From Clostridia bacterium (GTDB taxonomy: Bacteria; Bacillota; Clostridia; Lachnospirales; Lachnospiraceae), in NCBI GenBank assembly GCA_910574835.1, contig CAJTDE010000028.1:1-61521 (forward strand): DNA of 61,521 bases, in the 5' to 3' direction. The position numbers and the translations under genes were made by a program. Under the pieces are notes generated by a model. The model worked only from the letters and a program-made list of their open reading frames with translations, had not been told where the DNA came from and made no database searches. Numbering within the stretch: position 1 is the first letter of the stretch; every line of letters begins with the position of its first letter. Below, in pieces: positions 1-61,521 of the stretch.

Positions 1-32
1 AAAACATTACTATATTTCATGCATACAGCATA

Positions 33-73
33 AAGTGCCACCGTCCCAGTATTTATAAGGGATTGTGGCACTT
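33..73 (-). terminator. Hairpin downstream of the endolysin gene
   Basis: Inverted repeat AAGTGCCAC (33-41) / GTGGCACTT (65-73) with an inner TCCC/GGGA pairing, lying 3' of the last gene of the lysis/tail operon. There is no clear U-tract after it on the minus strand, so it may be a terminator or an RNA 3'-end structure. The rest of positions 1-184 shows no gene. Confidence 0.45.
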
Positions 74-184
74 ACTTGATTCTTAAAGTGTCAAAAACGA
101 GATTTTAACACAAATAGTTAAACTTTCATAGTCTGTTGCAGGGTTATATTTTTTAGAATGTTATATTCATAGAAATATCTGATG

Positions 185-1078
185 TTAATTGTTCTTTAAA
201 ATGTACGTTGTTATGGGGCCGACAATTCCATCTGCTGCTATGCCGAAATATGTCTGCGCTGCTTTTAAGGCCGCATTTGTATCCTTTCCAAAAAAACCGT
301 CGATATTACTTTTTCCTCTGCTGTTTTTATATGTAAGAAATCCCAGGCGGATTAAATGATATTGAACCCATTTTACATCATCTCCATACACTTGAGGTGT
401 TTTAAGCCGTATTATTTTTTTGGGAACCGGATAAGGATTTTCTTCCACATCAGTAATACTTTTTCCTAATTCGCCGTACCATAAGTTTATATCCACATTT
501 CCGCCGATCCCATTTATTCGTCCCTTGGAGGTATATTGCCATCCCTCCAATGTCTGCCTAAGCACAGGTCTCTTATTTGACGGCGGATTTGCTGACATGT
601 CCATTATGCTTCCGGATGGATACCTTGCAATCCAAAAGCTGTTGGATATCTGATTTTCATAAGGTTTCAAATTTCTGTTATAAAATGACAGTCCTGTGTA
701 TACACCAAATTCCAACCCGGCAGGTTTGAGTTCTTTTTGGTATGAGTTTATGATTTCCAATAAAGTGACTCCAAGTCCATCCTGACAAGTGTCCTCCAGA
801 TCAAGCCAAACCTTTATTTTCCTTTTTCCCAAAACTTCGATTACTTTCCGTGCATCTGTTCTTGCTTTTGCTGCGGTTGTTGCATAAGAATAATTATATA
901 CTCCTATAATTGGAAGAGCTGCCTTTACACAGCCTGCCCAGTAATTCTCAAACTGCCTGTCCGGAGTAAGATCTTTGCGTATCACTTTCAAAATCACGCC
1001 GTGTATTCCTGAGGCTTTTACTTTTCTCCAATCAATATCTCCCTGATATGAGGATACGTCAATTACTTTTTTGTTCAA
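185..1078 (-). CDS. GH25 endolysin (lysozyme) with C-terminal peptidoglycan-binding domain
   Basis: Muramidase of glycoside hydrolase family 25, which cleaves the MurNAc-GlcNAc bond of peptidoglycan to release particles at lysis. The catalytic domain spans about residues 4-210: it opens with VIDVSSYQGDIDW (Asp7) and has the acidic strand motif WLDLED (Asp93, Glu95). Residues 225-297 form a PG_binding_1-type repeat (VYGDDVKWVQYHLIRLGF, DGFFGKDT). No signal peptide is seen, as expected for a holin-dependent lysin. The start is a TTG that overlaps the holin stop, with GGGGG 8 nt upstream, so translation is probably coupled. It is the last gene of the tail/lysis operon. Family assignment is firm; the bond specificity is from family knowledge. 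Confidence 0.93.
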   Translation of the reverse strand: MNKKVIDVSSYQGDIDWRKVKASGIHGVILKVIRKDLTPDRQFENYWAGCVKAALPIIGVYNYSYATTAAKARTDARKVIEVLGKRKIKVWLDLEDTCQDGLGVTLLEIINSYQKELKPAGLEFGVYTGLSFYNRNLKPYENQISNSFWIARYPSGSIMDMSANPPSNKRPVLRQTLEGWQYTSKGRINGIGGNVDINLWYGELGKSITDVEENPYPVPKKIIRLKTPQVYGDDVKWVQYHLIRLGFLTYKNSRGKSNIDGFFGKDTNAALKAAQTYFGIAADGIVGPITTYILKNN

Positions 1079-1533
1079 ATGCGATTCCCCCTGTCTGCTT
1101 CTGCCTTGTCTGATTTTTCTTGTAATATTTCCAAGGCTGTCCTTAATATGCTTGGCATTGGCCCTCCCATGATTCCATAGTTTTCTACAATAGAAATTCC
1201 TTCATTTACAATAAAGGCAATAATAACTGCTGTTTTAATGTAATTTACCTGCAATGTCACATCTAAGCGATATGCAACCATGATTACTAATAAGGAACAG
1301 CCTTTTCTGCATAAGCCCTTCCATGCGGATATGCTGTTAAGGGCTCCGCTTTCGGATTTTTCGCTTTGCTGCCAAATGGCCGCAATCATTAGCCCCATTG
1401 CAAAATCAATTCCCATAAAAATAAGTAAAGTTGCCAAATCTTCTGTCCAGCCTCCTAATAGTCCATTGATGATAAAACTGCCTCCTGTTCCGCAAGTGGC
1501 TAAAATAATCATTTTTAATTTATTCCAGTTCAT
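1075..1533 (-). CDS. Phage holin, toxin-secretion/lysis family 4
   Basis: Small membrane protein of the Phage_holin_4 type, which permeabilises the membrane so the adjacent endolysin reaches the wall. It has 152 aa with hydrophobic segments near residues 7-28, 32-53, 80-92 and 100-115. The motifs LGGWTEDLATLLIFMGIDF and AWKGLCRKG are typical of the family, and a charged tail (EKSDKAEADRGNRI) follows. Its stop overlaps the endolysin start, giving the usual holin-lysin pair. An AGGAG-type site precedes the ATG. Confidence 0.9.
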   Translation of the reverse strand: MNWNKLKMIILATCGTGGSFIINGLLGGWTEDLATLLIFMGIDFAMGLMIAAIWQQSEKSESGALNSISAWKGLCRKGCSLLVIMVAYRLDVTLQVNYIKTAVIIAFIVNEGISIVENYGIMGGPMPSILRTALEILQEKSDKAEADRGNRI

Positions 1534-1557
1534 TTATTTTCTCCTTTTTTAATTAAA

Positions 1558-1575
1558 AGAGCATTTCTGTGCTCT
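1558..1575 (-). other. Intergenic hairpin upstream of the holin gene
   Basis: AGAGCA-tttctg-TGCTCT is a perfect 6-bp stem in the gap between the inverted fibre segment and holin. It is one of several short hairpins that separate the non-overlapping genes of this operon (others at 5830, 8535, 9768, 10272 and 10941). Confidence 0.5.
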
Positions 1576-1622
1576 ATGTTTGTAATAGTAATTTGTTTTT
1601 GCATTTTTGCTATAGCCTTTTG

Positions 1623-1641
1623 AGCCCTAAGTGTGAAATTG
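1623..1641 (+). repeat. Putative inversion crossover site, left copy
   Basis: The + strand reads GAGcccTAAGTGTGAAaTTG. The - strand at 2306-2325 reads GAGaggTAAGTGTGAAtTTG. The ten-base core TAAGTGTGAA (1628-1637 here) is identical, and both copies lie in the same reading phase (AGT GTG AAN TTG) of two tail-fibre C-termini on opposite strands. It is inferred to be the left recombination site of an invertible segment. Confidence 0.6.
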
Positions 1642-1980
1642 CATCCGGTTGGGAGTATTTATATATCAGTTGATGCCACAAACCCAGCTTTGCTATTTGG
1701 TGGGACTTGGCAGCAGATAACCGGACGCTTTTTGCTTGCGGCTGGTGGGGGATATTCGGCTGGGACTACAGGAGGTGAGGCTGCTCACAAACTTACAATG
1801 GCAGAAATGCCTTCGCATAGTCATTCTTATGGTGCAAAATATGGAGGCGGCGTTAATTCAAGTACCAGTGGTGTTCATTTCTGTTATACTAACCAAAATA
1901 CAGGCACTTCTGGTGGCGATAGTCCACATAATAACATGCCACCATATTTGACAGTATATATGTGGAAACGTACGGCCTAA
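1624..1980 (+). pseudogene. Silent alternative tail-fibre C-terminus (orphan, opposite strand)
   Basis: The open frame has no credible start: GTG 1633 is the first start codon, no ribosome site precedes it, and an in-frame TGA lies at 1621-1623 just left of the repeat. It encodes a classic collar/fibre tip: HPVGSIYISVDATNPALLFG, GTWQQITGRFLLAAGGG, a His-rich SHSHS stretch and the terminal NMPPYLTVYMWKRTA. Every other tail gene is on the minus strand, and this one converges on the fibre gene with 1 nt between the stops. If the segment between the two TAAGTGTGAA repeats inverts, this frame fuses exactly in phase to the fibre N-terminus, giving a product of about 210 aa. It is best read as a stored alternative receptor-binding tip rather than a decayed gene. 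Confidence 0.75.
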
Positions 1981-1981
1981 A

Positions 1982-2599
1982 TTATAAAAACTTAAAATTT
2001 GAGAAAGTTATTGTTGGTGCAGATGCGTGCCATGATGTTGTAGAAGAACTATCACTACTTTTAGGGTATGCATCAGCCTTTTGCGATGATGTAACTTTAA
2101 AAGTCCCTGTACCATTTTTATATGTGTATATACCAACAGTTGTTGCTGTTCCCCATATTAAACTTAGATTATTCGCCTGGTATAATTTTGAGCTTGTTGT
2201 TACAGTGACCTGGAAATCCCGTTTAAAAGGGAGCGCTGAATCTGCACCTGCTGAATTAACAAAATGGATTTTTCCGTCGCTGCCCACATATACCCGCACT
2301 TTATTCAAATTCACACTTACCTCTCGTAACGCATCCCCCGTCAGCTTCGCATCCGCCGCAAACCCAGCCTCCTCCGCCGCAAGCGGATCAACCACATCTC
2401 CCGAATCAAACTTCCTGTTTATCTCCCTATGAATCGCATTAACCTCCGCCTGTCCAAATTCACTTCCTATCTGCTCATACTCCGTCACATCGACAAAGGA
2501 CACTGTCCCATCCTCATTAGTAATCATCTGATAACGCCGTCTTCCCTCCATAGATTCGGCAAGAATATCATCCTTAAAATTTGTTAATAATTCTGACAT
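1982..2599 (-). CDS. Tail fibre / receptor-binding protein with switchable C-terminus (expressed form)
   Basis: About 205 aa from ATG 2599 (SD AAAGGAG 10 nt upstream; ATG 2605 is an alternative with short spacing). The N-terminal ~95 residues (MSELLTNFKDDILAESMEGR ... DSGDVVDPLAAEEAGFAADAKLTGDALREV) form the constant part. After the SVNLN crossover the tail (VRVYVGSDGKIHFVNSAGADSAL ... TITFSNFKFL) is rich in beta-type and Ser/Thr residues. It lies between the distal tail genes and holin, the usual place for a host-range protein. The unexpressed tip on the other strand starts with the same ten bases in the same phase, so this gene probably exists in two forms. No homologous domain was recognised in the present tip. 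Confidence 0.75.
   Translation of the reverse strand: MSELLTNFKDDILAESMEGRRRYQMITNEDGTVSFVDVTEYEQIGSEFGQAEVNAIHREINRKFDSGDVVDPLAAEEAGFAADAKLTGDALREVSVNLNKVRVYVGSDGKIHFVNSAGADSALPFKRDFQVTVTTSSKLYQANNLSLIWGTATTVGIYTYKNGTGTFKVTSSQKADAYPKSSDSSSTTSWHASAPTITFSNFKFL
2306..2325 (-). repeat. Putative inversion crossover site, right copy
   Basis: The minus-strand core TAAGTGTGAA (2319-2310) lies inside the fibre gene at codons for V-S-V-N. It is an inverted copy of the sequence at 1628-1637, with matching flanks (GAG three bases 5', TTG one base 3'). The interval between cores is about 0.67 kb. Confidence 0.6.
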
Positions 2600-2721
2600 T
2601 AGCATTTCGCTCCTTTCTTTCATCCGCCCGTCTTTTTCAGGCAAAAAATATACCTTACGGTACTTCTTCAATTTACTTCTCTTCCTTATCACAGAAAAAC
2701 ACTCTCTAAGACGCCATCACT

Positions 2722-3150
2722 TTATCCGATAGCCAAATCCATCCTTCCCCCAAGATGCTTCCTGTTTCCCAGACGAAATGACAGCCTGGGTTTATTTTCC
2801 TTCTGTTCTTTCAGCAATGTATAGATTCTCAAAGCCGCTGATTCTATCCGGTTCAAATCCTCATACCCGATAAACGCCTGATTCTGCACATACACCGTCT
2901 TTTCCCCGATTGTCACCGGATAAATATTGGAATGTATCTGCTCCAGATTATCCGACAGCATATTGATTTCATCCGCATAATAAAAGCTTGAATAATCTTT
3001 ATCCGCCCCCATATCCCCGATCTCAAACGGATGATAAAGCGCCTCGGCCATCTCATGAAGAAACAGCAAATTATTCTTGATTCGGTTGTAATGCGGCGCA
3101 TCAAACCTGTCATCAGCGGTCCAATCTGTTTTTGGCTCTTGCCAGCTCAT
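2722..3150 (-). CDS. Phage tail-associated structural protein, function unknown
   Basis: 142-aa soluble protein beginning MSWQEPKTDWTADDRFDAPHYNRI, with a helical centre and no signal or membrane segment. Start ATG 3150 has AGGTGG at good distance and overlaps the stop of the upstream 759-aa tail protein (ATGA), so it is translationally coupled to it. Its place between the baseplate-like protein and the fibre suggests a distal tail or fibre-attachment component. I recognise the sequence style from clostridial phage tail modules but cannot name a function. Confidence 0.65.
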   Translation of the reverse strand: MSWQEPKTDWTADDRFDAPHYNRIKNNLLFLHEMAEALYHPFEIGDMGADKDYSSFYYADEINMLSDNLEQIHSNIYPVTIGEKTVYVQNQAFIGYEDLNRIESAALRIYTLLKEQKENKPRLSFRLGNRKHLGGRMDLAIG

Positions 3151-5423
3151 GTACTCACCACCTTCCTAGCTTTCATTTTTCCACTCCATGCGCCGTTGTA
3201 TTTCAGCTCATTCTGACAGCAGCGAATCATAGCCCGCTCCCTGCTCCGAAGCTCCAGGAAAAATAAATCATTTGCATCCACTCTGGGGTCCCCCCGGTAA
3301 GACACATCATATTCAACAGGAGCCTGGTAATACTCCGCCAGCCATTCTTCCAGCTCTTCAGCCTGCCCCACCGTACTAATCAATTCATTTTTCCACTCCA
3401 CTTCTTCACCGGTCGTATTGTGCAAAACCGTATGGCGGCTCTCATTCGTCTGATACTCCTTCCCGTTCACCACCACCTGAACCATCTGTTCCGCCGTCAC
3501 ATGGTCAAAAAATAACTTCGCATAAAAATCCGAGCTTTCCGCAATCCTGATCTTAGTCCCGTCAGGAAGCGTATCTCCATATGTCACCTCTCCTCCTTCC
3601 CTTTCCATAGCAAATTCCGCAGAAAGTCCGTAGGAGGCTTTGTTAAAATACACAATCCTTTCATTATTTTGCGGAGAAATTACCATTTCTTCACTATAAA
3701 TCTGTCCCGGCTCTTTTGTACTCTCACTGTAAATCGTGCGCACCACCGATAAAGATTTGAGCTGCTCCTGCTTCCTTCCCTTTGGCGTTGCCGTCAAGTC
3801 CCGATCATATTCCAAAAAATAATCCGTAACATCACCGAACTCCATCTTATCCAAAACCACCCGCGAATCGGGATATCCCTTTGTAAATTCAATCTCCATC
3901 CTGTCAAAATCTTCAAAGCTCTGATTCAAAATACATTCCGCCTCTTTGTTCCCTGTCACCTCAAATGCACATATAAGCTTTTCATCATTGTATGTACGAA
4001 TGATAAAATCTTCCGGTGCGGCCGAACAAAAACAAAAGCCCAATCCATAGCAGGTAAAAGCGCTTTCCATGACAATCGTGATAATCGGATTCTCCCGGAA
4101 CTCTCCGTTTTCATCACACACGGCGTCACTGATATAACCCGTATCATTCAAAATCTCATCCCTGTCTCTGGGCAGAAATATCATGGAACCGTCTGTTTTG
4201 GCAAAATCCCGGAATGCTATCGCATAAGTTGTCCTGCCTCCGTTTTTCAGCACATTTTCCACATGACTGTGAACGGCCTGCATATCCGCACTGGCTTCCA
4301 TATCCGGCAGAAAGGACGATTTTATTTGGATTTTTTTATTCCTGCTTTGGAACAGCACGCACCGGCAGGCATTTGACAGCATCTGCAATGCCTGGACATG
4401 GGAAACTGCCGGCATGGGATTGTAAATCAGAATATCTCTCAGATACGGGTCAACGGAGTACTCATTTTCCTGCAGCCCCATATCTTCCAGAATATCCAGC
4501 GCCAATGCATAGGCCGTCATGCCCTCCTTACGGTATTTTCCTCTATAATAGACGCCCTTCATATTATCAAAAGGGTCCGTAGCCGTGAATTTTGCCTGCT
4601 TGTCATCCGCATCCCAGGATTTCAGATAAACCTCATTGCTTCCAAGCCATTCAATATCCCCCTTTCCGGTGACATCGTATCCAAAGGACACATGGATTTC
4701 CTGTCCAAGCTCCATAAAGTGAATAGCGCTCTCCGGATTGTCGATATTGTACCGGAGAGAATAATTGTACACGGTCAAGGACATATCCTGGCTCGGTATG
4801 CAATCTGAAATGGGAGAAACGCTGTCCTTAAAGGAATAGCTTTTTACATCCTTATTGGTAAATACATTTCCCACGCCGCACAGGAATTTATAAATCCTCA
4901 GCCGCCCCTGCCCGTTTACCATAGACAGAGGTATTATTTTTAAAAACGAAACGCCTGTAAATACATCCTCCGTACTCCATAAAGCCGACGTATTTCCTGC
5001 ATATTCCCGGACGCCCGAATCGCTTTCAATGATAAATGCCGTCGGATAGGCTTCTCCGAAATCTATGGTCAGCCCCTTGATATCCAGATCTGTCATTCCA
5101 AAGCGTATCTCAATGCTTCCCAGCAGGCTTTCCGTCACAAGACCATTGTTCATAACAACTTCTCGGATATCTCTCGGAAGAAATACCATACTGCCGTCCG
5201 TTTTTGCAAAGCCCTGCTCCGCCGTAGCATAAATACTGTCTATTTCATAATTATTAAACGGCTTTGCAGGACTTGAATACCCGGTAAAGCTATTCTCCGG
5301 TATCTCCGTATAAGCTGTTTTCTGTGCGTCCTGATTGATTACGCCTATGGAAATATGAATATAAGCCCTGTTTCGGAGAGGGCGCTTCATTGCCTCCTTA
5401 TACGCTTTACTTACTTTCTGCAT
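3147..5423 (-). CDS. Large distal tail / baseplate-like protein with internal duplication
   Basis: 759 aa, starting at ATG 5423 in a TAATG overlap with the upstream gene. A short segment is repeated: FAKTDGSMVFLPRDIREVV near residue 72 and FAKTDGSMIFLPRDRDEIL near residue 405. Each is followed by a similar beta-rich stretch (SLLGSIEIRFG... and ENPIITIVMES...), so two related carbohydrate-binding-like or Dit-like modules are likely. The middle (residues about 215-330, GQEIHVSFGYD, DADDKQAKFTATDPFD) resembles tail proteins of the tail-associated-lysin/hub position. It sits after the tape measure and a 125-aa protein, where siphophages place Dit and Tal. No lytic catalytic motif was recognised. 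Confidence 0.7.
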   Translation of the reverse strand: MQKVSKAYKEAMKRPLRNRAYIHISIGVINQDAQKTAYTEIPENSFTGYSSPAKPFNNYEIDSIYATAEQGFAKTDGSMVFLPRDIREVVMNNGLVTESLLGSIEIRFGMTDLDIKGLTIDFGEAYPTAFIIESDSGVREYAGNTSALWSTEDVFTGVSFLKIIPLSMVNGQGRLRIYKFLCGVGNVFTNKDVKSYSFKDSVSPISDCIPSQDMSLTVYNYSLRYNIDNPESAIHFMELGQEIHVSFGYDVTGKGDIEWLGSNEVYLKSWDADDKQAKFTATDPFDNMKGVYYRGKYRKEGMTAYALALDILEDMGLQENEYSVDPYLRDILIYNPMPAVSHVQALQMLSNACRCVLFQSRNKKIQIKSSFLPDMEASADMQAVHSHVENVLKNGGRTTYAIAFRDFAKTDGSMIFLPRDRDEILNDTGYISDAVCDENGEFRENPIITIVMESAFTCYGLGFCFCSAAPEDFIIRTYNDEKLICAFEVTGNKEAECILNQSFEDFDRMEIEFTKGYPDSRVVLDKMEFGDVTDYFLEYDRDLTATPKGRKQEQLKSLSVVRTIYSESTKEPGQIYSEEMVISPQNNERIVYFNKASYGLSAEFAMEREGGEVTYGDTLPDGTKIRIAESSDFYAKLFFDHVTAEQMVQVVVNGKEYQTNESRHTVLHNTTGEEVEWKNELISTVGQAEELEEWLAEYYQAPVEYDVSYRGDPRVDANDLFFLELRSRERAMIRCCQNELKYNGAWSGKMKARKVVST

Positions 5424-5800
5424 TATTCCCACCCACAATCTACCAGATTCAGTTGACAGTTACGATATTGCTTTATTTTTTTATCCCTGTCCAGCCAATA
5501 GGGTTCTCCGGATCTGCTGCCGGGATACATGGTAATGGTCCTTCGCTCTCTGGTCTGCGGATCTTCAAAGGTCACCGGTATAAAAAACGGTTCCAGCGCT
5601 TTCAGCATTCGCTCCCAGACCGCCGCATCCAGGCCCTCCCACTGCATACTGTCCAGTTTATACTGATTTCTTCCGATTACCTGCCCGACAACTGCCCCCA
5701 ATGCGTTTACACCGGAGTCCACATTGGTCAGTACTGTTATTTTAAATCCCCGCTTTGGTGTGGGGAAACGCACTCCATTGACTATCAGAAATGCTGACAT
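5423..5800 (-). CDS. Small distal tail protein next to the tape measure
   Basis: 125 aa beginning MSAFLIVNGVRFPTPKRGF. It contains an aromatic and charged centre (MLKALEPFFIPVTFEDPQ) followed by RRTITMYPGSRSGEPYWLDR, like small tail-tip proteins of clostridial siphophages (DUF6711-like by memory). GAGGTGA precedes ATG 5800, and the stop overlaps the next start (TAATG). Location directly after the tape measure supports a tail-tip role; a precise function cannot be given. Confidence 0.6.
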   Translation of the reverse strand: MSAFLIVNGVRFPTPKRGFKITVLTNVDSGVNALGAVVGQVIGRNQYKLDSMQWEGLDAAVWERMLKALEPFFIPVTFEDPQTRERRTITMYPGSRSGEPYWLDRDKKIKQYRNCQLNLVDCGWE

Positions 5801-5829
5801 CTGACATCACCTCTTTTCCATTGATAAAA

Positions 5830-5855
5830 GAGCACTTCCTTTTACGGAAATGCTC
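5830..5855 (-). other. RNA hairpin between tape measure and tail-tip gene
   Basis: In the transcribed (minus) strand the sequence forms GAGCAUUUCC-guaaaa-GGAAGUGCUC, a 10-bp stem with one U.G wobble. The wobble appears as a C.A mismatch on the plus strand, which argues for selection on the mRNA. There is no U-tract, so this is more likely a processing or stability element than a terminator. Confidence 0.55.
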
Positions 5856-5890
5856 CTTTGGTTGATATGTTTTCTAAATTTGCCGCCTGC

Positions 5891-8482
5891 TTATGCCGGC
5901 TGAAAGCTCAGACCCATTCTCCTTCTTGTCCTGTCTATTCCGTCAACCAGTGAACGGCCGTCCAGGGATATATCCGTGTCTTTTTCCAGAATAGCCCGAA
6001 GCAATGCGTTCTGTTCCCGCAAAAGGGTATTTTGTCCGCCTGCGTGAATCCCCTGCATAACGGCTCCGCGGATTGCTTCCACAATCTGATCGTTATTGGC
6101 AACCGCCGAGTGATTTCCAATGCGTCCTACCATCTCGTTCATTCCGTTTTCACGTGCCAGAAACAGCTCGCCGGTCTCCGGATAACCTCCGGATGCAAAG
6201 CCTCTGACCGTATGTGTACGGACGGATACACTTGCCATAGAGGATGCGGCCGCTTTTACGGAGCGAATCGCAGACATCATTGAGCTGCACATTCCCTGTA
6301 CACTGTTGTTCAAAGCAGATACCGCCGATTGTACTTCGGTACAGGCGGAACGGACCGCAGATACGAATTGACTCCATCTGGCCGTCCATCCGATGTTAAC
6401 AGCTGTCATTCCGGCCGTTACATTTGTATTTAACAAAATAAGATTTTGCATAATCGCCTGATTTATCTGCAGCCACATAAGACGTGTCTGGTTCAGCATC
6501 AGCGTCCACTTCTGCATCATCAGCATGGTAATCGCCGTTAAAATCAGCCCTATCTGCTGGTTCATCATTATGAGTGCATTTACCACGGACATGCTCAAAA
6601 GCTGTATGCTTTCCCCGGAAGCCAGCAGCATATTTTCAAAGCCCAGCCGGAACGTTTCCATAAATGCCAGGAGTGCGGCTTCGGCAATCAGGGCAAAGTT
6701 TTCCGGGCTTAGCTGCTCTCTGAAAATGTTCATCAGCGTCTGGGCAAATAAGCTTAGCTGCTCTATGATAATCTCAGAATCTGAAAACGGCTCAAGCAAG
6801 CCTAATATTGCATAGTCTCCTATCTCAGCCATAGCTTTGCTGGGGCTGTGAATATCCAAAGCATCCCGAAAGCCATCAACAAAGCCCGAACAGAAGTCCC
6901 CGATTCCCTTTTTTACATCCTCCCACATATCTTGAATCCCCTTCCAGAGTCCGGCAATAATATCCGACCCCAGCTTGAGAAACTTTTCGGGCAGAGCTTC
7001 AAAAAATTCTAATATTTTATCGGCAATTTCCGGCACCTTTTCCGTGACAAATTGAAGGATCTCTTCTTTCCATTCTCCCAGCTTCTCTATGACTAAAATA
7101 ATCGTATCATAGATTTTACCCGGAAGCTCGGAAAACCATGTCACGATATCTTCTATCAGCTTTCCAATCTGTTCCGCTAAATACTCGTTTAGCTCCATAA
7201 CCCACACGACAAAGCTGCCCAGGGTCTCTCCCAGCCAGTAACCAAGCTTTCCAGGAAGCTCAGATAAAAAGACGCCGATGCTCTCCACCAGTTCTCCGAA
7301 TTTCTCAGGGATGCTTTGGAAAAACGGCAGTGCGCTTCCGTTCCACCATTCCAGTAATTTTTCACTTATTAATGCCCATATTTCTTCAAAGCCTCCGAAG
7401 AGAGCTTCCTTTATTCCGCCGAGCACTTCAAGAAGCCCTTCTCCAATCAGAGAAAATCCTTCCATCATCTTTTCCGGATCAAGTGTAAGAATGCCTGTAA
7501 TAACTCCCACCAAACCGCTCGCTATGTCCATAAGTCCTTGTATCGTCTGCATCAGACCTACAATATCGCCGCACAGCAGTTCAATCATTCCCGCACCTAC
7601 TATTTCCGCTAGTATCACTGTGAATGTTGCCAGAGCTTCCACAATCCCTTTTAAACCGCTGGATTCATAAAAATCGTACAAAGCTGCTCCAAACCCTTTG
7701 ATACTTTCCCAGAGAGGTAATATTGCCCCCTGGATTTTCTCAAACGCACCCAGCAGAGTATCCTTAACTGTGGTAAAGGCCGAACAAACCGCATTTCTGA
7801 ATTGTTCGCTGGTATTCCACAGATCAACGATAACAAGTACGGCAGCAACGATTGCTGCCACTATCGTCGCCGCCGCTCCTGCACTGATGCCAAATGCCAC
7901 TGAAAATGATTCGCCGATGCTCCCTGCCCCTATGGAAACATAAGAGATAAACTCCCCTATATGTGCTGTCAACGGGCTTATTAAGTTTTTCACCAGGTCT
8001 GTCACTATCCCCACGGTTTCTGTGCCGAACAGCGATTCAAGAGCCTTTTTCATCTCTTCTAAGCTGCCCTTAAAATCAGTAAATCTTGTTACAATATCTC
8101 CGATACCGTTCAGCGCCGCGAATCCGGCCTCCAATCCGCCAAATGCCTCCGTCAGCGAGGCAACATTTCCCGATACGTTCGCGGAATCCGTTAAAGCAGA
8201 CGACAGTTCACCAATACCTGCAAAATTCATACTGGAAAGTCTTTGAACACTGTCTGCAAAATGAGCCAATCCAGAAGTGTCAATATTCCCCAGTATCTGC
8301 ATGGTCTGTCCCATTTTTTCAACACTGTTTGTAAATCCCTCCAAGCCTTTTTGATTTATCTCAGAAATGGAAGCAGATATCTTTTCCAATTTATTCGCCA
8401 ATTTGCTCAGTTCCGCATTTGCTTTTGCCGCCGATATGTCTATCTGCGCTTTTATATGCTTCACATCTGCTGCCACAAACAT
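5891..8482 (-). CDS. Phage tail tape measure protein
   Basis: 863 aa from ATG 8482 (AAAGGAG 7 nt upstream). Residues 1-110 are an alternating Ala/Leu coiled coil (KLANKLEKISASISEINQKG). Hydrophobic stretches (ISAGAAATIVAAIVAAVLVIVDLW and the segments around 280-360) follow. Helical repeats with regularly spaced Trp are next (EEIWALISEKLLEWWNGS, LPGKLGYWLGETLG, LPGKIYDTIILVIEKLGEW). The motif SPSKAMAEIGDYAILGL is a hallmark of tape measure proteins in Firmicutes phages. It sets tail length and is expelled during membrane penetration. It lies downstream of the assembly chaperones, as in other siphovirus tails. The length predicts a tail of roughly 130 nm by the usual 1.5 A per residue, which is an inference. 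Confidence 0.92.
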   Translation of the reverse strand: MFVAADVKHIKAQIDISAAKANAELSKLANKLEKISASISEINQKGLEGFTNSVEKMGQTMQILGNIDTSGLAHFADSVQRLSSMNFAGIGELSSALTDSANVSGNVASLTEAFGGLEAGFAALNGIGDIVTRFTDFKGSLEEMKKALESLFGTETVGIVTDLVKNLISPLTAHIGEFISYVSIGAGSIGESFSVAFGISAGAAATIVAAIVAAVLVIVDLWNTSEQFRNAVCSAFTTVKDTLLGAFEKIQGAILPLWESIKGFGAALYDFYESSGLKGIVEALATFTVILAEIVGAGMIELLCGDIVGLMQTIQGLMDIASGLVGVITGILTLDPEKMMEGFSLIGEGLLEVLGGIKEALFGGFEEIWALISEKLLEWWNGSALPFFQSIPEKFGELVESIGVFLSELPGKLGYWLGETLGSFVVWVMELNEYLAEQIGKLIEDIVTWFSELPGKIYDTIILVIEKLGEWKEEILQFVTEKVPEIADKILEFFEALPEKFLKLGSDIIAGLWKGIQDMWEDVKKGIGDFCSGFVDGFRDALDIHSPSKAMAEIGDYAILGLLEPFSDSEIIIEQLSLFAQTLMNIFREQLSPENFALIAEAALLAFMETFRLGFENMLLASGESIQLLSMSVVNALIMMNQQIGLILTAITMLMMQKWTLMLNQTRLMWLQINQAIMQNLILLNTNVTAGMTAVNIGWTARWSQFVSAVRSACTEVQSAVSALNNSVQGMCSSMMSAIRSVKAAASSMASVSVRTHTVRGFASGGYPETGELFLARENGMNEMVGRIGNHSAVANNDQIVEAIRGAVMQGIHAGGQNTLLREQNALLRAILEKDTDISLDGRSLVDGIDRTRRRMGLSFQPA

Positions 8483-8534
8483 CACTCTCCTTTCGTCTCT
8501 GCACTGACGTTCGGAGACGTTCGGGCATAAGAAA

Positions 8535-8559
8535 AACACCTGCCGATATGGCAAGTGTT
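8535..8559 (-). other. RNA hairpin between zinc-ribbon gene and tape measure
   Basis: Minus-strand RNA folds as AACACUUGCC-auauc-GGCAGGUGUU: a 10-bp stem with a single U.G wobble. The architecture is almost the same as the hairpin at 5830-5855 although the sequence differs. It lies just 3' of the zinc-ribbon gene stop. Confidence 0.55.
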
Positions 8560-8569
8560 TTATCATTCA

Positions 8570-8911
8570 TTATAAATGAAAGCGCCCACGTTTCTGTTTT
8601 GAGCGTTTCCTTTCCTCCTGTCTTGTTACTCCCTTGTACTTCTTTCGAATTATATCATCAGCGCTTCCTAAATCCATCCCTGTTGCCTGCCGCAATTCCT
8701 TTATGGCAACATACATATTATCATTTCTGGCACAGATCTCGTCTACCAGCTTTTCCAATTCCGTGCGGGTATCCTCCTGAATCTTCGGCGCCTCCTGACT
8801 CTCCTGCTCTTCCTCCGCCATCAGATACCTCAGCGAGTACCCGCAGCCGGGACACTCCTCCACCTTATCGGCAATCTGCCTTCCGCACATGGGACATTCA
8901 ATAACTGCCAT
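8570..8911 (-). CDS. Zinc-ribbon protein with L7/L12 C-terminal-like motif
   Basis: 113 aa from ATG 8911 (AAGGCGG 10 nt upstream). The N-terminal zinc ribbon MAVIECPMCGRQIADKVEECPGCG has two CxxC knuckles, then an acidic linker (EEEQESQEAPKIQED). The C-terminal helix-turn MYVAIKELRQATGMDLGSADDIIRKKYKG resembles the ribosomal protein L7/L12 C-terminal domain fold signature. The basic tail RKRSKQKRGRFHL ends the protein. It is inserted between the tail assembly chaperones and the tape measure, an unusual cargo position. Binding of nucleic acid or of the ribosome is only a guess from the domains. Confidence 0.6.
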   Translation of the reverse strand: MAVIECPMCGRQIADKVEECPGCGYSLRYLMAEEEQESQEAPKIQEDTRTELEKLVDEICARNDNMYVAIKELRQATGMDLGSADDIIRKKYKGVTRQEERKRSKQKRGRFHL

Positions 8912-8973
8912 ACCTACACCGCCTTTCATTGTTCCATTATAACAGCTTCGCAAATAAAGGTAAAGGCACATTG

Positions 8974-9398
8974 TTATCTTTCCTCAAACCTTTTGTTAAA
9001 TTCCAATGCCCAGAGCCGGAACTTTTCTTCCCCTGACATGGGTTCTTCCTTCGGTTCCATAGACAGGGGTCTGTTGGGGTATTTCCCTCTTTTGGAAAAA
9101 CAGGACGCGATTGCCATCCGGACATATAAGCCCTGATAGTAAGCCGCCGCATCGAGCATCCGGACCTGTTCCTCCTTTTCCCGCAGATATTCTTCCTGAT
9201 ACATATACATGTATTTTGGATTCAATTCCCAGAATACGTCCATCGAGATGCCAAACCGGATTGCCGCCGGCATCCAGACCTTGTCAATCAGACTTGAAAA
9301 GGTTACCGGCTCTCTTCCTCCGCTTTTGCCGGTTCCGTTTCTGCCGTCGTCTCCTTCGCTTCCTTGTTCTCCTGCCCTTCCAGATGCAGGAGCTTCTT
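8974..9398 (-). CDS. Tail assembly chaperone, T-like part (read by -1 frameshift)
   Basis: Downstream frame of the G/GT-type chaperone pair. The frame is open without a stop from 8974 back to the slippery site at 9399-9405. The first ATG (9273) has no ribosome site and lies inside the conserved stretch TFSSLIDKVWMPAAIRFG, so independent initiation is unlikely. The region ISMDVFWELNPKYMYMYQEEY is typical of the T-like helical domain that binds the tape measure. The fused GT protein would have about 231 aa, starting at ATG 9668. Both products act as chaperones that load tail tube subunits around the tape measure and do not enter the particle. That role follows from phage lambda G/GT; the shift here is inferred from sequence. 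Confidence 0.72.
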
Positions 9399-9668
9399 GA
9401 AAAAACTGCTTTCCTGTACTGCCTTTGCATATGCCTTGTAAATATCCTCAAGCTTCCCGCCGCCCAATATATGCTGCTCCACCAGATGATCCGCCTGCTC
9501 CGGCTCACACTTGGCTACAATCGCCGTAAATGCCGACACTGCTGAAAATAGATAGTTCCTGCTCATCATTCCTTCTACCGGCAGTCCCATCTGCTCCATC
9601 AGCCGGGAGTGACGAAATGTCAGTTCCGGGACCTCATAGCTCTTCTGATTGATTTTTACCATTGTCAT
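9303..9668 (-). CDS. Tail assembly chaperone, G-like protein
   Basis: 121 aa from ATG 9668 (AGGAGG 9 nt upstream, MTMVKINQKSYEVPELTFRH). The compact helical domain (RLMEQMGLPVEGMMSRNYLFSAVSAFTAIVAKC) is followed by an acidic low-complexity tail rich in Glu, Lys, Thr and Ala. Position between the tail tube gene and the tape measure, plus the -1 slippery heptamer T TTT TTC at codons Phe-Phe (9405-9399), identify it as the upstream half of a G/GT pair. The stop lies at 9303, so unshifted ribosomes make this short form. Confidence 0.75.
   Translation of the reverse strand: MTMVKINQKSYEVPELTFRHSRLMEQMGLPVEGMMSRNYLFSAVSAFTAIVAKCEPEQADHLVEQHILGGGKLEDIYKAYAKAVQESSFFKKLLHLEGQENKEAKETTAETEPAKAEEESR
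9399..9405 (-). other. -1 ribosomal frameshift slippery heptamer
   Basis: Minus strand T TTT TTC in exact zero-frame register (TTT 9404-9402, TTC 9401-9399). tRNA-Phe in both P and A sites can re-pair after a -1 slip. The -1 frame is then open through 9304 and on to 8974. A second run, GCA AAA near 9323, is a poorer candidate because the GCA codon cannot re-pair. Confidence 0.68.
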
Positions 9669-9767
9669 TTTTATAAACCTCCTGCTTTTGCTTTTCTTTT
9701 TTCCTCTAAAAATGTCTAAAAGGGGTCCGTGATTCGGATGTCCGAATTGTTTTTTCATGGATTGGAA

Positions 9768-9785
9768 GGCGGCATAAAAGCCGCC
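9768..9785 (-). other. GC-rich hairpin after the tail tube gene
   Basis: GGCGGC-ataaaa-GCCGCC, a perfect 6-bp stem beginning 9 nt after the tail tube stop codon. It could protect the 3' end of the highly expressed tube mRNA or lower downstream expression; no U-tract follows. Confidence 0.5.
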
Positions 9786-9793
9786 TCCCCGCC

Positions 9794-10222
9794 TTATGCG
9801 GCTTCTACTCCTGTAATCTCGATCTTGGTAGAAGGCGATACGGAAATCGTCATCTGACGGATTCCATTTACTTCGCCCTCGCTTACGTACACCGCGTGCT
9901 GTCCGTCCCAGGCAGCCACTCCGTCTTTGCCGTCCTTGCCCATCTTCAGGCGGTAATGCAGCGCCTTCATGGACTTGGCCTTTACTGCCGTGTAAGCCTC
10001 CAGCGTATAATTCGCCGTAAACTCCATCGCCTCCATCGTCTGCACGCCAGGAACGAAGGTCTGTACTTCATCCTCCAGATCCGTTGTCTCCAGCTGCTCC
10101 GGGGCGCCGCCCAACGCCGGGTAGGTTTTGATCTTGCACAGCTTTTCCCAATCTGTTCCGTTCTCGCTTACCTCCAGGATTGTACCAATTGTACTTACTG
10201 CCTTTGTTGCTGCTTCTGTCAT
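9794..10222 (-). CDS. Major tail tube protein
   Basis: 142 aa from ATG 10222 (AGAGAGG 9 nt upstream; an in-frame ATG at 10252 lacks a site). It starts MTEAATKAVSTIGTILEVSENGTDWEKLCKIKTYPALGG, the N-terminal pattern of Firmicutes phage tail tube proteins, and continues with LETTDLEDEVQTFVPG and MEAMEFTANYTLEAY. It should form the hexameric rings of a non-contractile tail. No separate sheath gene is present, so the tail is of siphovirus (F) type. It is flanked by the probable tail terminator and the assembly chaperones, in the standard order. Confidence 0.85.
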   Translation of the reverse strand: MTEAATKAVSTIGTILEVSENGTDWEKLCKIKTYPALGGAPEQLETTDLEDEVQTFVPGVQTMEAMEFTANYTLEAYTAVKAKSMKALHYRLKMGKDGKDGVAAWDGQHAVYVSEGEVNGIRQMTISVSPSTKIEITGVEAA

Positions 10223-10271
10223 AATTTTTTTCCTCTCTTTCTTCGCACGCATTTTTCTGCGTATAAAAATA

Positions 10272-10287
10272 GGAGCGATTATGCTCC
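10272..10287 (-). other. Hairpin upstream of the tail tube gene
   Basis: GGAGC-gattat-GCTCC, a 5-bp stem between the probable tail terminator and the tail tube gene, about 38 nt after the former's stop. Confidence 0.42.
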
Positions 10288-10325
10288 GTGAATGGTTACT
10301 ATCTGAACCGGTTTCCCGGGTTCAT

Positions 10326-10733
10326 TCATTCGTACTGCTCCAGTTCCTCGCTGTTCCCAAATATCCGCTGATAGCGTCCGGCCCAGCGTACAACGCCCGG
10401 GCTTTGTTCTTCTGCCTTTCCCGGTCCGTTCCTGCACTGGAAGCCGTAGGAAAGCATCAGCTTTCTTGCCGCCTCGCTGACCCTGCAGCATGCGGTATCC
10501 CCCAGCGTGCTGCCGCAGTACACGCGCACTTCAATCAACGGACTGCAGGCCCCTTCGCCTCCTTCCAGATCATAACCGCTACCGGGGTTCTCAATGAGCC
10601 TTGCCTCCACGCAGGGAAATCTGTTTTCTCCGGAAGGTACATACGGTTCCACTACGCAGTCTGTCATTTTCTCCAGCTTTTCTTTAAAAATCCGGTAAAA
10701 TTCTTCCCAGTGAAATCCTGCCATCGGAATCAC
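10326..10733 (-). CDS. Probable tail terminator / minor tail protein
   Basis: 135 aa beginning MIPMAGFHWEEFYRIFKEKLEKMTDC. The segment SPLIEVRVYCGSTLGDTACCRVSEAARKLMLSYGFQ (an alpha/beta fold with a final helix) resembles tail completion and terminator proteins of the gpU/gp17 class, which cap the tube. It lies directly upstream of the tail tube gene, the usual position. The start overlaps the stop of the Com-like gene (ATGA). The assignment is mainly positional. Confidence 0.55.
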   Translation of the reverse strand: MIPMAGFHWEEFYRIFKEKLEKMTDCVVEPYVPSGENRFPCVEARLIENPGSGYDLEGGEGACSPLIEVRVYCGSTLGDTACCRVSEAARKLMLSYGFQCRNGPGKAEEQSPGVVRWAGRYQRIFGNSEELEQYE

Positions 10734-10906
10734 CTCCTTTTCTTTTTTTCTCTTGTGCCGGGTTCCTTTGGGATAAAGCCGTATTCTTCTCTTTCCGTGT
10801 CAAATACATTCATCCCTCCGCACAGTGCCTTCGGACATTTTACATGGCCTTTGCCATGAAATCTTCCCAGAAGCCGTCCGCAGCCTCCGCATCTTACCTC
10901 AATCAA
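10730..10906 (-). CDS. Com-like zinc-finger regulator
   Basis: 58 aa if translated from TTG 10906, which has AGGGGA 7 nt upstream. An ATG at 10948 would add 14 residues but lies inside the stem of the hairpin at 10941-10976 and has no site. The protein is a single zinc finger (RCGGCGRLLGRF ... VKCPKALCGGMNVFDT) with two C-x2/4-C pairs, like the Mu Com family. Mu Com is an RNA-binding translational activator of mom; here the target is unknown and no mom-like gene is nearby. A basic tail (REKKKRR) fits nucleic acid binding. The gene is the first after the late regulator, coupled to the tail terminator. Confidence 0.62.
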   Translation of the reverse strand: MIEVRCGGCGRLLGRFHGKGHVKCPKALCGGMNVFDTEREEYGFIPKEPGTREKKKRR

Positions 10907-10940
10907 TAATGCATCCCCTGCCTTTCTTTTTTTGCGGCAA

Positions 10941-10976
10941 AGAGGCATCGGCGGAATTTTCTCCGCCGATGCCTCT
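10941..10976 (-). terminator. Long perfect hairpin between late regulator and tail operon
   Basis: AGAGGCATCGGCGGA (10941-10955) pairs perfectly with 10962-10976 across a six-base loop, a 15-bp stem. On the minus strand it follows the regulator stop by about 40 nt and is trailed by TTTGCC, only a short U-tract. It is a candidate attenuator separating regulator transcription from the tail operon. Confidence 0.6.
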
Positions 10977-11018
10977 CTGTTTGTGAATTACACTTTTCAC
11001 TGATATCATATTACCACA

Positions 11019-11480
11019 TTAGTATTGTGAATGGTGTGCAACATCACACTTTTTTATAATTTTATCAATTTTCCTGGAAATGGTGCTTCGATCATAGCCC
11101 AGCTCCTGGCCGATCTGCTCGTCCGTGAAGCAGTCTACATATTTTAAACGCAGGACTGTCTGCTCGCCCATTGTAAGAACCTCCGTATTTTCCAGAAACA
11201 GTTCGATATCCAGCTTCATGTCCTCAAATACCCGTTCATTGCGCTTCAAATCCGTCACCAGCCGGTTTACCGCATTCTCCCGTTCCTCCTTTGATTTGGA
11301 ACTGACTCCCGAAACAACAAAATGACATTCCGTATAAGGGAAGCGATTCATGGAGCCTTTTACAATTCCATGCTCTGTTGTAAGGGGGTGTGTCTCAAAA
11401 TAACGCAGCCGTCGCCTGATTGATTTGATTCGGCTTTCCAGATAGATATAATTTGCAAAAAAATCTCTTGTAATCTTCAT
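11019..11480 (-). CDS. ArpU/sigma-70 region 4-like late transcriptional regulator
   Basis: 153 aa from ATG 11480 (GGGAGG 7 nt upstream; the upstream ATGs lack sites). The N-terminus is helical and basic (KITRDFFANYIYLESRIKSIRRRLRYFETHP). The C-terminus holds a sigma region 4-type helix-turn-helix: LTMGEQTVLRLKYVDCFTDEQIGQELGYDRSTISRKIDKIIKKC. Proteins of this class switch on late (structural and lysis) genes in Firmicutes phages. Its promoter is overlapped by several operator palindromes of the divergent repressor, so it is the likely first gene induced when the repressor is lost. It heads the operon directly followed by tail genes. Confidence 0.75.
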   Translation of the reverse strand: MKITRDFFANYIYLESRIKSIRRRLRYFETHPLTTEHGIVKGSMNRFPYTECHFVVSGVSSKSKEERENAVNRLVTDLKRNERVFEDMKLDIELFLENTEVLTMGEQTVLRLKYVDCFTDEQIGQELGYDRSTISRKIDKIIKKCDVAHHSQY

Positions 11481-11552
11481 CTTATTTCCTCCCTGTTTCA
11501 TTTCCGCAATATTCCTTTGCTGAATTTTCTTTTGTGTAGATTTGCTCATTTT

Positions 11553-11567
11553 GTCTCATTTCGTGAC
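11553..11567. promoter_or_regulatory. Repressor operator O4 (imperfect)
   Basis: GTCTCATTTCGTGAC fits the pattern GTCAC-N5-GTGAC shared by four sites in this intergenic region. It lies in the 5' untranslated region of the late regulator. Confidence 0.6.
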
Positions 11568-11633
11568 ATTTAATTGAAAATTTTTTTATATCAGACATAT
11601 TTTAACCATATATATTCCCACCTCCTATTTTTA

Positions 11634-11648
11634 GTCACGATATGTGAC
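11634..11648. promoter_or_regulatory. Repressor operator O3 (perfect palindrome)
   Basis: GTCACGATATGTGAC is fully palindromic in its arms and lies just downstream of the -10 box of the leftward lytic promoter. A repressor bound here would block transcription initiation. Confidence 0.7.
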
Positions 11649-11654
11649 TATTTA

Positions 11655-11683
11655 AATATACCATGCTCCTCTTTATCTGTCAA
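11655..11683 (-). promoter_or_regulatory. Leftward lytic promoter for the late regulator/tail operon
   Basis: Minus strand TTGACA (11683-11678), 17-bp spacer, TATATT (11660-11655). The consensus fit is near perfect. Operator O2 abuts the -35 box and O3 follows the -10 box, so it should be tightly repressed in the resting state. Confidence 0.82.
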
Positions 11684-11697
11684 TCACATTTCGTGTC
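11683..11697. promoter_or_regulatory. Repressor operator O2
   Basis: ATCACATTTCGTGTC matches the GTCAC-N5-GTGAC pattern with one change in each arm and overlaps the edge of the leftward -35 box. Confidence 0.58.
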
Positions 11698-11714
11698 ATT
11701 TGTGCTTTACTAAA

Positions 11715-11729
11715 GTCACGTTTTGTGAT
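11715..11729. promoter_or_regulatory. Repressor operator O1 within the repressor promoter
   Basis: GTCACGTTTTGTGAT lies between a TTTACT -35-like box and an ACTATAAAT -10-like box of the rightward repressor promoter, with AAGGAGGG and ATG 11756 following. This position implies autoregulation. Confidence 0.62.
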
Positions 11730-11755
11730 ACTATAAATCTGTAAGGAGGGATCGT

Positions 11756-12148
11756 ATGGGAAGCTTTCAAAATATTTTTAAAGAACTTCGAATAGCCAGC
11801 GGCATGACTCAAACAGAAACTGCAGAGAAATTAGGCATCTCCCGAAGCACCATAGGAATGTACGAAACAGGCGCCCGAGAACCGGATTTTGAAACGCTGG
11901 AGAAAATTGCTGATTTCTTTCATGTGAATATGGACTATTTGCTGGGCAGAACAAACGGTTCTCCCGCCAACGGGGAGGCGCGGTATTATCTGAATGATGA
12001 TGCCCGGGATATGGCACAGTTCCTGTTCGAAAACCCGGAATACAAGGTCCTTTTCGATGCTTCCCGCAAGGTGAAGAAGGAAGACATTGACTTTGTAAAA
12101 CAAATGATTGATCGTGTAAGGGGGAATCCAGATGACACCGGATGTTAA
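11756..12148 (+). CDS. CI-like XRE-family repressor
   Basis: 130 aa with an N-terminal HTH_3 domain (residues 5-62: FKELRIASGMTQTETAEKLGISRSTIGMYETGAREPDFETLEKIADFFHVNMDYLLGR). A C-terminal oligomerisation region (residues 75-120, ARDMAQFLFENPEYKVLFDASRKVKKEDIDFVKQMIDR) follows. It lacks the Ser-Lys autoprotease domain of LexA/CI. The next gene encodes an ImmA-like HExxH protein, so inactivation by proteolysis as in ICEBs1 ImmR/ImmA is plausible. Four GTCAC-N5-GTGAC sites in the divergent promoter region are its probable operators. AAGGAGGG precedes ATG 11756. Confidence 0.88.
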   Translation: MGSFQNIFKELRIASGMTQTETAEKLGISRSTIGMYETGAREPDFETLEKIADFFHVNMDYLLGRTNGSPANGEARYYLNDDARDMAQFLFENPEYKVLFDASRKVKKEDIDFVKQMIDRVRGNPDDTGC

Positions 12149-12356
12149 TACACTGGAATATGATCTGCCAGTCGCCATTGCAGGCTATACTATCTCAAAT
12201 GCGGATAATACCTATACGGTTGTGCTGAATGCACGGCTTACCTTTGAACGGCGGATGCAGGCTTATCAGCATGAGATGGAACATATTCTGACAGGGGATT
12301 ATGATCGGAAGATAGATGCGGATATGCTGGAACTGCACTCCCACGCTCTGATGTAA
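12132..12356 (+). CDS. Miniature ImmA/IrrE-type metalloprotease (anti-repressor)
   Basis: 74 aa overlapping the repressor gene by 17 nt. It carries the zinc protease motif YQHEMEHILTGDYDR (HExxH) and a downstream acidic region (KIDADMLELHSHALM) that may hold the third ligand. Family members normally have 120-180 aa, so this is a minimal core. In ICEBs1 the partner ImmA cleaves the ImmR repressor to start induction; the same role is inferred here from the gene order. It could also be a truncated remnant, but the frame is intact and overlaps its neighbour cleanly. Confidence 0.72.
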   Translation: MTPDVNTLEYDLPVAIAGYTISNADNTYTVVLNARLTFERRMQAYQHEMEHILTGDYDRKIDADMLELHSHALM

Positions 12357-12358
12357 AA

Positions 12359-12406
12359 GGGGGACTGTCAATATAAGCCTATTGGCTTTTTTGCAGTCCC
12401 CTTTTT
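12359..12406 (+). terminator. Rho-independent terminator of the repressor operon
   Basis: GGGGGACTG (12359-12367) pairs with CAGTCCCC (12394-12401), with an inner AAGCC/GGCTT stem, followed by TTTTTC. It begins 2 nt after the ImmA stop and marks the right edge of the phage-derived locus. Confidence 0.88.
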
Positions 12407-12455
12407 CTTAAAGCTTATGATCTTATTATCCAACACTCTTCATTGGCGTTTCTTT

Positions 12456-13880
12456 TCACCATACACAATCATATCCCCGCTCCGCATCAAATCCGGCCGC
12501 AATCACAAGCTCCTCATTTAACTCATCATAAACAAATATATTCAATCCATTCGCCACTTTATAGCAATCCTTACCGTCAAAAATCATCTGCATTCCTGTC
12601 TGTCCCCGCCTTATCAGCAGATCCGATCCATGCAGCTCCATATGATACCGCATATCCGTCTGTCCGGGATAGCTATCTTCTCCCCGAGGGCCATGTATCC
12701 AAACTCCTCCCTGCTCTACGACCTCCAAGGGCACACCGGCCTCCGTCAACACCTCTGCCACAGGCTGCTCCCCGCTGTCATAAGCTCCATTCAGAGAAAT
12801 CACAGAAGTATAATTGGGATTTTGAACAAGCAGTTCAAGAAAATCGTACCACCCCGTTTCCTCCCGCAGCGCCTGATTGGCGCAGAGCTGCTCCCACCTT
12901 AAGGCATTCTGCTCCCAGCTCTCACAGGAGGCTTCCCCGCGCCTGTCCGGAAGATTGTATTTCTCCTGAAGCCAATCCGCCAGCCAGGCACTAAGCTTCG
13001 TAGATCCTCTGTGGTTCAAATGAGAAGCCTCCGCCATATCCTCTTTCGGATCAAGCTCCAGTTCTTCATACATCCGGTTAAAATCCAAAAACGGTATCCC
13101 GTTTTCTTCCGCTATTTCCCCGCACCGGTTAAAGAACCTCTGCTCCTCCGCAAAGTCAATCTGATAGGGGGAAACCATAAGCACCAGCGGAATCCCTTCC
13201 TCTTTGGCAAGGGCAATGATTTTCCGCAGATATTCCTCGGTCTTTGGCGCCAGCTCCCGGCTGTCCGTAATCCCGCTGATATCGTTAAACTGCTCAAATT
13301 CCTTTGTATCAAAAAGAGGATAAAAGCCCTTATAAGCCTCTCCCTCGGCCGTATCCGAAAAAGACATAAAATCTTCCTCGGAAAGCTCCGCATATCTGGA
13401 ATGGTAAGCAGGATATCCCAGTAAATATGCTAACTGCTTATCCGGCGGCGTACTTACCCGGATCGCTTCGCATTTTTCCCCGGACAGGCGCATACCGAAG
13501 GTATTGGTCATAACCCGGGCCTCCTCGATATACTCCCGCTCCTCGATAGTCCGGACAAGCTCCACCACCATTACCTTCGGACGCTGATATTTCAAGCTTT
13601 CCTTCATATAGTAGTAAGTATTCCACATTGGCTGCAGGGTTCCGGCCAAATCAAAGGAAGTAACTCCCTGCTCCCTCCATAAAACAGCGGGATTAATATC
13701 GGAATACACATGGCTGCTGCCGTAGAATATCACATCAACACTGTCTTTCTCCTGCTCATAAAAAATCTCCATCGGCCGAATCCCGTCCGCTCTTTTCAGC
13801 CGGAAGATCCCATTTAACCGGGCTAAAAGCAGCACAGACAGTAGCAGAAAGGCAGTAGCCTTTACCAAATTTTTTTTCAT
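12456..13880 (-). CDS. Membrane-anchored SGNH-hydrolase-like O-acyltransfer protein
   Basis: 474 aa with an N-terminal signal-anchor (ATAFLLLSVLLLARLNGIF, residues 9-27) and an extracytoplasmic SGNH-type domain. Block I is VDVIFYGSSHVYSDINP (nucleophile Ser in GSSH) and the late block is ASHLNHRGSTKLSAW (catalytic His). The region after residue 330 is extra. Such proteins (AlgJ/PatB/DltD-like) finish acyl transfer to surface polysaccharides with an MBOAT partner, which is the next upstream gene 12 nt away. The acceptor polymer cannot be read from the sequence. Confidence 0.78.
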   Translation of the reverse strand: MKKNLVKATAFLLLSVLLLARLNGIFRLKRADGIRPMEIFYEQEKDSVDVIFYGSSHVYSDINPAVLWREQGVTSFDLAGTLQPMWNTYYYMKESLKYQRPKVMVVELVRTIEEREYIEEARVMTNTFGMRLSGEKCEAIRVSTPPDKQLAYLLGYPAYHSRYAELSEEDFMSFSDTAEGEAYKGFYPLFDTKEFEQFNDISGITDSRELAPKTEEYLRKIIALAKEEGIPLVLMVSPYQIDFAEEQRFFNRCGEIAEENGIPFLDFNRMYEELELDPKEDMAEASHLNHRGSTKLSAWLADWLQEKYNLPDRRGEASCESWEQNALRWEQLCANQALREETGWYDFLELLVQNPNYTSVISLNGAYDSGEQPVAEVLTEAGVPLEVVEQGGVWIHGPRGEDSYPGQTDMRYHMELHGSDLLIRRGQTGMQMIFDGKDCYKVANGLNIFVYDELNEELVIAAGFDAERGYDCVW

Positions 13881-13892
13881 TGCCGCCTCCTG

Positions 13893-15374
13893 TTAAAACT
13901 GAAAATAAATAAACTGCTTTGCATCATATTCCGGTCCATAAATGCCGAATACTGCAACTGCCGCTATCAAAAACAGCAGCACGCCCCAACGGAACCAAAG
14001 ATTCTGACCGCTCAAAAATTCATCCAGCCGTTCCTTATAAAAATAGCGGATCAAATCCACCAAAAACAGTAACAGCAGCCCCAAAAGCAAAATATTGATT
14101 TCCGGCCGGGTTAGACCCAGCTCATAAAGCTCCCCATTGAACAGCGACCAGAAATCCAGCCTTGTAAACATACGTCCTATATAGGCAAAGGCGTCCCCTA
14201 AAGAATTGGATCGGAAAAAAATCCAGGCAAAATCCGTAAGTAAAAAAGTAATCATCACCTGCCCAAGCTTGTAGCTTAAGCAGTCCGTCTTTGTCCGAAG
14301 CTTCCTGTCTGCCCAATTGCGCAGGCCCTTCAGCTCATAGCCTATCACCTGATACAAACCGTGAATACCGCCCCAGGCCACATAAGTCCAGCCTGCTCCA
14401 TGCCACAAACCGCTGACTAAGAAAGTAATCATGAGATTCCGATACCGCTTCCACTTAGAGCAGCGGCTTCCCCCCAGAGGAATATACAGGTAATCCCGAA
14501 ACCAGGTGCTGAGGGAAATATGCCATCTCCTCCAAAATTCCGGAATGCTTTTTGCAAAATAAGGCGTATCAAAATTCTCCATCAAGCGGAAATCCATTAC
14601 CTGAGCCGCACCGATAGCAATGGTGGAATAACTGGCAAAATCACAATAAATCTGCAGCGCAAAGGCAATCGCCCCCACACTCAGTCCAAACCACTCGTGC
14701 ATCTGGTAATTATTGAAAATCTCATCCGCCAACACCGCTATCCGATCCGCAATTACCATTTTCTGAAACAGTCCCCAGAGCATCAGAATCAACCCACCGG
14801 CAATTCGATCATAATTCCACAGCTTTTTTCGCGGAAGATCCTGAATCTGTGTCAAAAGGTTCTCGGAGCGTTCAATAGGTCCCGCCACAAGCTGAGGAAA
14901 AAATGACACAAACAGCGCATACCGCAGAAAATTCCGTTCCGGCTTCATCGTCCCCCTGTACACATCCACAGTATAACTCAATGCCTGGAAGGTGTAGAAG
15001 GAAATCCCCACCGGCAGCAGTACGTCAAAGGGCTTTTCCACTGCCGTAAGCCGCAGCAGACTAAGCGCTTTATTCACATTTGCCAGCATAAAGTCAAAAT
15101 ACTTAAACAGAAACAGAATAGAAAGATTCGACACAAAGCTGGCTGCAACTATAAGCTTCTTTCGCTTCTGCGAAGACTTGTCCATGAGAAGTCCGCTCAG
15201 CCATGTAATCACCGTAGAAGTCAGAATGAGTACCGCATACTTGGGATTCCAGCCCATGTAGAAAAAATAGCTGGCAAGTAAAAGCCACGGACAGCGCATT
15301 TTCCTTGGCATAATCAAGTAGAGCAGAACCACTATCGGAAAAAAAAGGCCGAATTGCAATGAATTAAAAAGCAT
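13893..15374 (-). CDS. MBOAT family membrane O-acyltransferase (AlgI/PatA-like)
   Basis: 493 aa polytopic membrane protein, about 10-12 membrane segments. The MBOAT signature is clear: WRRWHISLSTWFRDYLYIPLGG with the catalytic His in LVSGLWHGAGWTYVAWGGIHG. It carries acyl (usually acetyl) groups across the membrane for O-acylation of an extracellular polymer by the partner SGNH protein encoded just downstream. Both genes appear to form a two-gene operon next to the tailocin-like locus. GGGAG precedes ATG 15374. Confidence 0.9.
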   Translation of the reverse strand: MLFNSLQFGLFFPIVVLLYLIMPRKMRCPWLLLASYFFYMGWNPKYAVLILTSTVITWLSGLLMDKSSQKRKKLIVAASFVSNLSILFLFKYFDFMLANVNKALSLLRLTAVEKPFDVLLPVGISFYTFQALSYTVDVYRGTMKPERNFLRYALFVSFFPQLVAGPIERSENLLTQIQDLPRKKLWNYDRIAGGLILMLWGLFQKMVIADRIAVLADEIFNNYQMHEWFGLSVGAIAFALQIYCDFASYSTIAIGAAQVMDFRLMENFDTPYFAKSIPEFWRRWHISLSTWFRDYLYIPLGGSRCSKWKRYRNLMITFLVSGLWHGAGWTYVAWGGIHGLYQVIGYELKGLRNWADRKLRTKTDCLSYKLGQVMITFLLTDFAWIFFRSNSLGDAFAYIGRMFTRLDFWSLFNGELYELGLTRPEINILLLGLLLLFLVDLIRYFYKERLDEFLSGQNLWFRWGVLLFLIAAVAVFGIYGPEYDAKQFIYFQF

Positions 15375-15459
15375 ATTTTTCTCCCTTGTATCTTTATCGA
15401 AAATATTTTTGCGTCGCTGGTTGTCCGCAAAAACAGCTAAAAAGCATATCCGCTGAATG

Positions 15460-16641
15460 TTACCGGTATTCCTCCATCAGCTTTTCAAAAGCCGGCATTG
15501 CGTTGACAATGGTTTTCTCCGCCACGCAGTAAGCAATCCGTACATAACCCGGCCAGCCGAAGTCATCGCTTGGGACTAAGAGCAAATCATACTTTTTTGC
15601 CCGCTCGCAGAAAGCATTTGCATCCTCCTCCAATGCCTCGACAAAGAGATAGAATGCGCCCTGAGGCGGAACGCAGCGGTAGCCGAGCCTGGTTAACCCC
15701 TCCAGCAACAAGTCCCGGTTGCTTCTGTAAGCTTCAATATCTCCCGTATCCTCCACACACTTTGCCGCCACCTGCTGAAACAGAGCCGGCGCACATACAA
15801 AGCCCAGTACCCGGGCCGCTCCCGCAATGGCAGGGGATATCTTCTTGTATTCCGTGAGGCGTCCGGGAATTACAATATAGCCGATACGCTCTCCCGGCAG
15901 CGACAGGGATTTGCTGTAAGAATAGCAGACCAAAGTGTTGTCATAATACTTTGTAAGATAAGGCACCGTCACACTGCCATATACTATCTCACGGTATGGC
16001 TCATCCGTAATCAGATAAATGGGTGCGCCGTACGCCTCGGACTTTTTCTTTAGAATCCCGGCAAGTCCCTTCAACACCTCTTCCGTATAGACCACTCCGG
16101 AAGGATTGTTGGGCGAATTGACGATGACGCCCTTTGTCTTAGGTGTAATTGCCTTTTCCAAAGCGGCCAAATCTATCTGAAAATCCGGCAGATGGGGAGG
16201 AATTACTTCAAGCTCCGCCCCGATTCCCTCCACCCAGCAGCGATATTCCGGGAAAAAGGGGGCAAAGGTGATGAACGTATCCCCGGGATTTCCAAGCGCT
16301 TTGATGCAGATATTAAGGGAAGCCGCAGCGCCGCAGGTCATAAAGATATTCTCCGCAGTAAAGCTTTCTTCAAAACGCCGGTTCAAGGATTCCGCTATCA
16401 CTCCTCGAACACGTGCATCTCCCGGTGCGGGAGAGTAGGCATGAACCTCCTCCGGGGGCTGCTCCATAAGCTCCAGAATCGCCTTTTTTACGGATTCCGG
16501 CGCAGGGATACTTGGATTGCCTAAGCTAAAATCATAAACCTTGTCCGCTCCTACCTCTGCTTTGCGTTTCAAGCCATAGGAAAAAATCTCGCGTATAATA
16601 GAGCTTTTGCTTCCAAGCTCATAACACTCTTCTGATATCAT
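15460..16641 (-). CDS. Class I/II pyridoxal-phosphate aminotransferase
   Basis: 393 aa, fold type I. The PLP lysine is Lys244 in CYSYSKSLSLPGERIGY. Other motifs are NSPNNPSGVVY (Asn of the PLP-phenol contact near residue 177), YLITDEPYREIVY (Asp213, Tyr216) and a C-terminal Arg in GYVRIAYCV. It resembles the AspC/aromatic transaminase group widespread in Clostridia; the substrate is not evident. It stands alone with its own promoter (TTGCAC-17-TAGAAT, 16702-16674) right after the rplQ terminator. Confidence 0.85.
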   Translation of the reverse strand: MISEECYELGSKSSIIREIFSYGLKRKAEVGADKVYDFSLGNPSIPAPESVKKAILELMEQPPEEVHAYSPAPGDARVRGVIAESLNRRFEESFTAENIFMTCGAAASLNICIKALGNPGDTFITFAPFFPEYRCWVEGIGAELEVIPPHLPDFQIDLAALEKAITPKTKGVIVNSPNNPSGVVYTEEVLKGLAGILKKKSEAYGAPIYLITDEPYREIVYGSVTVPYLTKYYDNTLVCYSYSKSLSLPGERIGYIVIPGRLTEYKKISPAIAGAARVLGFVCAPALFQQVAAKCVEDTGDIEAYRSNRDLLLEGLTRLGYRCVPPQGAFYLFVEALEEDANAFCERAKKYDLLLVPSDDFGWPGYVRIAYCVAEKTIVNAMPAFEKLMEEYR

Positions 16642-16673
16642 ACTCCCGCTTCCTTTCTGTTACATTCTTTTCT

Positions 16674-16702
16674 ATTCTACTATTTACCCTGTTAAAGTGC
16701 AA
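16674..16702 (-). promoter_or_regulatory. Promoter of the aminotransferase gene
   Basis: Minus strand TTGCAC (16702-16697), 17-bp spacer, TAGAAT (16679-16674), about 33 nt before ATG 16641. Confidence 0.62.
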
Positions 16703-16714
16703 GAATGTTTTTAT

Positions 16715-16756
16715 CAAAAAAGCCGGCCCGGACGAAACGTGCCGGACAGGCTTCTT
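16715..16756 (-). terminator. Terminator of the ribosomal superoperon
   Basis: On the minus strand AAGCC..CCGG pairs with CCGG..GGCTT around a short loop, followed by TTTTTTGAT. It lies 20 nt after the rplQ stop and closes the alpha operon. Confidence 0.82.
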
Positions 16757-16776
16757 TAATAATCTGATTCTGCTGT

Positions 16777-17313
16777 TTATACAAGCTCCAATACTACTTC
16801 CATAGCAGCGTCACCTTTACGCTGGCCAATCTTTACGATTCTTGTATAACCACCGTTGCGGTTTACATACTTGGGTGCAATCTCATCAAACAATTTTGCA
16901 ACCATATCAACCTGCTTGGTATTTCTCTTTCTTCCTGCGGCCTTCTCCGGAACCTCTTTTACCGGATAAAGAACCTTCAGCATCTGACGTCTTGCATGAA
17001 GTCTGGAAGGCTGATCCTTCTTGATGGTCTTCTCTACTTCATCAAATAACGTAACCTTCTTGCCGTCTACAACTTCCTTAACACGTTTACCGTCTTTGTC
17101 CTTACGCGGAACCTTGGCGGTTACGGTTACGGTCTCATAGTTATCCTTTTCCTTTACTGCAAGTGCAATCAGGCCCTCGGCAATCTTGCGAACCTCTTTC
17201 GCCTTTGCCTCGGTGGTGATGATTCTTCCATGCTGCAGAAGAGCTGTTACCTGATTTCTCAGTAATGCCTTTCTCTGGCTGGAAGTTCTGCTGAGTTTTC
17301 TATACTTTGCCAT
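16777..17313 (-). CDS. rplQ: 50S ribosomal protein L17 (enlarged)
   Basis: 178 aa, against about 120 in Bacillus subtilis. The N-terminus is canonical (YRKLSRTSSQRKALLRNQVTALLQHGRIITTEAKAKEVRKIAE), as is the end (APKYVNRNGGYTRIVKIGQRKGDAAMEVVLELV). The extra ~55 residues lie in the middle (VTAKVPRKDKDGKRVKEVVDGKKVTLFDEVEKTIKKDQPSRLHARR), which is charged and looks like a loop insertion. L17 binds 23S rRNA near the exit tunnel. It is the last gene of the alpha operon, 134 nt after rpoA. Confidence 0.97.
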   Translation of the reverse strand: MAKYRKLSRTSSQRKALLRNQVTALLQHGRIITTEAKAKEVRKIAEGLIALAVKEKDNYETVTVTAKVPRKDKDGKRVKEVVDGKKVTLFDEVEKTIKKDQPSRLHARRQMLKVLYPVKEVPEKAAGRKRNTKQVDMVAKLFDEIAPKYVNRNGGYTRIVKIGQRKGDAAMEVVLELV

Positions 17314-17447
17314 TTTTCATTTCCTCCATTCGTGGAACCACATCTCCATGCTTCTTCGGTCTTATTGGAGAGGGCTTAATTCCATTACTCATCGCTTGAA
17401 ACAGCGGAACCTTCCCGAAGCAAGTCCGGGAAGTAGCATCCAAGCGA

Positions 17448-18407
17448 CTATTCGTCGCTTGGATTTAACTGCAATCCAAGCTCTTTCAGCTTTGCAAGAA
17501 CCTCTTCCAAGGACTTGCGGCCCAGGTTGCGGACCTTCATCATATCCTCGGAGGTGCGGTTGCAAAGCTCCTCTACGGTATTGATGCCTGCTCTCTTGAG
17601 ACAGTTGAAGGAACGAACGGAAAGCTCCAGCTCGTCAATGCTCATCTCAAGAACCTTTTCCTTCTCATTGTCCTCTTTCTCTACCATGATCTCTGCGGTC
17701 TTGGCATTCTCGGACAAGTCAATAAACAGGCTTAAATGCTCGCTTAAAACCTTTGCCGCCAGACTGACTGCCTCGTCGGGAACCAGCGTACCATTGGTGT
17801 ACACATCCAGAGTCAGCTTGTCAAAGTCAGTAACCTGGCCTACACGGGTATCCTGAACGGTCATATTAACACGCTCTACGGGAGTATAGATAGAATCAAT
17901 CGCAATCACTCCGATGGGAAGATCCGGATTTTTATTCTTCTCTGCGCTCACATAACCTCTGCCTTTTGTAATGGTAAGCTCCATGTATAATTTGCTGTCC
18001 GCACCGCCGTTCAAATGGGCGATCACCAGGTCGGGATTGAGAATTTCAATATCGGGATCTGCCTGAATGTCGGCTGCCGTCACAATGCCCTCGCCGTCAA
18101 ACTCAATGTAAGCGATCTTCGCTTCGCTGGACTCGCTTGTGTTGCGGATAGCCAGATTCTTGATATTCATAATGATCTCAGTTACGTCTTCCTTCACTCC
18201 CGGAATGGAACTGAATTCATGAAGAACACCCTCGATCTTTACCTGGCTTACTGCTGCGCCCGGCAGAGAAGAAAGCATAATTCTTCTCAGCGAATTGCCA
18301 AGTGTCGTACCATAACCTCTCTCAAGCGGCTCAACTACAAATTTCCCATATTTTTTGTCATTTGAAATCTCTGCAATCTCAATTTTCGGTTTGTTAAAAT
18401 CGAACAC
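17448..18407 (-). CDS. rpoA: DNA-directed RNA polymerase subunit alpha
   Basis: 319 aa. The N-terminal dimerisation domain starts [17 protein letters not shown], with the assembly motif [25 protein letters not shown]. The C-terminal domain ([44 protein letters not shown]) contacts UP elements and activators. The gene lies between rpsD and rplQ in the standard alpha operon order. The 134-bp gap to rplQ holds two hairpins, one straddling the stop codon (CCAAGCGAC/GTCGCTTGG) and one CCCG/CGGG near 17412-17433, but no gene. Confidence 0.98.
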
Positions 18408-18467
18408 TAAAAGGCCCCTCCTTTTTATTTTAGTTGGGTGGCGTTATGCTACGTGTTATACTCCTGA

Positions 18468-19061
18468 TTACTTAGAATACAACTCGACGATAAGCATCTC
18501 ATCTACCGGTACATCAATCGCATCTCTGGAAGGAAGCTCTTTTACGGTTCCCTTTAATGCCTCCAGGTCAGATTCCAGCCACTCCGGAATCAGTCTTCCG
18601 CCGGTAGCTTCCACGATATCCTTGTATCTCTGAGATCCTCTGCATTTCTCCTTGATTTCGATTACATCACCTGGTTTTACCTGATAGGACGGAATGTTAA
18701 CCTGCTTTCCGTTTACCAGTACATGCTTGTGATCTACGATCTGACGTGCTTCTCTTCTGGTTCTTGCCATAGCCAGACGGAATACCACGTTGTCAAGTCT
18801 GCTCTCCAGCATAACCATCAGGTTTTCACCGGTCATGCCCTTCATTCTGTCGGCCTTCTCATAGTAATTGCGGAAGGGCTTCTCCAGAACGCCGTAGATA
18901 AATTTTGCTTTCTGCTTTTCGCGAAGCTGAAGTCCGTACTCGGACATCTTTCTGTTCGCTCTTCTTAACTCTCTTGTAGATTTTTTATCAATTCCTAAAA
19001 CTGTCGGCTCCAGACCAAGGGAACGACATCTTTTCAGAACCGGAACTCGATTGACTGCCAT
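18468..19061 (-). CDS. rpsD: 30S ribosomal protein S4
   Basis: 197 aa. It has the S4 core with RNA-binding S4 domain (MLESRLDNVVFRLAMARTRREARQIVDHKHVLVNGKQVNIPSYQVKPGD). The N-terminal zinc Cys cluster is reduced to the single RCRSLGLEP region, so this is the C-minus type. S4 nucleates 30S assembly and, in other bacteria, represses the alpha operon. It is co-transcribed with rpsM, rpsK, rpoA and rplQ. Confidence 0.97.
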   Translation of the reverse strand: MAVNRVPVLKRCRSLGLEPTVLGIDKKSTRELRRANRKMSEYGLQLREKQKAKFIYGVLEKPFRNYYEKADRMKGMTGENLMVMLESRLDNVVFRLAMARTRREARQIVDHKHVLVNGKQVNIPSYQVKPGDVIEIKEKCRGSQRYKDIVEATGGRLIPEWLESDLEALKGTVKELPSRDAIDVPVDEMLIVELYSK

Positions 19062-19078
19062 TACTCTGTACCTCCTAA

Positions 19079-19471
19079 TTAGACTCTTCTACGTTTGGGC
19101 GGGCGACATCCGTTGTGCGGTACCGGAGTCACGTCGCGGATACTGGTTACCTCCAGGCCGCATGCCTGAAGTGCGCGGATTGCTGCCTCACGGCCGGAAC
19201 CCGGTCCCTTTACCATAACGTCTACTGTCTTAAGTCCATGTACTAATGCTGCCTTGGTTGCTGTCTCTGCAGCCATCTGTGCCGCATACGGAGTAGATTT
19301 CCTTGAACCTCTAAATCCCAGACCACCGGCACTTGCCCATGATAAAGCATTTCCTTCAGTATCTGTCAGGGTAACAATTGTATTGTTAAAAGATGACTGA
19401 ATGTGTGCCTGTCCGCGTTCAACGTTTTTCTTTACGCGCTTTTTTGTCACTTTCTTTGTAACTTTCGCCAT
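19079..19471 (-). CDS. rpsK: 30S ribosomal protein S11
   Basis: 130 aa. The Lys-rich N-terminal extension ([19 protein letters not shown]) leads to the conserved [48 protein letters not shown] core. The end ([18 protein letters not shown] type) is canonical. It is part of the 30S platform. The gap to rpsM is 37 nt and to rpsD 17 nt. Confidence 0.98.
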
Positions 19472-19508
19472 TTTAAACTAACCTACTTTCTTTTTTTATA
19501 AAGTATCA

Positions 19509-19877
19509 TTACTTCTTCTTGTTTGCTACTGTTCTCTTCGGACCTTTTCTTGTTCTTGCGTTGGTCTTGGTCTTCTGACCACGTACCGGAAGTCCCTTAC
19601 GATGACGGATGCCTCTGTAGCATCCAATCTCCTGCAGACGCTTGATGTTCATAGCAATCTCACGTCTTAAGTCACCCTCTACCTGATAATCCGCATCGAT
19701 TACGGCGCTGATTCTGCGAACCTCGTCGTCAGTCAGATCTCTTACACGGGTATCCGGGTTTACTTTCGCTGCTTCCAGGATCTTGTTTGCGCTGGCACGG
19801 CCGATTCCGTACACATAAGTCAAACCGATCTCCACACGTTTTTCTCTTGGTAAGTCTACACCAGAAATACGAGCCAT
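19509..19877 (-). CDS. rpsM: 30S ribosomal protein S13
   Basis: 122 aa, [26 protein letters not shown] with the helix-two-turn-helix and the basic tail [21 protein letters not shown]. It sits at the head of the 30S subunit and contacts the P-site tRNA and L5. It follows rpmJ in the alpha operon after an unusually long 287-nt gap (19878-20164). In that gap I see only an imperfect GGATATGG/CCATATCC hairpin and a weak TTTACA-17-TATTCA promoter-like pair on the minus strand. Confidence 0.98.
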
Positions 19878-20164
19878 TTGATTATTCCTCCATACTAAAC
19901 AATTAGTTCCGGGCGTTTTTTAATAGGTGCCCGCTGACACTTTCCTAAATGGGATATGGGATTCCATATCCAGCCGGATAAAGACCCGGCCTTTCAGATA
20001 CTCCGCTTCACGCATTTCTCCGTTTTAAGCAATATCATTGTGAATAATCCTGGTCAGATATATTGTAAATAACATGGATGCCTATAATAAGGAAACTCCT
20101 GTTCAGGCAGCCGATGCTCAGCCGCACAAATATATTTCTTCACAGGGAATCACTGTTTGCTGAA

Positions 20165-20278
20165 TTATCCCTGGCGCTGTTTGTGCTTTGGATTCTCGCA
20201 AATTACTCTGATACTGCCTTTTCTTTTGATGATTTTGCACTTTTCGCAAATAGGCTTTACAGATGATCTTACTTTCAT
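20165..20278 (-). CDS. rpmJ: 50S ribosomal protein L36 (zinc type)
   Basis: 37 aa, starting [20 protein letters not shown] and ending NPKHKQRQG. It keeps the C-x2-C...C...H zinc site (CEKC, C at residue 27, H at 32). AGGAGG lies 10 nt upstream of ATG 20278. It is the first gene after the internal promoter at 20451-20479 and follows a leader of about 160 nt with a CCGGAAACAAG/CTTGTTTTCCGG hairpin (20352-20380). Confidence 0.97.
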
Positions 20279-20450
20279 CGTAAAAATCCTCCTTTCACAT
20301 CTTTCGTTCTCCCTGCATCAAAGACCTCCTGGGTTTTGAAGGCTTTCATTGCCGGAAAACAAGGCATTTCTTGTTTCCGGTCTCTCCTTGGACCTCTAAA
20401 AAAGCGCATAAAAACAGGCGCAATAATCCCTTTGAGACCATACGCCAAAT

Positions 20451-20479
20451 AGTATAGCACCTGTAAAATCAAAATGCAA
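20451..20479 (-). promoter_or_regulatory. Promoter of the rpmJ-rpsM-rpsK-rpsD-rpoA-rplQ operon
   Basis: Minus strand TTGCAT (20479-20474), 17-bp spacer, TATACT (20456-20451). Directly upstream is a terminator for infA, so the alpha operon has its own transcription unit here. Confidence 0.8.
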
Positions 20480-20507
20480 GTACTTTTTTAACAAATTACG
20501 GAAATTT

Positions 20508-20540
20508 CATTAAAGAAGCCTATGCATCTATGCACAGGCC
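20508..20540 (-). terminator. Terminator after infA
   Basis: Minus strand GCCTGTGCAT-ag-ATGCATAGGC (10-bp stem with one G.U pair) followed by TTCTTTAAT. It separates the spc operon end from the alpha operon promoter. Confidence 0.78.
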
Positions 20541-20564
20541 CCTAAAACTGTGAACTCTTTCAGT

Positions 20565-20783
20565 TTATTTATCCCTCCAAATAATCCTCCCCTTAGACAA
20601 ATCATAAGGAGACATCTCAATCGTCACCTTATCCCCGGGAAGAATCCGGATAAAGTTCATGCGGAGCTTTCCACTGATATGAGCCAGCACCTGGTGGCCG
20701 TTCTCAAGCTCTACCTGAAACATGGCGTTGGGCAGTTTCTCCACTACGGTTCCTTCAATTTCGATTACATCTGCTTTAGACAT
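20565..20783 (-). CDS. infA: Translation initiation factor IF-1
   Basis: 72 aa OB-fold protein, [21 protein letters not shown] ... [15 protein letters not shown], typical full length. It binds the 30S A site during initiation. The start overlaps the upstream KOW gene by 8 nt, and a terminator follows the stop. Confidence 0.98.
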
Positions 20784-21069
20784 CTTTTTCCTCCACTTTG
20801 ATCAGATTTAGATTTGCGGACTTCTTCTCATATTCCTTCAGCATCCGCTTTACGTTGTCATCGCTTATCCGGTCCGGATTCCAGTCCTCCGGCACCTGCT
20901 TTATGATTTGAATATGCCTGTATTTCTTCTTCTTCGGCTTGGCAAGAGTCCTTCTGACTCCGTCGGTCAGATATACGTATTCGCCCTCTGTCCTCACAAT
21001 AAAATACAGACTTCCCTTATCGTGGCCGGCTTGGGATCGGGCCATCATGCCCGGTACAATGTTATCCAT
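20776..21069 (-). CDS. KOW-domain RNA-binding protein (L14e-like)
   Basis: 97 aa. The N-terminal KOW motif ([55 protein letters not shown]) resembles the archaeal/eukaryotic L14e fold, followed by a short charged helical tail. It is regularly found between map and infA in Clostridia. Its exact role is unproven; RNA or ribosome binding is inferred from the domain and the operon. GAGG lies about 10 nt upstream of ATG 21069. Confidence 0.85.
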
Positions 21070-21078
21070 AGGCGCGCC

Positions 21079-21834
21079 TCACAGTGACAATGTCAGAATC
21101 TCCGGTTCTCCGTCTGTAATCAGAACCGTATTCTCGTAATGTGCGGAAAGGGAACCGTCATCGGTCACTACCGTCCAGTCGTCATCCAGCCAGGATACCT
21201 GCCAGGTTCCTGCGTTGATCATGGGTTCAATGGCCAGAGTCATTCCCGGCATCAACTTCACACCCCGCCGCCTTTGATGAAAGTTGGGAATTTGCGGGTC
21301 CTCATGGAGCTTCGTCCCAATCCCGTGACCGACTAGATCCTGCACCACTCCATAGCCAAAGGTGTCAATATAGTCATTGATGGCATTGGAAATCTCGTGA
21401 AGGTGACAGCCTGCTCTGGCGTACTTGATTCCTTCGAAAAAGCTCTGCTTTGTGGCTCTGATAAGCTGCTCCGCCTCCGGGCTTATCTTTCCTACCGCAT
21501 GTGTCCTGGCTGCGTCGGAATGGTAGCCCTTGTAAATAAGGCCGGCGTCCAGGCTTACAATATCCCCTTCCTCCAGTATTCTCTCCTGACAGGGAATCCC
21601 GTGGACCACCTCGTCATTTACCGAAACGCAGATAGAAGCCGGATATCCGTTGTAATTCAGAAAATTCGGAATACATCCCCGATTCCGGATCAGCCGTTCT
21701 CCGTATCGATCAATGTCCAAAGTGGAGATTCCCGGCTTCACAAAATCCGCAAGCTCATTGTGAACCTCCTCCAGAAGCTTTCCGGCTGTCCGCATCAGTT
21801 CAATTTCTCTGGCAGATTTAATACTTACTGACAT
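21079..21834 (-). CDS. map: Methionine aminopeptidase, type I
   Basis: 251 aa pita-bread fold metalloprotease that removes N-terminal Met. The metal ligands are visible: Asp in VSLDAGLIYKGYHSDAARTHAVG (two Asp), His in LVGHGIGTKLHEDPQIPNF, Glu in TLAIEPMIN and a final Glu in SAHYENTVLIT. No N-terminal SH3 or zinc extension is present. It lies 9 nt upstream of the KOW gene and 67 nt after adk, co-transcribed with ribosomal genes. Confidence 0.97.
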   Translation of the reverse strand: MSVSIKSAREIELMRTAGKLLEEVHNELADFVKPGISTLDIDRYGERLIRNRGCIPNFLNYNGYPASICVSVNDEVVHGIPCQERILEEGDIVSLDAGLIYKGYHSDAARTHAVGKISPEAEQLIRATKQSFFEGIKYARAGCHLHEISNAINDYIDTFGYGVVQDLVGHGIGTKLHEDPQIPNFHQRRRGVKLMPGMTLAIEPMINAGTWQVSWLDDDWTVVTDDGSLSAHYENTVLITDGEPEILTLSL

Positions 21835-21901
21835 GCTTTCCTCTTTCTTGACGCATTTACTGCGTCATTCAGCCAGAATTTGATGTTTTTACTTTCAAAT
21901 T

Positions 21902-22546
21902 CTATGCTCCTAATATCTTAATAATAGCCTCAAACACAGCATCCATCTCCTGTGTACCGTCTACCTCCGCCAGTTTTCCCTGGTTGGTATAGTACTCGAT
22001 CAAAGGCTGTGTCTGGCTGTGGTAAACGCCGAGGCGCTTCTCTACGGTCTCCGGCTTGTCGTCGTCCCGAAGAACCAGTTTCTCGCCGCAGCGATCACAT
22101 ACTCCTTCTACCTTTGTGGGAATATGTACGATGTGATAGGTTGCGCCGCAGGAGAGGCAGGCCCGCCGTCCGGACATGCGGCTGATAATATTCTCATCCG
22201 GCACCTCCACATTCACCGCATAGTCAATGCTCTCGCCCTGTTCCTCCAGAGCTCTCGTAAGAGCCTCCGCCTGAGGAATGGTTCTGGGGAAGCCGTCCAG
22301 AACATATCCGTTCTTGCAATCCGGCTCCCTGAAACGGTCCATAATCAGCTCCAGGGTCAGCTCATCCGGAACCAGAAGACCCTGATCCATATAAGCCTTG
22401 GCCTTTGTTCCAAGCTCTGTCCCGTTTTTTATATTTGCTCTGAAAATATCGCCCGTGGAAATATGGGGAATCTGATATTTGTCAGCTATTTTCTTTGCCT
22501 GTGTGCCTTTTCCTGCACCCGGGGCCCCCAACATAATAACCTTCAT
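21902..22546 (-). CDS. adk: Adenylate kinase with zinc-binding lid
   Basis: 214 aa from ATG 22546 (AGGAGG 6 nt upstream; the GTG just before it is too close). The P-loop is GAPGAGKGTQ, the NMP-binding domain STGDIFRANI, and the lid carries four Cys (CLSCGATYH ... CDRCG), the structural zinc type of Gram-positives. It converts ATP + AMP to 2 ADP. Its 5' leader contains the GTCGCGCAGCGAC hairpin of the dispersed element family, 19 nt before the start codon. Confidence 0.98.
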   Translation of the reverse strand: MKVIMLGAPGAGKGTQAKKIADKYQIPHISTGDIFRANIKNGTELGTKAKAYMDQGLLVPDELTLELIMDRFREPDCKNGYVLDGFPRTIPQAEALTRALEEQGESIDYAVNVEVPDENIISRMSGRRACLSCGATYHIVHIPTKVEGVCDRCGEKLVLRDDDKPETVEKRLGVYHSQTQPLIEYYTNQGKLAEVDGTQEMDAVFEAIIKILGA

Positions 22547-22565
22547 CACGTTCCTCCTATTTATA

Positions 22566-22585
22566 GTCGCTGCGCGACGGCACTA
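22566..22585 (-). repeat. Dispersed leader element, partial copy before adk
   Basis: In gene direction the sequence is TAGTGCC-GTCGCGCAGCGAC, followed after 19 nt by the adk ATG, with AGGAGG between. It shares this hairpin and its placement with the copies at 35364, 51768 and 59835. The upstream body of the element is replaced here by a different hairpin (22611-22641). Confidence 0.7.
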
Positions 22586-22610
22586 TGTGCTCCTTTTACT
22601 ATAACCTTCG

Positions 22611-22641
22611 ATAGCCTGCGCGGAAGCTTCCGCACAGGCTA
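22611..22641 (-). other. Near-perfect palindrome between secY and adk
   Basis: Minus strand TAGCCTGTGCGGAAG pairs with the following 15 bases CTTCCGCGCAGGCTA (one G.U), an almost loop-less 15-bp inverted repeat just after the secY stop. It may act as an attenuator or processing site; no U-tract follows. Confidence 0.5.
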
Positions 22642-22653
22642 GAAAGGTTTTTC

Positions 22654-23970
22654 CTAATCGTTCAAAAAGCCCTTGTAATAGCGCACTGCCATCTGTGATT
22701 CAATCTGCTTCAAGGTCTCCAGCACAACACCAACGATGATGATGATGGAGGTTCCACCGAAGGACACATTGGCTCCGAATACTCCGTTAAAGAAAATCGG
22801 AATCACGCATACAATAATAAGGCCGATTGCACCAATGAAAACAATATAATTTAAAATCTTTGTCAGATACTCGGTTGTGGGCCGGCCGGGACGAATACCC
22901 GGTACAAAGCCGCCCTGCTTCTTCATATTGTCCGCAATCTCCATCGGGTTAAAGGTGATGGATGTGTAGAAATATGCAAAGAATACAACCAGTACGATAT
23001 AGAGCAGGAGACCCAGGCTGTAAACCGGCTCCTTGGGATTGCACCAGCTTCCGGAGCTTAAGGCTCTCAAAATTTTGCTTCCCATTCCCGTTCCGCCACC
23101 CTTGCCAATCAAAGAGGCAATGACGCCGGGGAAGGACATCAGAGAGGAAGCGAAGATGACCGGAATCACTCCGGCAGTATTCACTTTCATGGGGATGTGA
23201 GTGCTCTGTCCGCCCACAACCTTTCTGCCCTGAAGCTTCTTGCTGTACTGAACGGGGATTCTTCTCTCCCCATCCTGCAGAACAATAACAAATACTACTG
23301 TTACCAGAATAACCGCCAGAATAATCACTCCTGCAAGAACGCCCTTGGCCACGCTTCTGTTCTGAATGAACATGGTGTACAGGCGGTAAAAGTCATCCGG
23401 TATACGGGATACAATATTCACCAGAAGCACAATGGAGATACCGTTGCCCACACCGTTCTGTGTGATGCGCTCACCGATCCACATAAGAAATGCACTTCCT
23501 GCCGTCAGTGTAATTACCACGACTGCTATATTGTACCAGGTGGGATTCTCCAGAAGTCCTTGTCCGCTGAAACCGATGGTCATGGCTGATCCTTCGATCA
23601 ATGCCAGTGCAATCGTCACATAGCGGGTGATATTCTGGATTTTCTTTCTTCCATCCTCTCCGTCTTTTTGCATCTCTTCCAGCTTTGGAATTGCAATGGT
23701 AAGAAGCTGCATAATAATGGAGGATGTAATATAAGGGTTGATACCTAACGCAAATAATGACATGCTTGCCAGAGAGTCGCCGGTAAAGGAATCAATGAGA
23801 TTGAATGCATCTCCTGTATTCTGGGCCAGCCACTGGGCAAGGAAGGTTCTGTTGACACCCGGAACGGGAAGCTGCGAGCCTAACCTGATGACAATAATCA
23901 TCAGGAAGGTAAACACAAGCTTCTGCCGGATCTCCTTGATTTTAAATGCGTTCTGTAATGTTTTAAACAT
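22654..23970 (-). CDS. secY: Protein translocase subunit SecY
   Basis: 438 aa with ten membrane segments, the channel of the Sec translocon. Conserved landmarks are RLGSQLPVPGVNR (after TM1), GINPYITSSIIMQLL, GERITQNGVGNGISI and GGTSIIIIVGVVLETLKQIESQ near the end. The ATG overlaps the rplO stop (TAATG), so it is translationally coupled, the normal spc operon arrangement. Confidence 0.98.
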   Translation of the reverse strand: MFKTLQNAFKIKEIRQKLVFTFLMIIVIRLGSQLPVPGVNRTFLAQWLAQNTGDAFNLIDSFTGDSLASMSLFALGINPYITSSIIMQLLTIAIPKLEEMQKDGEDGRKKIQNITRYVTIALALIEGSAMTIGFSGQGLLENPTWYNIAVVVITLTAGSAFLMWIGERITQNGVGNGISIVLLVNIVSRIPDDFYRLYTMFIQNRSVAKGVLAGVIILAVILVTVVFVIVLQDGERRIPVQYSKKLQGRKVVGGQSTHIPMKVNTAGVIPVIFASSLMSFPGVIASLIGKGGGTGMGSKILRALSSGSWCNPKEPVYSLGLLLYIVLVVFFAYFYTSITFNPMEIADNMKKQGGFVPGIRPGRPTTEYLTKILNYIVFIGAIGLIIVCVIPIFFNGVFGANVSFGGTSIIIIVGVVLETLKQIESQMAVRYYKGFLND

Positions 23971-24413
23971 TAGATCACCTCAGCTTTTCCACCAAGAGCC
24001 TCAATTTTGGCTTTTGCGCCCTCTGAGAAAGCATTCGCCTGAACAGTCAGCTTCTTTGTCAGTTCTCCGTTACCAAGGATCTTAACGCCATCACGGGGAT
24101 TCTTAACAATGCCCTGCTCTAACAGTGTCTCTACCGAAACTACTGCGTCGTTTTCAAATACCTCAAGAGCACTTACATTGATTCCAATGATTACTTTGGA
24201 ATTGCGGTTTGTAAATCCTCTCTTCGGAAGTCTTCTGTATAAGGGCATCTGGCCGCCCTCAAAGCCCGGTCTCGGTGCACCGGAACGCGCTTTCTGTCCC
24301 TTGTGTCCCTTACCGGCTGTCTTACCATTTCCTGAGCCGTGTCCACGGCCTCTTCTGAAGTTGCTGCTCTGCTTGGAGCCTTCAGCATACTGTAAGTTTG
24401 ATAAGTCCATCAT
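23970..24413 (-). CDS. rplO: 50S ribosomal protein L15
   Basis: 147 aa (two adjacent ATGs; the second at 24410 has better spacing from AGGAGG). The Gly/Arg-rich N-terminus ([34 protein letters not shown]) leads to the alpha/beta C-terminal domain. It is a late assembly protein of the 50S. It follows rpmD after a 244-nt gap that holds a tandem 109-bp duplication instead of the usual few bases. Confidence 0.97.
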
Positions 24414-24427
24414 GACACCTCCTACTT

Positions 24428-24645
24428 ATTCAAAGTTCCGCAACACTCCTTCCAGTACGCAATTAGTCTGGAAGAATTTCCAGTCACAAAAAGATGTGCC
24501 TGTAAATCCTTCCGGGTACTGGCCGGATTGCTGCTGATTCAAAGTTCCGCAACACTCCTTCCAGTACGCAATCAGTCTGGAAGTATTTCCAGTCACAAAA
24601 AGATGTGCCTGTAAATCCTTCCGGGTACTGGCCGGATTGTTGCTG
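24428..24645 (-). repeat. Two tandem 109-bp direct repeats between rpmD and rplO
   Basis: Copies 24428-24536 and 24537-24645 differ at only three positions. Each unit contains CTTCCAG-N12-CTGGAAG and the alternative CTGGAA-gaat-TTCCAG pairing (mutually exclusive stems), and a CCGG/CCGG stem near its end. The sequence is non-coding in the operon direction. It inserts a structured array into an otherwise tightly packed ribosomal operon. Confidence 0.88.
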
Positions 24646-24657
24646 ATTATATATGAT

Positions 24658-24840
24658 CTAAACCTCTTCTACTTTTACCAAGTGCTTAACGTGCCAAATC
24701 ATCCCTCTGACTGCCTCGTTATCCGGCATCTCAACGGTCTTGTGAAGCTTTCTAAGACCCAGGGCCTCAACCGTTGCCTTCTGCTTGGGAACAGCACCAA
24801 TCGGAGATTTCACTAAGGTAATTTTTAATTTATCTGCCAT
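24658..24840 (-). CDS. rpmD: 50S ribosomal protein L30
   Basis: 60 aa, ADKLKITLVKSPIGAVPKQK ... TVEMPDNEAVRGMIWHVKHLVKVEEV, normal length. It lies 12 nt after rpsE. The gene is followed by the 109-bp tandem repeat and then rplO, so the usual rpmD-rplO contact is broken here. Confidence 0.97.
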   Translation of the reverse strand: MADKLKITLVKSPIGAVPKQKATVEALGLRKLHKTVEMPDNEAVRGMIWHVKHLVKVEEV

Positions 24841-24852
24841 GTCTGTTTCCTC

Positions 24853-25362
24853 CTAGTTCGTAATCTCTTCAACAGATTTGCCGCGATTCTTCGCAACTTC
24901 CTCCGGAGTCTTCAGAGCCTTCAGTCCTGCGATGGTTGCCAGAACAACGTTCTGCTTGTTGTTGGAACCTAAGGACTTTGTACGGATATTCTTGATGCCG
25001 GCAAGCTCCAGTACGTTACGTGCCGGACCTCCTGCGATAACACCGGTACCTTCCGGCGCTCTCTTGAGCAGTACGGATGCGCTGCCGAACTTTCCGATAA
25101 AATCATGTGTGATACTATTGTTCTCGTCAATCGCTACCGTGATCAGCTTCTTCATGGCATCCTCTTTGCCCTTGCGGATTGCTTCCGGAATCTCGGTGGC
25201 CTTTCCAAGACCTGCTCCGACATGGCCGTTGCCGTCTCCCACAACTACCAAAGCTGTGAAACGCATGGTACGACCGCCCTTGACAGTCTTGCTTACACGC
25301 TTGATTGACACTACTTTATCCGTTAATTCCAACTGGCTCGGATCAATAATCTCATGTCTCAT
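24853..25362 (-). CDS. rpsE: 30S ribosomal protein S5
   Basis: 169 aa from ATG 25362 (GGAAGG about 9 nt upstream; an upstream ATG at 25467 lies within rplR and has no site). It has the double-stranded RNA-binding S5 domain ([43 protein letters not shown]) and the S5 C-terminal domain ([20 protein letters not shown]). It affects decoding accuracy and is the classical spectinomycin target region (Lys in TVKGGR loop). Confidence 0.97.
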
Positions 25363-25381
25363 GTGTCTTTTCCTTCCTTTC

Positions 25382-25750
25382 CTAGAATTCCAATCCAGCC
25401 TCGCGGGCTGCATCTGCCAATGCCTGAATCTTACCCTGATATATAAAGCCGCCTCTGTCAAAGACAACTACCTTAATACCTTTATCAAGGGCTTTCTTGG
25501 CAATTACTTTTCCCAGGTATGCTGCCGCATCAACGTTGTTCGTCTTCTCAAGCTCCGCCTTCACGTCCTTTTCCAGAGTGGAGGCTGCAACAAGAGTATT
25601 GCCGACCGTATCGTCAATAATTTGAGCATACATATGATTATTACTTCTAAACACAGCCAGACGCGGTCTTTCAGCAGTTCCGCTGATATGATTACGTATT
25701 TTTCTATGTTTATTCTGGCGAACTACGCTTCTTGTCTTTTTGCTAACCAT
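25382..25750 (-). CDS. rplR: 50S ribosomal protein L18
   Basis: 122 aa, 5S rRNA-binding protein. The N-terminus is basic ([46 protein letters not shown]), and the core ends [25 protein letters not shown]. It lies in standard spc order, 17 nt after rplF and 19 nt before rpsE. Confidence 0.97.
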
Positions 25751-25767
25751 TCTTATACTCTCCTTAC

Positions 25768-26307
25768 TTATTTCTTACCGGTCTTACCAACTTTACGTCT
25801 GATCACTTCATCAGCATACTTGATACCCTTGCCCTTGTAAGGTTCCGGTCTTCTCTTATCTCTGATTTCCGCTGCGTATTGGCCAACCTTTTCTTTGTCG
25901 ATTCCCTTTACGGTTATCTTGTTACCGTCTACTACAGACTCCAGGCCCTCCGGATCAATCATCTCTACCGGATGAGAGTATCCCAGGGACAATGTCAGCT
26001 TGTTGCCGGACTTGGCAGCACGGTAGCCGACACCGTTCACCTCCAGAACCTTCTCATAACCTTCGCTTACGCCAACTACCATGTTATGAATCAGGGTTCT
26101 TGTCAGGCCATGTAAGGATTTCATTCTCTTTAAATCGTTAGGTCTTGTAACTGCTACCTGACCTTCCTCTAACTTGATTTCCATTTCTTCGGGTAATACT
26201 CTCTCAAGAGTTCCCTTCGGACCTTTTACGGTCACTTTGTTGCCCTCTGCGATGTCTACTGTGACGCCTGCAGGAATGGCTATCGGCAGTCTTCCGATTC
26301 GTGACAT
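25768..26307 (-). CDS. rplF: 50S ribosomal protein L6
   Basis: 179 aa with two tandem L6 domains ([38 protein letters not shown] and the second ending [31 protein letters not shown]). It binds 23S rRNA near the sarcin-ricin loop. The length is normal, and it follows rpsH after 78 nt. Confidence 0.98.
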
Positions 26308-26385
26308 ACCTATTTACCTCCTAATAACTTAAATTTTCGGAGAGAATGCTCTGTTCTCTCTGTTTTCAGTTGCTTTCGGCCTGTC

Positions 26386-26793
26386 TTACCAGATGAAAGC
26401 CAGTACCTCTCCGCCAACGCCCTGGGCACGGGCTTCCTTGTCGGTGATAACGCCCTTGTTGGTGGAAATAATTGCAATTCCAAGCCCTCCAAGTACCTTG
26501 GGCAGCTCTTCCTTATTCGCATATACCCGCAGACCCGGCTTGGAAATTCTCTTAAGACCGGAGATAATCTTCTCGTTCTTATCCTTTCCATACTTCAAGG
26601 TGATACGGATGGTCTTAAAGTTTCCGTCCTCTACAAGGTCATACTTTGCAATGTATCCCTCGTCTACCAGGATGTTTGCAATCGCAATCTTCATCTTGGA
26701 AGCGGGAACGTCAACTGTATCATGTTTTGCGGTATTCGCATTACGAATCCTTGTAAGCATATCCGCAATGGGATCATTCGTTGTCAATGCCAT
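26386..26793 (-). CDS. rpsH: 30S ribosomal protein S8
   Basis: 135 aa, [34 protein letters not shown] at the N-terminus and [26 protein letters not shown] at the end. It binds helix 21 of 16S rRNA and in Escherichia coli represses the spc operon at rplE. It lies 15 nt after rpsN. Confidence 0.98.
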
Positions 26794-26808
26794 TGATATT
26801 TGCCTCCT

Positions 26809-26994
26809 TTACCAGCTTGCCTTCTTAACGCCAGGGATCTGTCCTTTATATGCTAACTCACGGAAGCAGATTCTGCAGATTCCGTATTTTCTCAGATATG
26901 CGTGCGGACGGCCGCAAATTCTGCAGCGGTTGTATTCTCTTACTGCGAATTTCTGTTTCCGCTGCTGCTTAATCTTCATTGCTGTCTTAGCCAT
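26809..26994 (-). CDS. rpsN: 30S ribosomal protein S14, zinc type
   Basis: 61 aa type Z S14 with the zinc site [21 protein letters not shown] (two CxxC). The zinc-bound short form is the housekeeping S14 of Firmicutes. It lies between rplE and rpsH with short gaps. Confidence 0.98.
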
Positions 26995-27011
26995 GAAATT
27001 TCCCTCCTATA

Positions 27012-27554
27012 TTACTGTTTTCTAAACGGCATGTTGAATAATGTCAGTAATTCACGAGCTTCTTCGTCGGTCTTGGCGGTCGTTACGAAAATAACGTCCA
27101 TACCTCTCACCTTATCTACCTTGTCATACTCAATTTCAGGGAAAATCAGCTGCTCCTTGATACCAAGGGCGTAATTTCCTCTTCCATCAAATGCATCCGG
27201 ATTGATTCCACGGAAGTCACGTACACGAGGCAGTGCCAGGTTAATCAGACGATCCGCAAACTCGTACATCTTCTCGCCGCGGAGGGTTACCTTGCATCCG
27301 ATTGCCATACCTTCTCTGATCTTGAAGTTTGCAACGGAGTTCTTTGCTCTTGTAAGAACAGCCTTCTGGCCTGTGATGGTCTCCATGTCCTTAACTGCGG
27401 ATTCCAGGACCTTTGCATTGTCCTTGGCCTCGCCAACGCCCATGTTTACCACAATCTTGTCAAGCTTCGGCACTTCCATGATGTTCTTGTATCCAAACTT
27501 TTTCATCATTGCGTCTACGATTTCATTCGTATACATTTCTTTTAATCTACTCAA
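27012..27554 (-). CDS. rplE: 50S ribosomal protein L5
   Basis: 180 aa from TTG 27554 (AGGAGG 9 nt upstream), giving the canonical start [27 protein letters not shown] at 27563 is too close to the ribosome site. Conserved features are [17 protein letters not shown] and [20 protein letters not shown]-type sequence (here [33 protein letters not shown]). It contacts 5S rRNA and S13. Confidence 0.96.
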
Positions 27555-27576
27555 CTTCTGCAACCTCCTTCCCTAA

Positions 27577-27888
27577 TTAGTCAATCACTTCGCCAGTTGC
27601 TTTCGCATAGCGTACTTTCTTGTCTCCATCCATCTTGAAGCCGATTCTGGTAGCCTTGCCCTTCAGACTGTACATTACGTTTGAAATGGCAATGGGGGCC
27701 TCCTGGTGGATGATTCCGCCGTTCTGGTTTGCAACGGAAGGCTTTGTGTGCTTTGTGATGATGTTCACACCCTCTACAATGACGGTGTTCTTTTTATGAT
27801 TGACGGCAATTACTTTGCCCTCTTTATCCTTATCTGCACCGGCAATCACCTTTACGGTGTCGCCCTTCTTAATCTTAACTGTTGACAT
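27577..27888 (-). CDS. rplX: 50S ribosomal protein L24
   Basis: 103 aa with an N-terminal KOW motif ([38 protein letters not shown]). It is one of the two assembly initiators of the 50S subunit. Gaps are 11 nt after rplN and 22 nt before rplE. Confidence 0.98.
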
Positions 27889-27899
27889 CTGACACCCTC

Positions 27900-28268
27900 C
27901 TATAATACTTCCGGAGCAAGTGAAACAATCTTCATAAACTGTTTTTCACGAAGCTCTCTTGCTACTGGTCCAAAAATACGTGTTCCCCTGGGGTTCTTGT
28001 CATCCTTGATAATTACTGCTGCATTTTCGTCAAATCTGATATAAGAACCGTCTTTCCGACGAGCGCCCTTTACTGTACGAACCACTACGGCCTTTACCAC
28101 GTCACCCTTTTTAACAACTCCGCCTGGTGTTGCATCTTTAACGCTGGCAACAATGATATCACCGATATTTGCATATCTTCTGGTTGAACCGCCCAACACG
28201 CGGATGCAAAGAAGTTCCTTTGCGCCGGTATTGTCAGCAACTCTCAGTCTGGTTTCCTGCTGTACCAT
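27900..28268 (-). CDS. rplN: 50S ribosomal protein L14
   Basis: 122 aa, [36 protein letters not shown] ... [24 protein letters not shown], canonical full length. It forms an intersubunit bridge with 16S rRNA. It begins the classical spc operon, 68 nt after rpsQ, with no separate promoter that I can recognise. Confidence 0.98.
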
Positions 28269-28336
28269 GCTGATAACCTCCTTACCTTGTTTTTTGCTTG
28301 TTTTCTAGCATACAGGTATACCCGAAGGGTATTATA

Positions 28337-28591
28337 TTATTTCGCTTTCTCTATGATCTCAACGAGTCTCCATCTCTTATCCTTGGACAGAGGTCTTGTC
28401 TCCATAACCTTTACCGTGTCACCGATATGGCACTCATTGTTCTCGTCATGTGCCTTCAGCTTGTAGGTATTTTTTACGATCTTTTTGTAAAGGGGATGCT
28501 TTACGTGATCTTCTACGGCTACAACAATGGTTTTATCCATCTTGTCGCTCACTACTTTACCTGTACGGGTTTTTCTCAAATTTCTTTCCAC
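28337..28591 (-). CDS. rpsQ: 30S ribosomal protein S17
   Basis: 84 aa OB-fold protein, [59 protein letters not shown], normal length. It binds the 5' domain of 16S rRNA. It lies 21 nt after rpmC. Confidence 0.97.
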
Positions 28592-28612
28592 GACAATTCT
28601 CCTTCCGCAATT

Positions 28613-28816
28613 TTATGCATTCGCCTTCTGTGCGATAACAGTCTGGATTCTGGCGATGTTCTTGCGAACCTCTTTGATTCTGCTTGTGTTCTCCAACTGA
28701 TTTGTCGCGTTCTGGAATCTCAGGTTGAACAGTTCCTTTTTCGCAGCTACTAATTCTTCATTTAATTCCGCAGCAGATTTTGCCTTTAATTCTTCTACAT
28801 ACTTATTAATTTTCAC
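28613..28816 (-). CDS. rpmC: 50S ribosomal protein L29
   Basis: 67 aa, probably from GTG 28816 (AAGGCGG upstream), giving [46 protein letters not shown]. An earlier GTG at 28825 is too close to the ribosome site. The start overlaps the rplP stop by 11 nt. The two-helix protein forms part of the exit tunnel rim where the signal recognition particle docks. Confidence 0.95.
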
Positions 28817-29243
28817 TGTTATCACCGCCTTCTAAGTCTGCTTTAGAAACGATCTTACACTTGCAGGGCAGCTTGTGCATTGCAAGACGGAGCGCTTCTC
28901 TGGCTGTTTCTTCAGGTACACCAGCGACTTCGAACATTACTCGACCTGGTTTTACAACGGCTACCCAGTACTCCAGAGTTCCTTTACCGGAACCCATACG
29001 GGTCTCAGCCGGCTTTGCTGTTACCGGTTTATCCGGGAAAATCTTGATCCAAACCTTACCGCCACGCTTCATGTAACGTGTCATGGCAATACGGGCTGCC
29101 TCTATCTGATTTGATTTAATCCAACAGGGTTCCGTAGCGACGATTCCGAACTCGCCCATGGTAATCTTATTGCCTCTTAAGGCTTTACCTGCCATTGAGC
29201 CGCGGAACTGCTTACGACGCTTTACTCTCTTCGGCATTAACAT
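28806..29243 (-). CDS. rplP: 50S ribosomal protein L16
   Basis: 145 aa, [41 protein letters not shown], with the conserved [27 protein letters not shown] loop near the peptidyl transferase centre. The ATG overlaps the rpsC stop by one base. Confidence 0.98.
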
Positions 29244-29899
29244 TATTTATCGCTCCCTTCCTTGTTTCCCTTCGCAGGAAGTACTTCGCCCTTGTAGATC
29301 CATACCTTTACGCCAATCTTGCCGTAGGTGGTATCTGCCTCTGCGAATCCATAGTCAATATCTGCTCTTAAGGTCTGCAGCGGAATGGTGCCCTCGCTGT
29401 AGAACTCTGTACGGGCCATATCGGCTCCGCCTACACGACCTGCTACTGCTGTCTTGATTCCCTTTGCGCCAGCCTTCATGCTTCTCTGCATGGTGGACTT
29501 CATGGCACGACGGAAGGATACACGATTCTCAAGCTGCAGCGCGATGTTCTCGGCTACTAACTGTGCATCACGATCCGGTCTCTTGATCTCCTTGATGTCT
29601 ACGATAAGCTTCTTGTCAGTATAGCCTGCAAGCTCTGCTTTTACCTTCTCAATCTCGGAACCGCCCTTGCCGATAACTACGCCCGGCTTTGCGGTGTAGA
29701 TGATAACCTTTACTCTGTCAGAAGCGCGCTCAATCTCAATCTTGGACACGCCTGCATTGTATAATTTCTTCTTCAGGAATTTACGGATGTTGTAGTCCTC
29801 TACAAGATAATCAGCGAAGGAATCTTCTGCATACCATCTGGAATCCCAATCTTTAATAACGCCGACTCTGAGGCCGTGCGGATTAACTTTCTGTCCCAT
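29243..29899 (-). CDS. rpsC: 30S ribosomal protein S3
   Basis: 218 aa with an N-terminal KH domain ([23 protein letters not shown], GxxG loop) and the S3 C-terminal domain ([39 protein letters not shown]). It lines the mRNA entry channel. It lies 10 nt after rplV. Confidence 0.98.
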
Positions 29900-29909
29900 G
29901 CTTTACCTC

Positions 29910-30296
29910 CTATTTCTCATCAAGCACAATTGTGATGTGGCTCATTCTCTTCTCGATTCTGTAAGCCCGGCCCTGTGCTCTCGGTCTGATTCTCTTCATT
30001 GTAGGTCCTTTGTTGGCGTAGCACTCCGCCACGTAAAGGTTATCCCGGTTCATTCCATTGTTGTTCTCAGCATTTGCAATTGCTGATTTTAACAGCTTCT
30101 CAATCAGTGTGGAAGCATATCTCGGATTGTACATAACAATACCAAGTGCTGTCTGTACATCCTTGCCACGAATGGCATCTAATACGAAGCATGCCTTCTG
30201 AACGGATACGCGAGCGTAGGACAGCTTGGCTGACGGCCTTGTATCCTTCTGGGCATTTCTCTCTCTCTTTATCTGACTTCTATGTCCCTTAGCCAT
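29910..30296 (-). CDS. rplV: 50S ribosomal protein L22
   Basis: 128 aa. The body contains AKLSYARVSVQKACFVLDAIRGKDVQTALGIVMYNPRYASTLIEKLLKSAIANAENN, and the extended beta hairpin loop GPTMKRIRPRAQGRAYRIEKRMSHITIVL reaches into the exit tunnel, where macrolide resistance changes are known. The N-terminal basic extension (AKGHRSQIKRERNAQKDTRP) is slightly longer than in Bacillus. Confidence 0.97.
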   Translation of the reverse strand: MAKGHRSQIKRERNAQKDTRPSAKLSYARVSVQKACFVLDAIRGKDVQTALGIVMYNPRYASTLIEKLLKSAIANAENNNGMNRDNLYVAECYANKGPTMKRIRPRAQGRAYRIEKRMSHITIVLDEK

Positions 30297-30328
30297 TGGA
30301 TGAGTCTCCTTTCAAAAAGTAGTTGCGA

Positions 30329-30607
30329 TTAACGTTTGGATTTCTTCTCGTCTTTGCCATGTCCACGGTAGGTTCTGGTGGGAACGAACTCTCCGAGCTT
30401 ATGTCCTACCATATCCTCTGTGATGTATACCGGAACATGCCTTCTTCCGTCATGAACTGCGATTGTATGACCAACCATCTGCGGAAAGATGGTGGAACGA
30501 CGGGACCAGGTCTTGATCACGGTCTTTTCACCTGTTTCGTTCATCGCATTTACTTTTTTCAGTAAGCTTTCGTCTGCAAATGGTCCTTTTTTTAATGAGC
30601 GAGCCAT
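30329..30607 (-). CDS. rpsS: 30S ribosomal protein S19
   Basis: 92 aa, [22 protein letters not shown] ... [47 protein letters not shown], canonical. It forms the 30S head complex with S13. Gaps are 12 nt after rplB and 32 nt before rplV. Confidence 0.98.
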
Positions 30608-30619
30608 GGTTTTTCCTCC

Positions 30620-31462
30620 TTACTTGAATGTTTTACCGTCTCTTCTTCTTACAATTAACTTGTTAGACTGCTTGTTCTTCTTTCTTGTCTTCAGACCAAG
30701 AGCAGGCTTGCCCCACGGTGTACTGGGACCCGGACGACCGATACCGGTCTTTCCTTCTCCACCACCGTGCGGATGGTCGTTGGGGTTCATAACAGAACCG
30801 CGGACGGTGGGACGGATGCCCATGTGACGCTTACGGCCGGCCTTACCGATGTTAATCAGGTTATGCTCCGCATTTCCTACAACACCGATGGTTGCGCGGC
30901 AGTTTAAGGAAACCATTCTCATCTCGCCGGAGGGAAGACGTAAGGTTGCGTACTTTCCTTCCTTTGCCATAAGCTGTGCGCTGTTTCCTGCGGAACGAAC
31001 CATCTGGCCGCCCTTGCCGGGATGAAGCTCAATATTATGAATCTGAGTACCTACGGGAATCTCGGATAAGGGCAGGCAGTTGCCGATTCTCACCTCTGCC
31101 TCAGGTCCGTTCATAACCTTCATGCCATCCTTTAAGCCCTGGGGTGCAAGGATGTATGCCTTCTCGCCGTCTGCGTAGCAGATAAGTGCGATGTTAGCGG
31201 TACGGTTGGGATCGTACTCAATTCCGATAACAGTTGCCGGTACTCCGTCTTTTCTTCTCTTGAAATCAACGAGTCTGTATTTTCTTCTGGAACCGCCTCC
31301 GCGGTGTCTTACGGTAATTTTACCCTGATTGTTACGACCGGCGTTCTTGTTTAAGGAAACAAGCAGCGCCTTCTCCGGCTCCTTCTTGGTGATCTCCGAG
31401 AAGTCGGAACCTGTCATATGTCTTCTGGAAGGTGTATATGGGTTATATGTTTTAATTCCCAT
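30620..31462 (-). CDS. rplB: 50S ribosomal protein L2
   Basis: 280 aa with the OB-fold and SH3-like RNA-binding domains and the conserved C-terminal [31 protein letters not shown] loop, whose His is important for peptidyl transferase assembly. The start [21 protein letters not shown] is typical. It lies 80 nt after rplW. Confidence 0.98.
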
Positions 31463-31542
31463 TACAGTTCACTCCTTTCGTTTCTGCGTTTATTGTCATG
31501 CTTTGCTGCATATATTTGCCGTCGGACCTTCGCATCCGGTGC

Positions 31543-31842
31543 TTACAGTCCCTCGAAAATCTCGATATCTGCGCTCTCGGCGGTAAGCTGTACGATGGCT
31601 TTCTTGGTCTTGGCGGTCTTGCCTACTACCATGCCCCGTCTCTTCTTCTTGCCGTCCAGGTTCATTGTGTTTACGCTCTTTACCTTGGTTCCTGCGAACA
31701 TCTTCTCAACGGCTTCTTTTACCTGAGACTTTGTTGCGTCCGTGTGAACCAGGAAAGTATATTTCTTTTCGCCCATAGCAGCCATACTCTTCTCAGTGAT
31801 GATTGGCTTCCGGATGACATCATAATACTTTAAATCTGCCAT
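31543..31842 (-). CDS. rplW: 50S ribosomal protein L23
   Basis: 99 aa, [68 protein letters not shown]. It is the exit tunnel protein that docks trigger factor. The ATG overlaps the rplD stop by one base. Confidence 0.97.
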
Positions 31843-32462
31843 TATGCGTACACCTCCTCGATTGTTGCTACTGCGTCCTTGGTTACGATAACCGTGCTGT
31901 ATTTCAGAATGTCAAATACGTTGATGGTATTTGTCAGAGCTGTCTTTACATCCGGGATGTTTCTTGCGGACATTACCACGTTCTTGTCATTGTCATTCAG
32001 AACTACAAGCGCCTTGGTGGTTTTCAGGTTATCCAGAACGTTTTTGAAGTTCTTTGTCTTAATCTCGTCAAATTTCAGCTCGTCTACTACAATGAGCTTC
32101 TTCTCCTGAACTCTGGAGGTCAGAGCGGACTTGAGTGCCAGTCTCTTCTCCTTCTTGTTCAGACGAATGGTGTAATCTCTCGGTGTGGGAGCGAATACCA
32201 CTCCGCCGCCCGTCCACTGGGGCGCTCTCGTTGAACCCTGTCTTGCATGACCGGTTCCTTTTTGTCTCCAGGGCTTTCTTCCGCCGCCGGATACTTCGGA
32301 GCGGGTCTTTGCCTTCTGCGTTCCCTGACGCTTATTTGCAAGCTGTGCCACAACAGCCATGTGTACCAGGTGCTCGTTTACTTCCACACCGAATACAGCA
32401 TCGTTTAAGTCCATTGTGCCAACTTCCTTACCTTCCATATTGTAAACAGATACTGTTGCCAT
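31842..32462 (-). CDS. rplD: 50S ribosomal protein L4
   Basis: 206 aa. The long internal loop [51 protein letters not shown] extends to the exit tunnel constriction. In Escherichia coli L4 represses the S10 operon through its leader; whether it does so here is unknown, but a structured leader does precede rpsJ (33549-33828). Confidence 0.97.
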
Positions 32463-32488
32463 CTGTAAGTCCTCCTTTCCGCTAAAGA

Positions 32489-33124
32489 TTATTTGCTAAC
32501 CTTTACTGTCTCTTTAATTGTAACTAAAGATTTTCTGGGTCCGGGAACCGCGCCCTTTACCAGAAGCAGGTTGTTCTCCGCATCTACGCGAACAATCTCA
32601 AGGTTCTGAACGGTCACTCTCTTGTGGCCCATCTGTCCGGGCATTCCTTTTCCCTTGAACACCTTGCTGGGATCGGAACATGCGCCGTTGGAACCCTGAT
32701 GACGATGGAACTTGGAACCGTGGGTCATGGGTCCTCTGTGCTGTCCGTGTCTCTTGATGGCGCCCTGGAAGCCCTTACCTTTGGAAATGGCGGTTGCGTC
32801 TACCTTGTCTCCTGCCTCGAAGATGTCTGCTTTAATCTCCTGTGCCAGTGTGTAGCTTTCCGCATCCTCAAGCTTCAGCTCTCTTACATATCTTTTATAA
32901 GAAACGCCGGCCTTCTCGAAGTGACCCTTTAAGGGCTTGTTCACCAGCTTTTCTCTCTTGTCAACAAAGCCTACCTGTACGGCGCTGTAGCCGTCATTCT
33001 CTGCTGTCTTTACCTGTGTTACCACGCAGGGCCCTGCCTGAAGTACGGTAACCGGTGTCAGCACGCCGTCTTCGTTGAAAATCTGTGTCATTCCAACTTT
33101 GGTTGCCAAAATTGCTTTCTTCAT
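32489..33124 (-). CDS. rplC: 50S ribosomal protein L3
   Basis: 211 aa, [39 protein letters not shown] at the start and the W-finger region [48 protein letters not shown] near the peptidyl transferase centre. The 106-nt gap to rpsJ contains two small hairpins but no gene. Confidence 0.98.
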
Positions 33125-33230
33125 TTCTCTTCCTCCTTATTTCTCTACAGCGGAACGCACTTGCACCTTTCAGGTGTCCCTCTATGCCAAAAACAGGCAG
33201 ACAGAGGAAACGTTCATTCTAGCTGAAGGA

Positions 33231-33548
33231 TTACTTTGATTTCATCTTAATATCGATGTACACGCCTGCCGGCATCTCCAGTCTGGACAGTGCGTCTACT
33301 GTCTTCTGGGTCGGTGTAATGATATCAATGAGTCTCTTATGAGTCCTCTGCTCGAACTGCTCTCTGGAGTCTTTGTACTTGTGTACCGCCCGCAGAATGG
33401 TAACTACCTCTTTCTTAGTGGGAAGGGGTACCGGTCCGCTTACCTGTGCTCCGTTCTTTTTTACAGTTTCGATGATCTTCTTTGCGGATGCATCCACCAG
33501 CTGATGGTCATACGCCTTCAATGTGATTCTCATTACCTGAGTTGCCAT
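33231..33548 (-). CDS. rpsJ: 30S ribosomal protein S10
   Basis: 105 aa, [75 protein letters not shown], the first gene of the S10 operon. Besides its 30S role, S10 (NusE) takes part in antitermination. AAGGAGG lies upstream of ATG 33548, preceded by a long leader and a consensus promoter. tuf and fusA, which often precede it, are absent here. Confidence 0.98.
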
Positions 33549-33828
33549 AAAAAAAGTCGCCTCCTTTTCGTACTTTTAAGACCAGTACGACAAGCGGTGA
33601 CTGTACACTCTCCCGTGTGTATCCTGTTCGTAAACGGAAAATCACACGTTGTTTCCACTTTTCTGCCATGCTTTTTGACATCAGGTGCTTTATTGATGCC
33701 GCAGCTTGACGTGGACTGTTATCTTGTACAGTGACTTGTCGCCAGTTTCCTAACTTGACATTCGCTCCACGGAAAAACCTGCCTGTAGGGGCAGCAACCT
33801 CACGCTTCACAGCTATCAATGTCACAAC
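33549..33828 (-). promoter_or_regulatory. Structured 5' leader of the S10 operon
   Basis: About 280 nt of untranslated leader between the promoter and rpsJ. A long-range stem joins CGACAAG (33588-33594) with CTTGTCG (33735-33741) and ACTGTACA (33600-33607) with TGTACAGT (33725-33732), enclosing about 120 nt. This closed domain just upstream of the rpsJ ribosome site has the form of an autoregulatory ribosomal protein leader; the ligand is not known. An open frame through it has no site and is rejected. Confidence 0.62.
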
Positions 33829-33835
33829 ATTTGTG

Positions 33836-33864
33836 ATTATACAGGAAGTTTCGGGGAATTGCAA
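33836..33864 (-). promoter_or_regulatory. Promoter of the S10-spc operon
   Basis: Minus strand TTGCAA (33864-33859), 17-bp spacer, TATAAT (33841-33836). It is the only strong promoter seen upstream of rpsJ. Positions 33865-34019 hold A/T-rich spacer with no further feature that I can support. Confidence 0.85.
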
Positions 33865-34019
33865 GGGATTTTTTTAAAAAAGTGCGGAAAATTTTCTTAC
33901 AAATTGCACAAACTTTCACAATCATTTTTGTAAATAATGCATAATTCATTTTCTATAAGTTAAATCCCCCCTCGTTTGCCTCCCCCTTCGCTTCCTGTAT
34001 ACCTTCTATCTCTTAAGCA

Positions 34020-35345
34020 TTATTTTAAAATCAATTCAATAACCGGAACTATCACATTGGGCTTTACCGGCGGCAGTTTTAACAAAAGCAGTTTTTCCCC
34101 ATACGAAATGCTTGTATTCATATAAGGAACATCTCCTTCTATCATCTGAACCTCGCTGTAATCATGCAAAAACTGTGCATACTTCACTTTTCCCGCCATT
34201 CCCCTCAGCTCCAGATAAGCAAAGGGATACTCCAGCAAATGAATATACAGCCGCTTTCCGTCCTGACTCTGCGTAAGGCAGCAGCCCCTCGGCGATTCCC
34301 AGTCTTCCTCCGCCTGCGTACAGCCATAAATAGAACGGCTGTTGTATTTCATCCACTTCTCATAAGTCTCCAACGCCCGCTCCGCTCTTTCATCAAAATA
34401 TCCTCTTCCGGTAGGCCCTACGTTCATAATCAGGTTCCCTCCCAGAGAAACCGTATGAATCAGCATCCCTATCAGCATTTCCGGCGATTTCCAGGTCTGT
34501 TCGTCGCGGTGATATCCCCAGGAACCGGAAAACGTCTGACATGCCTCCCATACTAATTTTTCTCCCGTTACCGGATGTGTCGCCCATTCCGTGGGCTGAT
34601 GCTGCTCCGGAGTCCAGATATCCGCCTCAACCCCGGTGCGGTTATCAATAAGAATATCCGGCTGCAAATCGCGGACAGTCTTTAAAAGCTGTTCCGCTTC
34701 CCAATCATCCTTTCCCTTGCCTCTCAGATAAGGCTTTTCCGGAATCATATGGCGTTCATTGTCATAAGAAAAGTCAAACCACATAATGTCAATTTTCCCA
34801 TAGTTGGTCAAAAGCTCCTTCACCTGCTTTTGCATGTACTCCGTATAGCGATGCATATCACACGTTTGGTTGTACGCCTCTATCACCTCCTGCGGATCAT
34901 TTCTCCGGGGATGGTGAACATCTATGGTAAAATCGGGATGATTCCAATCAATCAGGGAATAGTATAACCCCACCCTAATTCCTTCCGCCCGAAAGGCTTC
35001 TGCATATTCCCGAATAATGTCACGGCCGTAGGGCGTATTCGTCACCTTATATTCCGTGTATTGCGAATCAAACAGGCAAAATCCGTCATGATGCTTCGCC
35101 GTCATAACGGCATAGCGCATCCCGGCTTTTCTGGCTTTCCTTGCCCACTCGGCCGGTTCAAACATATCCGGTGAGAAACATTCAAAATAGCGCTGATATT
35201 CTTGCGCCGTCATGCATTCGTTTGTCATAAGCCATTCATGGCGCGCCGCCAGAGAATACAGCCCAAAATGAATAAACATCCCGAATCGATCATTCACAAA
35301 CCATTTTGCATCACCTAAAGTATCTCTTGTTTTATAAAAAGGCAT
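34020..35345 (-). CDS. Cytoplasmic GH29 alpha-L-fucosidase
   Basis: 441 aa, glycoside hydrolase family 29. Signatures are WFVNDRFGMFIHFGLYSL at the N-terminus, MTAKHHDGFCLFDS, IDIMWFDFSYDNE (nucleophile Asp in the WFD strand) and GNLIMNVGPTGRGYFD. There is no signal peptide, so it acts inside the cell on an imported sugar. It lies at the end of a mannose-class PTS cluster. The Lactobacillus casei alf system (AlfB fucosidase with AlfEFG PTS for fucosyl-GlcNAc) is a close functional parallel, so a phosphorylated fucosyl-amino-sugar is a plausible substrate. The start codon is preceded by AGGAGG and a full copy of the dispersed leader element. Confidence 0.92.
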   Translation of the reverse strand: MPFYKTRDTLGDAKWFVNDRFGMFIHFGLYSLAARHEWLMTNECMTAQEYQRYFECFSPDMFEPAEWARKARKAGMRYAVMTAKHHDGFCLFDSQYTEYKVTNTPYGRDIIREYAEAFRAEGIRVGLYYSLIDWNHPDFTIDVHHPRRNDPQEVIEAYNQTCDMHRYTEYMQKQVKELLTNYGKIDIMWFDFSYDNERHMIPEKPYLRGKGKDDWEAEQLLKTVRDLQPDILIDNRTGVEADIWTPEQHQPTEWATHPVTGEKLVWEACQTFSGSWGYHRDEQTWKSPEMLIGMLIHTVSLGGNLIMNVGPTGRGYFDERAERALETYEKWMKYNSRSIYGCTQAEEDWESPRGCCLTQSQDGKRLYIHLLEYPFAYLELRGMAGKVKYAQFLHDYSEVQMIEGDVPYMNTSISYGEKLLLLKLPPVKPNVIVPVIELILK

Positions 35346-35363
35346 TCCTATTCCTCCTCATTC

Positions 35364-35499
35364 AAATCGCTGCGCGATGGCACTAAAGGGTAAAGCCGCT
35401 TTGACACACCCGTGATGAGAGAAACTTTTATTCGAAAGAGTCTCATAAAAGTTTCTCTCATGCGCCTTTGCGGCTTTACCGGTCGGTAGAAATCAATTT
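35364..35499 (-). repeat. Dispersed structured leader element, full copy before the fucosidase gene
   Basis: About 135 bp. It contains an outer stem GGTAAAGCCGC/GCGGCTTTACC, an inner long stem (ATGAGAGAAACTTTTAT with its complement ATAAAAGTTTCTCTCAT) and a terminal ATCGCGCAGCGAT hairpin that sits 20 nt before the fucosidase ATG. It fills the whole gap to the RpiR stop. The copy at 51768-51899 matches along its whole length. Confidence 0.85.
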
Positions 35500-36309
35500 C
35501 TAGCGCTCCATCCTCCGCTTATAGCTCTTATACTCATCTATAATCACATTGTTCATCAGCCGTTCCATAAAAACCTGGTTCTGAACCACTGACGTAAAGG
35601 AAAACAGCACCGGATAATCAATATAAGGCTCCCTTAAAGCCTCCTTATTTGAAGTAATCAGCGCCGTCCTTGCTTTTGTCTTTCGGACAAAGCTTCTGGA
35701 GCTATTTGTGGCTTTCATTCCGTTCCGGTAAATATATTGTCCCGTATTCGAAAAGATAATAATAAGCGTATCCGCATCCGCCATCCGGAAATATTCTTCC
35801 TGCTGGAGATCATGGATGCGCGTCTCCACTGTTTTACGCAGTTCAGCCATCTGAAATACAAAGTCCATAGCAACCGTCTCGGAATATACCATTCCAAAAG
35901 CCGCCACTCTCGGAGCTTCATAAAGAGCCTTAACCAGCCTTCGCACCTGCTGCATGTCAATTCCCTGCATAAACTGCTCCACATCCTTGGACAGAAGCTT
36001 CAAAAAATTATCCATGCGGTATTTCTCTATATATTTTTCCATTTCAAGGCCGGCATTCCCCGTATAAAATGATGCGTCCTTTTCACGAATTGCATTTTCC
36101 CGAAAATCCTTATAGTTTTCAAACCCCAAGGTTTTCACAAATTTGGAAAGCGTGGATTTGGACACATTGCATTTGTCCGCCACCTGTTCAATGGACATTC
36201 TGTCCAAATCCGCAACAATTTCAAGAAGCTTTCTGCAGATATGCATGGTGGTGGAATTATATTGGGTATTATTCAATAAATTTGTCAGCCGGTAGACAAC
36301 AATATACAT
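35500..36309 (-). CDS. RpiR-family transcriptional regulator (fucosidase/PTS cluster)
   Basis: 269 aa. The N-terminal HTH_6 domain (residues 20-80, RMSIEQVADKCNVSKSTLSKFVKTLGFENYKDFRENA) precedes a SIS sugar-phosphate-binding domain (residues 115-240, VRRLVKALYEAPRVAAFGMVYSETVAMDFVFQMAEL). It probably senses a sugar phosphate produced by the cluster and acts on the TTCCAAAA/TTTTGGAA palindrome before the EIIAB gene. GGAGGGG precedes ATG 36309. The gene lies in the same direction as the PTS genes. Confidence 0.85.
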   Translation of the reverse strand: MYIVVYRLTNLLNNTQYNSTTMHICRKLLEIVADLDRMSIEQVADKCNVSKSTLSKFVKTLGFENYKDFRENAIREKDASFYTGNAGLEMEKYIEKYRMDNFLKLLSKDVEQFMQGIDMQQVRRLVKALYEAPRVAAFGMVYSETVAMDFVFQMAELRKTVETRIHDLQQEEYFRMADADTLIIIFSNTGQYIYRNGMKATNSSRSFVRKTKARTALITSNKEALREPYIDYPVLFSFTSVVQNQVFMERLMNNVIIDEYKSYKRRMER

Positions 36310-36444
36310 ATCGCCCCTCCCATAATTTCCGAAATACCTCTTATCAGTTTCCTATGTTTCTATCAGTATACACCTGCCTCCATATAATAGCACAGCGAAT
36401 ATTAAGTCTCCTTTTCACTTAATATCCGCTGCCTTCGTTACTCT

Positions 36445-37200
36445 TTAATCTCGTGTAAGTTCTTTCAATGCATCAGCTGCCGCAGCCACCTTCTCGCTGT
36501 CCGTCTGCCAGACAGAATAGTCATCCCGCCCAGGCTGACCCATACTGGCGCCCTCCGGCCGATAACTCATAGCGCTTTCCACAGCCCGCTTTCCCGACAT
36601 ATGATAGGAAGCAATTCCCGTCACAGGCAGCAGCCTTCGAATGACATCCTCTCCAATGCCGCCTCCTGCCAAAATCTCAATCCTTCCGGCACTTTTCTCC
36701 TGAAGCTTGGCCAAGATCTCCCGACCGTCCCAGGCCATAACCTCCTGCCCTCCGGTCAGAATCGTCTTCATCCCCAGAGAAACCGCTTCCTCCAAAGCCC
36801 GGTAAGGATCGCGGCAATTATCAAAGGCGCGGTGCAGCGCAACATCCGCGCTTCCCGCAAGAGCTGTCAGCTCGCCCATCCGCCCCACATCCAGATTGCC
36901 GTCCGGACGCAGCATCCCAATCACGATACCGTCCGCTCCAAGCTCGCTATACATCTGAACGTCTTCTTGCAGCTGCTCAAATTCATAATCATTATAACAA
37001 TAATCACCATAGCGCGGTCGAAGCAGTACCCGGACCTTCAGATCCGTATACTTCTTCACCAGCTGAAACAGCGCTTTTCCAGGCGATACTCCTCCGATGA
37101 TCAGGTTGCTGCAAAGCTCAATCCTGTCCGCACCGCCCTTCTGCGCCTCTAATGCCGATGCCACACTGTCCGCACAGACTTCCAGACAATACTTCTTCAT
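36445..37200 (-). CDS. cutC: CutC family protein
   Basis: 251 aa TIM-barrel from ATG 37200 (AGGAG 7 nt upstream). Signatures are KKYCLEVCADSVASALEAQKGGADRIELCSNLIIGGVSPG, LRPRYGDYCYNDYEF and MKTILTGGQ. CutC was named for copper tolerance, but the family's biochemical role is unclear. Here it is embedded between a SIS protein (10 nt upstream) and a regulator in a sugar PTS cluster, which points to a function in carbohydrate metabolism. A long N-terminal extension to 37308 lacks a ribosome site. Confidence 0.88.
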   Translation of the reverse strand: MKKYCLEVCADSVASALEAQKGGADRIELCSNLIIGGVSPGKALFQLVKKYTDLKVRVLLRPRYGDYCYNDYEFEQLQEDVQMYSELGADGIVIGMLRPDGNLDVGRMGELTALAGSADVALHRAFDNCRDPYRALEEAVSLGMKTILTGGQEVMAWDGREILAKLQEKSAGRIEILAGGGIGEDVIRRLLPVTGIASYHMSGKRAVESAMSYRPEGASMGQPGRDDYSVWQTDSEKVAAAADALKELTRD

Positions 37201-37210
37201 CAGACCGCTC

Positions 37211-37915
37211 CTATAAGTGCCAAATCCTGGAAGCATACTTCTGCTCCAGAACAGCATTGAACTCACGGCCGCCGTCAATATTAGCGCTCTTGAATACAGG
37301 CGGCTCATAGCCCTTCTCCAGCATATCCTTTAAGGCTTCATAAATGGTCTGCTGCAGAAGCAGGCAGGTACTAAAGGAAGAGGTTCCGCAAACGCGGCTG
37401 TCAAGCCCCTCCAAATCCAGTGCCGCATCGCCGAATTGAGACTGATTGTCAAGCACTACATCCGCAAACTCATACAGAAGCTTTCCGGAAGAATGACGGG
37501 AAGTAGAACTCTTGGACACCTCAAGGGCCGTTACAACAATAAGCTTCACGCCTTTTTCCTTAATAATTTGTGCCATCTCAATAGACATAGGATTTCTTCC
37601 CGAGTTGGAAATCAAGATCACCACATCATTCGGCTGAATATCAATGGTACGCATAAGGAACGGAGCATTGCCTTCCACACTTTCATACATTCCCTCCGCC
37701 TTATCGCGGATCACTTTGCTGGGAATCAGTCCTCCGGCCCGTCCGCATACCTCAATCGCACCCGCATAAGAATGTCCGCTTCCAAATGCCTGAAGGATTC
37801 CGCCGCTGCGAATTGCTTCCGAAATCAACATAGCTGCCGCGTGAATATTTTCCTGCTGGGTATCCTCCAGCTTCTGCATAATCTCACGCGCTTTCTCAAA
37901 ATACTCAAATGCCAT
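37211..37915 (-). CDS. SIS domain protein (UPF0309-like), PTS cluster 1
   Basis: 234 aa single SIS domain with the phosphosugar loop [20 protein letters not shown] and [18 protein letters not shown]. It likely binds or isomerises/hydrolyses a sugar phosphate made by the PTS. It is clearly paralogous to the protein at 46059-46763, sharing RHSSG, VVLDN and NIDGGRE(F/Y)N and the same length. It lies 10 nt upstream of cutC and after the EIID gene. Confidence 0.85.
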
Positions 37916-38019
37916 AATTAGCCCTCCCTAATCAATATGCCGGGAAATAAGCTGTCTTATTTCCCGACACTCTCTGTTCATTTCTTAATTTTCTATTTAA
38001 TTTTTAATTCAAACCTTGT

Positions 38020-38832
38020 TTATGCCAAGAATCCAATTGCATACAGTATAATGGAAACAACCATTACAATCAAGATGGCTTTTGTTGATGTCATATTTTT
38101 CTTGCCCAGCAGCGTATACACGCCTGCTACCAAAAGCACCGGAAGCAACTTGGGCATAATCTGATCCAGAACATCCTGACCTGCAACCGTAACCTCTCCG
38201 GACACGAAGCTTGCAGCTACATTCACTCGAATTACCGAAGCTATCAAAGCGCCGACTACGGTAATACCAAGAAGCGTAGCAGCCTGAGTAATGGCGTTCA
38301 GCCTGTCTCTGGTAGAAGTAACCATCTTCATGCCCTGCTTATAGCTCATGCCAACGGTAAAATAACGTCCAACCATAAGAAGCGCCTGTACAACCATCCA
38401 CAGCACAACACCGGTGGGATTGCCGTTTACGCCCATGTAAGCAGCGATAGAACCGAAGATTGTTCCAATCAGCACGCCTACGATGGTATCGCCAACGCCG
38501 GCGAAGGGTCCCATCAAACCGGTCTTAATACCGTTAACAGCTTCTTTTCCCTTAATTCCCTCAGATTCCTCGGTAGCCATATCAATACCAAGAATAAATC
38601 CGCCCATATGAGGGGTCGTATTGAAGAACTGGAGATGATTGTGCATCATGTCCTTCAATTCATCTTCTTTTGTATATAATTTTCTCAATACCGGCAGCAT
38701 CGCGTAGAAATAACCGGGAGCCATCATTTTTTCATAGTTCCAGGTGATCTGGGATGCCATAATCCACCGCCAGCTAACCTTCTTTATATCTTCATCCGTA
38801 ATTACCTGTTGATTAATCTTCAAATTCTCCAT
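38020..38832 (-). CDS. PTS mannose-family EIID component, cluster 1
   Basis: 270 aa. The N-terminal cytoplasmic part (KVSWRWIMASQITWNYEKMMAPGYFYAMLPVLRKLY) carries the family hallmark, followed by the GPFAGVGDTIVGVLIGTIFGSIAAYMG loop and membrane segments. With EIIC it forms the sugar channel of the mannose-type PTS. It overlaps the EIIC gene by 20 nt. Confidence 0.95.
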   Translation of the reverse strand: MENLKINQQVITDEDIKKVSWRWIMASQITWNYEKMMAPGYFYAMLPVLRKLYTKEDELKDMMHNHLQFFNTTPHMGGFILGIDMATEESEGIKGKEAVNGIKTGLMGPFAGVGDTIVGVLIGTIFGSIAAYMGVNGNPTGVVLWMVVQALLMVGRYFTVGMSYKQGMKMVTSTRDRLNAITQAATLLGITVVGALIASVIRVNVAASFVSGEVTVAGQDVLDQIMPKLLPVLLVAGVYTLLGKKNMTSTKAILIVMVVSIILYAIGFLA

Positions 38833-39616
38833 CTACCAAATCCTCCTGACCACTATTCCCATTAACAGCTACTACATTCTGACTCTGTGCTCCACTCTGC
38901 TTGAAAGAAATAATTGCTAATGCAAGACCGATAATCGCGACGCCTACCATTGGAACTGCCAGATATGCAGCCAGGAAGAAGCCAATCATCAGATATGATA
39001 TATAATCCTTTGTAGGCAGATAACGCAGCAGAATAGCAATACCTACTGCCGGAAGCAGACCGCCGGCAACAGACAGACCGCCCATCAGCCAATCGGGCAG
39101 ATACTTAATAATCAAGTCTACCAGGTCACTTCCGAAAATCAGCATCAGGAATACCGGAATTGCTCTGGAAAGGCCCCAGGGAAGCGCTCCCATCCAAGTA
39201 TTACGTGCAATTGCTTTGAAATCCAACTTGTCAACAGCCTTTTCAATTCTGTTCTGGAAGAACACGTTGCTGAAGCGGGCAAGAATATCCAGCTGTACCA
39301 TCAAAAGTCCTACCGGAACTGCCAGCGCAATACCGAACTCAGCGCCCTGGCCGGATGTAATCGCAAACACGGTACCTACGATAGAACCTGTCATATAGTC
39401 CGGAATGGAAGCTCCGCCGTATGTACCGATCCCCAGCATCAAAAGCTGCAGGGTCGCGCCTACCACAAGTCCCGTGGTCATGTCACCCATAATAATGCCG
39501 GCAATGGTTCCGATAATAACCGGCTGTCCTGCGCAGATATTGGTCATCAGATTTTCACAGATGCCAAAGAATGCGAGGAATGTTAATAATAAAATCTGCC
39601 AAAATTGTATTTGCAT
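38813..39616 (-). CDS. PTS mannose/sorbose-family EIIC component, cluster 1
   Basis: 267 aa from ATG 39616 (AGGAGG 9 nt upstream). Polytopic protein beginning MQIQFWQILLLTFLAFFGICENLMTN, with GDMTTGLVVGATLQLLMLGIGTYGGASIPDY typical of the family. It is the membrane channel partner of EIID. The C-terminal tail is acidic and Gln/Asn-rich. The gap to the EIIAB gene is 125 nt and contains no gene. Confidence 0.95.
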   Translation of the reverse strand: MQIQFWQILLLTFLAFFGICENLMTNICAGQPVIIGTIAGIIMGDMTTGLVVGATLQLLMLGIGTYGGASIPDYMTGSIVGTVFAITSGQGAEFGIALAVPVGLLMVQLDILARFSNVFFQNRIEKAVDKLDFKAIARNTWMGALPWGLSRAIPVFLMLIFGSDLVDLIIKYLPDWLMGGLSVAGGLLPAVGIAILLRYLPTKDYISYLMIGFFLAAYLAVPMVGVAIIGLALAIISFKQSGAQSQNVVAVNGNSGQEDLVDGEFED

Positions 39617-39741
39617 ACTATATCTCCTCCTAAATTTTAAGTCCCGTAATATCCCTCTCGACACATCTTTTCCGAGAACAATTTCCGGCCGCAGTGCCTT
39701 GCGTCCGCAAATCGTTCTATGTATCTCGGGGATATTACTGA

Positions 39742-40644
39742 TTAATTAATAAAATCACTGAATTTCTTCTTTTCATCATTGGGAACCATCTGCGCATATA
39801 CAGGGATACCCTTTTTCTCTATGGATAAAATCTTTGCTTTCTCGTCAGGCGTACAGTAAACGGACTTCTTAACAGTCTCACGCCCTTCCTTCTTGCCCAT
39901 ATTCCCAATATTTACTTCTTTAAGTCTGACGCCGTTCTCAATCATCCGTAGAATCGTCTCCGGCTTGTTTACAACTACGAAAACTCTCTGTCCCACATAA
40001 TTGCCGGCATTCAGCTTTTTGCATGCGCTGTCAACGGTCAGAATACTCAGCTTCACGCCCACAGGAACCGTTGCCTTTAATGCCTCACGTCCGATGGCAT
40101 CCTGTACAATCTCGTCTCCGATCACCATAATGCGGGTAACGCTTAAGGAACGTGACCAGAAGGTTGCAACCTGACCATGAATCAGTCTTTCATCCAGACG
40201 CAGGTGCACAATTCCGTTCTCCTCCGCCGCCTCCATAGGTGCTGCAGGAGCAGGCTTCTTTTCTTCCTCCGTCTTACCCTCTCCCCCCTGAAGTACGACA
40301 GATTCCTGAGCCGCCTTTACCGCATCGCTCAGAGAATCCCCTGTATTCAGGGAAATCAACATACCAAGATTCATTCCTGCCACCAGTGCAAGCTTTGGAT
40401 AGTCATGAATTACAGGCGCCGCCGCATTGTAGGGAGTTCCTCCCAGCAGGTCGGTAATGATGCCGCCGCACTCGTCCGCTCCATCCTTTTTCAGAATATC
40501 ACGGTATGCTTCTTCCACTGCTTCCTTAGTCATATCATCTGTAAATGATACCACCCGGAACAGCGGAGCATCTCCTGTAATCATTTCACAGCTAGCCTTG
40601 CATGCCGCCGCATACTGGCCATGTGAAGATAAAATGTAATACAT
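39742..40644 (-). CDS. PTS mannose-family EIIAB fusion, cluster 1
   Basis: 300 aa from ATG 40644 (GGAGG 7 nt upstream). The N-terminal EIIA domain has phosphorylatable His8 (ILSSHGQYA), a Pro/Glu/Ala linker at about residues 120-142 follows, and the EIIB domain has His156 in RLDERLIHGQVATFW. The fusion passes phosphate from HPr to the incoming sugar. It is the first gene of the cluster and follows the palindromic operator and TATAAT box at 40708-40755. Confidence 0.94.
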   Translation of the reverse strand: MYYILSSHGQYAAACKASCEMITGDAPLFRVVSFTDDMTKEAVEEAYRDILKKDGADECGGIITDLLGGTPYNAAAPVIHDYPKLALVAGMNLGMLISLNTGDSLSDAVKAAQESVVLQGGEGKTEEEKKPAPAAPMEAAEENGIVHLRLDERLIHGQVATFWSRSLSVTRIMVIGDEIVQDAIGREALKATVPVGVKLSILTVDSACKKLNAGNYVGQRVFVVVNKPETILRMIENGVRLKEVNIGNMGKKEGRETVKKSVYCTPDEKAKILSIEKKGIPVYAQMVPNDEKKKFSDFIN

Positions 40645-40707
40645 GCACTTCCCTCCTTTTCCAGACATCTCCCTCACTCAAGAGGTAATGTCTTAATGCA
40701 TGGGAAT

Positions 40708-40755
40708 ATTATACATTTAATTCCAAAATAAATAGTGAAATTTCGCATTTTGGAA
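40708..40755 (-). promoter_or_regulatory. Promoter -10 and palindromic operator of PTS cluster 1
   Basis: Minus strand TATAAT (40713-40708) lies about 60 nt before the EIIAB ATG. TTCCAAAA (40721-40728) and TTTTGGAA (40748-40755) form a perfect 8-bp inverted repeat over the -35 area, a probable site for the cluster's RpiR regulator. No good -35 box is visible, so activation is possible. Confidence 0.6.
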
Positions 40756-40863
40756 ACTTTTTTTGTTTATTTCATTATCAGCTTCAAAATATGGTTCTTT
40801 TTTCTTTGTATAAAACAGACAACCTTAATTCGCAGAATTGTAAACCTTCTCTTTCAATCTAAA

Positions 40864-40920
40864 AAAAGGCTTTTTTAAGGGTAAAGACCGCGCAGCAAAC
40901 CGCGTGGCCTTTACCCTTTA
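40864..40920. terminator. Bidirectional hairpin between putP and the PTS cluster 1 promoter
   Basis: AAGGGTAAAG and CTTTACCCTT pair around an inner GCGC/GCG stem, flanked by A- and T-tracts (AAAAAAAGGCTTTTTT at 40860-40876). It lies in the 357-bp gap 40645-41001 that otherwise holds only the cluster promoter. The words CTTTACCCTTT also occur in the dispersed leader element. Confidence 0.6.
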
Positions 40921-41001
40921 CTTTCATCCCAATATTCGATTTCCGTGTAGATTCACGGAGCGGAAACGCACAGGATTCAGATATTCCTACTGCCGTCTTT
41001 T

Positions 41002-42549
41002 TTACCCATCCACATTTCCCGACCGCACATCCGCAAATTCTTTTAATATTTCCTCCGAAGGAGCCTTTGTCGCAAGGCTTACTCCGACAATAAGCGCCAG
41101 ACTGATCACAAAGCCAACTGCCAGAGAATAAAGTCCGGTAGCTGCTCCTAAAGTCTGACCATTCACCAGCGGCAGATAGTCCCACACCAGAACGGTCAGG
41201 GCACCGGAAACAATTCCGGCAACAGCGCCCGGCAGATTGGTGCGCTTCCAATAAAGAGAAAGAATCACCAGCGGTCCGAAAGCCGCTCCAAAACCTGCCC
41301 ATGCATTTGATACCAATCCCATAATACTGCTGTCCGGGTCAAGCGCAATTATATATGCCAGCACAGCTACCGCAAGCACCGTAACACGGCTGATCCCCAG
41401 CACCTTCTTGGAATCCGCCTCAGGATTCAGCACTTGGTGATATAAGTCCTCAGACACGGCAGAGGCCGTAACCAAAAGCTGAGAATCTGCCGTGGACATA
41501 ATCGCTGCCAGAATACCGCAAAGGAACAGACCTCCGACAAAAGGCAATGCCAAATCTTGTGTAAAGACTTTGGTAATCATTTCAATAAATACGTTCTCCG
41601 CAGAGCCTGCACCGTCCATTCCCAGAACTACAGGATAGAGGTAGGCCCGGCCAATCACGCCGAGAGCGCAGGCAAAGGCAAGAGACAAGGTACACCAGAT
41701 AATGGCAATCCAACGCGATTTCCGAATCTCCTTCTCATCCCGCACCGCCATAAAACGCACCAGGATGTGAGGCATTCCGAAATAACCAAAACACCATGCA
41801 AACTGAGAGAAAATCTCCATTCCCGTATAAGCCTTACCGCCGCTGTGCATCAGATTCAAAAAGGATTCCGAACCGCCTGCCACGCCGCTGGTATCCAAAA
41901 GAGAGGTCAAATTGCCGCTCCCCACCAGGAACAGAGCTGCAATCGGAACTGCAAGTATACCTACCAGCATCAACATTCCCTGGATAAAATCCGTGACGCA
42001 GACAGCCATAAATCCCCCCATAAAGGTATACAGCAGGATAACTGCCGCTCCAATCGTCAGCGCAATCCTGTAGTCCAGGCCGAATACCAGATGGAACAGC
42101 TTTCCGCCTGCTGCCAGCGCAGACGCCGTGTAGACCAGGAAAAAGATGACAATTACAACCGAAGATATCATCAGCAGAATCCTCTTTTTGTCATGAAAAC
42201 GATTCTCAAAATATGCCGGCAGGGTCAGGGAATTATTGGCCCGAATCGTATAACGGCGCAGCTTCCCGGAGACAAAGACCCAATTCAGGATAGTTCCCGT
42301 CAAAAGGCCAATGGCAATCCAGGCTTGACCTGTACCATAGGCATAAACCGCTCCCGGAAGCCCCATCAGGAGCCAGCCGCTCATATCGGAAGCCTGAGCC
42401 GACAGAGCCGCCACCCAGCCGCCCAATCCTCTTCCTCCAAGGAAGTAATCCTCTGAGTTATTGGTTTTCTTCATATAGACGGCGCCAATCGCTATCATCA
42501 TTATCATGTACGCCGCAAATGCGGCAATAATCCAAACTGTTGAACTCAT
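41002..42549 (-). CDS. putP: Sodium/proline symporter
   Basis: 515 aa from ATG 42549 (GGAGG 10 nt upstream). SSF-family transporter with about 12-13 membrane segments. The substrate and Na+ region motifs match PutP: SEDYFLGGRGLGGWVAALSAQASDMSGWLLMGLPGAVYAYG, SLTLPAYFENRF, and IMSTADSQLLVTASAVSEDLY in the Na2 site helix. It imports proline with sodium. The gene is monocistronic between the two PTS clusters. A repeated AGTCTA motif upstream suggests a dedicated regulator. Confidence 0.92.
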   Translation of the reverse strand: MSSTVWIIAAFAAYMIMMIAIGAVYMKKTNNSEDYFLGGRGLGGWVAALSAQASDMSGWLLMGLPGAVYAYGTGQAWIAIGLLTGTILNWVFVSGKLRRYTIRANNSLTLPAYFENRFHDKKRILLMISSVVIVIFFLVYTASALAAGGKLFHLVFGLDYRIALTIGAAVILLYTFMGGFMAVCVTDFIQGMLMLVGILAVPIAALFLVGSGNLTSLLDTSGVAGGSESFLNLMHSGGKAYTGMEIFSQFAWCFGYFGMPHILVRFMAVRDEKEIRKSRWIAIIWCTLSLAFACALGVIGRAYLYPVVLGMDGAGSAENVFIEMITKVFTQDLALPFVGGLFLCGILAAIMSTADSQLLVTASAVSEDLYHQVLNPEADSKKVLGISRVTVLAVAVLAYIIALDPDSSIMGLVSNAWAGFGAAFGPLVILSLYWKRTNLPGAVAGIVSGALTVLVWDYLPLVNGQTLGAATGLYSLAVGFVISLALIVGVSLATKAPSEEILKEFADVRSGNVDG

Positions 42550-42627
42550 TGCTAACACTCCTCCATCTTCTTATAGCTCCAATCGCTATGTTCGATTATA
42601 ACAGTACTTTTCAGAATATACCAGAGT

Positions 42628-42655
42628 TAGACTAAAAACTAGACTAAAGTCTATA
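42628..42655. promoter_or_regulatory. Palindromic motif upstream of putP
   Basis: TTAGACTAAAAACTAGACTAAAGTCTA contains the palindrome TAGACTAAAGTCTA plus a third half-site in direct orientation. It lies about 80-105 nt before the putP start, with a TATAAT-like box (near 42595-42601) between them. It is an operator candidate only. Confidence 0.42.
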
Positions 42656-42679
42656 CGTTATTCTTTACAAATGGAAAAA

Positions 42680-42714
42680 TCCCTTGATTTATCAAGAGAT
42701 TTTTATTATACTAT
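42680..42714 (-). terminator. Terminator after PTS cluster 2
   Basis: Minus strand AAAATCtCTTGAT-aa-ATCAAGgGATTTTT, a 12-bp stem with one mismatch and a terminal U-run, 3' of the EIIA gene. Confidence 0.72.
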
Positions 42715-42780
42715 CTATTATATATTCTATTATTACATGGGAGGCGCCAAAAATTTTGTATAATATTTAAAAGATGCCTT

Positions 42781-43188
42781 TTACTCCTCCTCACATTCTA
42801 CGAACCGCCGCTCCATCTGTGCCAGAACATCCGCTATCCCATTTTTTCCTTCTTTCAATAGCCGCTCCGCATCTGCTTCCTCAAGGGCCGCTGTCATTAA
42901 CATAGGAAGATTCATCCCGGATATAAGTGCGGCTCCACACTCCTCCGTCAGCTGCTGCAGGGCCAGATTACAAGGGGTACCTCCCATTACATCGCAAAAC
43001 ACAAGCGGATCTCCATACTGCCGTGCCTCCTTATATGCCTTCCGCAGTCTGTGCGCAAACTCATCCGTATTATCCGAGCTGCCCAGGCATACTGCCGATA
43101 CCTGGGGGCACTCACCGCAAAGCATTTCAAGAGATTCCTTTATCCCTTCCGCAAAACGACCGTGGCTAATTAATACAATTCCTCTCAT
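42781..43188 (-). CDS. PTS mannose-family EIIA component, cluster 2
   Basis: 135 aa EIIA-man domain, RGIVLISHGRFAEGIKESLEMLCGE with phosphorylatable His9, and DVMGGTPCNLALQQL. It accepts phosphate from HPr and hands it to EIIB encoded 17 nt upstream. It is the last gene of the cluster and ends in an acidic tail. Confidence 0.94.
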   Translation of the reverse strand: MRGIVLISHGRFAEGIKESLEMLCGECPQVSAVCLGSSDNTDEFAHRLRKAYKEARQYGDPLVFCDVMGGTPCNLALQQLTEECGAALISGMNLPMLMTAALEEADAERLLKEGKNGIADVLAQMERRFVECEEE

Positions 43189-43205
43189 ATCCTTCTCCCG
43201 GCATG

Positions 43206-43688
43206 TCAGCCCATCAATAAGTCCATAAAGTTCAATTCCGTGTCCGCAGGCACCAATTGAGATGTAAAACGGATTTTCTCACTTAAATCTTGAAAAATCT
43301 TTTCATCTTCCGGTGTAACATTTACAGCCTTCTTTACAAATCTTGTATTCGTTTTTCCGGACATATTTCCTACGTTCACCAAATCCAGCTCCAAGCCTTC
43401 CTCTACAATCTCCTTTAAGGTCTGCGTACCCTTTACCACAATGAATACACGTTCCTTTTCATACTTTCCGCTGTTTATGTTCTCCACCGCCTTCTTCGGC
43501 GAAAGTATGGAAAGCTTAATACCCTGAGGGCAAGCCATTTTTAATGCAATCTTCTGGATTTCCGTCTTGGCCGCCGCCTGGTCTATGACCATAAGCCGAT
43601 CTATCTTTAGATGCCCGGTCCAGGCTGCCGCGATCTGGCCATGAATCAGCCTTTCATCAATACGCACATTCACGATTTCTTTTCTCAT
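43206..43688 (-). CDS. PTS mannose-family EIIB component, cluster 2
   Basis: 160 aa with the phosphorylation site His16 in RIDERLIHGQIAAAW, then KIALKMACPQGIKLSILSPKKAVENINSGKYEKERVFIVVKG. It transfers phosphate to the sugar in the EIIC/EIID channel. Its start abuts the nanE stop (adjacent bases), so the two are coupled. Confidence 0.94.
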   Translation of the reverse strand: MRKEIVNVRIDERLIHGQIAAAWTGHLKIDRLMVIDQAAAKTEIQKIALKMACPQGIKLSILSPKKAVENINSGKYEKERVFIVVKGTQTLKEIVEEGLELDLVNVGNMSGKTNTRFVKKAVNVTPEDEKIFQDLSEKIRFTSQLVPADTELNFMDLLMG

Positions 43689-44390
43689 TTATTTCATCCC
43701 TTTTACAAATTGCTCCGTAATAAAATGCGGCCGGGTAATCGCACTGCCGACTGTTACCGTCCATGCTCCGCAGTCAAATGCCCGTTTCACCTGCTCCGGT
43801 CTGTGGAACCGTCCCTCAACATTGACCGGAAGCTTCACGCTCTTCACCAACTCTTCAATCAATTCGTAATCCGGCTCTGTTGATTTTCTGCTGTAATGGG
43901 TATAGCCCGCAATCGTAGTTGACACAATATCCGCCCCGCCGTCCTCCGCCAAAAGCCCTTCTTCCAGGGTGCTTACCTCACCCATAACAAGTACATCCAG
44001 GCTATCCTTTATCTGCCTTATAAGCTCTGAGATATCCTTTTGGGTACGGCCGCCTCTAAGTGTAGCGTCCACTGCTATAATATCCGCCCCAGCATAATAG
44101 ACTGCCTGCGCGGCCTCCAGTGTAGGCGTTATGATTACATCCCGCATTTTATCGTAATGCTCCGGCATAATCTTATTAATTCCGAATATCGGCAAATCTA
44201 CATGTCTGCGAATCGCACTTACATTTTCCGGCCAGCTTGCGCGGATTGCACTGGCACCGCCCTGCCGGGCGGCAATTGCCAGCTTCACCATAACATCTAC
44301 ACCGTATAATGGTTCATGTGAGAACGCCTGACAAGATACGACAAGTCCTCCTAAAAGATCTTCTATTAATTTTTTCCGCTTCTCCTTCAT
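43689..44390 (-). CDS. nanE: N-acetylmannosamine-6-phosphate 2-epimerase
   Basis: 233 aa TIM-barrel enzyme converting ManNAc-6-P to GlcNAc-6-P. Signatures are LGGLVVSCQAFSHEPLYG, GASAIRASWPENVSAIRRHVDLPIFGINK, GADIIAVDATLRGGR and GGADIVSTTIAGYT. It lies inside PTS cluster 2 between EIID and EIIB genes, so the PTS probably delivers ManNAc-6-P or a related amino-sugar phosphate. No nanA, nagA or nagB lies in the window, so later steps must be encoded elsewhere. Confidence 0.93.
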   Translation of the reverse strand: MKEKRKKLIEDLLGGLVVSCQAFSHEPLYGVDVMVKLAIAARQGGASAIRASWPENVSAIRRHVDLPIFGINKIMPEHYDKMRDVIITPTLEAAQAVYYAGADIIAVDATLRGGRTQKDISELIRQIKDSLDVLVMGEVSTLEEGLLAEDGGADIVSTTIAGYTHYSRKSTEPDYELIEELVKSVKLPVNVEGRFHRPEQVKRAFDCGAWTVTVGSAITRPHFITEQFVKGMK

Positions 44391-44402
44391 AGTCTTTCCC
44401 CT

Positions 44403-45233
44403 TTAAGCAATGATTCCCAGGAATTTGCCCGCCAGGCAAATGACAAATAATCCAATCATTATTTTTCCCATAGAGATCTTCTTCTTATCCATCAGGTACC
44501 AGCAGGCAATCGTAATGAGAAGCGGAAGCGCTCCCGGAAATATTCCATCTAGAATTCCCTGAATATTCATCGTCATCTCGCCGGAAGTATAGGTCCATCC
44601 AATTCCAAAGGAGACATACTGTCCGGTAATACAGCCTACAATTACAAGGCCCAGGATATTTGCAAAACGCACCGCCTTATCCATAATACCACTTTCATAG
44701 ATTGTCTGAACTGCTGTTATTCCCGACTTGTACCCCCATTTATATGTAAGCCAGGTAAACGGAATCATAATCACCAGCCACGCTGCGGCATAAAACAGCG
44801 GTCCTGCAGCACTGCCATTCTCTCCCACCAGCCCAAGACCTATGCTCAAAAGGATTGGTGTCAGAGTTCCGATAAACAGAGAATCGCCTATTCCTGCAAA
44901 TGGTCCCATCAAACTTGTCTTCACACTCTGAATCAATTCATCCGGAACTTCTTTTCCGCAGGCCCGCTCCTCTTCCATACCAAGAGCAATCCCCGTTACC
45001 ATCGCGCCCACCATAGGCTGTGTATTATAGAACTGTGTATGCCGCAGCATCAATGCCTGTTTGTCTTCTATTTTATTATAGAGCTTATCCGCCATTTTCC
45101 CCATTACGCCTGCAAAAGCCGGGGCCTCCATGCGTTCCATATTCTGGCAGGACAGCGCAAACATCATCCAGTATACATAAGACCAAAAAACATCTTTGCG
45201 GGACAGCTTTGATTTTACAGTCGTCTCATTCAT
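44403..45233 (-). CDS. PTS mannose-family EIID component, cluster 2
   Basis: 276 aa. The N-terminal domain is KLSRKDVFWSYVYWMMFALSCQNMERMEAPAFAGVMGKMADKLY, then SLMGPFAGIGDSLFIGTLTPILLSIGLGL. It is paralogous to the EIID of cluster 1 but only moderately similar. It overlaps the EIIC gene by 8 nt and precedes nanE by 12 nt. Confidence 0.94.
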   Translation of the reverse strand: MNETTVKSKLSRKDVFWSYVYWMMFALSCQNMERMEAPAFAGVMGKMADKLYNKIEDKQALMLRHTQFYNTQPMVGAMVTGIALGMEEERACGKEVPDELIQSVKTSLMGPFAGIGDSLFIGTLTPILLSIGLGLVGENGSAAGPLFYAAAWLVIMIPFTWLTYKWGYKSGITAVQTIYESGIMDKAVRFANILGLVIVGCITGQYVSFGIGWTYTSGEMTMNIQGILDGIFPGALPLLITIACWYLMDKKKISMGKIMIGLFVICLAGKFLGIIA

Positions 45234-46011
45234 CCTCTTCTACCTCCATTTCCCCGTTGCCTCTGCCGGACGCTCCATAACGAATATCCAGGAATCCCAA
45301 AAAGCAGGCTGCTATCGTTGCTGCTATAATCGGCATTCCAAGAACCTTGATCATCAAAAAGCCTACTAAAAAATATAACAACTCCATATTTTTCTTTAAA
45401 ACAAACCGAAGCAGCATAGCAAAGCCAACCGCCGGCAGCACCTTGCCAAAGGATACGAACGCATCTCCCAGCCATGTAGGAATCGCCGCAACCAGATTCG
45501 TAATAAACTCCTGTCCAAAATAACAAGCTAAAAAAATAGGTACAAAACGAGCTAAAAATTGTACACTTGACGCGTAAACAGGTACATTCGCCGCCTTTTG
45601 AATCTTCCCCTCCGAAATCCATTGTTCCTGCTTTCTGACCCAGAATACGTTCACTGAGGCAACTACATAAACCAGGGATACTCCCAAAAAGCTTAACGGA
45701 ACAGCCAATCCCAAGGCATACTCCGTATCCGCCCCTGCTACCATAGCAAGCGGTATTCCCATCCACGCTGCAAAATTCAAATCTGCCGGCATAGATAAGC
45801 CTGGTGTTACAAGCCCGATATAAAGTGTCTGCACCGCAGCTCCCATCAAAATACCCGTTTGTATATCCCCCAATATGATTCCTATGATGAAGCCCGAAAC
45901 CAGCGGCCTGCCCATTGTATACCAGCCGCCCAGCTGTCCAAAGACCCAAGGGCTGTAATTTGAAGACAAATATCCAAATAGCGCTATCAGTATCGCCTGA
46001 AATAGATTCAT
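45226..46011 (-). CDS. PTS mannose/sorbose-family EIIC component, cluster 2
   Basis: 261 aa polytopic protein, NLFQAILIALFGYLSSNYSPWVFGQLGGWYTMGRPLVSGFIIGIILGDIQTGILMGAAVQTLYIGLVTPG, the substrate-binding channel of the PTS. The C-terminal end is acidic (GEMEVEEDE). It lies 47 nt after the SIS gene in the same operon. Confidence 0.94.
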   Translation of the reverse strand: MNLFQAILIALFGYLSSNYSPWVFGQLGGWYTMGRPLVSGFIIGIILGDIQTGILMGAAVQTLYIGLVTPGLSMPADLNFAAWMGIPLAMVAGADTEYALGLAVPLSFLGVSLVYVVASVNVFWVRKQEQWISEGKIQKAANVPVYASSVQFLARFVPIFLACYFGQEFITNLVAAIPTWLGDAFVSFGKVLPAVGFAMLLRFVLKKNMELLYFLVGFLMIKVLGMPIIAATIAACFLGFLDIRYGASGRGNGEMEVEEDE

Positions 46012-46058
46012 ATAATCCCTCCTAATGACATTCTATATAGTCTATATACCCCATTTTC

Positions 46059-46763
46059 TCAGATCCGGTAAAGCCTTTCTAAGTACTGCTTCTCCAGCCT
46101 TTCGTTGTATTCCCGGCCTCCGTCAATATTCTGAGACTTGTAAACCGGCGGCTGATATCCGCGGGATACCATTATCTGCGCCGCCCGGTAGGTTACGGCC
46201 TGCATCAGAATGGCTGTGGTGATGGTAGACATTCCGCATACCTTGGTATCCACACCCTCTACATCCAGACAAGAATCTCCTGTGGGAATCTTATTGTCCA
46301 GAACCACATCGGCAACCTCAAACAACCTCAATCCGCTGCTATGCCTGCCGGACAGCCCCCTGGAGGCTTCCAAAGAAGTAACAGCCACTATCTTCGCTCC
46401 CTTTTCCTTACTTCCCAGGGCAATCTCTATAGGCAGGGGATTGCGTCCTGAATTGGAGATAACTACTACTACATCGTTTTCTCTCACATCTACCTTTTTC
46501 ATAAACGCAGCTCCCACTCCCTCCACTACCTCATAGGCGCCTCCTGCCGGCTCCTTAATATTCTTAGTAGGGATAAAACCTCCTGCCCGGTGGGTCAGCT
46601 CCAGCGCTCCCGCATTGGAATGTCCCGCTCCAAATGCCTGAATAATACCTCCGCTGATAATACTTTCCGCAAAGAGCCTTGCCGCAGCCTCAATATTCTC
46701 CTGCTCAGATTCTTTTACTTTTGCAAGCAGGGTTTCCACATAGTTAAATACCTTATTCTCCAC
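46059..46763 (-). CDS. SIS domain protein (UPF0309-like), PTS cluster 2
   Basis: 234 aa from GTG 46763 (AAGGAG 5 nt upstream; a TTG at 46784 has no site). SIS loop AFGAGHSNAGALELTHRAGG and [24 protein letters not shown]. It has the same length as, and clear similarity to, the protein at 37211-37915. It is the first gene of PTS cluster 2, right after the regulated promoter. A sugar-phosphate isomerase or etherase-like role is possible; only phosphosugar binding is supported. Confidence 0.85.
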   Translation of the reverse strand: MENKVFNYVETLLAKVKESEQENIEAAARLFAESIISGGIIQAFGAGHSNAGALELTHRAGGFIPTKNIKEPAGGAYEVVEGVGAAFMKKVDVRENDVVVVISNSGRNPLPIEIALGSKEKGAKIVAVTSLEASRGLSGRHSSGLRLFEVADVVLDNKIPTGDSCLDVEGVDTKVCGMSTITTAILMQAVTYRAAQIMVSRGYQPPVYKSQNIDGGREYNERLEKQYLERLYRI

Positions 46764-46801
46764 TTTTTCTCCTTCCTGTCTCAACTTTTCCGTTTACAAT
46801 A

Positions 46802-46852
46802 AATTCATGAATTTATAATTTATATTATTGATCAATTTTATGAATTTGTCAA
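46802..46852 (-). promoter_or_regulatory. Promoter and operators of PTS cluster 2
   Basis: Minus strand TTGACA (46852-46847), 17-bp spacer, AATAAT (46829-46824). Two palindromes flank the -10 box: ATTGATCAAT (46827-46836) and AATTCATGAATT (46802-46813), which are probable sites for the divergent RpiR regulator. Confidence 0.7.
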
Positions 46853-46956
46853 CCATTATATTGCAAAAAACAAAACAGCTGTAAAAATGAATAAACATTT
46901 CCTCCCAATACACCCTTTCTTTTGCTAAATCAGAAACTTTTTCAAATGCAATCACA

Positions 46957-46985
46957 TTGATTCCTGCAAATTTCTATGTTACAAT
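46957..46985 (+). promoter_or_regulatory. Promoter of the divergent RpiR gene
   Basis: TTGATT (46957-46962), 17-bp spacer, TACAAT (46980-46985), about 90 nt before ATG 47075. The 311-bp gap 46764-47074 contains this and the opposing promoter and no gene. Confidence 0.68.
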
Positions 46986-47074
46986 AATTACCAAATGAAC
47001 CATTTTCCAGCTTTTTATAGGAATTTTATAGAATTATTGAGTCAAAATATTTTAACTATTTAAGGAGATTTCTC

Positions 47075-47905
47075 ATGTACAACGCAAGACTGCGCGCCGT
47101 TTCTGACAAGCTTACAAAAGCAGAAAAGAAAATTGCGGATTATTTAGAAGACTCTTCCAAGGAAGGAAGAATTATGACATCTTATGAACTGGCCGAACAG
47201 TTAAATATCGGCCAGTCTACCATTATTCGTTTTTCAAAAAAATTGGGGTATCACAGCTTTCGGGAGCTTCAGGTAGATTTGGTACACTCCCCTGCCTCTG
47301 CCGCCTCCATAGAAGATATTGCCGTGAATGAATCTACCAAGGCAACCAATTTTAAAATCACAAAGCAATATCAGGAGATCATTGATCTGACCTACGCACA
47401 AAACAGCGACGCTGTTATTGAAGAAACCATTCAGCGCATTAAAGAAGCACGCCGCATCCTCATCCACGGCATCGGAAATTCGAATCTATTTGCCAAGTAT
47501 TTTGCCACTCAGCTTACTACGATTGGTGTAGTGGCTTCCAGCAGCAGCAATAATCACGCCATTTACTCCACAATCGCCTGTTATACATCGAAGGATTTGG
47601 TGATCCTTATATCTGAGTCCGGGGAAACGCCTGAGATTCTTCAGGCAGCCAAAATCGCCCAAGCCTATCACGTCCCTGTGATATCTATGACCAGAGCCGT
47701 AAAAAATAAGCTCTATGATTATTCCGATATTATTCTGCGCACCGTGAACCGCATGAGCCAAACGCGCCTGGAAACCATGACCATGCGCTGTTCCCAGCTC
47801 TGCCTGATTGATATGATTTATCTGAATCTTTTTAAGACAGATTATGAACATTATCTGGATGTATTGGACAATTCAAGAATTATCTGCTCCACAAAGGACA
47901 AATAG
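47075..47905 (+). CDS. RpiR-family transcriptional regulator (PTS cluster 2)
   Basis: 276 aa. HTH_6 domain, residues 1-75 (YNARLRAVSDKLTKAEKKIADYLEDSS ... YELAEQLNIGQSTIIRFSKKLGYHSFRELQ), and SIS domain about 110-240 (ARRILIHGIGNSNLFAKYFATQLTTIG, LVILISESGETPEILQAAKIA). It is transcribed divergently from the SIS-EIIC-EIID-nanE-EIIB-EIIA operon and probably controls it through palindromes at 46802-46836, with ManNAc-6-P or GlcNAc-6-P as likely effector. AAGGAG precedes ATG 47075. Confidence 0.87.
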   Translation: MYNARLRAVSDKLTKAEKKIADYLEDSSKEGRIMTSYELAEQLNIGQSTIIRFSKKLGYHSFRELQVDLVHSPASAASIEDIAVNESTKATNFKITKQYQEIIDLTYAQNSDAVIEETIQRIKEARRILIHGIGNSNLFAKYFATQLTTIGVVASSSSNNHAIYSTIACYTSKDLVILISESGETPEILQAAKIAQAYHVPVISMTRAVKNKLYDYSDIILRTVNRMSQTRLETMTMRCSQLCLIDMIYLNLFKTDYEHYLDVLDNSRIICSTKDK

Positions 47906-47907
47906 AC

Positions 47908-48510
47908 TCAATCCTCCGATTTCCCTTTTTGTCGGATCTTATCCAGCAGCATCGGCATCACACGGGCGCCGTAAGCCTTTAAAGCGTATTCCCCATTGCA
48001 AATGCACCAATCATAAAGCAACGCCCGCTCACAGAGAGCATAAAGCTTTGTAATCTCATAGGAGGACATATCGGAGGTCAGCTCACCTTTTTTCTGCCCT
48101 TCCGAGACAATCTCATTGAGCAGCCGGTAGTACAGGCGATTTTGATCCAGCAGATGCTTCTCTCCTCTTGTAATCAGCTGAGAGGAGTATAGAGAGGCAA
48201 GCAATTCTCTGGACACGCTGGTTTCAATCATGCCAAACAATTCCTGGTTCAGATAAATCAGCTTATCAAAACTGTCCGTCTCCGGTTCAAGCTGCGGCAG
48301 AAGTTCTTCGTACTTATCGTCAAAGAGATAGGACAGAGAGCTTAACAGGGCGTCCTTTCCGTCAAAGTAGTGATAAAAGGTCCCCTTAGAAGTCCCCGCC
48401 TCCCGGATAATCTCATCCACAGTGGTGTCATCATAGCCCTGCCTGTAGAACAGCTTCCAGGCTGCCGTTACAATCTTCTTTTTTGTCAGCTGTTTTTTTT
48501 GCTTCGCCAT
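47908..48510 (-). CDS. TetR/AcrR-family regulator
   Basis: 200 aa from ATG 48510 (GGAGG 5 nt upstream). The N-terminal HTH is clear: LTKKKIVTAAWKLFYRQGYDDTTVDEIIREAGTSKGTFYHYFDGKDALLSSLSYLFDDKYEELL. The C-terminal ligand domain is helical. It is divergent from the methyltransferase gene and may control it. The stop lies 2 nt past the RpiR stop (convergent). Confidence 0.88.
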   Translation of the reverse strand: MAKQKKQLTKKKIVTAAWKLFYRQGYDDTTVDEIIREAGTSKGTFYHYFDGKDALLSSLSYLFDDKYEELLPQLEPETDSFDKLIYLNQELFGMIETSVSRELLASLYSSQLITRGEKHLLDQNRLYYRLLNEIVSEGQKKGELTSDMSSYEITKLYALCERALLYDWCICNGEYALKAYGARVMPMLLDKIRQKGKSED

Positions 48511-48523
48511 TGCCGCCTCCGTC

Positions 48524-48552
48524 TTGACGCTTTCTCTTGTTCCTAGTATAAT
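48524..48552 (+). promoter_or_regulatory. Promoter of the methyltransferase gene
   Basis: TTGACG (48524-48529), 17-bp spacer, TATAAT (48547-48552), in the gap between tetR and the methyltransferase. The -35 box lies close to the tetR start, so TetR binding could affect both. Confidence 0.78.
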
Positions 48553-48619
48553 ATGGGAGTTTACTGATTGCAACAACATTACATCGCATGATTTGACGAG
48601 CGTCAGAGAGGTATATGAT

Positions 48620-49495
48620 ATGTGGATAGCTGATAATTGGAAGGATTATAAAATTCTGGATACATCCGGAAGAGAAAAACTAGAGCAATGGGGCAACTAT
48701 CTGTTAGTTCGGCCCGATCCCCAGGTTATCTGGAATACCCCGCGCTCTCATAAGGGCTGGAAGCAAAAGAACGGCCATTACCACAGAAGTAAAAAGGGCG
48801 GCGGCGAATGGGAGTTTTTCAATCTGCCCCAGCAATGGAGCATCCAATATAAGCCGGATACACCCGAATCCCTTACCTTCCAATTAAAGCCTTTCAGCTT
48901 CAAGCACACAGGCTTGTTTCCGGAACAGGCTGCTAACTGGGACTGGTTTAGCACAAAGATACGTTCCGCCGGACGCCCTGTCAAAGTCCTGAACCTCTTT
49001 GCATACACAGGAGGCGCTACCTTAGCCGCTGCAAAAGCCGGCGCGTCCGTCACACACGTAGACGCCTCTAAAGGCATGGTAGGCTGGGCCAAGGAAAACG
49101 CCCGCTCCTCCGGATTGGAAGCTGCTCCTATTCGTTGGATTGTGGACGATTGTGTAAAGTTTGCGGAACGCGAAATCCGGCGTCAAAACCGCTATGATGC
49201 AATTATAATGGACCCTCCTTCCTATGGGCGGGGACCCAAGGGGGAGATCTGGAAGATAGAAGACGCTATCTTCCCCCTGATTCAGCTATGCAGCCAGCTT
49301 TTAAGCAGTAAGCCTTTGTTCTTTCTTGTCAACTCTTATACAACAGGGTTAGCCCCTGCCGTGCTGACTTACATGCTGGCTACTGCCTTAAAACAATTCA
49401 GGGGAACTGTGGATTCTCAGGAAATCGGCCTTCCGGTAACATCTTCCGGACTGATTCTTCCGTGCGGCGCCAGCGGACGATGGGAGACAACATAG
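48620..49495 (+). CDS. Class I SAM-dependent methyltransferase, RlmI/RlmK-like
   Basis: 291 aa from ATG 48620 (GAGAGG 9 nt upstream). SAM-binding motif I is VKVLNLFAYTGGATLAAAKAGA, followed by VTHVDASKGMVGWAKENARSSGL. The catalytic-region motif YDAIIMDPPSYGRGPKGEIWKIED matches the COG1092 rRNA (cytosine-C5) methyltransferases. The N-terminal PUA domain of RlmI is missing and replaced by a short alpha/beta region (NYLLVRPDPQVIW). rRNA is the likely substrate, by family only. Confidence 0.8.
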   Translation: MWIADNWKDYKILDTSGREKLEQWGNYLLVRPDPQVIWNTPRSHKGWKQKNGHYHRSKKGGGEWEFFNLPQQWSIQYKPDTPESLTFQLKPFSFKHTGLFPEQAANWDWFSTKIRSAGRPVKVLNLFAYTGGATLAAAKAGASVTHVDASKGMVGWAKENARSSGLEAAPIRWIVDDCVKFAEREIRRQNRYDAIIMDPPSYGRGPKGEIWKIEDAIFPLIQLCSQLLSSKPLFFLVNSYTTGLAPAVLTYMLATALKQFRGTVDSQEIGLPVTSSGLILPCGASGRWETT

Positions 49496-49553
49496 ATTTC
49501 TTATACTTTTTCCCTCAGTGTGCCAGAGGCCGCCAAGGATATTAATATTAAAA

Positions 49554-49600
49554 AACGGTGTCAGGAAACGTCCGCCTTCCTCACACCGCTTTCTTTTTAT
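49554..49600. terminator. Bidirectional terminator
   Basis: CGGTGTCAGGAAACG pairs with CCTTCCTCACACCG around a short loop, followed on the + strand by TTTCTTTTT and preceded by AAAAA. It serves the methyltransferase gene and the convergent small membrane protein gene. Confidence 0.8.
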
Positions 49601-49603
49601 TCT

Positions 49604-49969
49604 TTAATAGTAATAGCCTGCACTGTCAACAGCCGCTATGATAGCTGTGCCGAAAATAATAAGCATTACGAACACAAAAACCAATCTGATTGCATAAAAA
49701 ATCAGAGCAGCTTTAAAATAATTGGACTTGCTTCTCTTCTCCGTTTTACTGAAGGCCCATACAAACATCATGACAATATCCACACAGGGAATCATCATCA
49801 CAAGCATTGCAATCATCCACTCGCCCATGCTCATAGGCTCTTCTAACTCATCCTGAGACTGATACTGGTATTGAAGCTGCGTCTGAATACTGGGCTGCGC
49901 CGGCTGATACTGATTGCCGCCGTAAGTGTTCTGCTCCTGATTTTCGGAATTATTATACATATCATCCAT
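49604..49969 (-). CDS. Small Gln/Asn-rich membrane protein
   Basis: 121 aa. The hydrophilic N-terminus is rich in Gln, Asn and Tyr (NNSENQEQNTYGGNQYQPAQPSIQTQLQYQYQSQ). Two membrane segments follow (GEWMIAMLVMMIPCVDIVMMFVWAF and ALIFYAIRLVFVFVMLIIFGTAIIAAV). AGGAGG lies 8 nt upstream of ATG 49969. Proteins of this plan are common in Clostridia next to DUF2752 genes; no function is known. Confidence 0.75.
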   Translation of the reverse strand: MDDMYNNSENQEQNTYGGNQYQPAQPSIQTQLQYQYQSQDELEEPMSMGEWMIAMLVMMIPCVDIVMMFVWAFSKTEKRSKSNYFKAALIFYAIRLVFVFVMLIIFGTAIIAAVDSAGYYY

Positions 49970-50101
49970 AACTCTTTCCTCCTCATGCTTAATCTTAAAT
50001 GCTCTGTTTCAGTGTATCACTTTTCCCCTTATTTCGCAACTTTTTCCATACATTTCTCATATAGTTACCCTTCGCTCCGCATCCGGCAGCACAGCGACGC
50101 C

Positions 50102-50500
50102 CTATGGCTGCCATTTCAGTTCTATGGGGAAGCCGGTTTTGATGCGGAGCAGATACAATAAAATAGCTCCCAAAAGAAGTATCACCGGCAGAAAGGTCAA
50201 TATCTTCGGTTTTCTGTCCAGTATATAACGATTGACTGCAAATAATATGGCAAGAAAGATCCATCCAAATACCAATGGCTGGAGCCTCCATGCTTCCTGC
50301 AAGTGTCCCGTCAAAACAAGCATCAAAGCCCGAGTCATGCCGCACCCCGGACAAGGCAGATGCAATGCAATCATCATAGGGCAGAACTGCCCAAACAGTA
50401 TATGGACTGTCACATAATATATCGCAATTCCCAGGACAGCGTACCGCAGATTGTACAAATCTTTTCCCAAACGCCGCAATCCGGCTCTGATTCTCTCCAT
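50102..50500 (-). CDS. DUF2752 family membrane protein
   Basis: 132 aa from ATG 50500. It has three membrane segments and the family signature CPMMIALHLPCPGCGMTRALMLVLTGHLQEAWRLQPLVF, with the CPGCGxTRA box. The function is unknown. A longer overlapping frame (49995-50519) lacks these hallmarks and is a shadow. It lies next to the Gln-rich membrane protein, a recurrent pairing. Confidence 0.8.
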   Translation of the reverse strand: MERIRAGLRRLGKDLYNLRYAVLGIAIYYVTVHILFGQFCPMMIALHLPCPGCGMTRALMLVLTGHLQEAWRLQPLVFGWIFLAILFAVNRYILDRKPKILTFLPVILLLGAILLYLLRIKTGFPIELKWQP

Positions 50501-50633
50501 GCTTTCCACTCTCACTCAAATACGGAATCGTCTTATTCTTCTATTCCCATGTCAAACTATATTCCCTGCGGTATAAAAAGAGGACCATCTTTGCGACAGT
50601 CCCCCATTCTTACTTCATTTGTCTTGCTTTCAC

Positions 50634-51572
50634 TTAAGCCTTGCCTGCACTGCCCAATACATTCTGGATCTTATGAGCTACAACAGCCTTCACGTTAGCA
50701 CGTGCAACAGTCAGATACTGTCTCGGATCAAAGTAATCCGGATGCTCCTGCATAACCTGACGAATACCTGCGGTCAGACCAAGACGAAGGTCGGAGTCAA
50801 TGTTGATCTTGCAGACAGCAGATCTTGCAGCCTCACGCAGCTGATCCTCCGGAACGCCGATAGCATCCTTCAAGGCTCCGCCGTTCTCGTTGATAATCTT
50901 TACATACTCCTGAGGAACGGAGGATGCACCATGAAGAACAATCGGGAAGCCCGGGATTCTCTGCTCAATCTCGTGAAGAATATCAAAACGAAGCTGGGGC
51001 TTTGTACCCGGCTTAAACTTGAATGCGCCGTGGCTTGTACCAATAGCAATTGCAAGAGAATCCACACCGGTCTTGGTTACGAACTCTTCTACTTCATCCG
51101 GCTGTGTATAGGAGGAATCCTCATCCGATACATTCACATCATCCTCAATACCTGCCAGCTTGCCAAGTTCAGCCTCTACTACTACATTGTGAGCATGTGC
51201 GTACTCAACAACCTTCTTTGTAATCTCAATATTCTCCTCAAAAGAATACTTGGAAGCATCAATCATAACGGAAGAAAAGCCGCCGTCCACACAGGACTTG
51301 CAGATCTCAAAGTCTGCGCCGTGATCCAGATGCAGAGCAATCGGGATGTTCGGATTCTCAATGATCGCTGCCTCAACTAACTTGGTCAGATAAGTATGGT
51401 TTGCATACTTTCTGGCCCCTGCGGATACCTGCAGGATAATAGGCGAATTAAGCTCGCCGGCTGCTTCTGTGATAGCCTGTACGATTTCCATGTTGTTCAC
51501 ATTGAAAGCGCCGATTGCATAGCCGCCTTCATATGCCTTCTTAAACATCTCTGTTGTTGTTACTAAAGCCAT
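50634..51572 (-). CDS. fba: Fructose-bisphosphate aldolase, class II
   Basis: 312 aa from ATG 51572 (GAGG 9 nt upstream). Zinc ligands and active site are visible: IALHLDHGADFEICK, SVMIDASKYSFEENIEIT, VEAELGKLAGIEDDV, IGTSHGAFKF and IVLHGASSVPQEY. It cleaves fructose-1,6-bisphosphate in glycolysis. It is a single gene with its own promoter at 51616-51644. Confidence 0.96.
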   Translation of the reverse strand: MALVTTTEMFKKAYEGGYAIGAFNVNNMEIVQAITEAAGELNSPIILQVSAGARKYANHTYLTKLVEAAIIENPNIPIALHLDHGADFEICKSCVDGGFSSVMIDASKYSFEENIEITKKVVEYAHAHNVVVEAELGKLAGIEDDVNVSDEDSSYTQPDEVEEFVTKTGVDSLAIAIGTSHGAFKFKPGTKPQLRFDILHEIEQRIPGFPIVLHGASSVPQEYVKIINENGGALKDAIGVPEDQLREAARSAVCKINIDSDLRLGLTAGIRQVMQEHPDYFDPRQYLTVARANVKAVVAHKIQNVLGSAGKA

Positions 51573-51615
51573 TGTTATCATCCTCACTTTTCATGAAATT
51601 TTAACGGTTATAGCT

Positions 51616-51644
51616 AGTATACTACAAATTGGAAAATTCATCAA
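51616..51644 (-). promoter_or_regulatory. Promoter of fba
   Basis: Minus strand TTGATG (51644-51639), 17-bp spacer, TATACT (51621-51616), about 44 nt before the fba start. Confidence 0.78.
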
Positions 51645-51767
51645 TCCGGAATTATATTTTTTTCTAAAAACCTTCTGGACTTCCATTCCATTCTGTGATA
51701 CGTTGTTTATTGGATATTACGGAACTTAGACTAATCCGGCTAAGAAATGTCAAGTACTTTTGAAAAA

Positions 51768-51899
51768 TAATTTCTGCCGGCCGGTAAAGCCGTAAAGGCG
51801 CACGAAAGAAACTTTCATGAGTGCCCTTTCGAATGAAAGTTCTCTCATCACAGGTGTTCCGAAGCAGCTTTACCCTTTAGTGCTGTCGCGCAACGACTT
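51768..51899 (+). repeat. Dispersed structured leader element, full copy before the PurF-like gene
   Basis: Same orientation relative to the gene as the copy before the fucosidase. It has an outer GGTAAAGC/GCTTTACC stem, an inner GAAACTTTCAT/ATGAAAGTT stem and the terminal GTCGCGCAACGAC hairpin (51885-51897), ending 18 nt before ATG 51916, with AGGAGG between. The two full copies can be aligned along about 130 bp with scattered substitutions, several compensatory in the stems. Confidence 0.85.
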
Positions 51900-51915
51900 T
51901 TAATAGGAGGATTGT

Positions 51916-53325
51916 ATGGGTGGATTTTTTGGTGTTGCTTCCAAAAGCGACTGTTTATTTGACTTATTCTTTGGAGTAGATTATCATTCTCATCTCGGTA
52001 CCAGACGGGGCGGCATGGCCGTATACGGAGCGGAAAAAGGCTTTGACCGTGCCATCCATAACATCGAGAACACACCATTTCGAACAAAATTTGATAAAGA
52101 TATGCGGGAGATGGCGGGCTATCTGGGAATCGGCTGTATCTCCGACTATGAACCTCAGCCTCTTATCGTCCGCTCCCATCACGGCACCTTTGCTATCACA
52201 ACAGTAGGCAGAATTAATAACACAAAGGAAATCACAGATCTGATTTTTGACAAAGGAAATGCTCATTTTCTGGAAATGAGCGGCGGTGATATCAATCCTA
52301 CGGAATTGGTCGCCGCTATTATCAATCAAAAGCTCAATCTGATTGAAGGCATCCAATATGCCCAGGAGATCATAGACGGTTCTATGACCTTTTTGATTAT
52401 GACACCCCTGGGGATATATGCCGCTCGTGATAAAATGGGCCGAACACCGGTTGTCATTGGTCAGAAGGAGGATGCTTATTGTGTATCTTTCGAAGACTTT
52501 GCTTTCTTAAATCTGGGATATTCAAGCGTCAAAGAATTAGGCCCCGGTGAAGTTGTAATCCTCACACCGGACGGTGTTAAGACATTGATTCAACCCGGAA
52601 AGGACATGAAGATTTGTACCTTTCTCTGGGTATACTACGGATATCCCGCCAGCTCCTATCAGGGTCTGAGCGTAGAACAGATGCGTTACAACTGCGGAGC
52701 TAAAATGGCACAAAGAGACAATGTAAAGCCGGATACGGTAGCCGGCGTCCCTGATTCCGGAATTGCCCATGCGGTAGGCTATTCCAATGCCTCCGGAATC
52801 CCCTTTACCCGGCCCTTTATCAAATATACCCCGACCTGGCCCCGCTCCTTCATGCCTACGATTCAGAGTAAGCGGAACCTGATTGCCAAAATGAAGCTTC
52901 TTCCCGTTCATGAATTGATCGAAGGAAAAAGCCTGCTGCTAATTGACGATTCTATTGTTCGGGGTACACAGCTTGGGGAGACAACGGAATTTTTATATCA
53001 GAGCGGTGCAAAAGAGGTTCATATCCGCCCGGCCTGTCCGCCTATTCTTTACGGATGTAAATATCTGAACTTCTCTCGTTCCTCTTCTGAGATGGATCTC
53101 ATCGCCAGAAGAGTGATTGAAAAATTGGAAGGAGGCTCCGTAACAGAGGAAATTCTTCAGGAATATGCCGATCCGGAATCAGAAAAATATGAACAAATGC
53201 TGGAAGAAATCCGCTGTCAGCTAAACTTTACTTCTCTGCGCTACAATCGGCTGGATGATATGATTGAGTCAACCGGCCTTCCTGCGGAAAAGCTTTGCAC
53301 TTACTGTTGGAACGGAAAAGAATAA
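51916..53325 (+). CDS. PurF-like amidophosphoribosyltransferase paralogue with degenerate glutaminase site
   Basis: 469 aa with the two-domain PurF layout. The phosphoribosyltransferase half is intact: GVPDSGIAHAVGY and the PRPP loop LLIDDSIVRGTQ near residue 341. The likely 4Fe-4S Cys are KICTFLWVYY, ILYGCKY and LCTYCWNGKE. The glutaminase half is not intact. It starts MGGFFG instead of M-C-G-I/V-F/V-G, so the N-terminal nucleophile Cys is Gly. The RYAT and HNGNL segments of true PurF read IGCISD and TVGRIN. It probably cannot hydrolyse glutamine and may use ammonia or another amine, or have a regulatory role. No pur gene is adjacent. AGGAGG precedes the ATG. Confidence 0.8.
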   Translation: MGGFFGVASKSDCLFDLFFGVDYHSHLGTRRGGMAVYGAEKGFDRAIHNIENTPFRTKFDKDMREMAGYLGIGCISDYEPQPLIVRSHHGTFAITTVGRINNTKEITDLIFDKGNAHFLEMSGGDINPTELVAAIINQKLNLIEGIQYAQEIIDGSMTFLIMTPLGIYAARDKMGRTPVVIGQKEDAYCVSFEDFAFLNLGYSSVKELGPGEVVILTPDGVKTLIQPGKDMKICTFLWVYYGYPASSYQGLSVEQMRYNCGAKMAQRDNVKPDTVAGVPDSGIAHAVGYSNASGIPFTRPFIKYTPTWPRSFMPTIQSKRNLIAKMKLLPVHELIEGKSLLLIDDSIVRGTQLGETTEFLYQSGAKEVHIRPACPPILYGCKYLNFSRSSSEMDLIARRVIEKLEGGSVTEEILQEYADPESEKYEQMLEEIRCQLNFTSLRYNRLDDMIESTGLPAEKLCTYCWNGKE

Positions 53326-53332
53326 TGCCAAC

Positions 53333-53373
53333 CAAAAGGGCTGTCTTATTGCAATTAAGGCAGCCCTTCTCTA
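53333..53373. terminator. Terminator between the PurF-like gene and csoR
   Basis: AAGGGCTGtCTT pairs with AAGgCAGCCCTT, followed by CTCTACTTACTCTTTCT. It serves convergent genes. Confidence 0.75.
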
Positions 53374-53386
53374 CTTACTCTTTCTA

Positions 53387-53746
53387 TTACTTCATAAACC
53401 GATCAATCGCACTTGTTAATTCCTCAATCGCCTCATGATCTCCACACTCCACCGCGTCCACAAGACAATGCTCAATGTGATCCTTTAAGATCACCTTAGC
53501 CGTATTGTTGATAGCGGCCTTCACTGCGGAGAGCTGCACCAAAACCTCGCTGCAGTCCCGGCCCTCCTCCACCATGCGCTTCACGGACTCCATATGCCCG
53601 ATGGCCCGGGAGAGGCGATTTAATACGGCCTTTGTATTTTGATGGGTGTGGGTATGCATGTGGGTATGTTTCTCCGTATGTCCGTGTTCATGCACATGTT
53701 CGTATACGGTTCCGTCCTCTGCTATATGAGTATGCTTGTCGCTCAT
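53387..53746 (-). CDS. CsoR/RcnR-family metal-sensing repressor with His-rich N-terminus
   Basis: 119 aa. The DUF156 core (residues 38-119, AVLNRLSRAIGHMESVKRMVEEGRDCSEVLVQLSAVKAAINNTAKVILKDHIEHCLVDAV) contains the Cys of DCSEV and the HIEHC metal-site residues. The first 35 residues hold 11 His in alternation (HEHGHTEKHTHMHTHTH), an extension absent from standard CsoR. Such tails may buffer Cu, Ni or Zn. No copper efflux gene is adjacent, so its target is unseen here. Confidence 0.88.
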   Translation of the reverse strand: MSDKHTHIAEDGTVYEHVHEHGHTEKHTHMHTHTHQNTKAVLNRLSRAIGHMESVKRMVEEGRDCSEVLVQLSAVKAAINNTAKVILKDHIEHCLVDAVECGDHEAIEELTSAIDRFMK

Positions 53747-53957
53747 TTTCTTTCTCTCGCTTTTCTCTTAAATTTGTCCTGCATAAGTATAGCATACCCC
53801 AAAAAGAAAGGCAATCCGCCCCATAGGGATATAATTTTGCATTTCATCCCAATTACGCATCTTTTCCGCCGACTTCCGGATATTCCCTCTAAAACAATTG
53901 TATATTTTGTAATCTCCTTATATGTCAGACATAGGACAAACGACAATAAAAGCAACA

Positions 53958-54002
53958 AGCCGCAGCCAAGTTCTTAAATCCCCCTTGACTGCGGCTTATC
54001 CT
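53958..54002 (-). terminator. Terminator of asnS
   Basis: Minus strand AAGCCGCAG pairs with CTGCGGCTT around a loop of about 23 nt, followed by GTTGCTTTTATT. Confidence 0.7.
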
Positions 54003-54021
54003 TACATCACTTACTGTTCCT

Positions 54022-55413
54022 TTACAATTCGCAGTTATTCACTGTCCGCGGGAACGGAATCACATCCCGGATATTCCCCATCCCCGTCAAATACATCACG
54101 CACCGCTCAAACCCAAGTCCAAACCCGGAGTGACGCACAGAGCCATATTTCCTGAGATCCAGATAGAACCCATAATCCGCCTCATTAAGCTCAAGCTCCC
54201 GCATCCTGGTCACAAGCTTCTCATAATCATCCTCTCTCTGGCTCCCTCCAATGATCTCGCCAATCCCGGGAACCAGACAATCCATAGCCGCCACAGTCTT
54301 CCCATCCTCATTCTGCTTCATATAAAAAGCCTTAATCTCCTTCGGGTAGTCCGTCACAAACACCGGCCGCTTAAACACCTCTTCCGTCAGATACCGCTCA
54401 TGCTCCGTCTGCAGGTCACATCCCCAGCTCACCTTATAATCAAACTTATCATTATTCTTCTCCAGAATCTCAACAGCCTCCGTATAAGTCACACGCCCGA
54501 ACTCCGAGTTCATCACACCCTTCAGCCGTTCCAGAAGCCCCTTGTCCACAAACTGATTAAAGAAATCCATCTCCTCCGGAGCCTCATCCAGCACATACTG
54601 AATCACATACTTCAGCATAGCCTCCGCAATCTCCATATTATCATCCAGATCCGCAAAGGCCATCTCCGGCTCAATCATCCAGAACTCCGCCGCATGGCGT
54701 GTCGTATTGGAATTTTCCGCCCGAAAGGTAGGACCAAACGTATAAATATTCCGAAAAGCACAGGCATACGTCTCCCCGTTCAGCTGCCCGCTCACCGTAA
54801 GATTCGTCTCCTTCCCAAAGAAATCCCGGCTGTAATCCACAGCCCCCTCATCCGTCAGCGGCGGATTCTTCGGATCAAGCGTGGTCACCCGGAACATCTC
54901 CCCGGCGCCCTCACAGTCACTTCCCGTAATCAGCGGCGTATGCACATACACAAACCCCTGCTCCTGAAAAAACCGATGAATCGCATAAGCAACCAGCGAT
55001 CTCACCCGGAACACCGCCTGAAACGTATTCGTCCGCGGCCTTAGATGCGAGATTGTCCTCAAATACTCAAAAGAATGACGCTTCTTCTGCAAAGGATAAT
55101 CCGGCGCAGAGTCACCCTCCACCATCACCGAATCCGCCTGAATCTCAAAGGGCTGCTTCGCCTCCGGCGTAGCCACCAGCTTCCCCTTCACAATCACTGC
55201 CGCTCCCACATTCAGCTTAGAGATCTCCGCAAAATTCTCCATCGTATCATGATAAACCACCTGCAGCGTATTAAAATAAGACCCGTCATTAATCACCAAA
55301 AACCCAAAAGCCTTAGACCCCCGGTTACTCCTCACCCATCCCACAGCCTCAATCGCCTTATCCAGATAAGCCTCACTGTTCTTATACAACTCTTTCACCG
55401 TAATAAAGTTCAT
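54022..55413 (-). CDS. asnS: Asparaginyl-tRNA synthetase
   Basis: 463 aa class IIb synthetase. The N-terminal OB-fold (residues 15-105) is followed by the catalytic core with motif 2 ([36 protein letters not shown]) and motif 3 ([34 protein letters not shown]). It charges tRNA-Asn. GAGGGG precedes ATG 55413, and a promoter lies at 55535-55563. The coding strand is unusually rich in G at third positions, which opens long shadow frames on the other strand. Confidence 0.97.
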
Positions 55414-55534
55414 AATTCAATCCCCTCTATACTCTTAATCTAATCCCGCAATATCCCTCACAAAACTCCTGTGCAAAAGACACCGCTTCAAAAACAGCAA
55501 TCAAAAACACCACACATATTTTGCCATTTACGAT

Positions 55535-55563
55535 AGTATACCTCATTTCTCCCCCACCTGCAA
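55535..55563 (-). promoter_or_regulatory. Promoter of asnS
   Basis: Minus strand TTGCAG (55563-55558), 17-bp spacer, TATACT (55540-55535). The leader of about 115 nt is too short for a T-box and shows no T-box motif. Confidence 0.72.
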
Positions 55564-55612
55564 CCAAACATTTATGTATTTTTCCCAACCTTTTTCCCAA
55601 AACCCACCCCAC

Positions 55613-55657
55613 AAAAATCCGGCGGAAAGCCAAAGAGCCCTCCGCCAGATTAAAAAC
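55613..55657 (-). terminator. Terminator after the lipoprotein gene
   Basis: Minus strand AATCTGGCGGA pairs with TCCGCCGGATT and is followed by TTTTGTGG. Confidence 0.75.
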
Positions 55658-55668
55658 TCAATCTTCAC

Positions 55669-56058
55669 CTAAGGATTCACAGTCCCGCCATTGGTTGTCG
55701 TATTCCCGTTCCCGGTCACATCGTCCACCGCATCCTCAACACCGTTCACAACATCATCCACGCCATCCATTACATCATCACCAAGATCATCCACAACCCC
55801 GTCGCCGTTGGTACCGTTCGTAGTTCCGTCATTGACAGTACCATCGGTCGTCCCATTGGTCGTACCGTTGTTAGTCCCGTTCGTTGTACCATTGGTCGTA
55901 CCGTTTGTAGTCCCATTGGTCCCATTCGTCGTTCCCTCATTCGTTGTGTCATTCCCCGGTGTATCCGCAGCGTTGTTGTCGGAATTTCCACAAGCCGCGG
56001 TCACCAGAATCATTACCAAAAGCAGCGCCCCGGCCGTGTACTTTCTGAACATTTTCAT
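55669..56058 (-). CDS. Low-complexity Asn/Gly/Thr-repeat lipoprotein
   Basis: 129 aa from ATG 56058 (AAAGGAG 9 nt upstream). A type II signal peptide (KYTAGALLLVMILVTAACGNS) has a lipobox ending in Cys at residue 24. Residues about 35-85 are a degenerate Thr-Asn-Gly-Thr repeat (NGTTNGTTNGTTNG). Residues 86-115 form an acidic Asp/Val repeat (DDLGDDVMDGVDDVVNGVEDAVDDV) of amphipathic character, and the end is again Thr/Asn/Gly. It is surface-anchored and lies 99 nt after an ABC exporter gene. The function is unknown; a wall-spanning spacer is a guess. Confidence 0.82.
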   Translation of the reverse strand: MKMFRKYTAGALLLVMILVTAACGNSDNNAADTPGNDTTNEGTTNGTNGTTNGTTNGTTNGTNNGTTNGTTDGTVNDGTTNGTNGDGVVDDLGDDVMDGVDDVVNGVEDAVDDVTGNGNTTTNGGTVNP

Positions 56059-56157
56059 AATAAAAGTCTCCTTTCTTGCTCTTTGCTACCATTATGAGCC
56101 ATTTACAAGACTTTTATTCAAAAACAGAAAATGTTTTTGCAGTAATTTTTCAAATTT

Positions 56158-58086
56158 TTAAGACAACTCAAAAGCTCCCGTATAAAGCTGGTAATACTTC
56201 CCGCGTTCCGCAATCAAATCTTCATGCGTTCCGCGCTCAATAATCCGCCCCTGCTCCAGAACCATAATCACATCGGAATTTTGCACCGTAGAAAGCCTGT
56301 GGGCAATCACAAACACCGTCCTGCCCGTCATCAGACTGTCCATACCCCTCTGAACAATAACCTCCGTCCGAGTATCAATACTGGAGGTGGCCTCGTCAAG
56401 AATCAAAACCGGCGGATCGGCAATGGCCGCCCTCGCTATCGTCAGAAGCTGACGCTGCCCCTGTGACAAATTGGCTCCGTCGCCGGAAATCATCGTGTCA
56501 TAGCCCTGGGGCAGATGACGGATAAAGGTATCCGCTCCGGCCAGCATAGCCGCGCCCTTCACCTCCATATCCGTGGCATCCAGTTTTCCATAACGGATAT
56601 TGTCCGCCACAGTGCCTGTGAACAAATGACTGTCCTGAAGCACCATACCAAGGGAGCGGCGCAGATCCGACTTGCGGATCTTATTGATATTAATCCCGTC
56701 ATACCGTATTTTTCCATCCTGTATATCATAAAAACGATTAATCAGATTGGTTATGGTTGTCTTGCCTGCTCCCGTGGCTCCCACAAATGCCACCTTCTGG
56801 CCGGGCTTTGCAAAGAGCTTGATATCGTGGAGCACCATTTTTTCCTCCGTATAACCAAAGTCCACGCCGTCCATAACCACATCCCCCTTCACCTCCGTAT
56901 AGGTAAGAGTTCCGTCGTGATGAGGATGCTTCCAGGCCCAAACGCCGGTACGCTCGGGAACCTCCACAAGCTCCCCGTTTTCATAACGGGCATTGACCAG
57001 CGTCACATAGCCACTGTCCTGCTCGGAAGGCTCATCCATCAACTCAAAGATACGTTCCGCTCCGGCCAGCGCCATAATAATGGAGTTAAACTGCTGGGCC
57101 ACCTGGGTGATCGGCTGGGTAAAGCTCCGGTTCAGCTGCAGGAACGAGGCCAGACCGCCTAAAGTCAGACCGCCCACGCCGCCGATTGCCAGAAGCGCGC
57201 CCACCATTGTAGTCAGAACATAGCTGATATTTCCGATATTTGCCATTACAGGCATTAAAACACTGGCGTAAATATTGGCATTGCTTGCGCTTTCAAACAG
57301 CTGATCGTTCAGCTCCTTAAACTTCCGCTTGGCTTCCTCCTCGTGGCAGAATACTTTTACTACCTTCTGCCCCTCCATCATTTCCTCAATATAGCCGTTG
57401 ACCGCTCCCAAATCCTTCTGCTGCGCCACAAAATAAGCGCCGGACCTTCCGCCGATATGCTTAATCACCTGGGTCATAATCACAATCATCACTACAACCA
57501 GAAGCGTCAGGTGAGGGCTTAGGCTTACCATAGAAATAAATACACTGACAATGGTGATGCCGGAGGATAAAAGCTGAGGAATACTCTGGCTGATAAGCTG
57601 CCGCAGGGTATCCGTGTCATTGGTGTATATACTCATAATGTCCCCGTGGGAATGAGTATCAAAATAAGGGATGGACAAGGTTTCCATATGAGAAAACAAA
57701 TCATTTCGGATTCTCGTAAGGCTGCCCTGGGCTACCGTAATCATCAGACGGTTATAGAGATAGGTAGAAGCCGCTCCCGTCAGATAAATAAGGGCCATCA
57801 TGGACAATGCCTTTAAAAGAGGGGTAAAATCCGGTGTATCGGAGCCAATCAGTGGTGTTATATAGCCGTCTATCAGGGTCTGCAAAAACAGATTTCCCCG
57901 AACATTGGCCAGCACGCCCACCACAATTCCCACAACCACAAAGATACAGTGAACGGGGTATGCCTTTACTACCAGATCAAAGAGGCGCTTCAATGTGCGC
58001 CCGGGATTCTTGGCCTTGGGGCCTTTTTTCATTCCTTTTCCATGTCCCATAGGACCTCTTGGGCCTCTCGCCTGATTACTGCTCAT
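56158..58086 (-). CDS. Heterodimeric ABC exporter, catalytically intact subunit
   Basis: 642 aa from ATG 58086 (GGAGG 8 nt upstream; overlaps the stop of the partner gene). A Gly/Lys-rich N-terminus (GPRGPMGHGKGMKKGPKAKNPG) leads to six membrane segments and an ATPase domain. That domain has Walker A GATGAGKTT, signature LSQGQRQLLTIARA, Walker B LILDEATSSID (catalytic Glu present) and H-loop IAHRLSTV. An insertion between TM6 and the ATPase domain (EVPERTGVWAWKHPHHDGTLTYTEV) is noticeable. It is the third gene of the marR operon and likely pairs with the preceding gene to export drugs or peptides. Confidence 0.93.
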   Translation of the reverse strand: MSSNQARGPRGPMGHGKGMKKGPKAKNPGRTLKRLFDLVVKAYPVHCIFVVVGIVVGVLANVRGNLFLQTLIDGYITPLIGSDTPDFTPLLKALSMMALIYLTGAASTYLYNRLMITVAQGSLTRIRNDLFSHMETLSIPYFDTHSHGDIMSIYTNDTDTLRQLISQSIPQLLSSGITIVSVFISMVSLSPHLTLLVVVMIVIMTQVIKHIGGRSGAYFVAQQKDLGAVNGYIEEMMEGQKVVKVFCHEEEAKRKFKELNDQLFESASNANIYASVLMPVMANIGNISYVLTTMVGALLAIGGVGGLTLGGLASFLQLNRSFTQPITQVAQQFNSIIMALAGAERIFELMDEPSEQDSGYVTLVNARYENGELVEVPERTGVWAWKHPHHDGTLTYTEVKGDVVMDGVDFGYTEEKMVLHDIKLFAKPGQKVAFVGATGAGKTTITNLINRFYDIQDGKIRYDGININKIRKSDLRRSLGMVLQDSHLFTGTVADNIRYGKLDATDMEVKGAAMLAGADTFIRHLPQGYDTMISGDGANLSQGQRQLLTIARAAIADPPVLILDEATSSIDTRTEVIVQRGMDSLMTGRTVFVIAHRLSTVQNSDVIMVLEQGRIIERGTHEDLIAERGKYYQLYTGAFELS

Positions 58087-59818
58087 CTGCATCTCCTCCC
58101 TTCTGCTGAGATTCATATACCTCGCGGTAAATGGCATTGCTTTCCATAAGCTCCTCATGAGTGCCGATGCCGTCAATCTGCCCGTCATTTAATACGATAA
58201 TTTTATCCGCATCCTGCACGGAGGATACACGCTGGGCAATGATCAGCTTGGTGGTATCGGGAATTTCCTCCCGGAATGCTTTGCGGATCATGGCGTCGGT
58301 GTGAGTGTCTACCGCACTGGTGGAATCGTCCAGAATCAAGACCTTCGGTTTTTTCAGCAATGCCCTGGCGATACAGAGACGCTGCTTCTGTCCGCCGGAT
58401 ACATTCGTACCGCCCTGCTCGATGTAAGTGTCGTACTGCTTGGGGAATTTTTCAATAAATTCATGCGCACAGGCCAGCTTACAGACACGGATAAGCTCCT
58501 CATCCGATGCCTCCTTATCGCCCCACCGGAGATTTTCCTTGATGGTGCCGGAAAACAGGACATTTTTCTGAAGCACCATTGAAACCTCGTTTCGCAGCGC
58601 TTCCAAATCGTACTCCCGGACATCCAGTCCGCCTACCTTTACACGCCCGCCTGTCACATCGTAGAGCCTGGGAATGAGCTGCACCAGGGTAGACTTGGCG
58701 CTTCCGGTTCCGCCTAAGATTCCGATGGTCTCACCGGAACGAATTTCCAGATTTACGTGGGACAGGTGGAGATTTTCCTTATCTCCGTGATAGCTGAAGC
58801 AGACGTCTTCAAAGGCGATGGAGCCGTCCTTTACTTCTTTTTGCGCTTTCCCGTCCTCTTTGCTGGTCAGATCACTCTTTTCCTCCAGGACGCCGCAGAT
58901 ACGCTCGGCGGAGGATTTTGCCATAGAGATCATTACCGTGACCATTGCAATCATCATCAGGCTCATGAGAATGTTCATGGTGTAAGTGAACATGCTCATC
59001 AGATCGCCGGTTGTCATGCCGCCTACCACAATGGTCTTTGCACCCAGCCAGGAGAGCAGAATGATACAGGTATACACTGTAAACTGCATGATAGGCATCA
59101 TGCTGACCATGACCTTCTCCGCACGGATGGAGCAGAGGTACAGGGCGTGGGAGGCTTTTTTGAATTTTTCCGTCTCGTGATCCTCGCGGACGTAAGCTTT
59201 TACCACGCGGATACTTGTCAGGTTTTCCTGTACGCTGGCATTGAGTCCGTCGTATTTTTCAAACATTTCCCGGAAGTAGGGGCCTACCTTTCCCATAAGG
59301 AAGATAATCACGCAGCCCAGGAAAATAAGTGCGCCTAAGAATACCAGGGCCAGGCGCGCGTTGATGAGAAATGCCATCGTCATTGCCGTTATCAGTGTGA
59401 TGGGCGCCCGGGTGAACATACGCATAATCATCTGAAATGCATTCTGTACGTTGGTTACGTCTGTGGTCAGTCTTGTGACCAAGCCGGCTGTGGAGAAGCG
59501 GTCAATGTTGGAGAAGGAAAACTCCTGTATCTGGCCGTACATGGCTTCCCGCAGATTTTTTGCAAAGCCGGTGGAGGCGATAGAAGCCTGCTTCGCTGCC
59601 ATAGCTCCGCAGAACAGGGAGGCAAAGGATACGGCCAGCATAACCAGTCCTACCTTTACCACGTAGCTCATATTTCCTGTACCGAGACCGTCGTCGATGA
59701 TGCTTGCCATCAGACGGGGGATGATCATTTCCAGAATGACCTCCACGATTATGAAAACAGGAGCTGATATTGCTATATTTTTGTATTCGCCGATGTATTT
59801 TTTTAGTGTTTTGAGCAT
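58076..59818 (-). CDS. Heterodimeric ABC exporter, degenerate-site subunit
   Basis: 580 aa with six membrane segments (residues 15-300) and an ATPase domain. That domain has Walker A GGTGSAKSTLVQ, signature NVSGGQKQRLCIARA, Walker B VLILDDSTSAVD and H-loop IIAQRVSSV. The catalytic Glu is Asp and the H-loop His is Gln, the usual sign of the non-catalytic partner in a heterodimer such as BmrC/D-like pairs. It lies between marR and the intact subunit gene. Its start is 18 nt after the terminal hairpin of the dispersed leader element. Confidence 0.93.
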   Translation of the reverse strand: MLKTLKKYIGEYKNIAISAPVFIIVEVILEMIIPRLMASIIDDGLGTGNMSYVVKVGLVMLAVSFASLFCGAMAAKQASIASTGFAKNLREAMYGQIQEFSFSNIDRFSTAGLVTRLTTDVTNVQNAFQMIMRMFTRAPITLITAMTMAFLINARLALVFLGALIFLGCVIIFLMGKVGPYFREMFEKYDGLNASVQENLTSIRVVKAYVREDHETEKFKKASHALYLCSIRAEKVMVSMMPIMQFTVYTCIILLSWLGAKTIVVGGMTTGDLMSMFTYTMNILMSLMMIAMVTVMISMAKSSAERICGVLEEKSDLTSKEDGKAQKEVKDGSIAFEDVCFSYHGDKENLHLSHVNLEIRSGETIGILGGTGSAKSTLVQLIPRLYDVTGGRVKVGGLDVREYDLEALRNEVSMVLQKNVLFSGTIKENLRWGDKEASDEELIRVCKLACAHEFIEKFPKQYDTYIEQGGTNVSGGQKQRLCIARALLKKPKVLILDDSTSAVDTHTDAMIRKAFREEIPDTTKLIIAQRVSSVQDADKIIVLNDGQIDGIGTHEELMESNAIYREVYESQQKGGDADEQ

Positions 59819-59834
59819 ATAAACCTCCTATTAT

Positions 59835-59868
59835 AAGTCGCTGCGCGACGGCACTAAAGGGTAAAGTT
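59835..59868 (-). repeat. Dispersed leader element, partial copy before the ABC exporter gene
   Basis: In gene direction CTTTACCCTTTAGTGCC then GTCGCGCAGCGAC (59849-59837), 18 nt before ATG 59818, with AGGAGG between. Only the gene-proximal 34 bp of the element are present; it begins right after the marR stop. Confidence 0.75.
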
Positions 59869-59876
59869 CCGTAATC

Positions 59877-60314
59877 TTATTCCAGTTCTGACAAACTTTT
59901 TAATATCCGCTCCAGCAGTTCGGAGAACTGTCTGCGCTCCTCCTCTGTCATGCAGCCGTAGATTTTGTCGTCCATCTGGTGCATTTCTTCGCGCATCTCC
60001 TGCATCAGACAGCGGCTTTTTTCCGTCAGCTCTATGATACGGAAGCGCTTGTCGTCTTCTTTTGTTTTCCGTACAATAAAGCCTTTCTCCTCCAAACGGT
60101 TTAAAATCCCTGTGACGGTTGGATTTTTTAAGTGAAACCATTTTTCAATCTCCCGCTGATGAATCGGCTCTCCTTCGTGGAAACCCAGATAAAAAAGGAT
60201 TTCCTGCTGGGATGAGGTGAGATTGTATTTCAGCAGATGCTTATTTCTTCTTTCCTCAAAGGTTTTATGAATCATTTTGAGCTGTTTGTTAATTGTATTC
60301 AGCTCTCTTTGCAT
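59877..60314 (-). CDS. MarR-family transcriptional regulator
   Basis: 145 aa from ATG 60314 (AGGAGG 10 nt upstream; the frame upstream to 60458 has no site). Winged helix: KHLLKYNLTSSQQEILFYLGFHEGEPIHQREIEKWFHLKNPTVTGILNRLEEKGFIVRKTKEDDKRFRIIELTEK. It is the first gene of the marR-ABC-ABC operon, whose promoter is overlapped by a long palindrome, so autorepression relieved by a toxic ligand is likely. Confidence 0.9.
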   Translation of the reverse strand: MQRELNTINKQLKMIHKTFEERRNKHLLKYNLTSSQQEILFYLGFHEGEPIHQREIEKWFHLKNPTVTGILNRLEEKGFIVRKTKEDDKRFRIIELTEKSRCLMQEMREEMHQMDDKIYGCMTEEERRQFSELLERILKSLSELE

Positions 60315-60460
60315 AAGGCTGTCACCTCCTTTTTTGATGGAGTGTATCTTTGAAAAGTTAATGAATATGGTATCCTGTTCTTGGAGCTTATTGCTATAAA
60401 GTTCGGAAGTAAAATGTTTTGTATTCTTTATTGGCTTGACGCATAATCCTGGGCGCAAAA

Positions 60461-60503
60461 ATATATAGCGCGGTATACATTAAATATATATCACGCTATA
60501 TAT
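60461..60503. promoter_or_regulatory. Palindromic operator of the marR operon
   Basis: ATATATAGCG (60461-60470) and CGCTATATAT (60494-60503) form a 10-bp perfect inverted repeat spanning the -10 box and the start of transcription. Confidence 0.7.
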
Positions 60504-60528
60504 TAATACCCAAATGTTGGATTGTCAA
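60500..60528 (-). promoter_or_regulatory. Promoter of the marR-ABC operon
   Basis: Minus strand TTGACA (60528-60523), 17-bp spacer, TAATAT (60505-60500), overlapping the palindromic operator. The leader to ATG 60314 is about 180 nt. Confidence 0.78.
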
Positions 60529-60536
60529 TAATGGAA

Positions 60537-61394
60537 TTATGAAAATTTTGTGAAATTCATTTCCTTTCCTATCACAATTGCCTTTGCATTGGCGCTGTGG
60601 CCGATCTCGTTTGTCTTGGCAATGGGCAGTTCTTTTCCTGCATACCGCTTTACCAGCTCTGTCATGGAGGGGAGGGCTTTTTCCTCTTCCATCTTTGTAA
60701 AGGTTCCCAGAAGGATTCCGTTTATCTGTTCGAATACGCCTATTTGCTTTAACTGATTCAGATAGGCCGTCATCTGGGGAACAAGGCCGCCGAGACTTTC
60801 CAAAAGCAGGATTTTTCCATTCATGTCCGGCCAGTAAGGGGTGCCTGCCAGCTTCAAAAGGCAGCGGATATTTCCGCCCACGACAATGCCCTGCATGGAG
60901 TTCTTTTGTATCATACTGTAACGGAAGGAAAACAAGTCCGGTTTTTCCTCGAATATGCTTGCAAAAAAATTGGCCGCCTGCTCCTGTGCATTCGGGGAGA
61001 TAAGATTCCGCACCTGGTAAAGTACGGACGGCTTTTTTGTTTTTGTATAGATTGCATTTATGATTGTTGTCAGATCGCTGTAGCCCCAGAATACGGCATT
61101 GCTTTTGGCTATCACATCGTAGTCCAGAAAGGGAAGAATCTCATTGGCAATGTCGCCGCCGGAGATGTCAAAAACCGCCCGGATCTCCGGGTTCCGGTAA
61201 AAGTTCATCAGGCTTTCGGCGCGTTCTTTTCCTGTGCCGCTGAAGACGGATTCTTTTTCGTAGATGCAGTCCCCGAAGATAGGGATTAGGCCGAGATCTG
61301 ATAGGGTGGCTTGCAGCTTGTTTAGTTTTTCGCGGTATGTTTGCGGCTGCGCATTGGAACAGGCTGTTATGGCCACTTTTGTATTTTTGTTCAT
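60537..61394 (-). CDS. LD-carboxypeptidase (peptidase family S66)
   Basis: 285 aa. The Ser-Glu-His triad of family S66 is visible: Ser106 in VFWGYSDLTT, Glu200 in ILLLESLGG and His266 in TNEIGHSAN. Family members remove the terminal D-Ala from tetrapeptide muropeptides, and a subgroup (MccF) detoxifies peptide-nucleotide antibiotics such as microcin C. Lack of a signal peptide fits cytosolic peptidoglycan recycling. AGGAGG precedes ATG 61394. An AATATATC-tccc-GATATATT palindrome (61432-61451) lies upstream. Confidence 0.9.
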   Translation of the reverse strand: MNKNTKVAITACSNAQPQTYREKLNKLQATLSDLGLIPIFGDCIYEKESVFSGTGKERAESLMNFYRNPEIRAVFDISGGDIANEILPFLDYDVIAKSNAVFWGYSDLTTIINAIYTKTKKPSVLYQVRNLISPNAQEQAANFFASIFEEKPDLFSFRYSMIQKNSMQGIVVGGNIRCLLKLAGTPYWPDMNGKILLLESLGGLVPQMTAYLNQLKQIGVFEQINGILLGTFTKMEEEKALPSMTELVKRYAGKELPIAKTNEIGHSANAKAIVIGKEMNFTKFS

Positions 61395-61431
61395 TTTTCT
61401 GTTCCTCCTATCTCAATATTTGAAATTTGTC

Positions 61432-61451
61432 AATATATCTCCCGATATATT
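61432..61451. promoter_or_regulatory. Palindrome upstream of the LD-carboxypeptidase gene
   Basis: AATATATC-tccc-GATATATT, an 8-bp perfect inverted repeat about 40 nt before the start codon. It is a possible operator; no clear promoter boxes are seen with it. Confidence 0.4.
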
Positions 61452-61521
61452 TTTATATTTATATATCATCATCCATGATTGGATGGAATGATTGGTGATG
61501 GTGTCCTGCCGATTCATATCC

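What the first reader, a model, noticed from the sequence alone, without database searches (positions are those of the whole stretch)
1623..2325. Invertible fibre tip: two alternative C-termini on opposite strands with a shared in-phase crossover
The fibre gene (minus strand) and an orphan fibre tip (plus strand) converge with 1 nt between stops. Each contains TAAGTGTGAA (plus 1628-1637, minus 2319-2310) with partly matching flanks, in the same codon phase. Inverting the ~0.67 kb between them would join the N-terminal 96 residues to a complete collar/fibre tip ending NMPPYLTVYMWKRTA, giving about 210 aa versus 205 aa now. An in-frame stop lies just outside the left repeat, so the orphan cannot be expressed as it is. 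Target-range switching would suit a tailocin.
Basis: partly seen in the sequence, partly recalled or inferred. Interest (0 to 1): 0.88.

Follow-up and report, generated by a model that had tools for sequence, protein, structure and literature searches.

The report
Invertible tailocin fibre tip, recombinase elsewhere
A gut bacterium's phage-tail-like weapon appears to carry a flippable DNA cassette holding two alternative tips for its target-recognising fibre, and the same cassette plus the likely flipping enzyme sit in a separate viral genome in the same bacterium, so a resident virus may be re-aiming its host's weapon.

Summary
Two inverted TAAGTGTGAA sites (1628-1637 +, 2310-2319 -) bound 692 bp holding two convergent fibre tips in one codon phase. 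By itself the 10-bp match is no better than chance; comparison makes the case.

(1) The same cassette (690/692) sits, cut at the same core, in a complete contractile-tailed prophage on another contig of this genome, which has four such sites and an Xer-like tyrosine recombinase between them.
(2) Related recombinases lie inside tail-tip arrays in other Lachnospiraceae. In one pair of related arrays a 431-nt tip stands in the fibre gene of one and, inverted, at a distal site of the other, breaking at the core.
(3) Three same-genus relatives have the same tail cluster with two inverted sites; cores match within each locus but vary between loci, and one expresses the tip type silent here.

The window holds a headless siphovirus-type tail cluster with no recombinase on its contig. 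Best reading: a Rin-like fibre switch served in trans by a prophage recombinase that also exchanges cassettes with it. Inversion at this locus itself was not observed.

The parts
1628..2319 (.). invertible segment, core to core (692 bp)
   Evidence: inverted cores; 690/692 copy with the same ends in the C18 prophage
1621..1637 (+). left site: outer arm TGAGCCC (in-frame stop TGA 1621-1623) plus core TAAGTGTGAA
2310..2326 (-). right site inside the fibre gene: outer arm CGAGAGG plus core TAAGTGTGAA
1627..1980 (+). silent tip B, 117 codons plus stop, Gp10_C type; its first listed start, a GTG, lies inside the core
   Evidence: Pfam PF21939 E 1.5e-20; PHROG tail protein families
1982..2320 (-). 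expressed tip A, 112 codons plus stop; no Pfam or PHROG family
   Evidence: relative in L079 (30% identical)
2321..2599 (-). constant N-terminus of the fibre (93 codons from the ATG at 2599; longer starts possible up to 2692)
   Evidence: linker also in the C18 fibre (83% over 98 bp)
185..1078 (-). endolysin
   Evidence: PHROG endolysin E 3e-36
1075..1533 (-). holin
   Evidence: PHROG holin E 6.6e-18
3147..5438 (-). 763-aa tail-tip protein (role from position), conserved in sister clusters
   Evidence: PHROG of unknown function E 2e-116; 99, 81, 77% relatives
5891..8566 (-). tape measure protein
   Evidence: PHROG E 3.6e-43
9794..10252 (-). major tail protein
   Evidence: PHROG E 2.8e-13
11019..12148 (.). 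regulators: sigma-70-region-4-like ORF 11019-11549 (-), below Pfam cut-off, and Cro/C1-type HTH ORF 11756-12148 (+)

Best explanation
Window 1-12.2 kb is a headless, non-contractile phage-tail cluster (F-type tailocin-like). Its fibre gene ends in a two-state invertible cassette. An Xer-family tyrosine recombinase would bind the outer arms, exchange strands within the core (probably in its last six bases, TGYRAA) and flip 692 bp, so that the constant N-terminus is fused either to tip A or to the Gp10_C-type tip B. The silent tip is cut off by an in-frame stop in the site's outer arm. The enzyme is not encoded beside the cassette; the likely source is the recombinase of a contractile-tailed prophage on another contig, whose own four-tip array has the same core and the same cassette, and the two elements have recently exchanged it at the cores. 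Shown: sites, phase, cassette identity and boundaries, a tip inverted between two related arrays, the two-site layout in four tail clusters. Inferred: flipping at this locus, action in trans, exact exchange point, change of target bacteria.
For: Cassette 690/692 identical in the C18 prophage with both differences synonymous, identity ending at the cores. Four sites with the same core and a tyrosine recombinase between two of them there. Four tail clusters of the genus keep two inverted sites whose cores agree within a locus and vary between loci. Gp10_C tip silent in four of four clusters and also expressed in one. L067 and L068: same 40 bases before the fibre site, 431-nt tip (7 mismatches) moved and inverted, break at the core. 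31 of 36 sites open at least 60 codons in the coding phase against 2 of 72 for other phases.
Against: No inverted molecule seen at this locus; no reads available. The 10-mer alone is not significant. In G004 prophage and tailocin cores differ; G009 has no recombinase of the clade and G015 only a 32% relative. L067/L068 use another core and enzymes 71% and 68% identical. The genome is a 133-contig assembly with 4.6% estimated contamination, so the two contigs could come from different strains.
Confidence: 0.78

Rival explanations
1. A frozen relic: the cassette was delivered or last flipped by a prophage recombinase in the past and no longer inverts, because the cluster has no recombinase of its own.
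For: No recombinase family match on C28; G009 keeps the layout without an enzyme of the clade.
Against: Both tips are intact, the two cores identical, and the genome now holds a recombinase whose array has the same core; the shared cassette differs by 2 of 692 bases, so the exchange is recent.
Confidence: 0.15
2. The cassette came by homologous recombination between the two elements, not by site-specific exchange; similar linkers supplied the homology.
For: The fibre linkers are 83% identical over 98 bp; homologous exchange of tailocin fibre loci is reported for Pectobacterium (PMC13195805, passages).
Against: In the prophage the cassette is not next to the linker, and identity stops at the core on the linker side. 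A mixed route (inversion first, then homologous exchange) is not excluded.
Confidence: 0.12
3. A different enzyme of the genome (another tyrosine or a large serine recombinase) flips the cassette.
For: The genome has 35 PF00589 and 34 PF00239 matches.
Against: Only the C18 enzyme lies in an array with this core; the only other relative at E<=1e-40 sits beside hsdM/hsdS genes.
Confidence: 0.1
4. Chance repeat beside a stray gene fragment.
For: Exact inverted 10-mers at this spacing are common.
Against: Second copy with the same ends, layout conserved in sister clusters, phase restriction across loci.
Confidence: 0.02

Closest known systems
Rin shufflon of Bifidobacterium prophages (PMC6109161, section 8 read) and Eggerthella lenta prophages (PMC8778435, passages)
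   Same: Xer-like tyrosine recombinase, short asymmetric repeats (11 and 8 bp there), constant N-terminus with dissimilar C-terminal tips, inversions seen between relatives
   Different: Here the enzyme lies between outward-facing sites inside the prophage arrays, cores vary between arrays, silent arms often carry a stop, and the window's locus is a tail-only cluster without the enzyme. Sequence relation to Rin not tested
Two-site inverted locus without recombinase in Bifidobacterium tRNA-Met prophages (PMC6109161)
   Same: Two short inverted repeats, no recombinase beside them; the authors suggest an invertase in trans
   Different: There no source enzyme or shared cassette is named in the section read; here both are found in another element of the genome
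Carotovoricin fibre inversion by Ein (PMC13195805, passages)
   Same: Tailocin whose fibre C-terminus is changed by DNA inversion
   Different: Ein gene is in the tailocin cluster (serine-type and contractile tail from recall); here a tyrosine enzyme, non-contractile tail, enzyme elsewhere
Invertible type I restriction specificity (hsdS) loci
   Same: A 41% relative of the recombinase lies near hsdM and hsdS in this genome
   Different: Target is restriction specificity; no repeat analysis was made there
RecV of Clostridioides difficile (PMC5903667, passages)
   Same: One tyrosine recombinase serving several switches
   Different: Flagellar and cwpV switches, not tail fibres

Membership tests
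Rin-type fibre/RBP shufflon | Tyrosine recombinase of Xer-like build | tested here: met
   For the C18 prophage array: PF00589 plus SAM-like domains, NCBIfam XerA_Arch above cut-off
Rin-type fibre/RBP shufflon | Recombinase gene at the locus | tested here: not met
   Met in prophage arrays; not met in the window: no PF00589 on C28
Rin-type fibre/RBP shufflon | Short asymmetric repeat inside the constant gene and before each variable tip, same phase | tested here: met
Rin-type fibre/RBP shufflon | Observed inversions at the repeats | tested here: inconclusive
   Seen between related arrays L067/L068; not seen at the window locus, no reads held
Rin-type fibre/RBP shufflon | Common descent with Rin proteins | not tested
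   No Rin sequence was compared
Gin/Cin/Ein/Min serine-invertase fibre switch | Serine recombinase at the locus | tested here: not met
   34 PF00239 matches in the genome, none on C28
F-type tailocin | Tail, fibre and lysis genes without head genes or sheath | tested here: met
   Ten ORFs scanned against PHROGs, ten against Pfam, remaining ORFs of at least 150 aa from 11 kb on read by eye: no head, packaging or sheath gene seen; left contig end cuts the locus after the lysin
F-type tailocin | Kept at one chromosomal place over species | tested here: inconclusive
   Collinear into the same host genes in G004 and G015; in G009 similarity ends at window 12357
F-type tailocin | Headless particles that kill | not testable with these tools
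   needs microscopy and killing assays
Diversity-generating retroelement | Substitutions at adenine positions of a target gene | tested here: not met
   Whole tips differ; the two cassette copies differ by one C/T and one G/A. No reverse transcriptase search was made

The most novel reading that the evidence does not exclude
A host's domesticated tail weapon has a recombinase-less specificity switch run by resident prophages: the prophage shufflon enzyme flips and swaps fibre-tip cassettes between virus and tailocin, so that a contractile phage and a non-contractile weapon share one pool of receptor-binding tips, and which prophage is resident decides whether the weapon can switch.
Probability: 0.4. 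Interest if true: 0.82.

Novelty: new variant of a known kind. Interest (0 to 1): 0.64.

Why it matters
Fibre inversion is known in phages and tailocins, but here the switch, its enzyme and its cassette supply are split between two elements of one genome. If true, tailocin specificity depends on which prophages are present, and tip exchange between unlike tail machines gains a precise, testable mechanism (cut at a 6-10 bp core) in place of vague mosaicism. It also defines a searchable site family (YRAGNSS-TAARTGYRAA) in Lachnospiraceae.

Tried and rejected
Serine invertase at the locus: none on C28. Recombinase just outside the sister clusters: none in the fetched stretches. Significance of the 10-mer alone: rejected. 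Tip-B end in viral contigs: 0. Tip-A protein in viral contigs: 19 stretches, none a relative. Tip-B protein: 30 viral loci at 35-59%, not analysed further. The other seven genomic copies of the 10-mer lack the arm motif; their coding phase is open for 11-43 codons. The site tally used a wrong index and was discarded; one search replaces it. In one search the silent class is partly circular (a stop two codons before the core forces it), and the motif was built from the loci it was counted on. Dropped rows: L033 site 5278 (too divergent for the limit), L051 from the hexamer test (one site only), and arrays with enzymes at 50% or less or cut by contig ends from the 9-of-11 count. The hexamer test ignores descent of sites within a locus. 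Structure prediction was not run. Papers: gene-altering inversions 0 hits; tailocin with prophage, site-specific recombination, tail fiber and cassette 0 hits; Lachnospiraceae with tailocin 3, unrelated by title and abstract; the inverton survey PMC11892184, passages only, had no hit for phage or tail.

Full report
WHAT IS THERE. The window (contig C28 of a 5.0-Mb, 133-contig genome) begins with a 12-kb phage-tail cluster and continues into host genes, among them a run of ribosomal proteins (by reading). On the minus strand, read right to left, the cluster has a sigma-region-4-like ORF, a major tail protein, a tape measure, a 763-aa protein, the fibre, a holin and an endolysin; a Cro/C1-type regulator stands divergently at the right edge. 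I saw no head, packaging or sheath gene among the ORFs scanned or read, and neither PF00239 nor PF00589 has a match on C28. This is the layout of an F-type (non-contractile) tailocin. The contig ends just left of the lysin.

THE FINDING. Alone the ten-base match is weak: 9 inverted exact 10-mer pairs at such spacing in window 1-6000 against 5.7 in mononucleotide shuffles, 35 of 200 reaching 9; 13 genomic copies against 10 for the reversed control.

THE SECOND COPY. Four of the 13 copies lie within 3 kb on contig C18, in a prophage with terminase gpA, lambda-family portal, Clp-type protease, capsid E, tail tube FII, baseplate J and Tail_P2_I by Pfam and a tail sheath by PHROGs (E 2.4e-63): a complete contractile phage. 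Between two of its sites is the window's cassette, 690 of 692 identical, both differences synonymous. Outside the core the linker side differs at once; on the holin side a short similar arm remains. The flanks next to the cassette are 96-98% identical between the window and its nearest relative in another species, G009, whose cassette is different; so a 0.3% difference between two unlike tail machines of one genome points to recent exchange. The prophage array holds four tips in one phase (32, 129, 112 and 117 codons), one with an H-type lectin domain, and a tyrosine recombinase ORF of 346 aa (333 from the conserved Met) between outward-facing sites. It has Phage_integrase and SAM-like domains and exceeds the NCBIfam cut-off for XerA_Arch. 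The motifs MRVGEL, GKGSKER, HPHRYR, LGHE and MIYC, which I take from recall as the catalytic set, are present.

THE FAMILY. In the genus 7 of 16 genomes have a relative at E<=1e-40, the own genome included; five are at 69-100% identity, two near 40%. In a family sample 15 of 397 genomes match at E<=1e-80. Of 208 pattern stretches in genome contigs 14 were relatives, among them Lachnoclostridium sp. An138, Bacterium 1XD21-13, Clostridia bacterium isolates A66_58 and C2, and an uncultured Merdimonas. In viral contigs 6 of 53 were relatives. The recombinase lies between outward-facing sites in 9 of 11 distinct full-length arrays with enzymes at 68% or more (L009, L032, L033, L054, L055, L056, L059, L067, L068; not seen on both sides in L058 and L066). 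Cores differ between arrays: TAAGTGTGAA, TAAATGCAAA, TAAGTGCGAA and, in L067 and L068 (enzymes 71 and 68%), TCACAAAATTCTAAGA.

SITE ANATOMY. For the first group of cores the site reads YRAGNSS then TAARTGYRAA. At two or fewer mismatches there are 36 sites in the 12 loci examined and none in 69 kb of other sequence from this genome (the motif was derived from these loci). Thirty-one of 36 are open at least 60 codons in the coding phase, against 2 of 72 in other phases. In 17 of 26 silent sites the YRA triplet is an in-frame TAA or TGA and in the other 9 it is CAA; in 10 of 10 expressed sites it is CAA or CGA (classes partly circular). So one base in the outer arm can separate a site that blocks translation from one that is read through. 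The last six core bases are uniform in 9 of 11 loci (35 sites); none of 100,000 shuffles reached 9, the best was 6 (descent ignored). I read TGYRAA as the likely exchange region, since partners of a tyrosine recombinase must match there (established knowledge).

INVERSION IN NATURE. L067 (a viral contig identical to the An138 locus L057) and L068 (a metagenomic viral contig) have the same 40 bases before the fibre site. A 431-nt tip (7 mismatches) follows that site in L067; in L068 it stands inverted behind another site whose upstream 40 bases match at only 5 positions. The break is at the core. This is comparative evidence from a related array with another core, not from the window's own.

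SISTER CLUSTERS. The 763-aa protein has relatives in G009 (99%), G004 (81%), G015 (77%) and, at 44%, G001 and G013 (6 of 16 genomes). The first three clusters have two inverted sites after the fibre N-terminus; the holin is seen beyond them in G004 and G009, while the G015 contig ends 146 bases after the second core. No recombinase of the clade lies in the fetched stretches. The two cores agree within a cluster and change between clusters: TGTGAA (window, G004), TGCGAA (G009), TGCAAA (G015). A tip of type A is expressed in the window and G015 (30% identical), a Gp10_C tip in G004, and a short tip followed by a separate ORF in G009; a Gp10_C tip is silent in all four.

MECHANISM AND DOUBTS. The simplest account is two-state inversion at the cores by the prophage enzyme in trans, with occasional exchange of whole cassettes between the two elements. 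For it: prophage and tailocin cores are identical in this genome. Against it: in G004 they differ, though arms rather than core may set recognition; G009 has no enzyme of the clade and G015 only a 32% relative (G015 is 83% complete). Switching may be episodic, depending on the resident prophage. The assembly's 4.6% estimated contamination leaves open that the two contigs come from different strains. That tip choice changes the bacteria killed is inference from fibre biology.

KNOWN AND NEW. The closest system is the Rin shufflon (PMC6109161, section 8 read; PMC8778435, passages). The same section of PMC6109161 describes a two-site locus without recombinase and suggests an enzyme in trans. Tailocin fibre inversion is known for carotovoricin with Ein (PMC13195805, passages). 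A tyrosine recombinase serving several switches is known from C. difficile RecV (PMC5903667, passages). I found no report of a tyrosine-recombinase switch in an F-type tailocin, nor of an enzyme and cassette pool shared between prophage and tailocin, in the searches, which cover open-licence PMC papers only and of which I mostly saw listings. Hence: a new variant of a known kind.

Noticed in passing
L038 (own genome C25:60000-70271), 3498-6460 and 8990-9985: hsdM and an hsdS (Pfam) with a second hsdS-like ORF on the other strand (no Pfam hit, by eye), a transposase and a tyrosine recombinase 41% identical to the fibre-array one: a possible invertible type I restriction locus in the same genome.
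   Followed up: partly
L033 near 6020-6030, 6470-6481, 6834-6845 and a C-run near 7195: Several tail-tip ORFs beside the array begin next to tracts of eight or more G (or C): possible slipped-strand phase variation on top of inversion.
   Followed up: no
L054, L055, L056: One genome (isolate C2) holds three arrays with three recombinases of this family (G028 likewise has three).
   Followed up: partly
L039 (G008:C6) 8464-9466: A recombinase fragment (84% over 112 residues) followed by a site-like sequence with only 9 open codons: a decayed array.
   Followed up: no
L067 versus L068: Beyond the inverted tip, the other tips of the two arrays are only about 72-82% alike over a few hundred bases, so tips seem to be replaced as well as inverted.
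   Followed up: no
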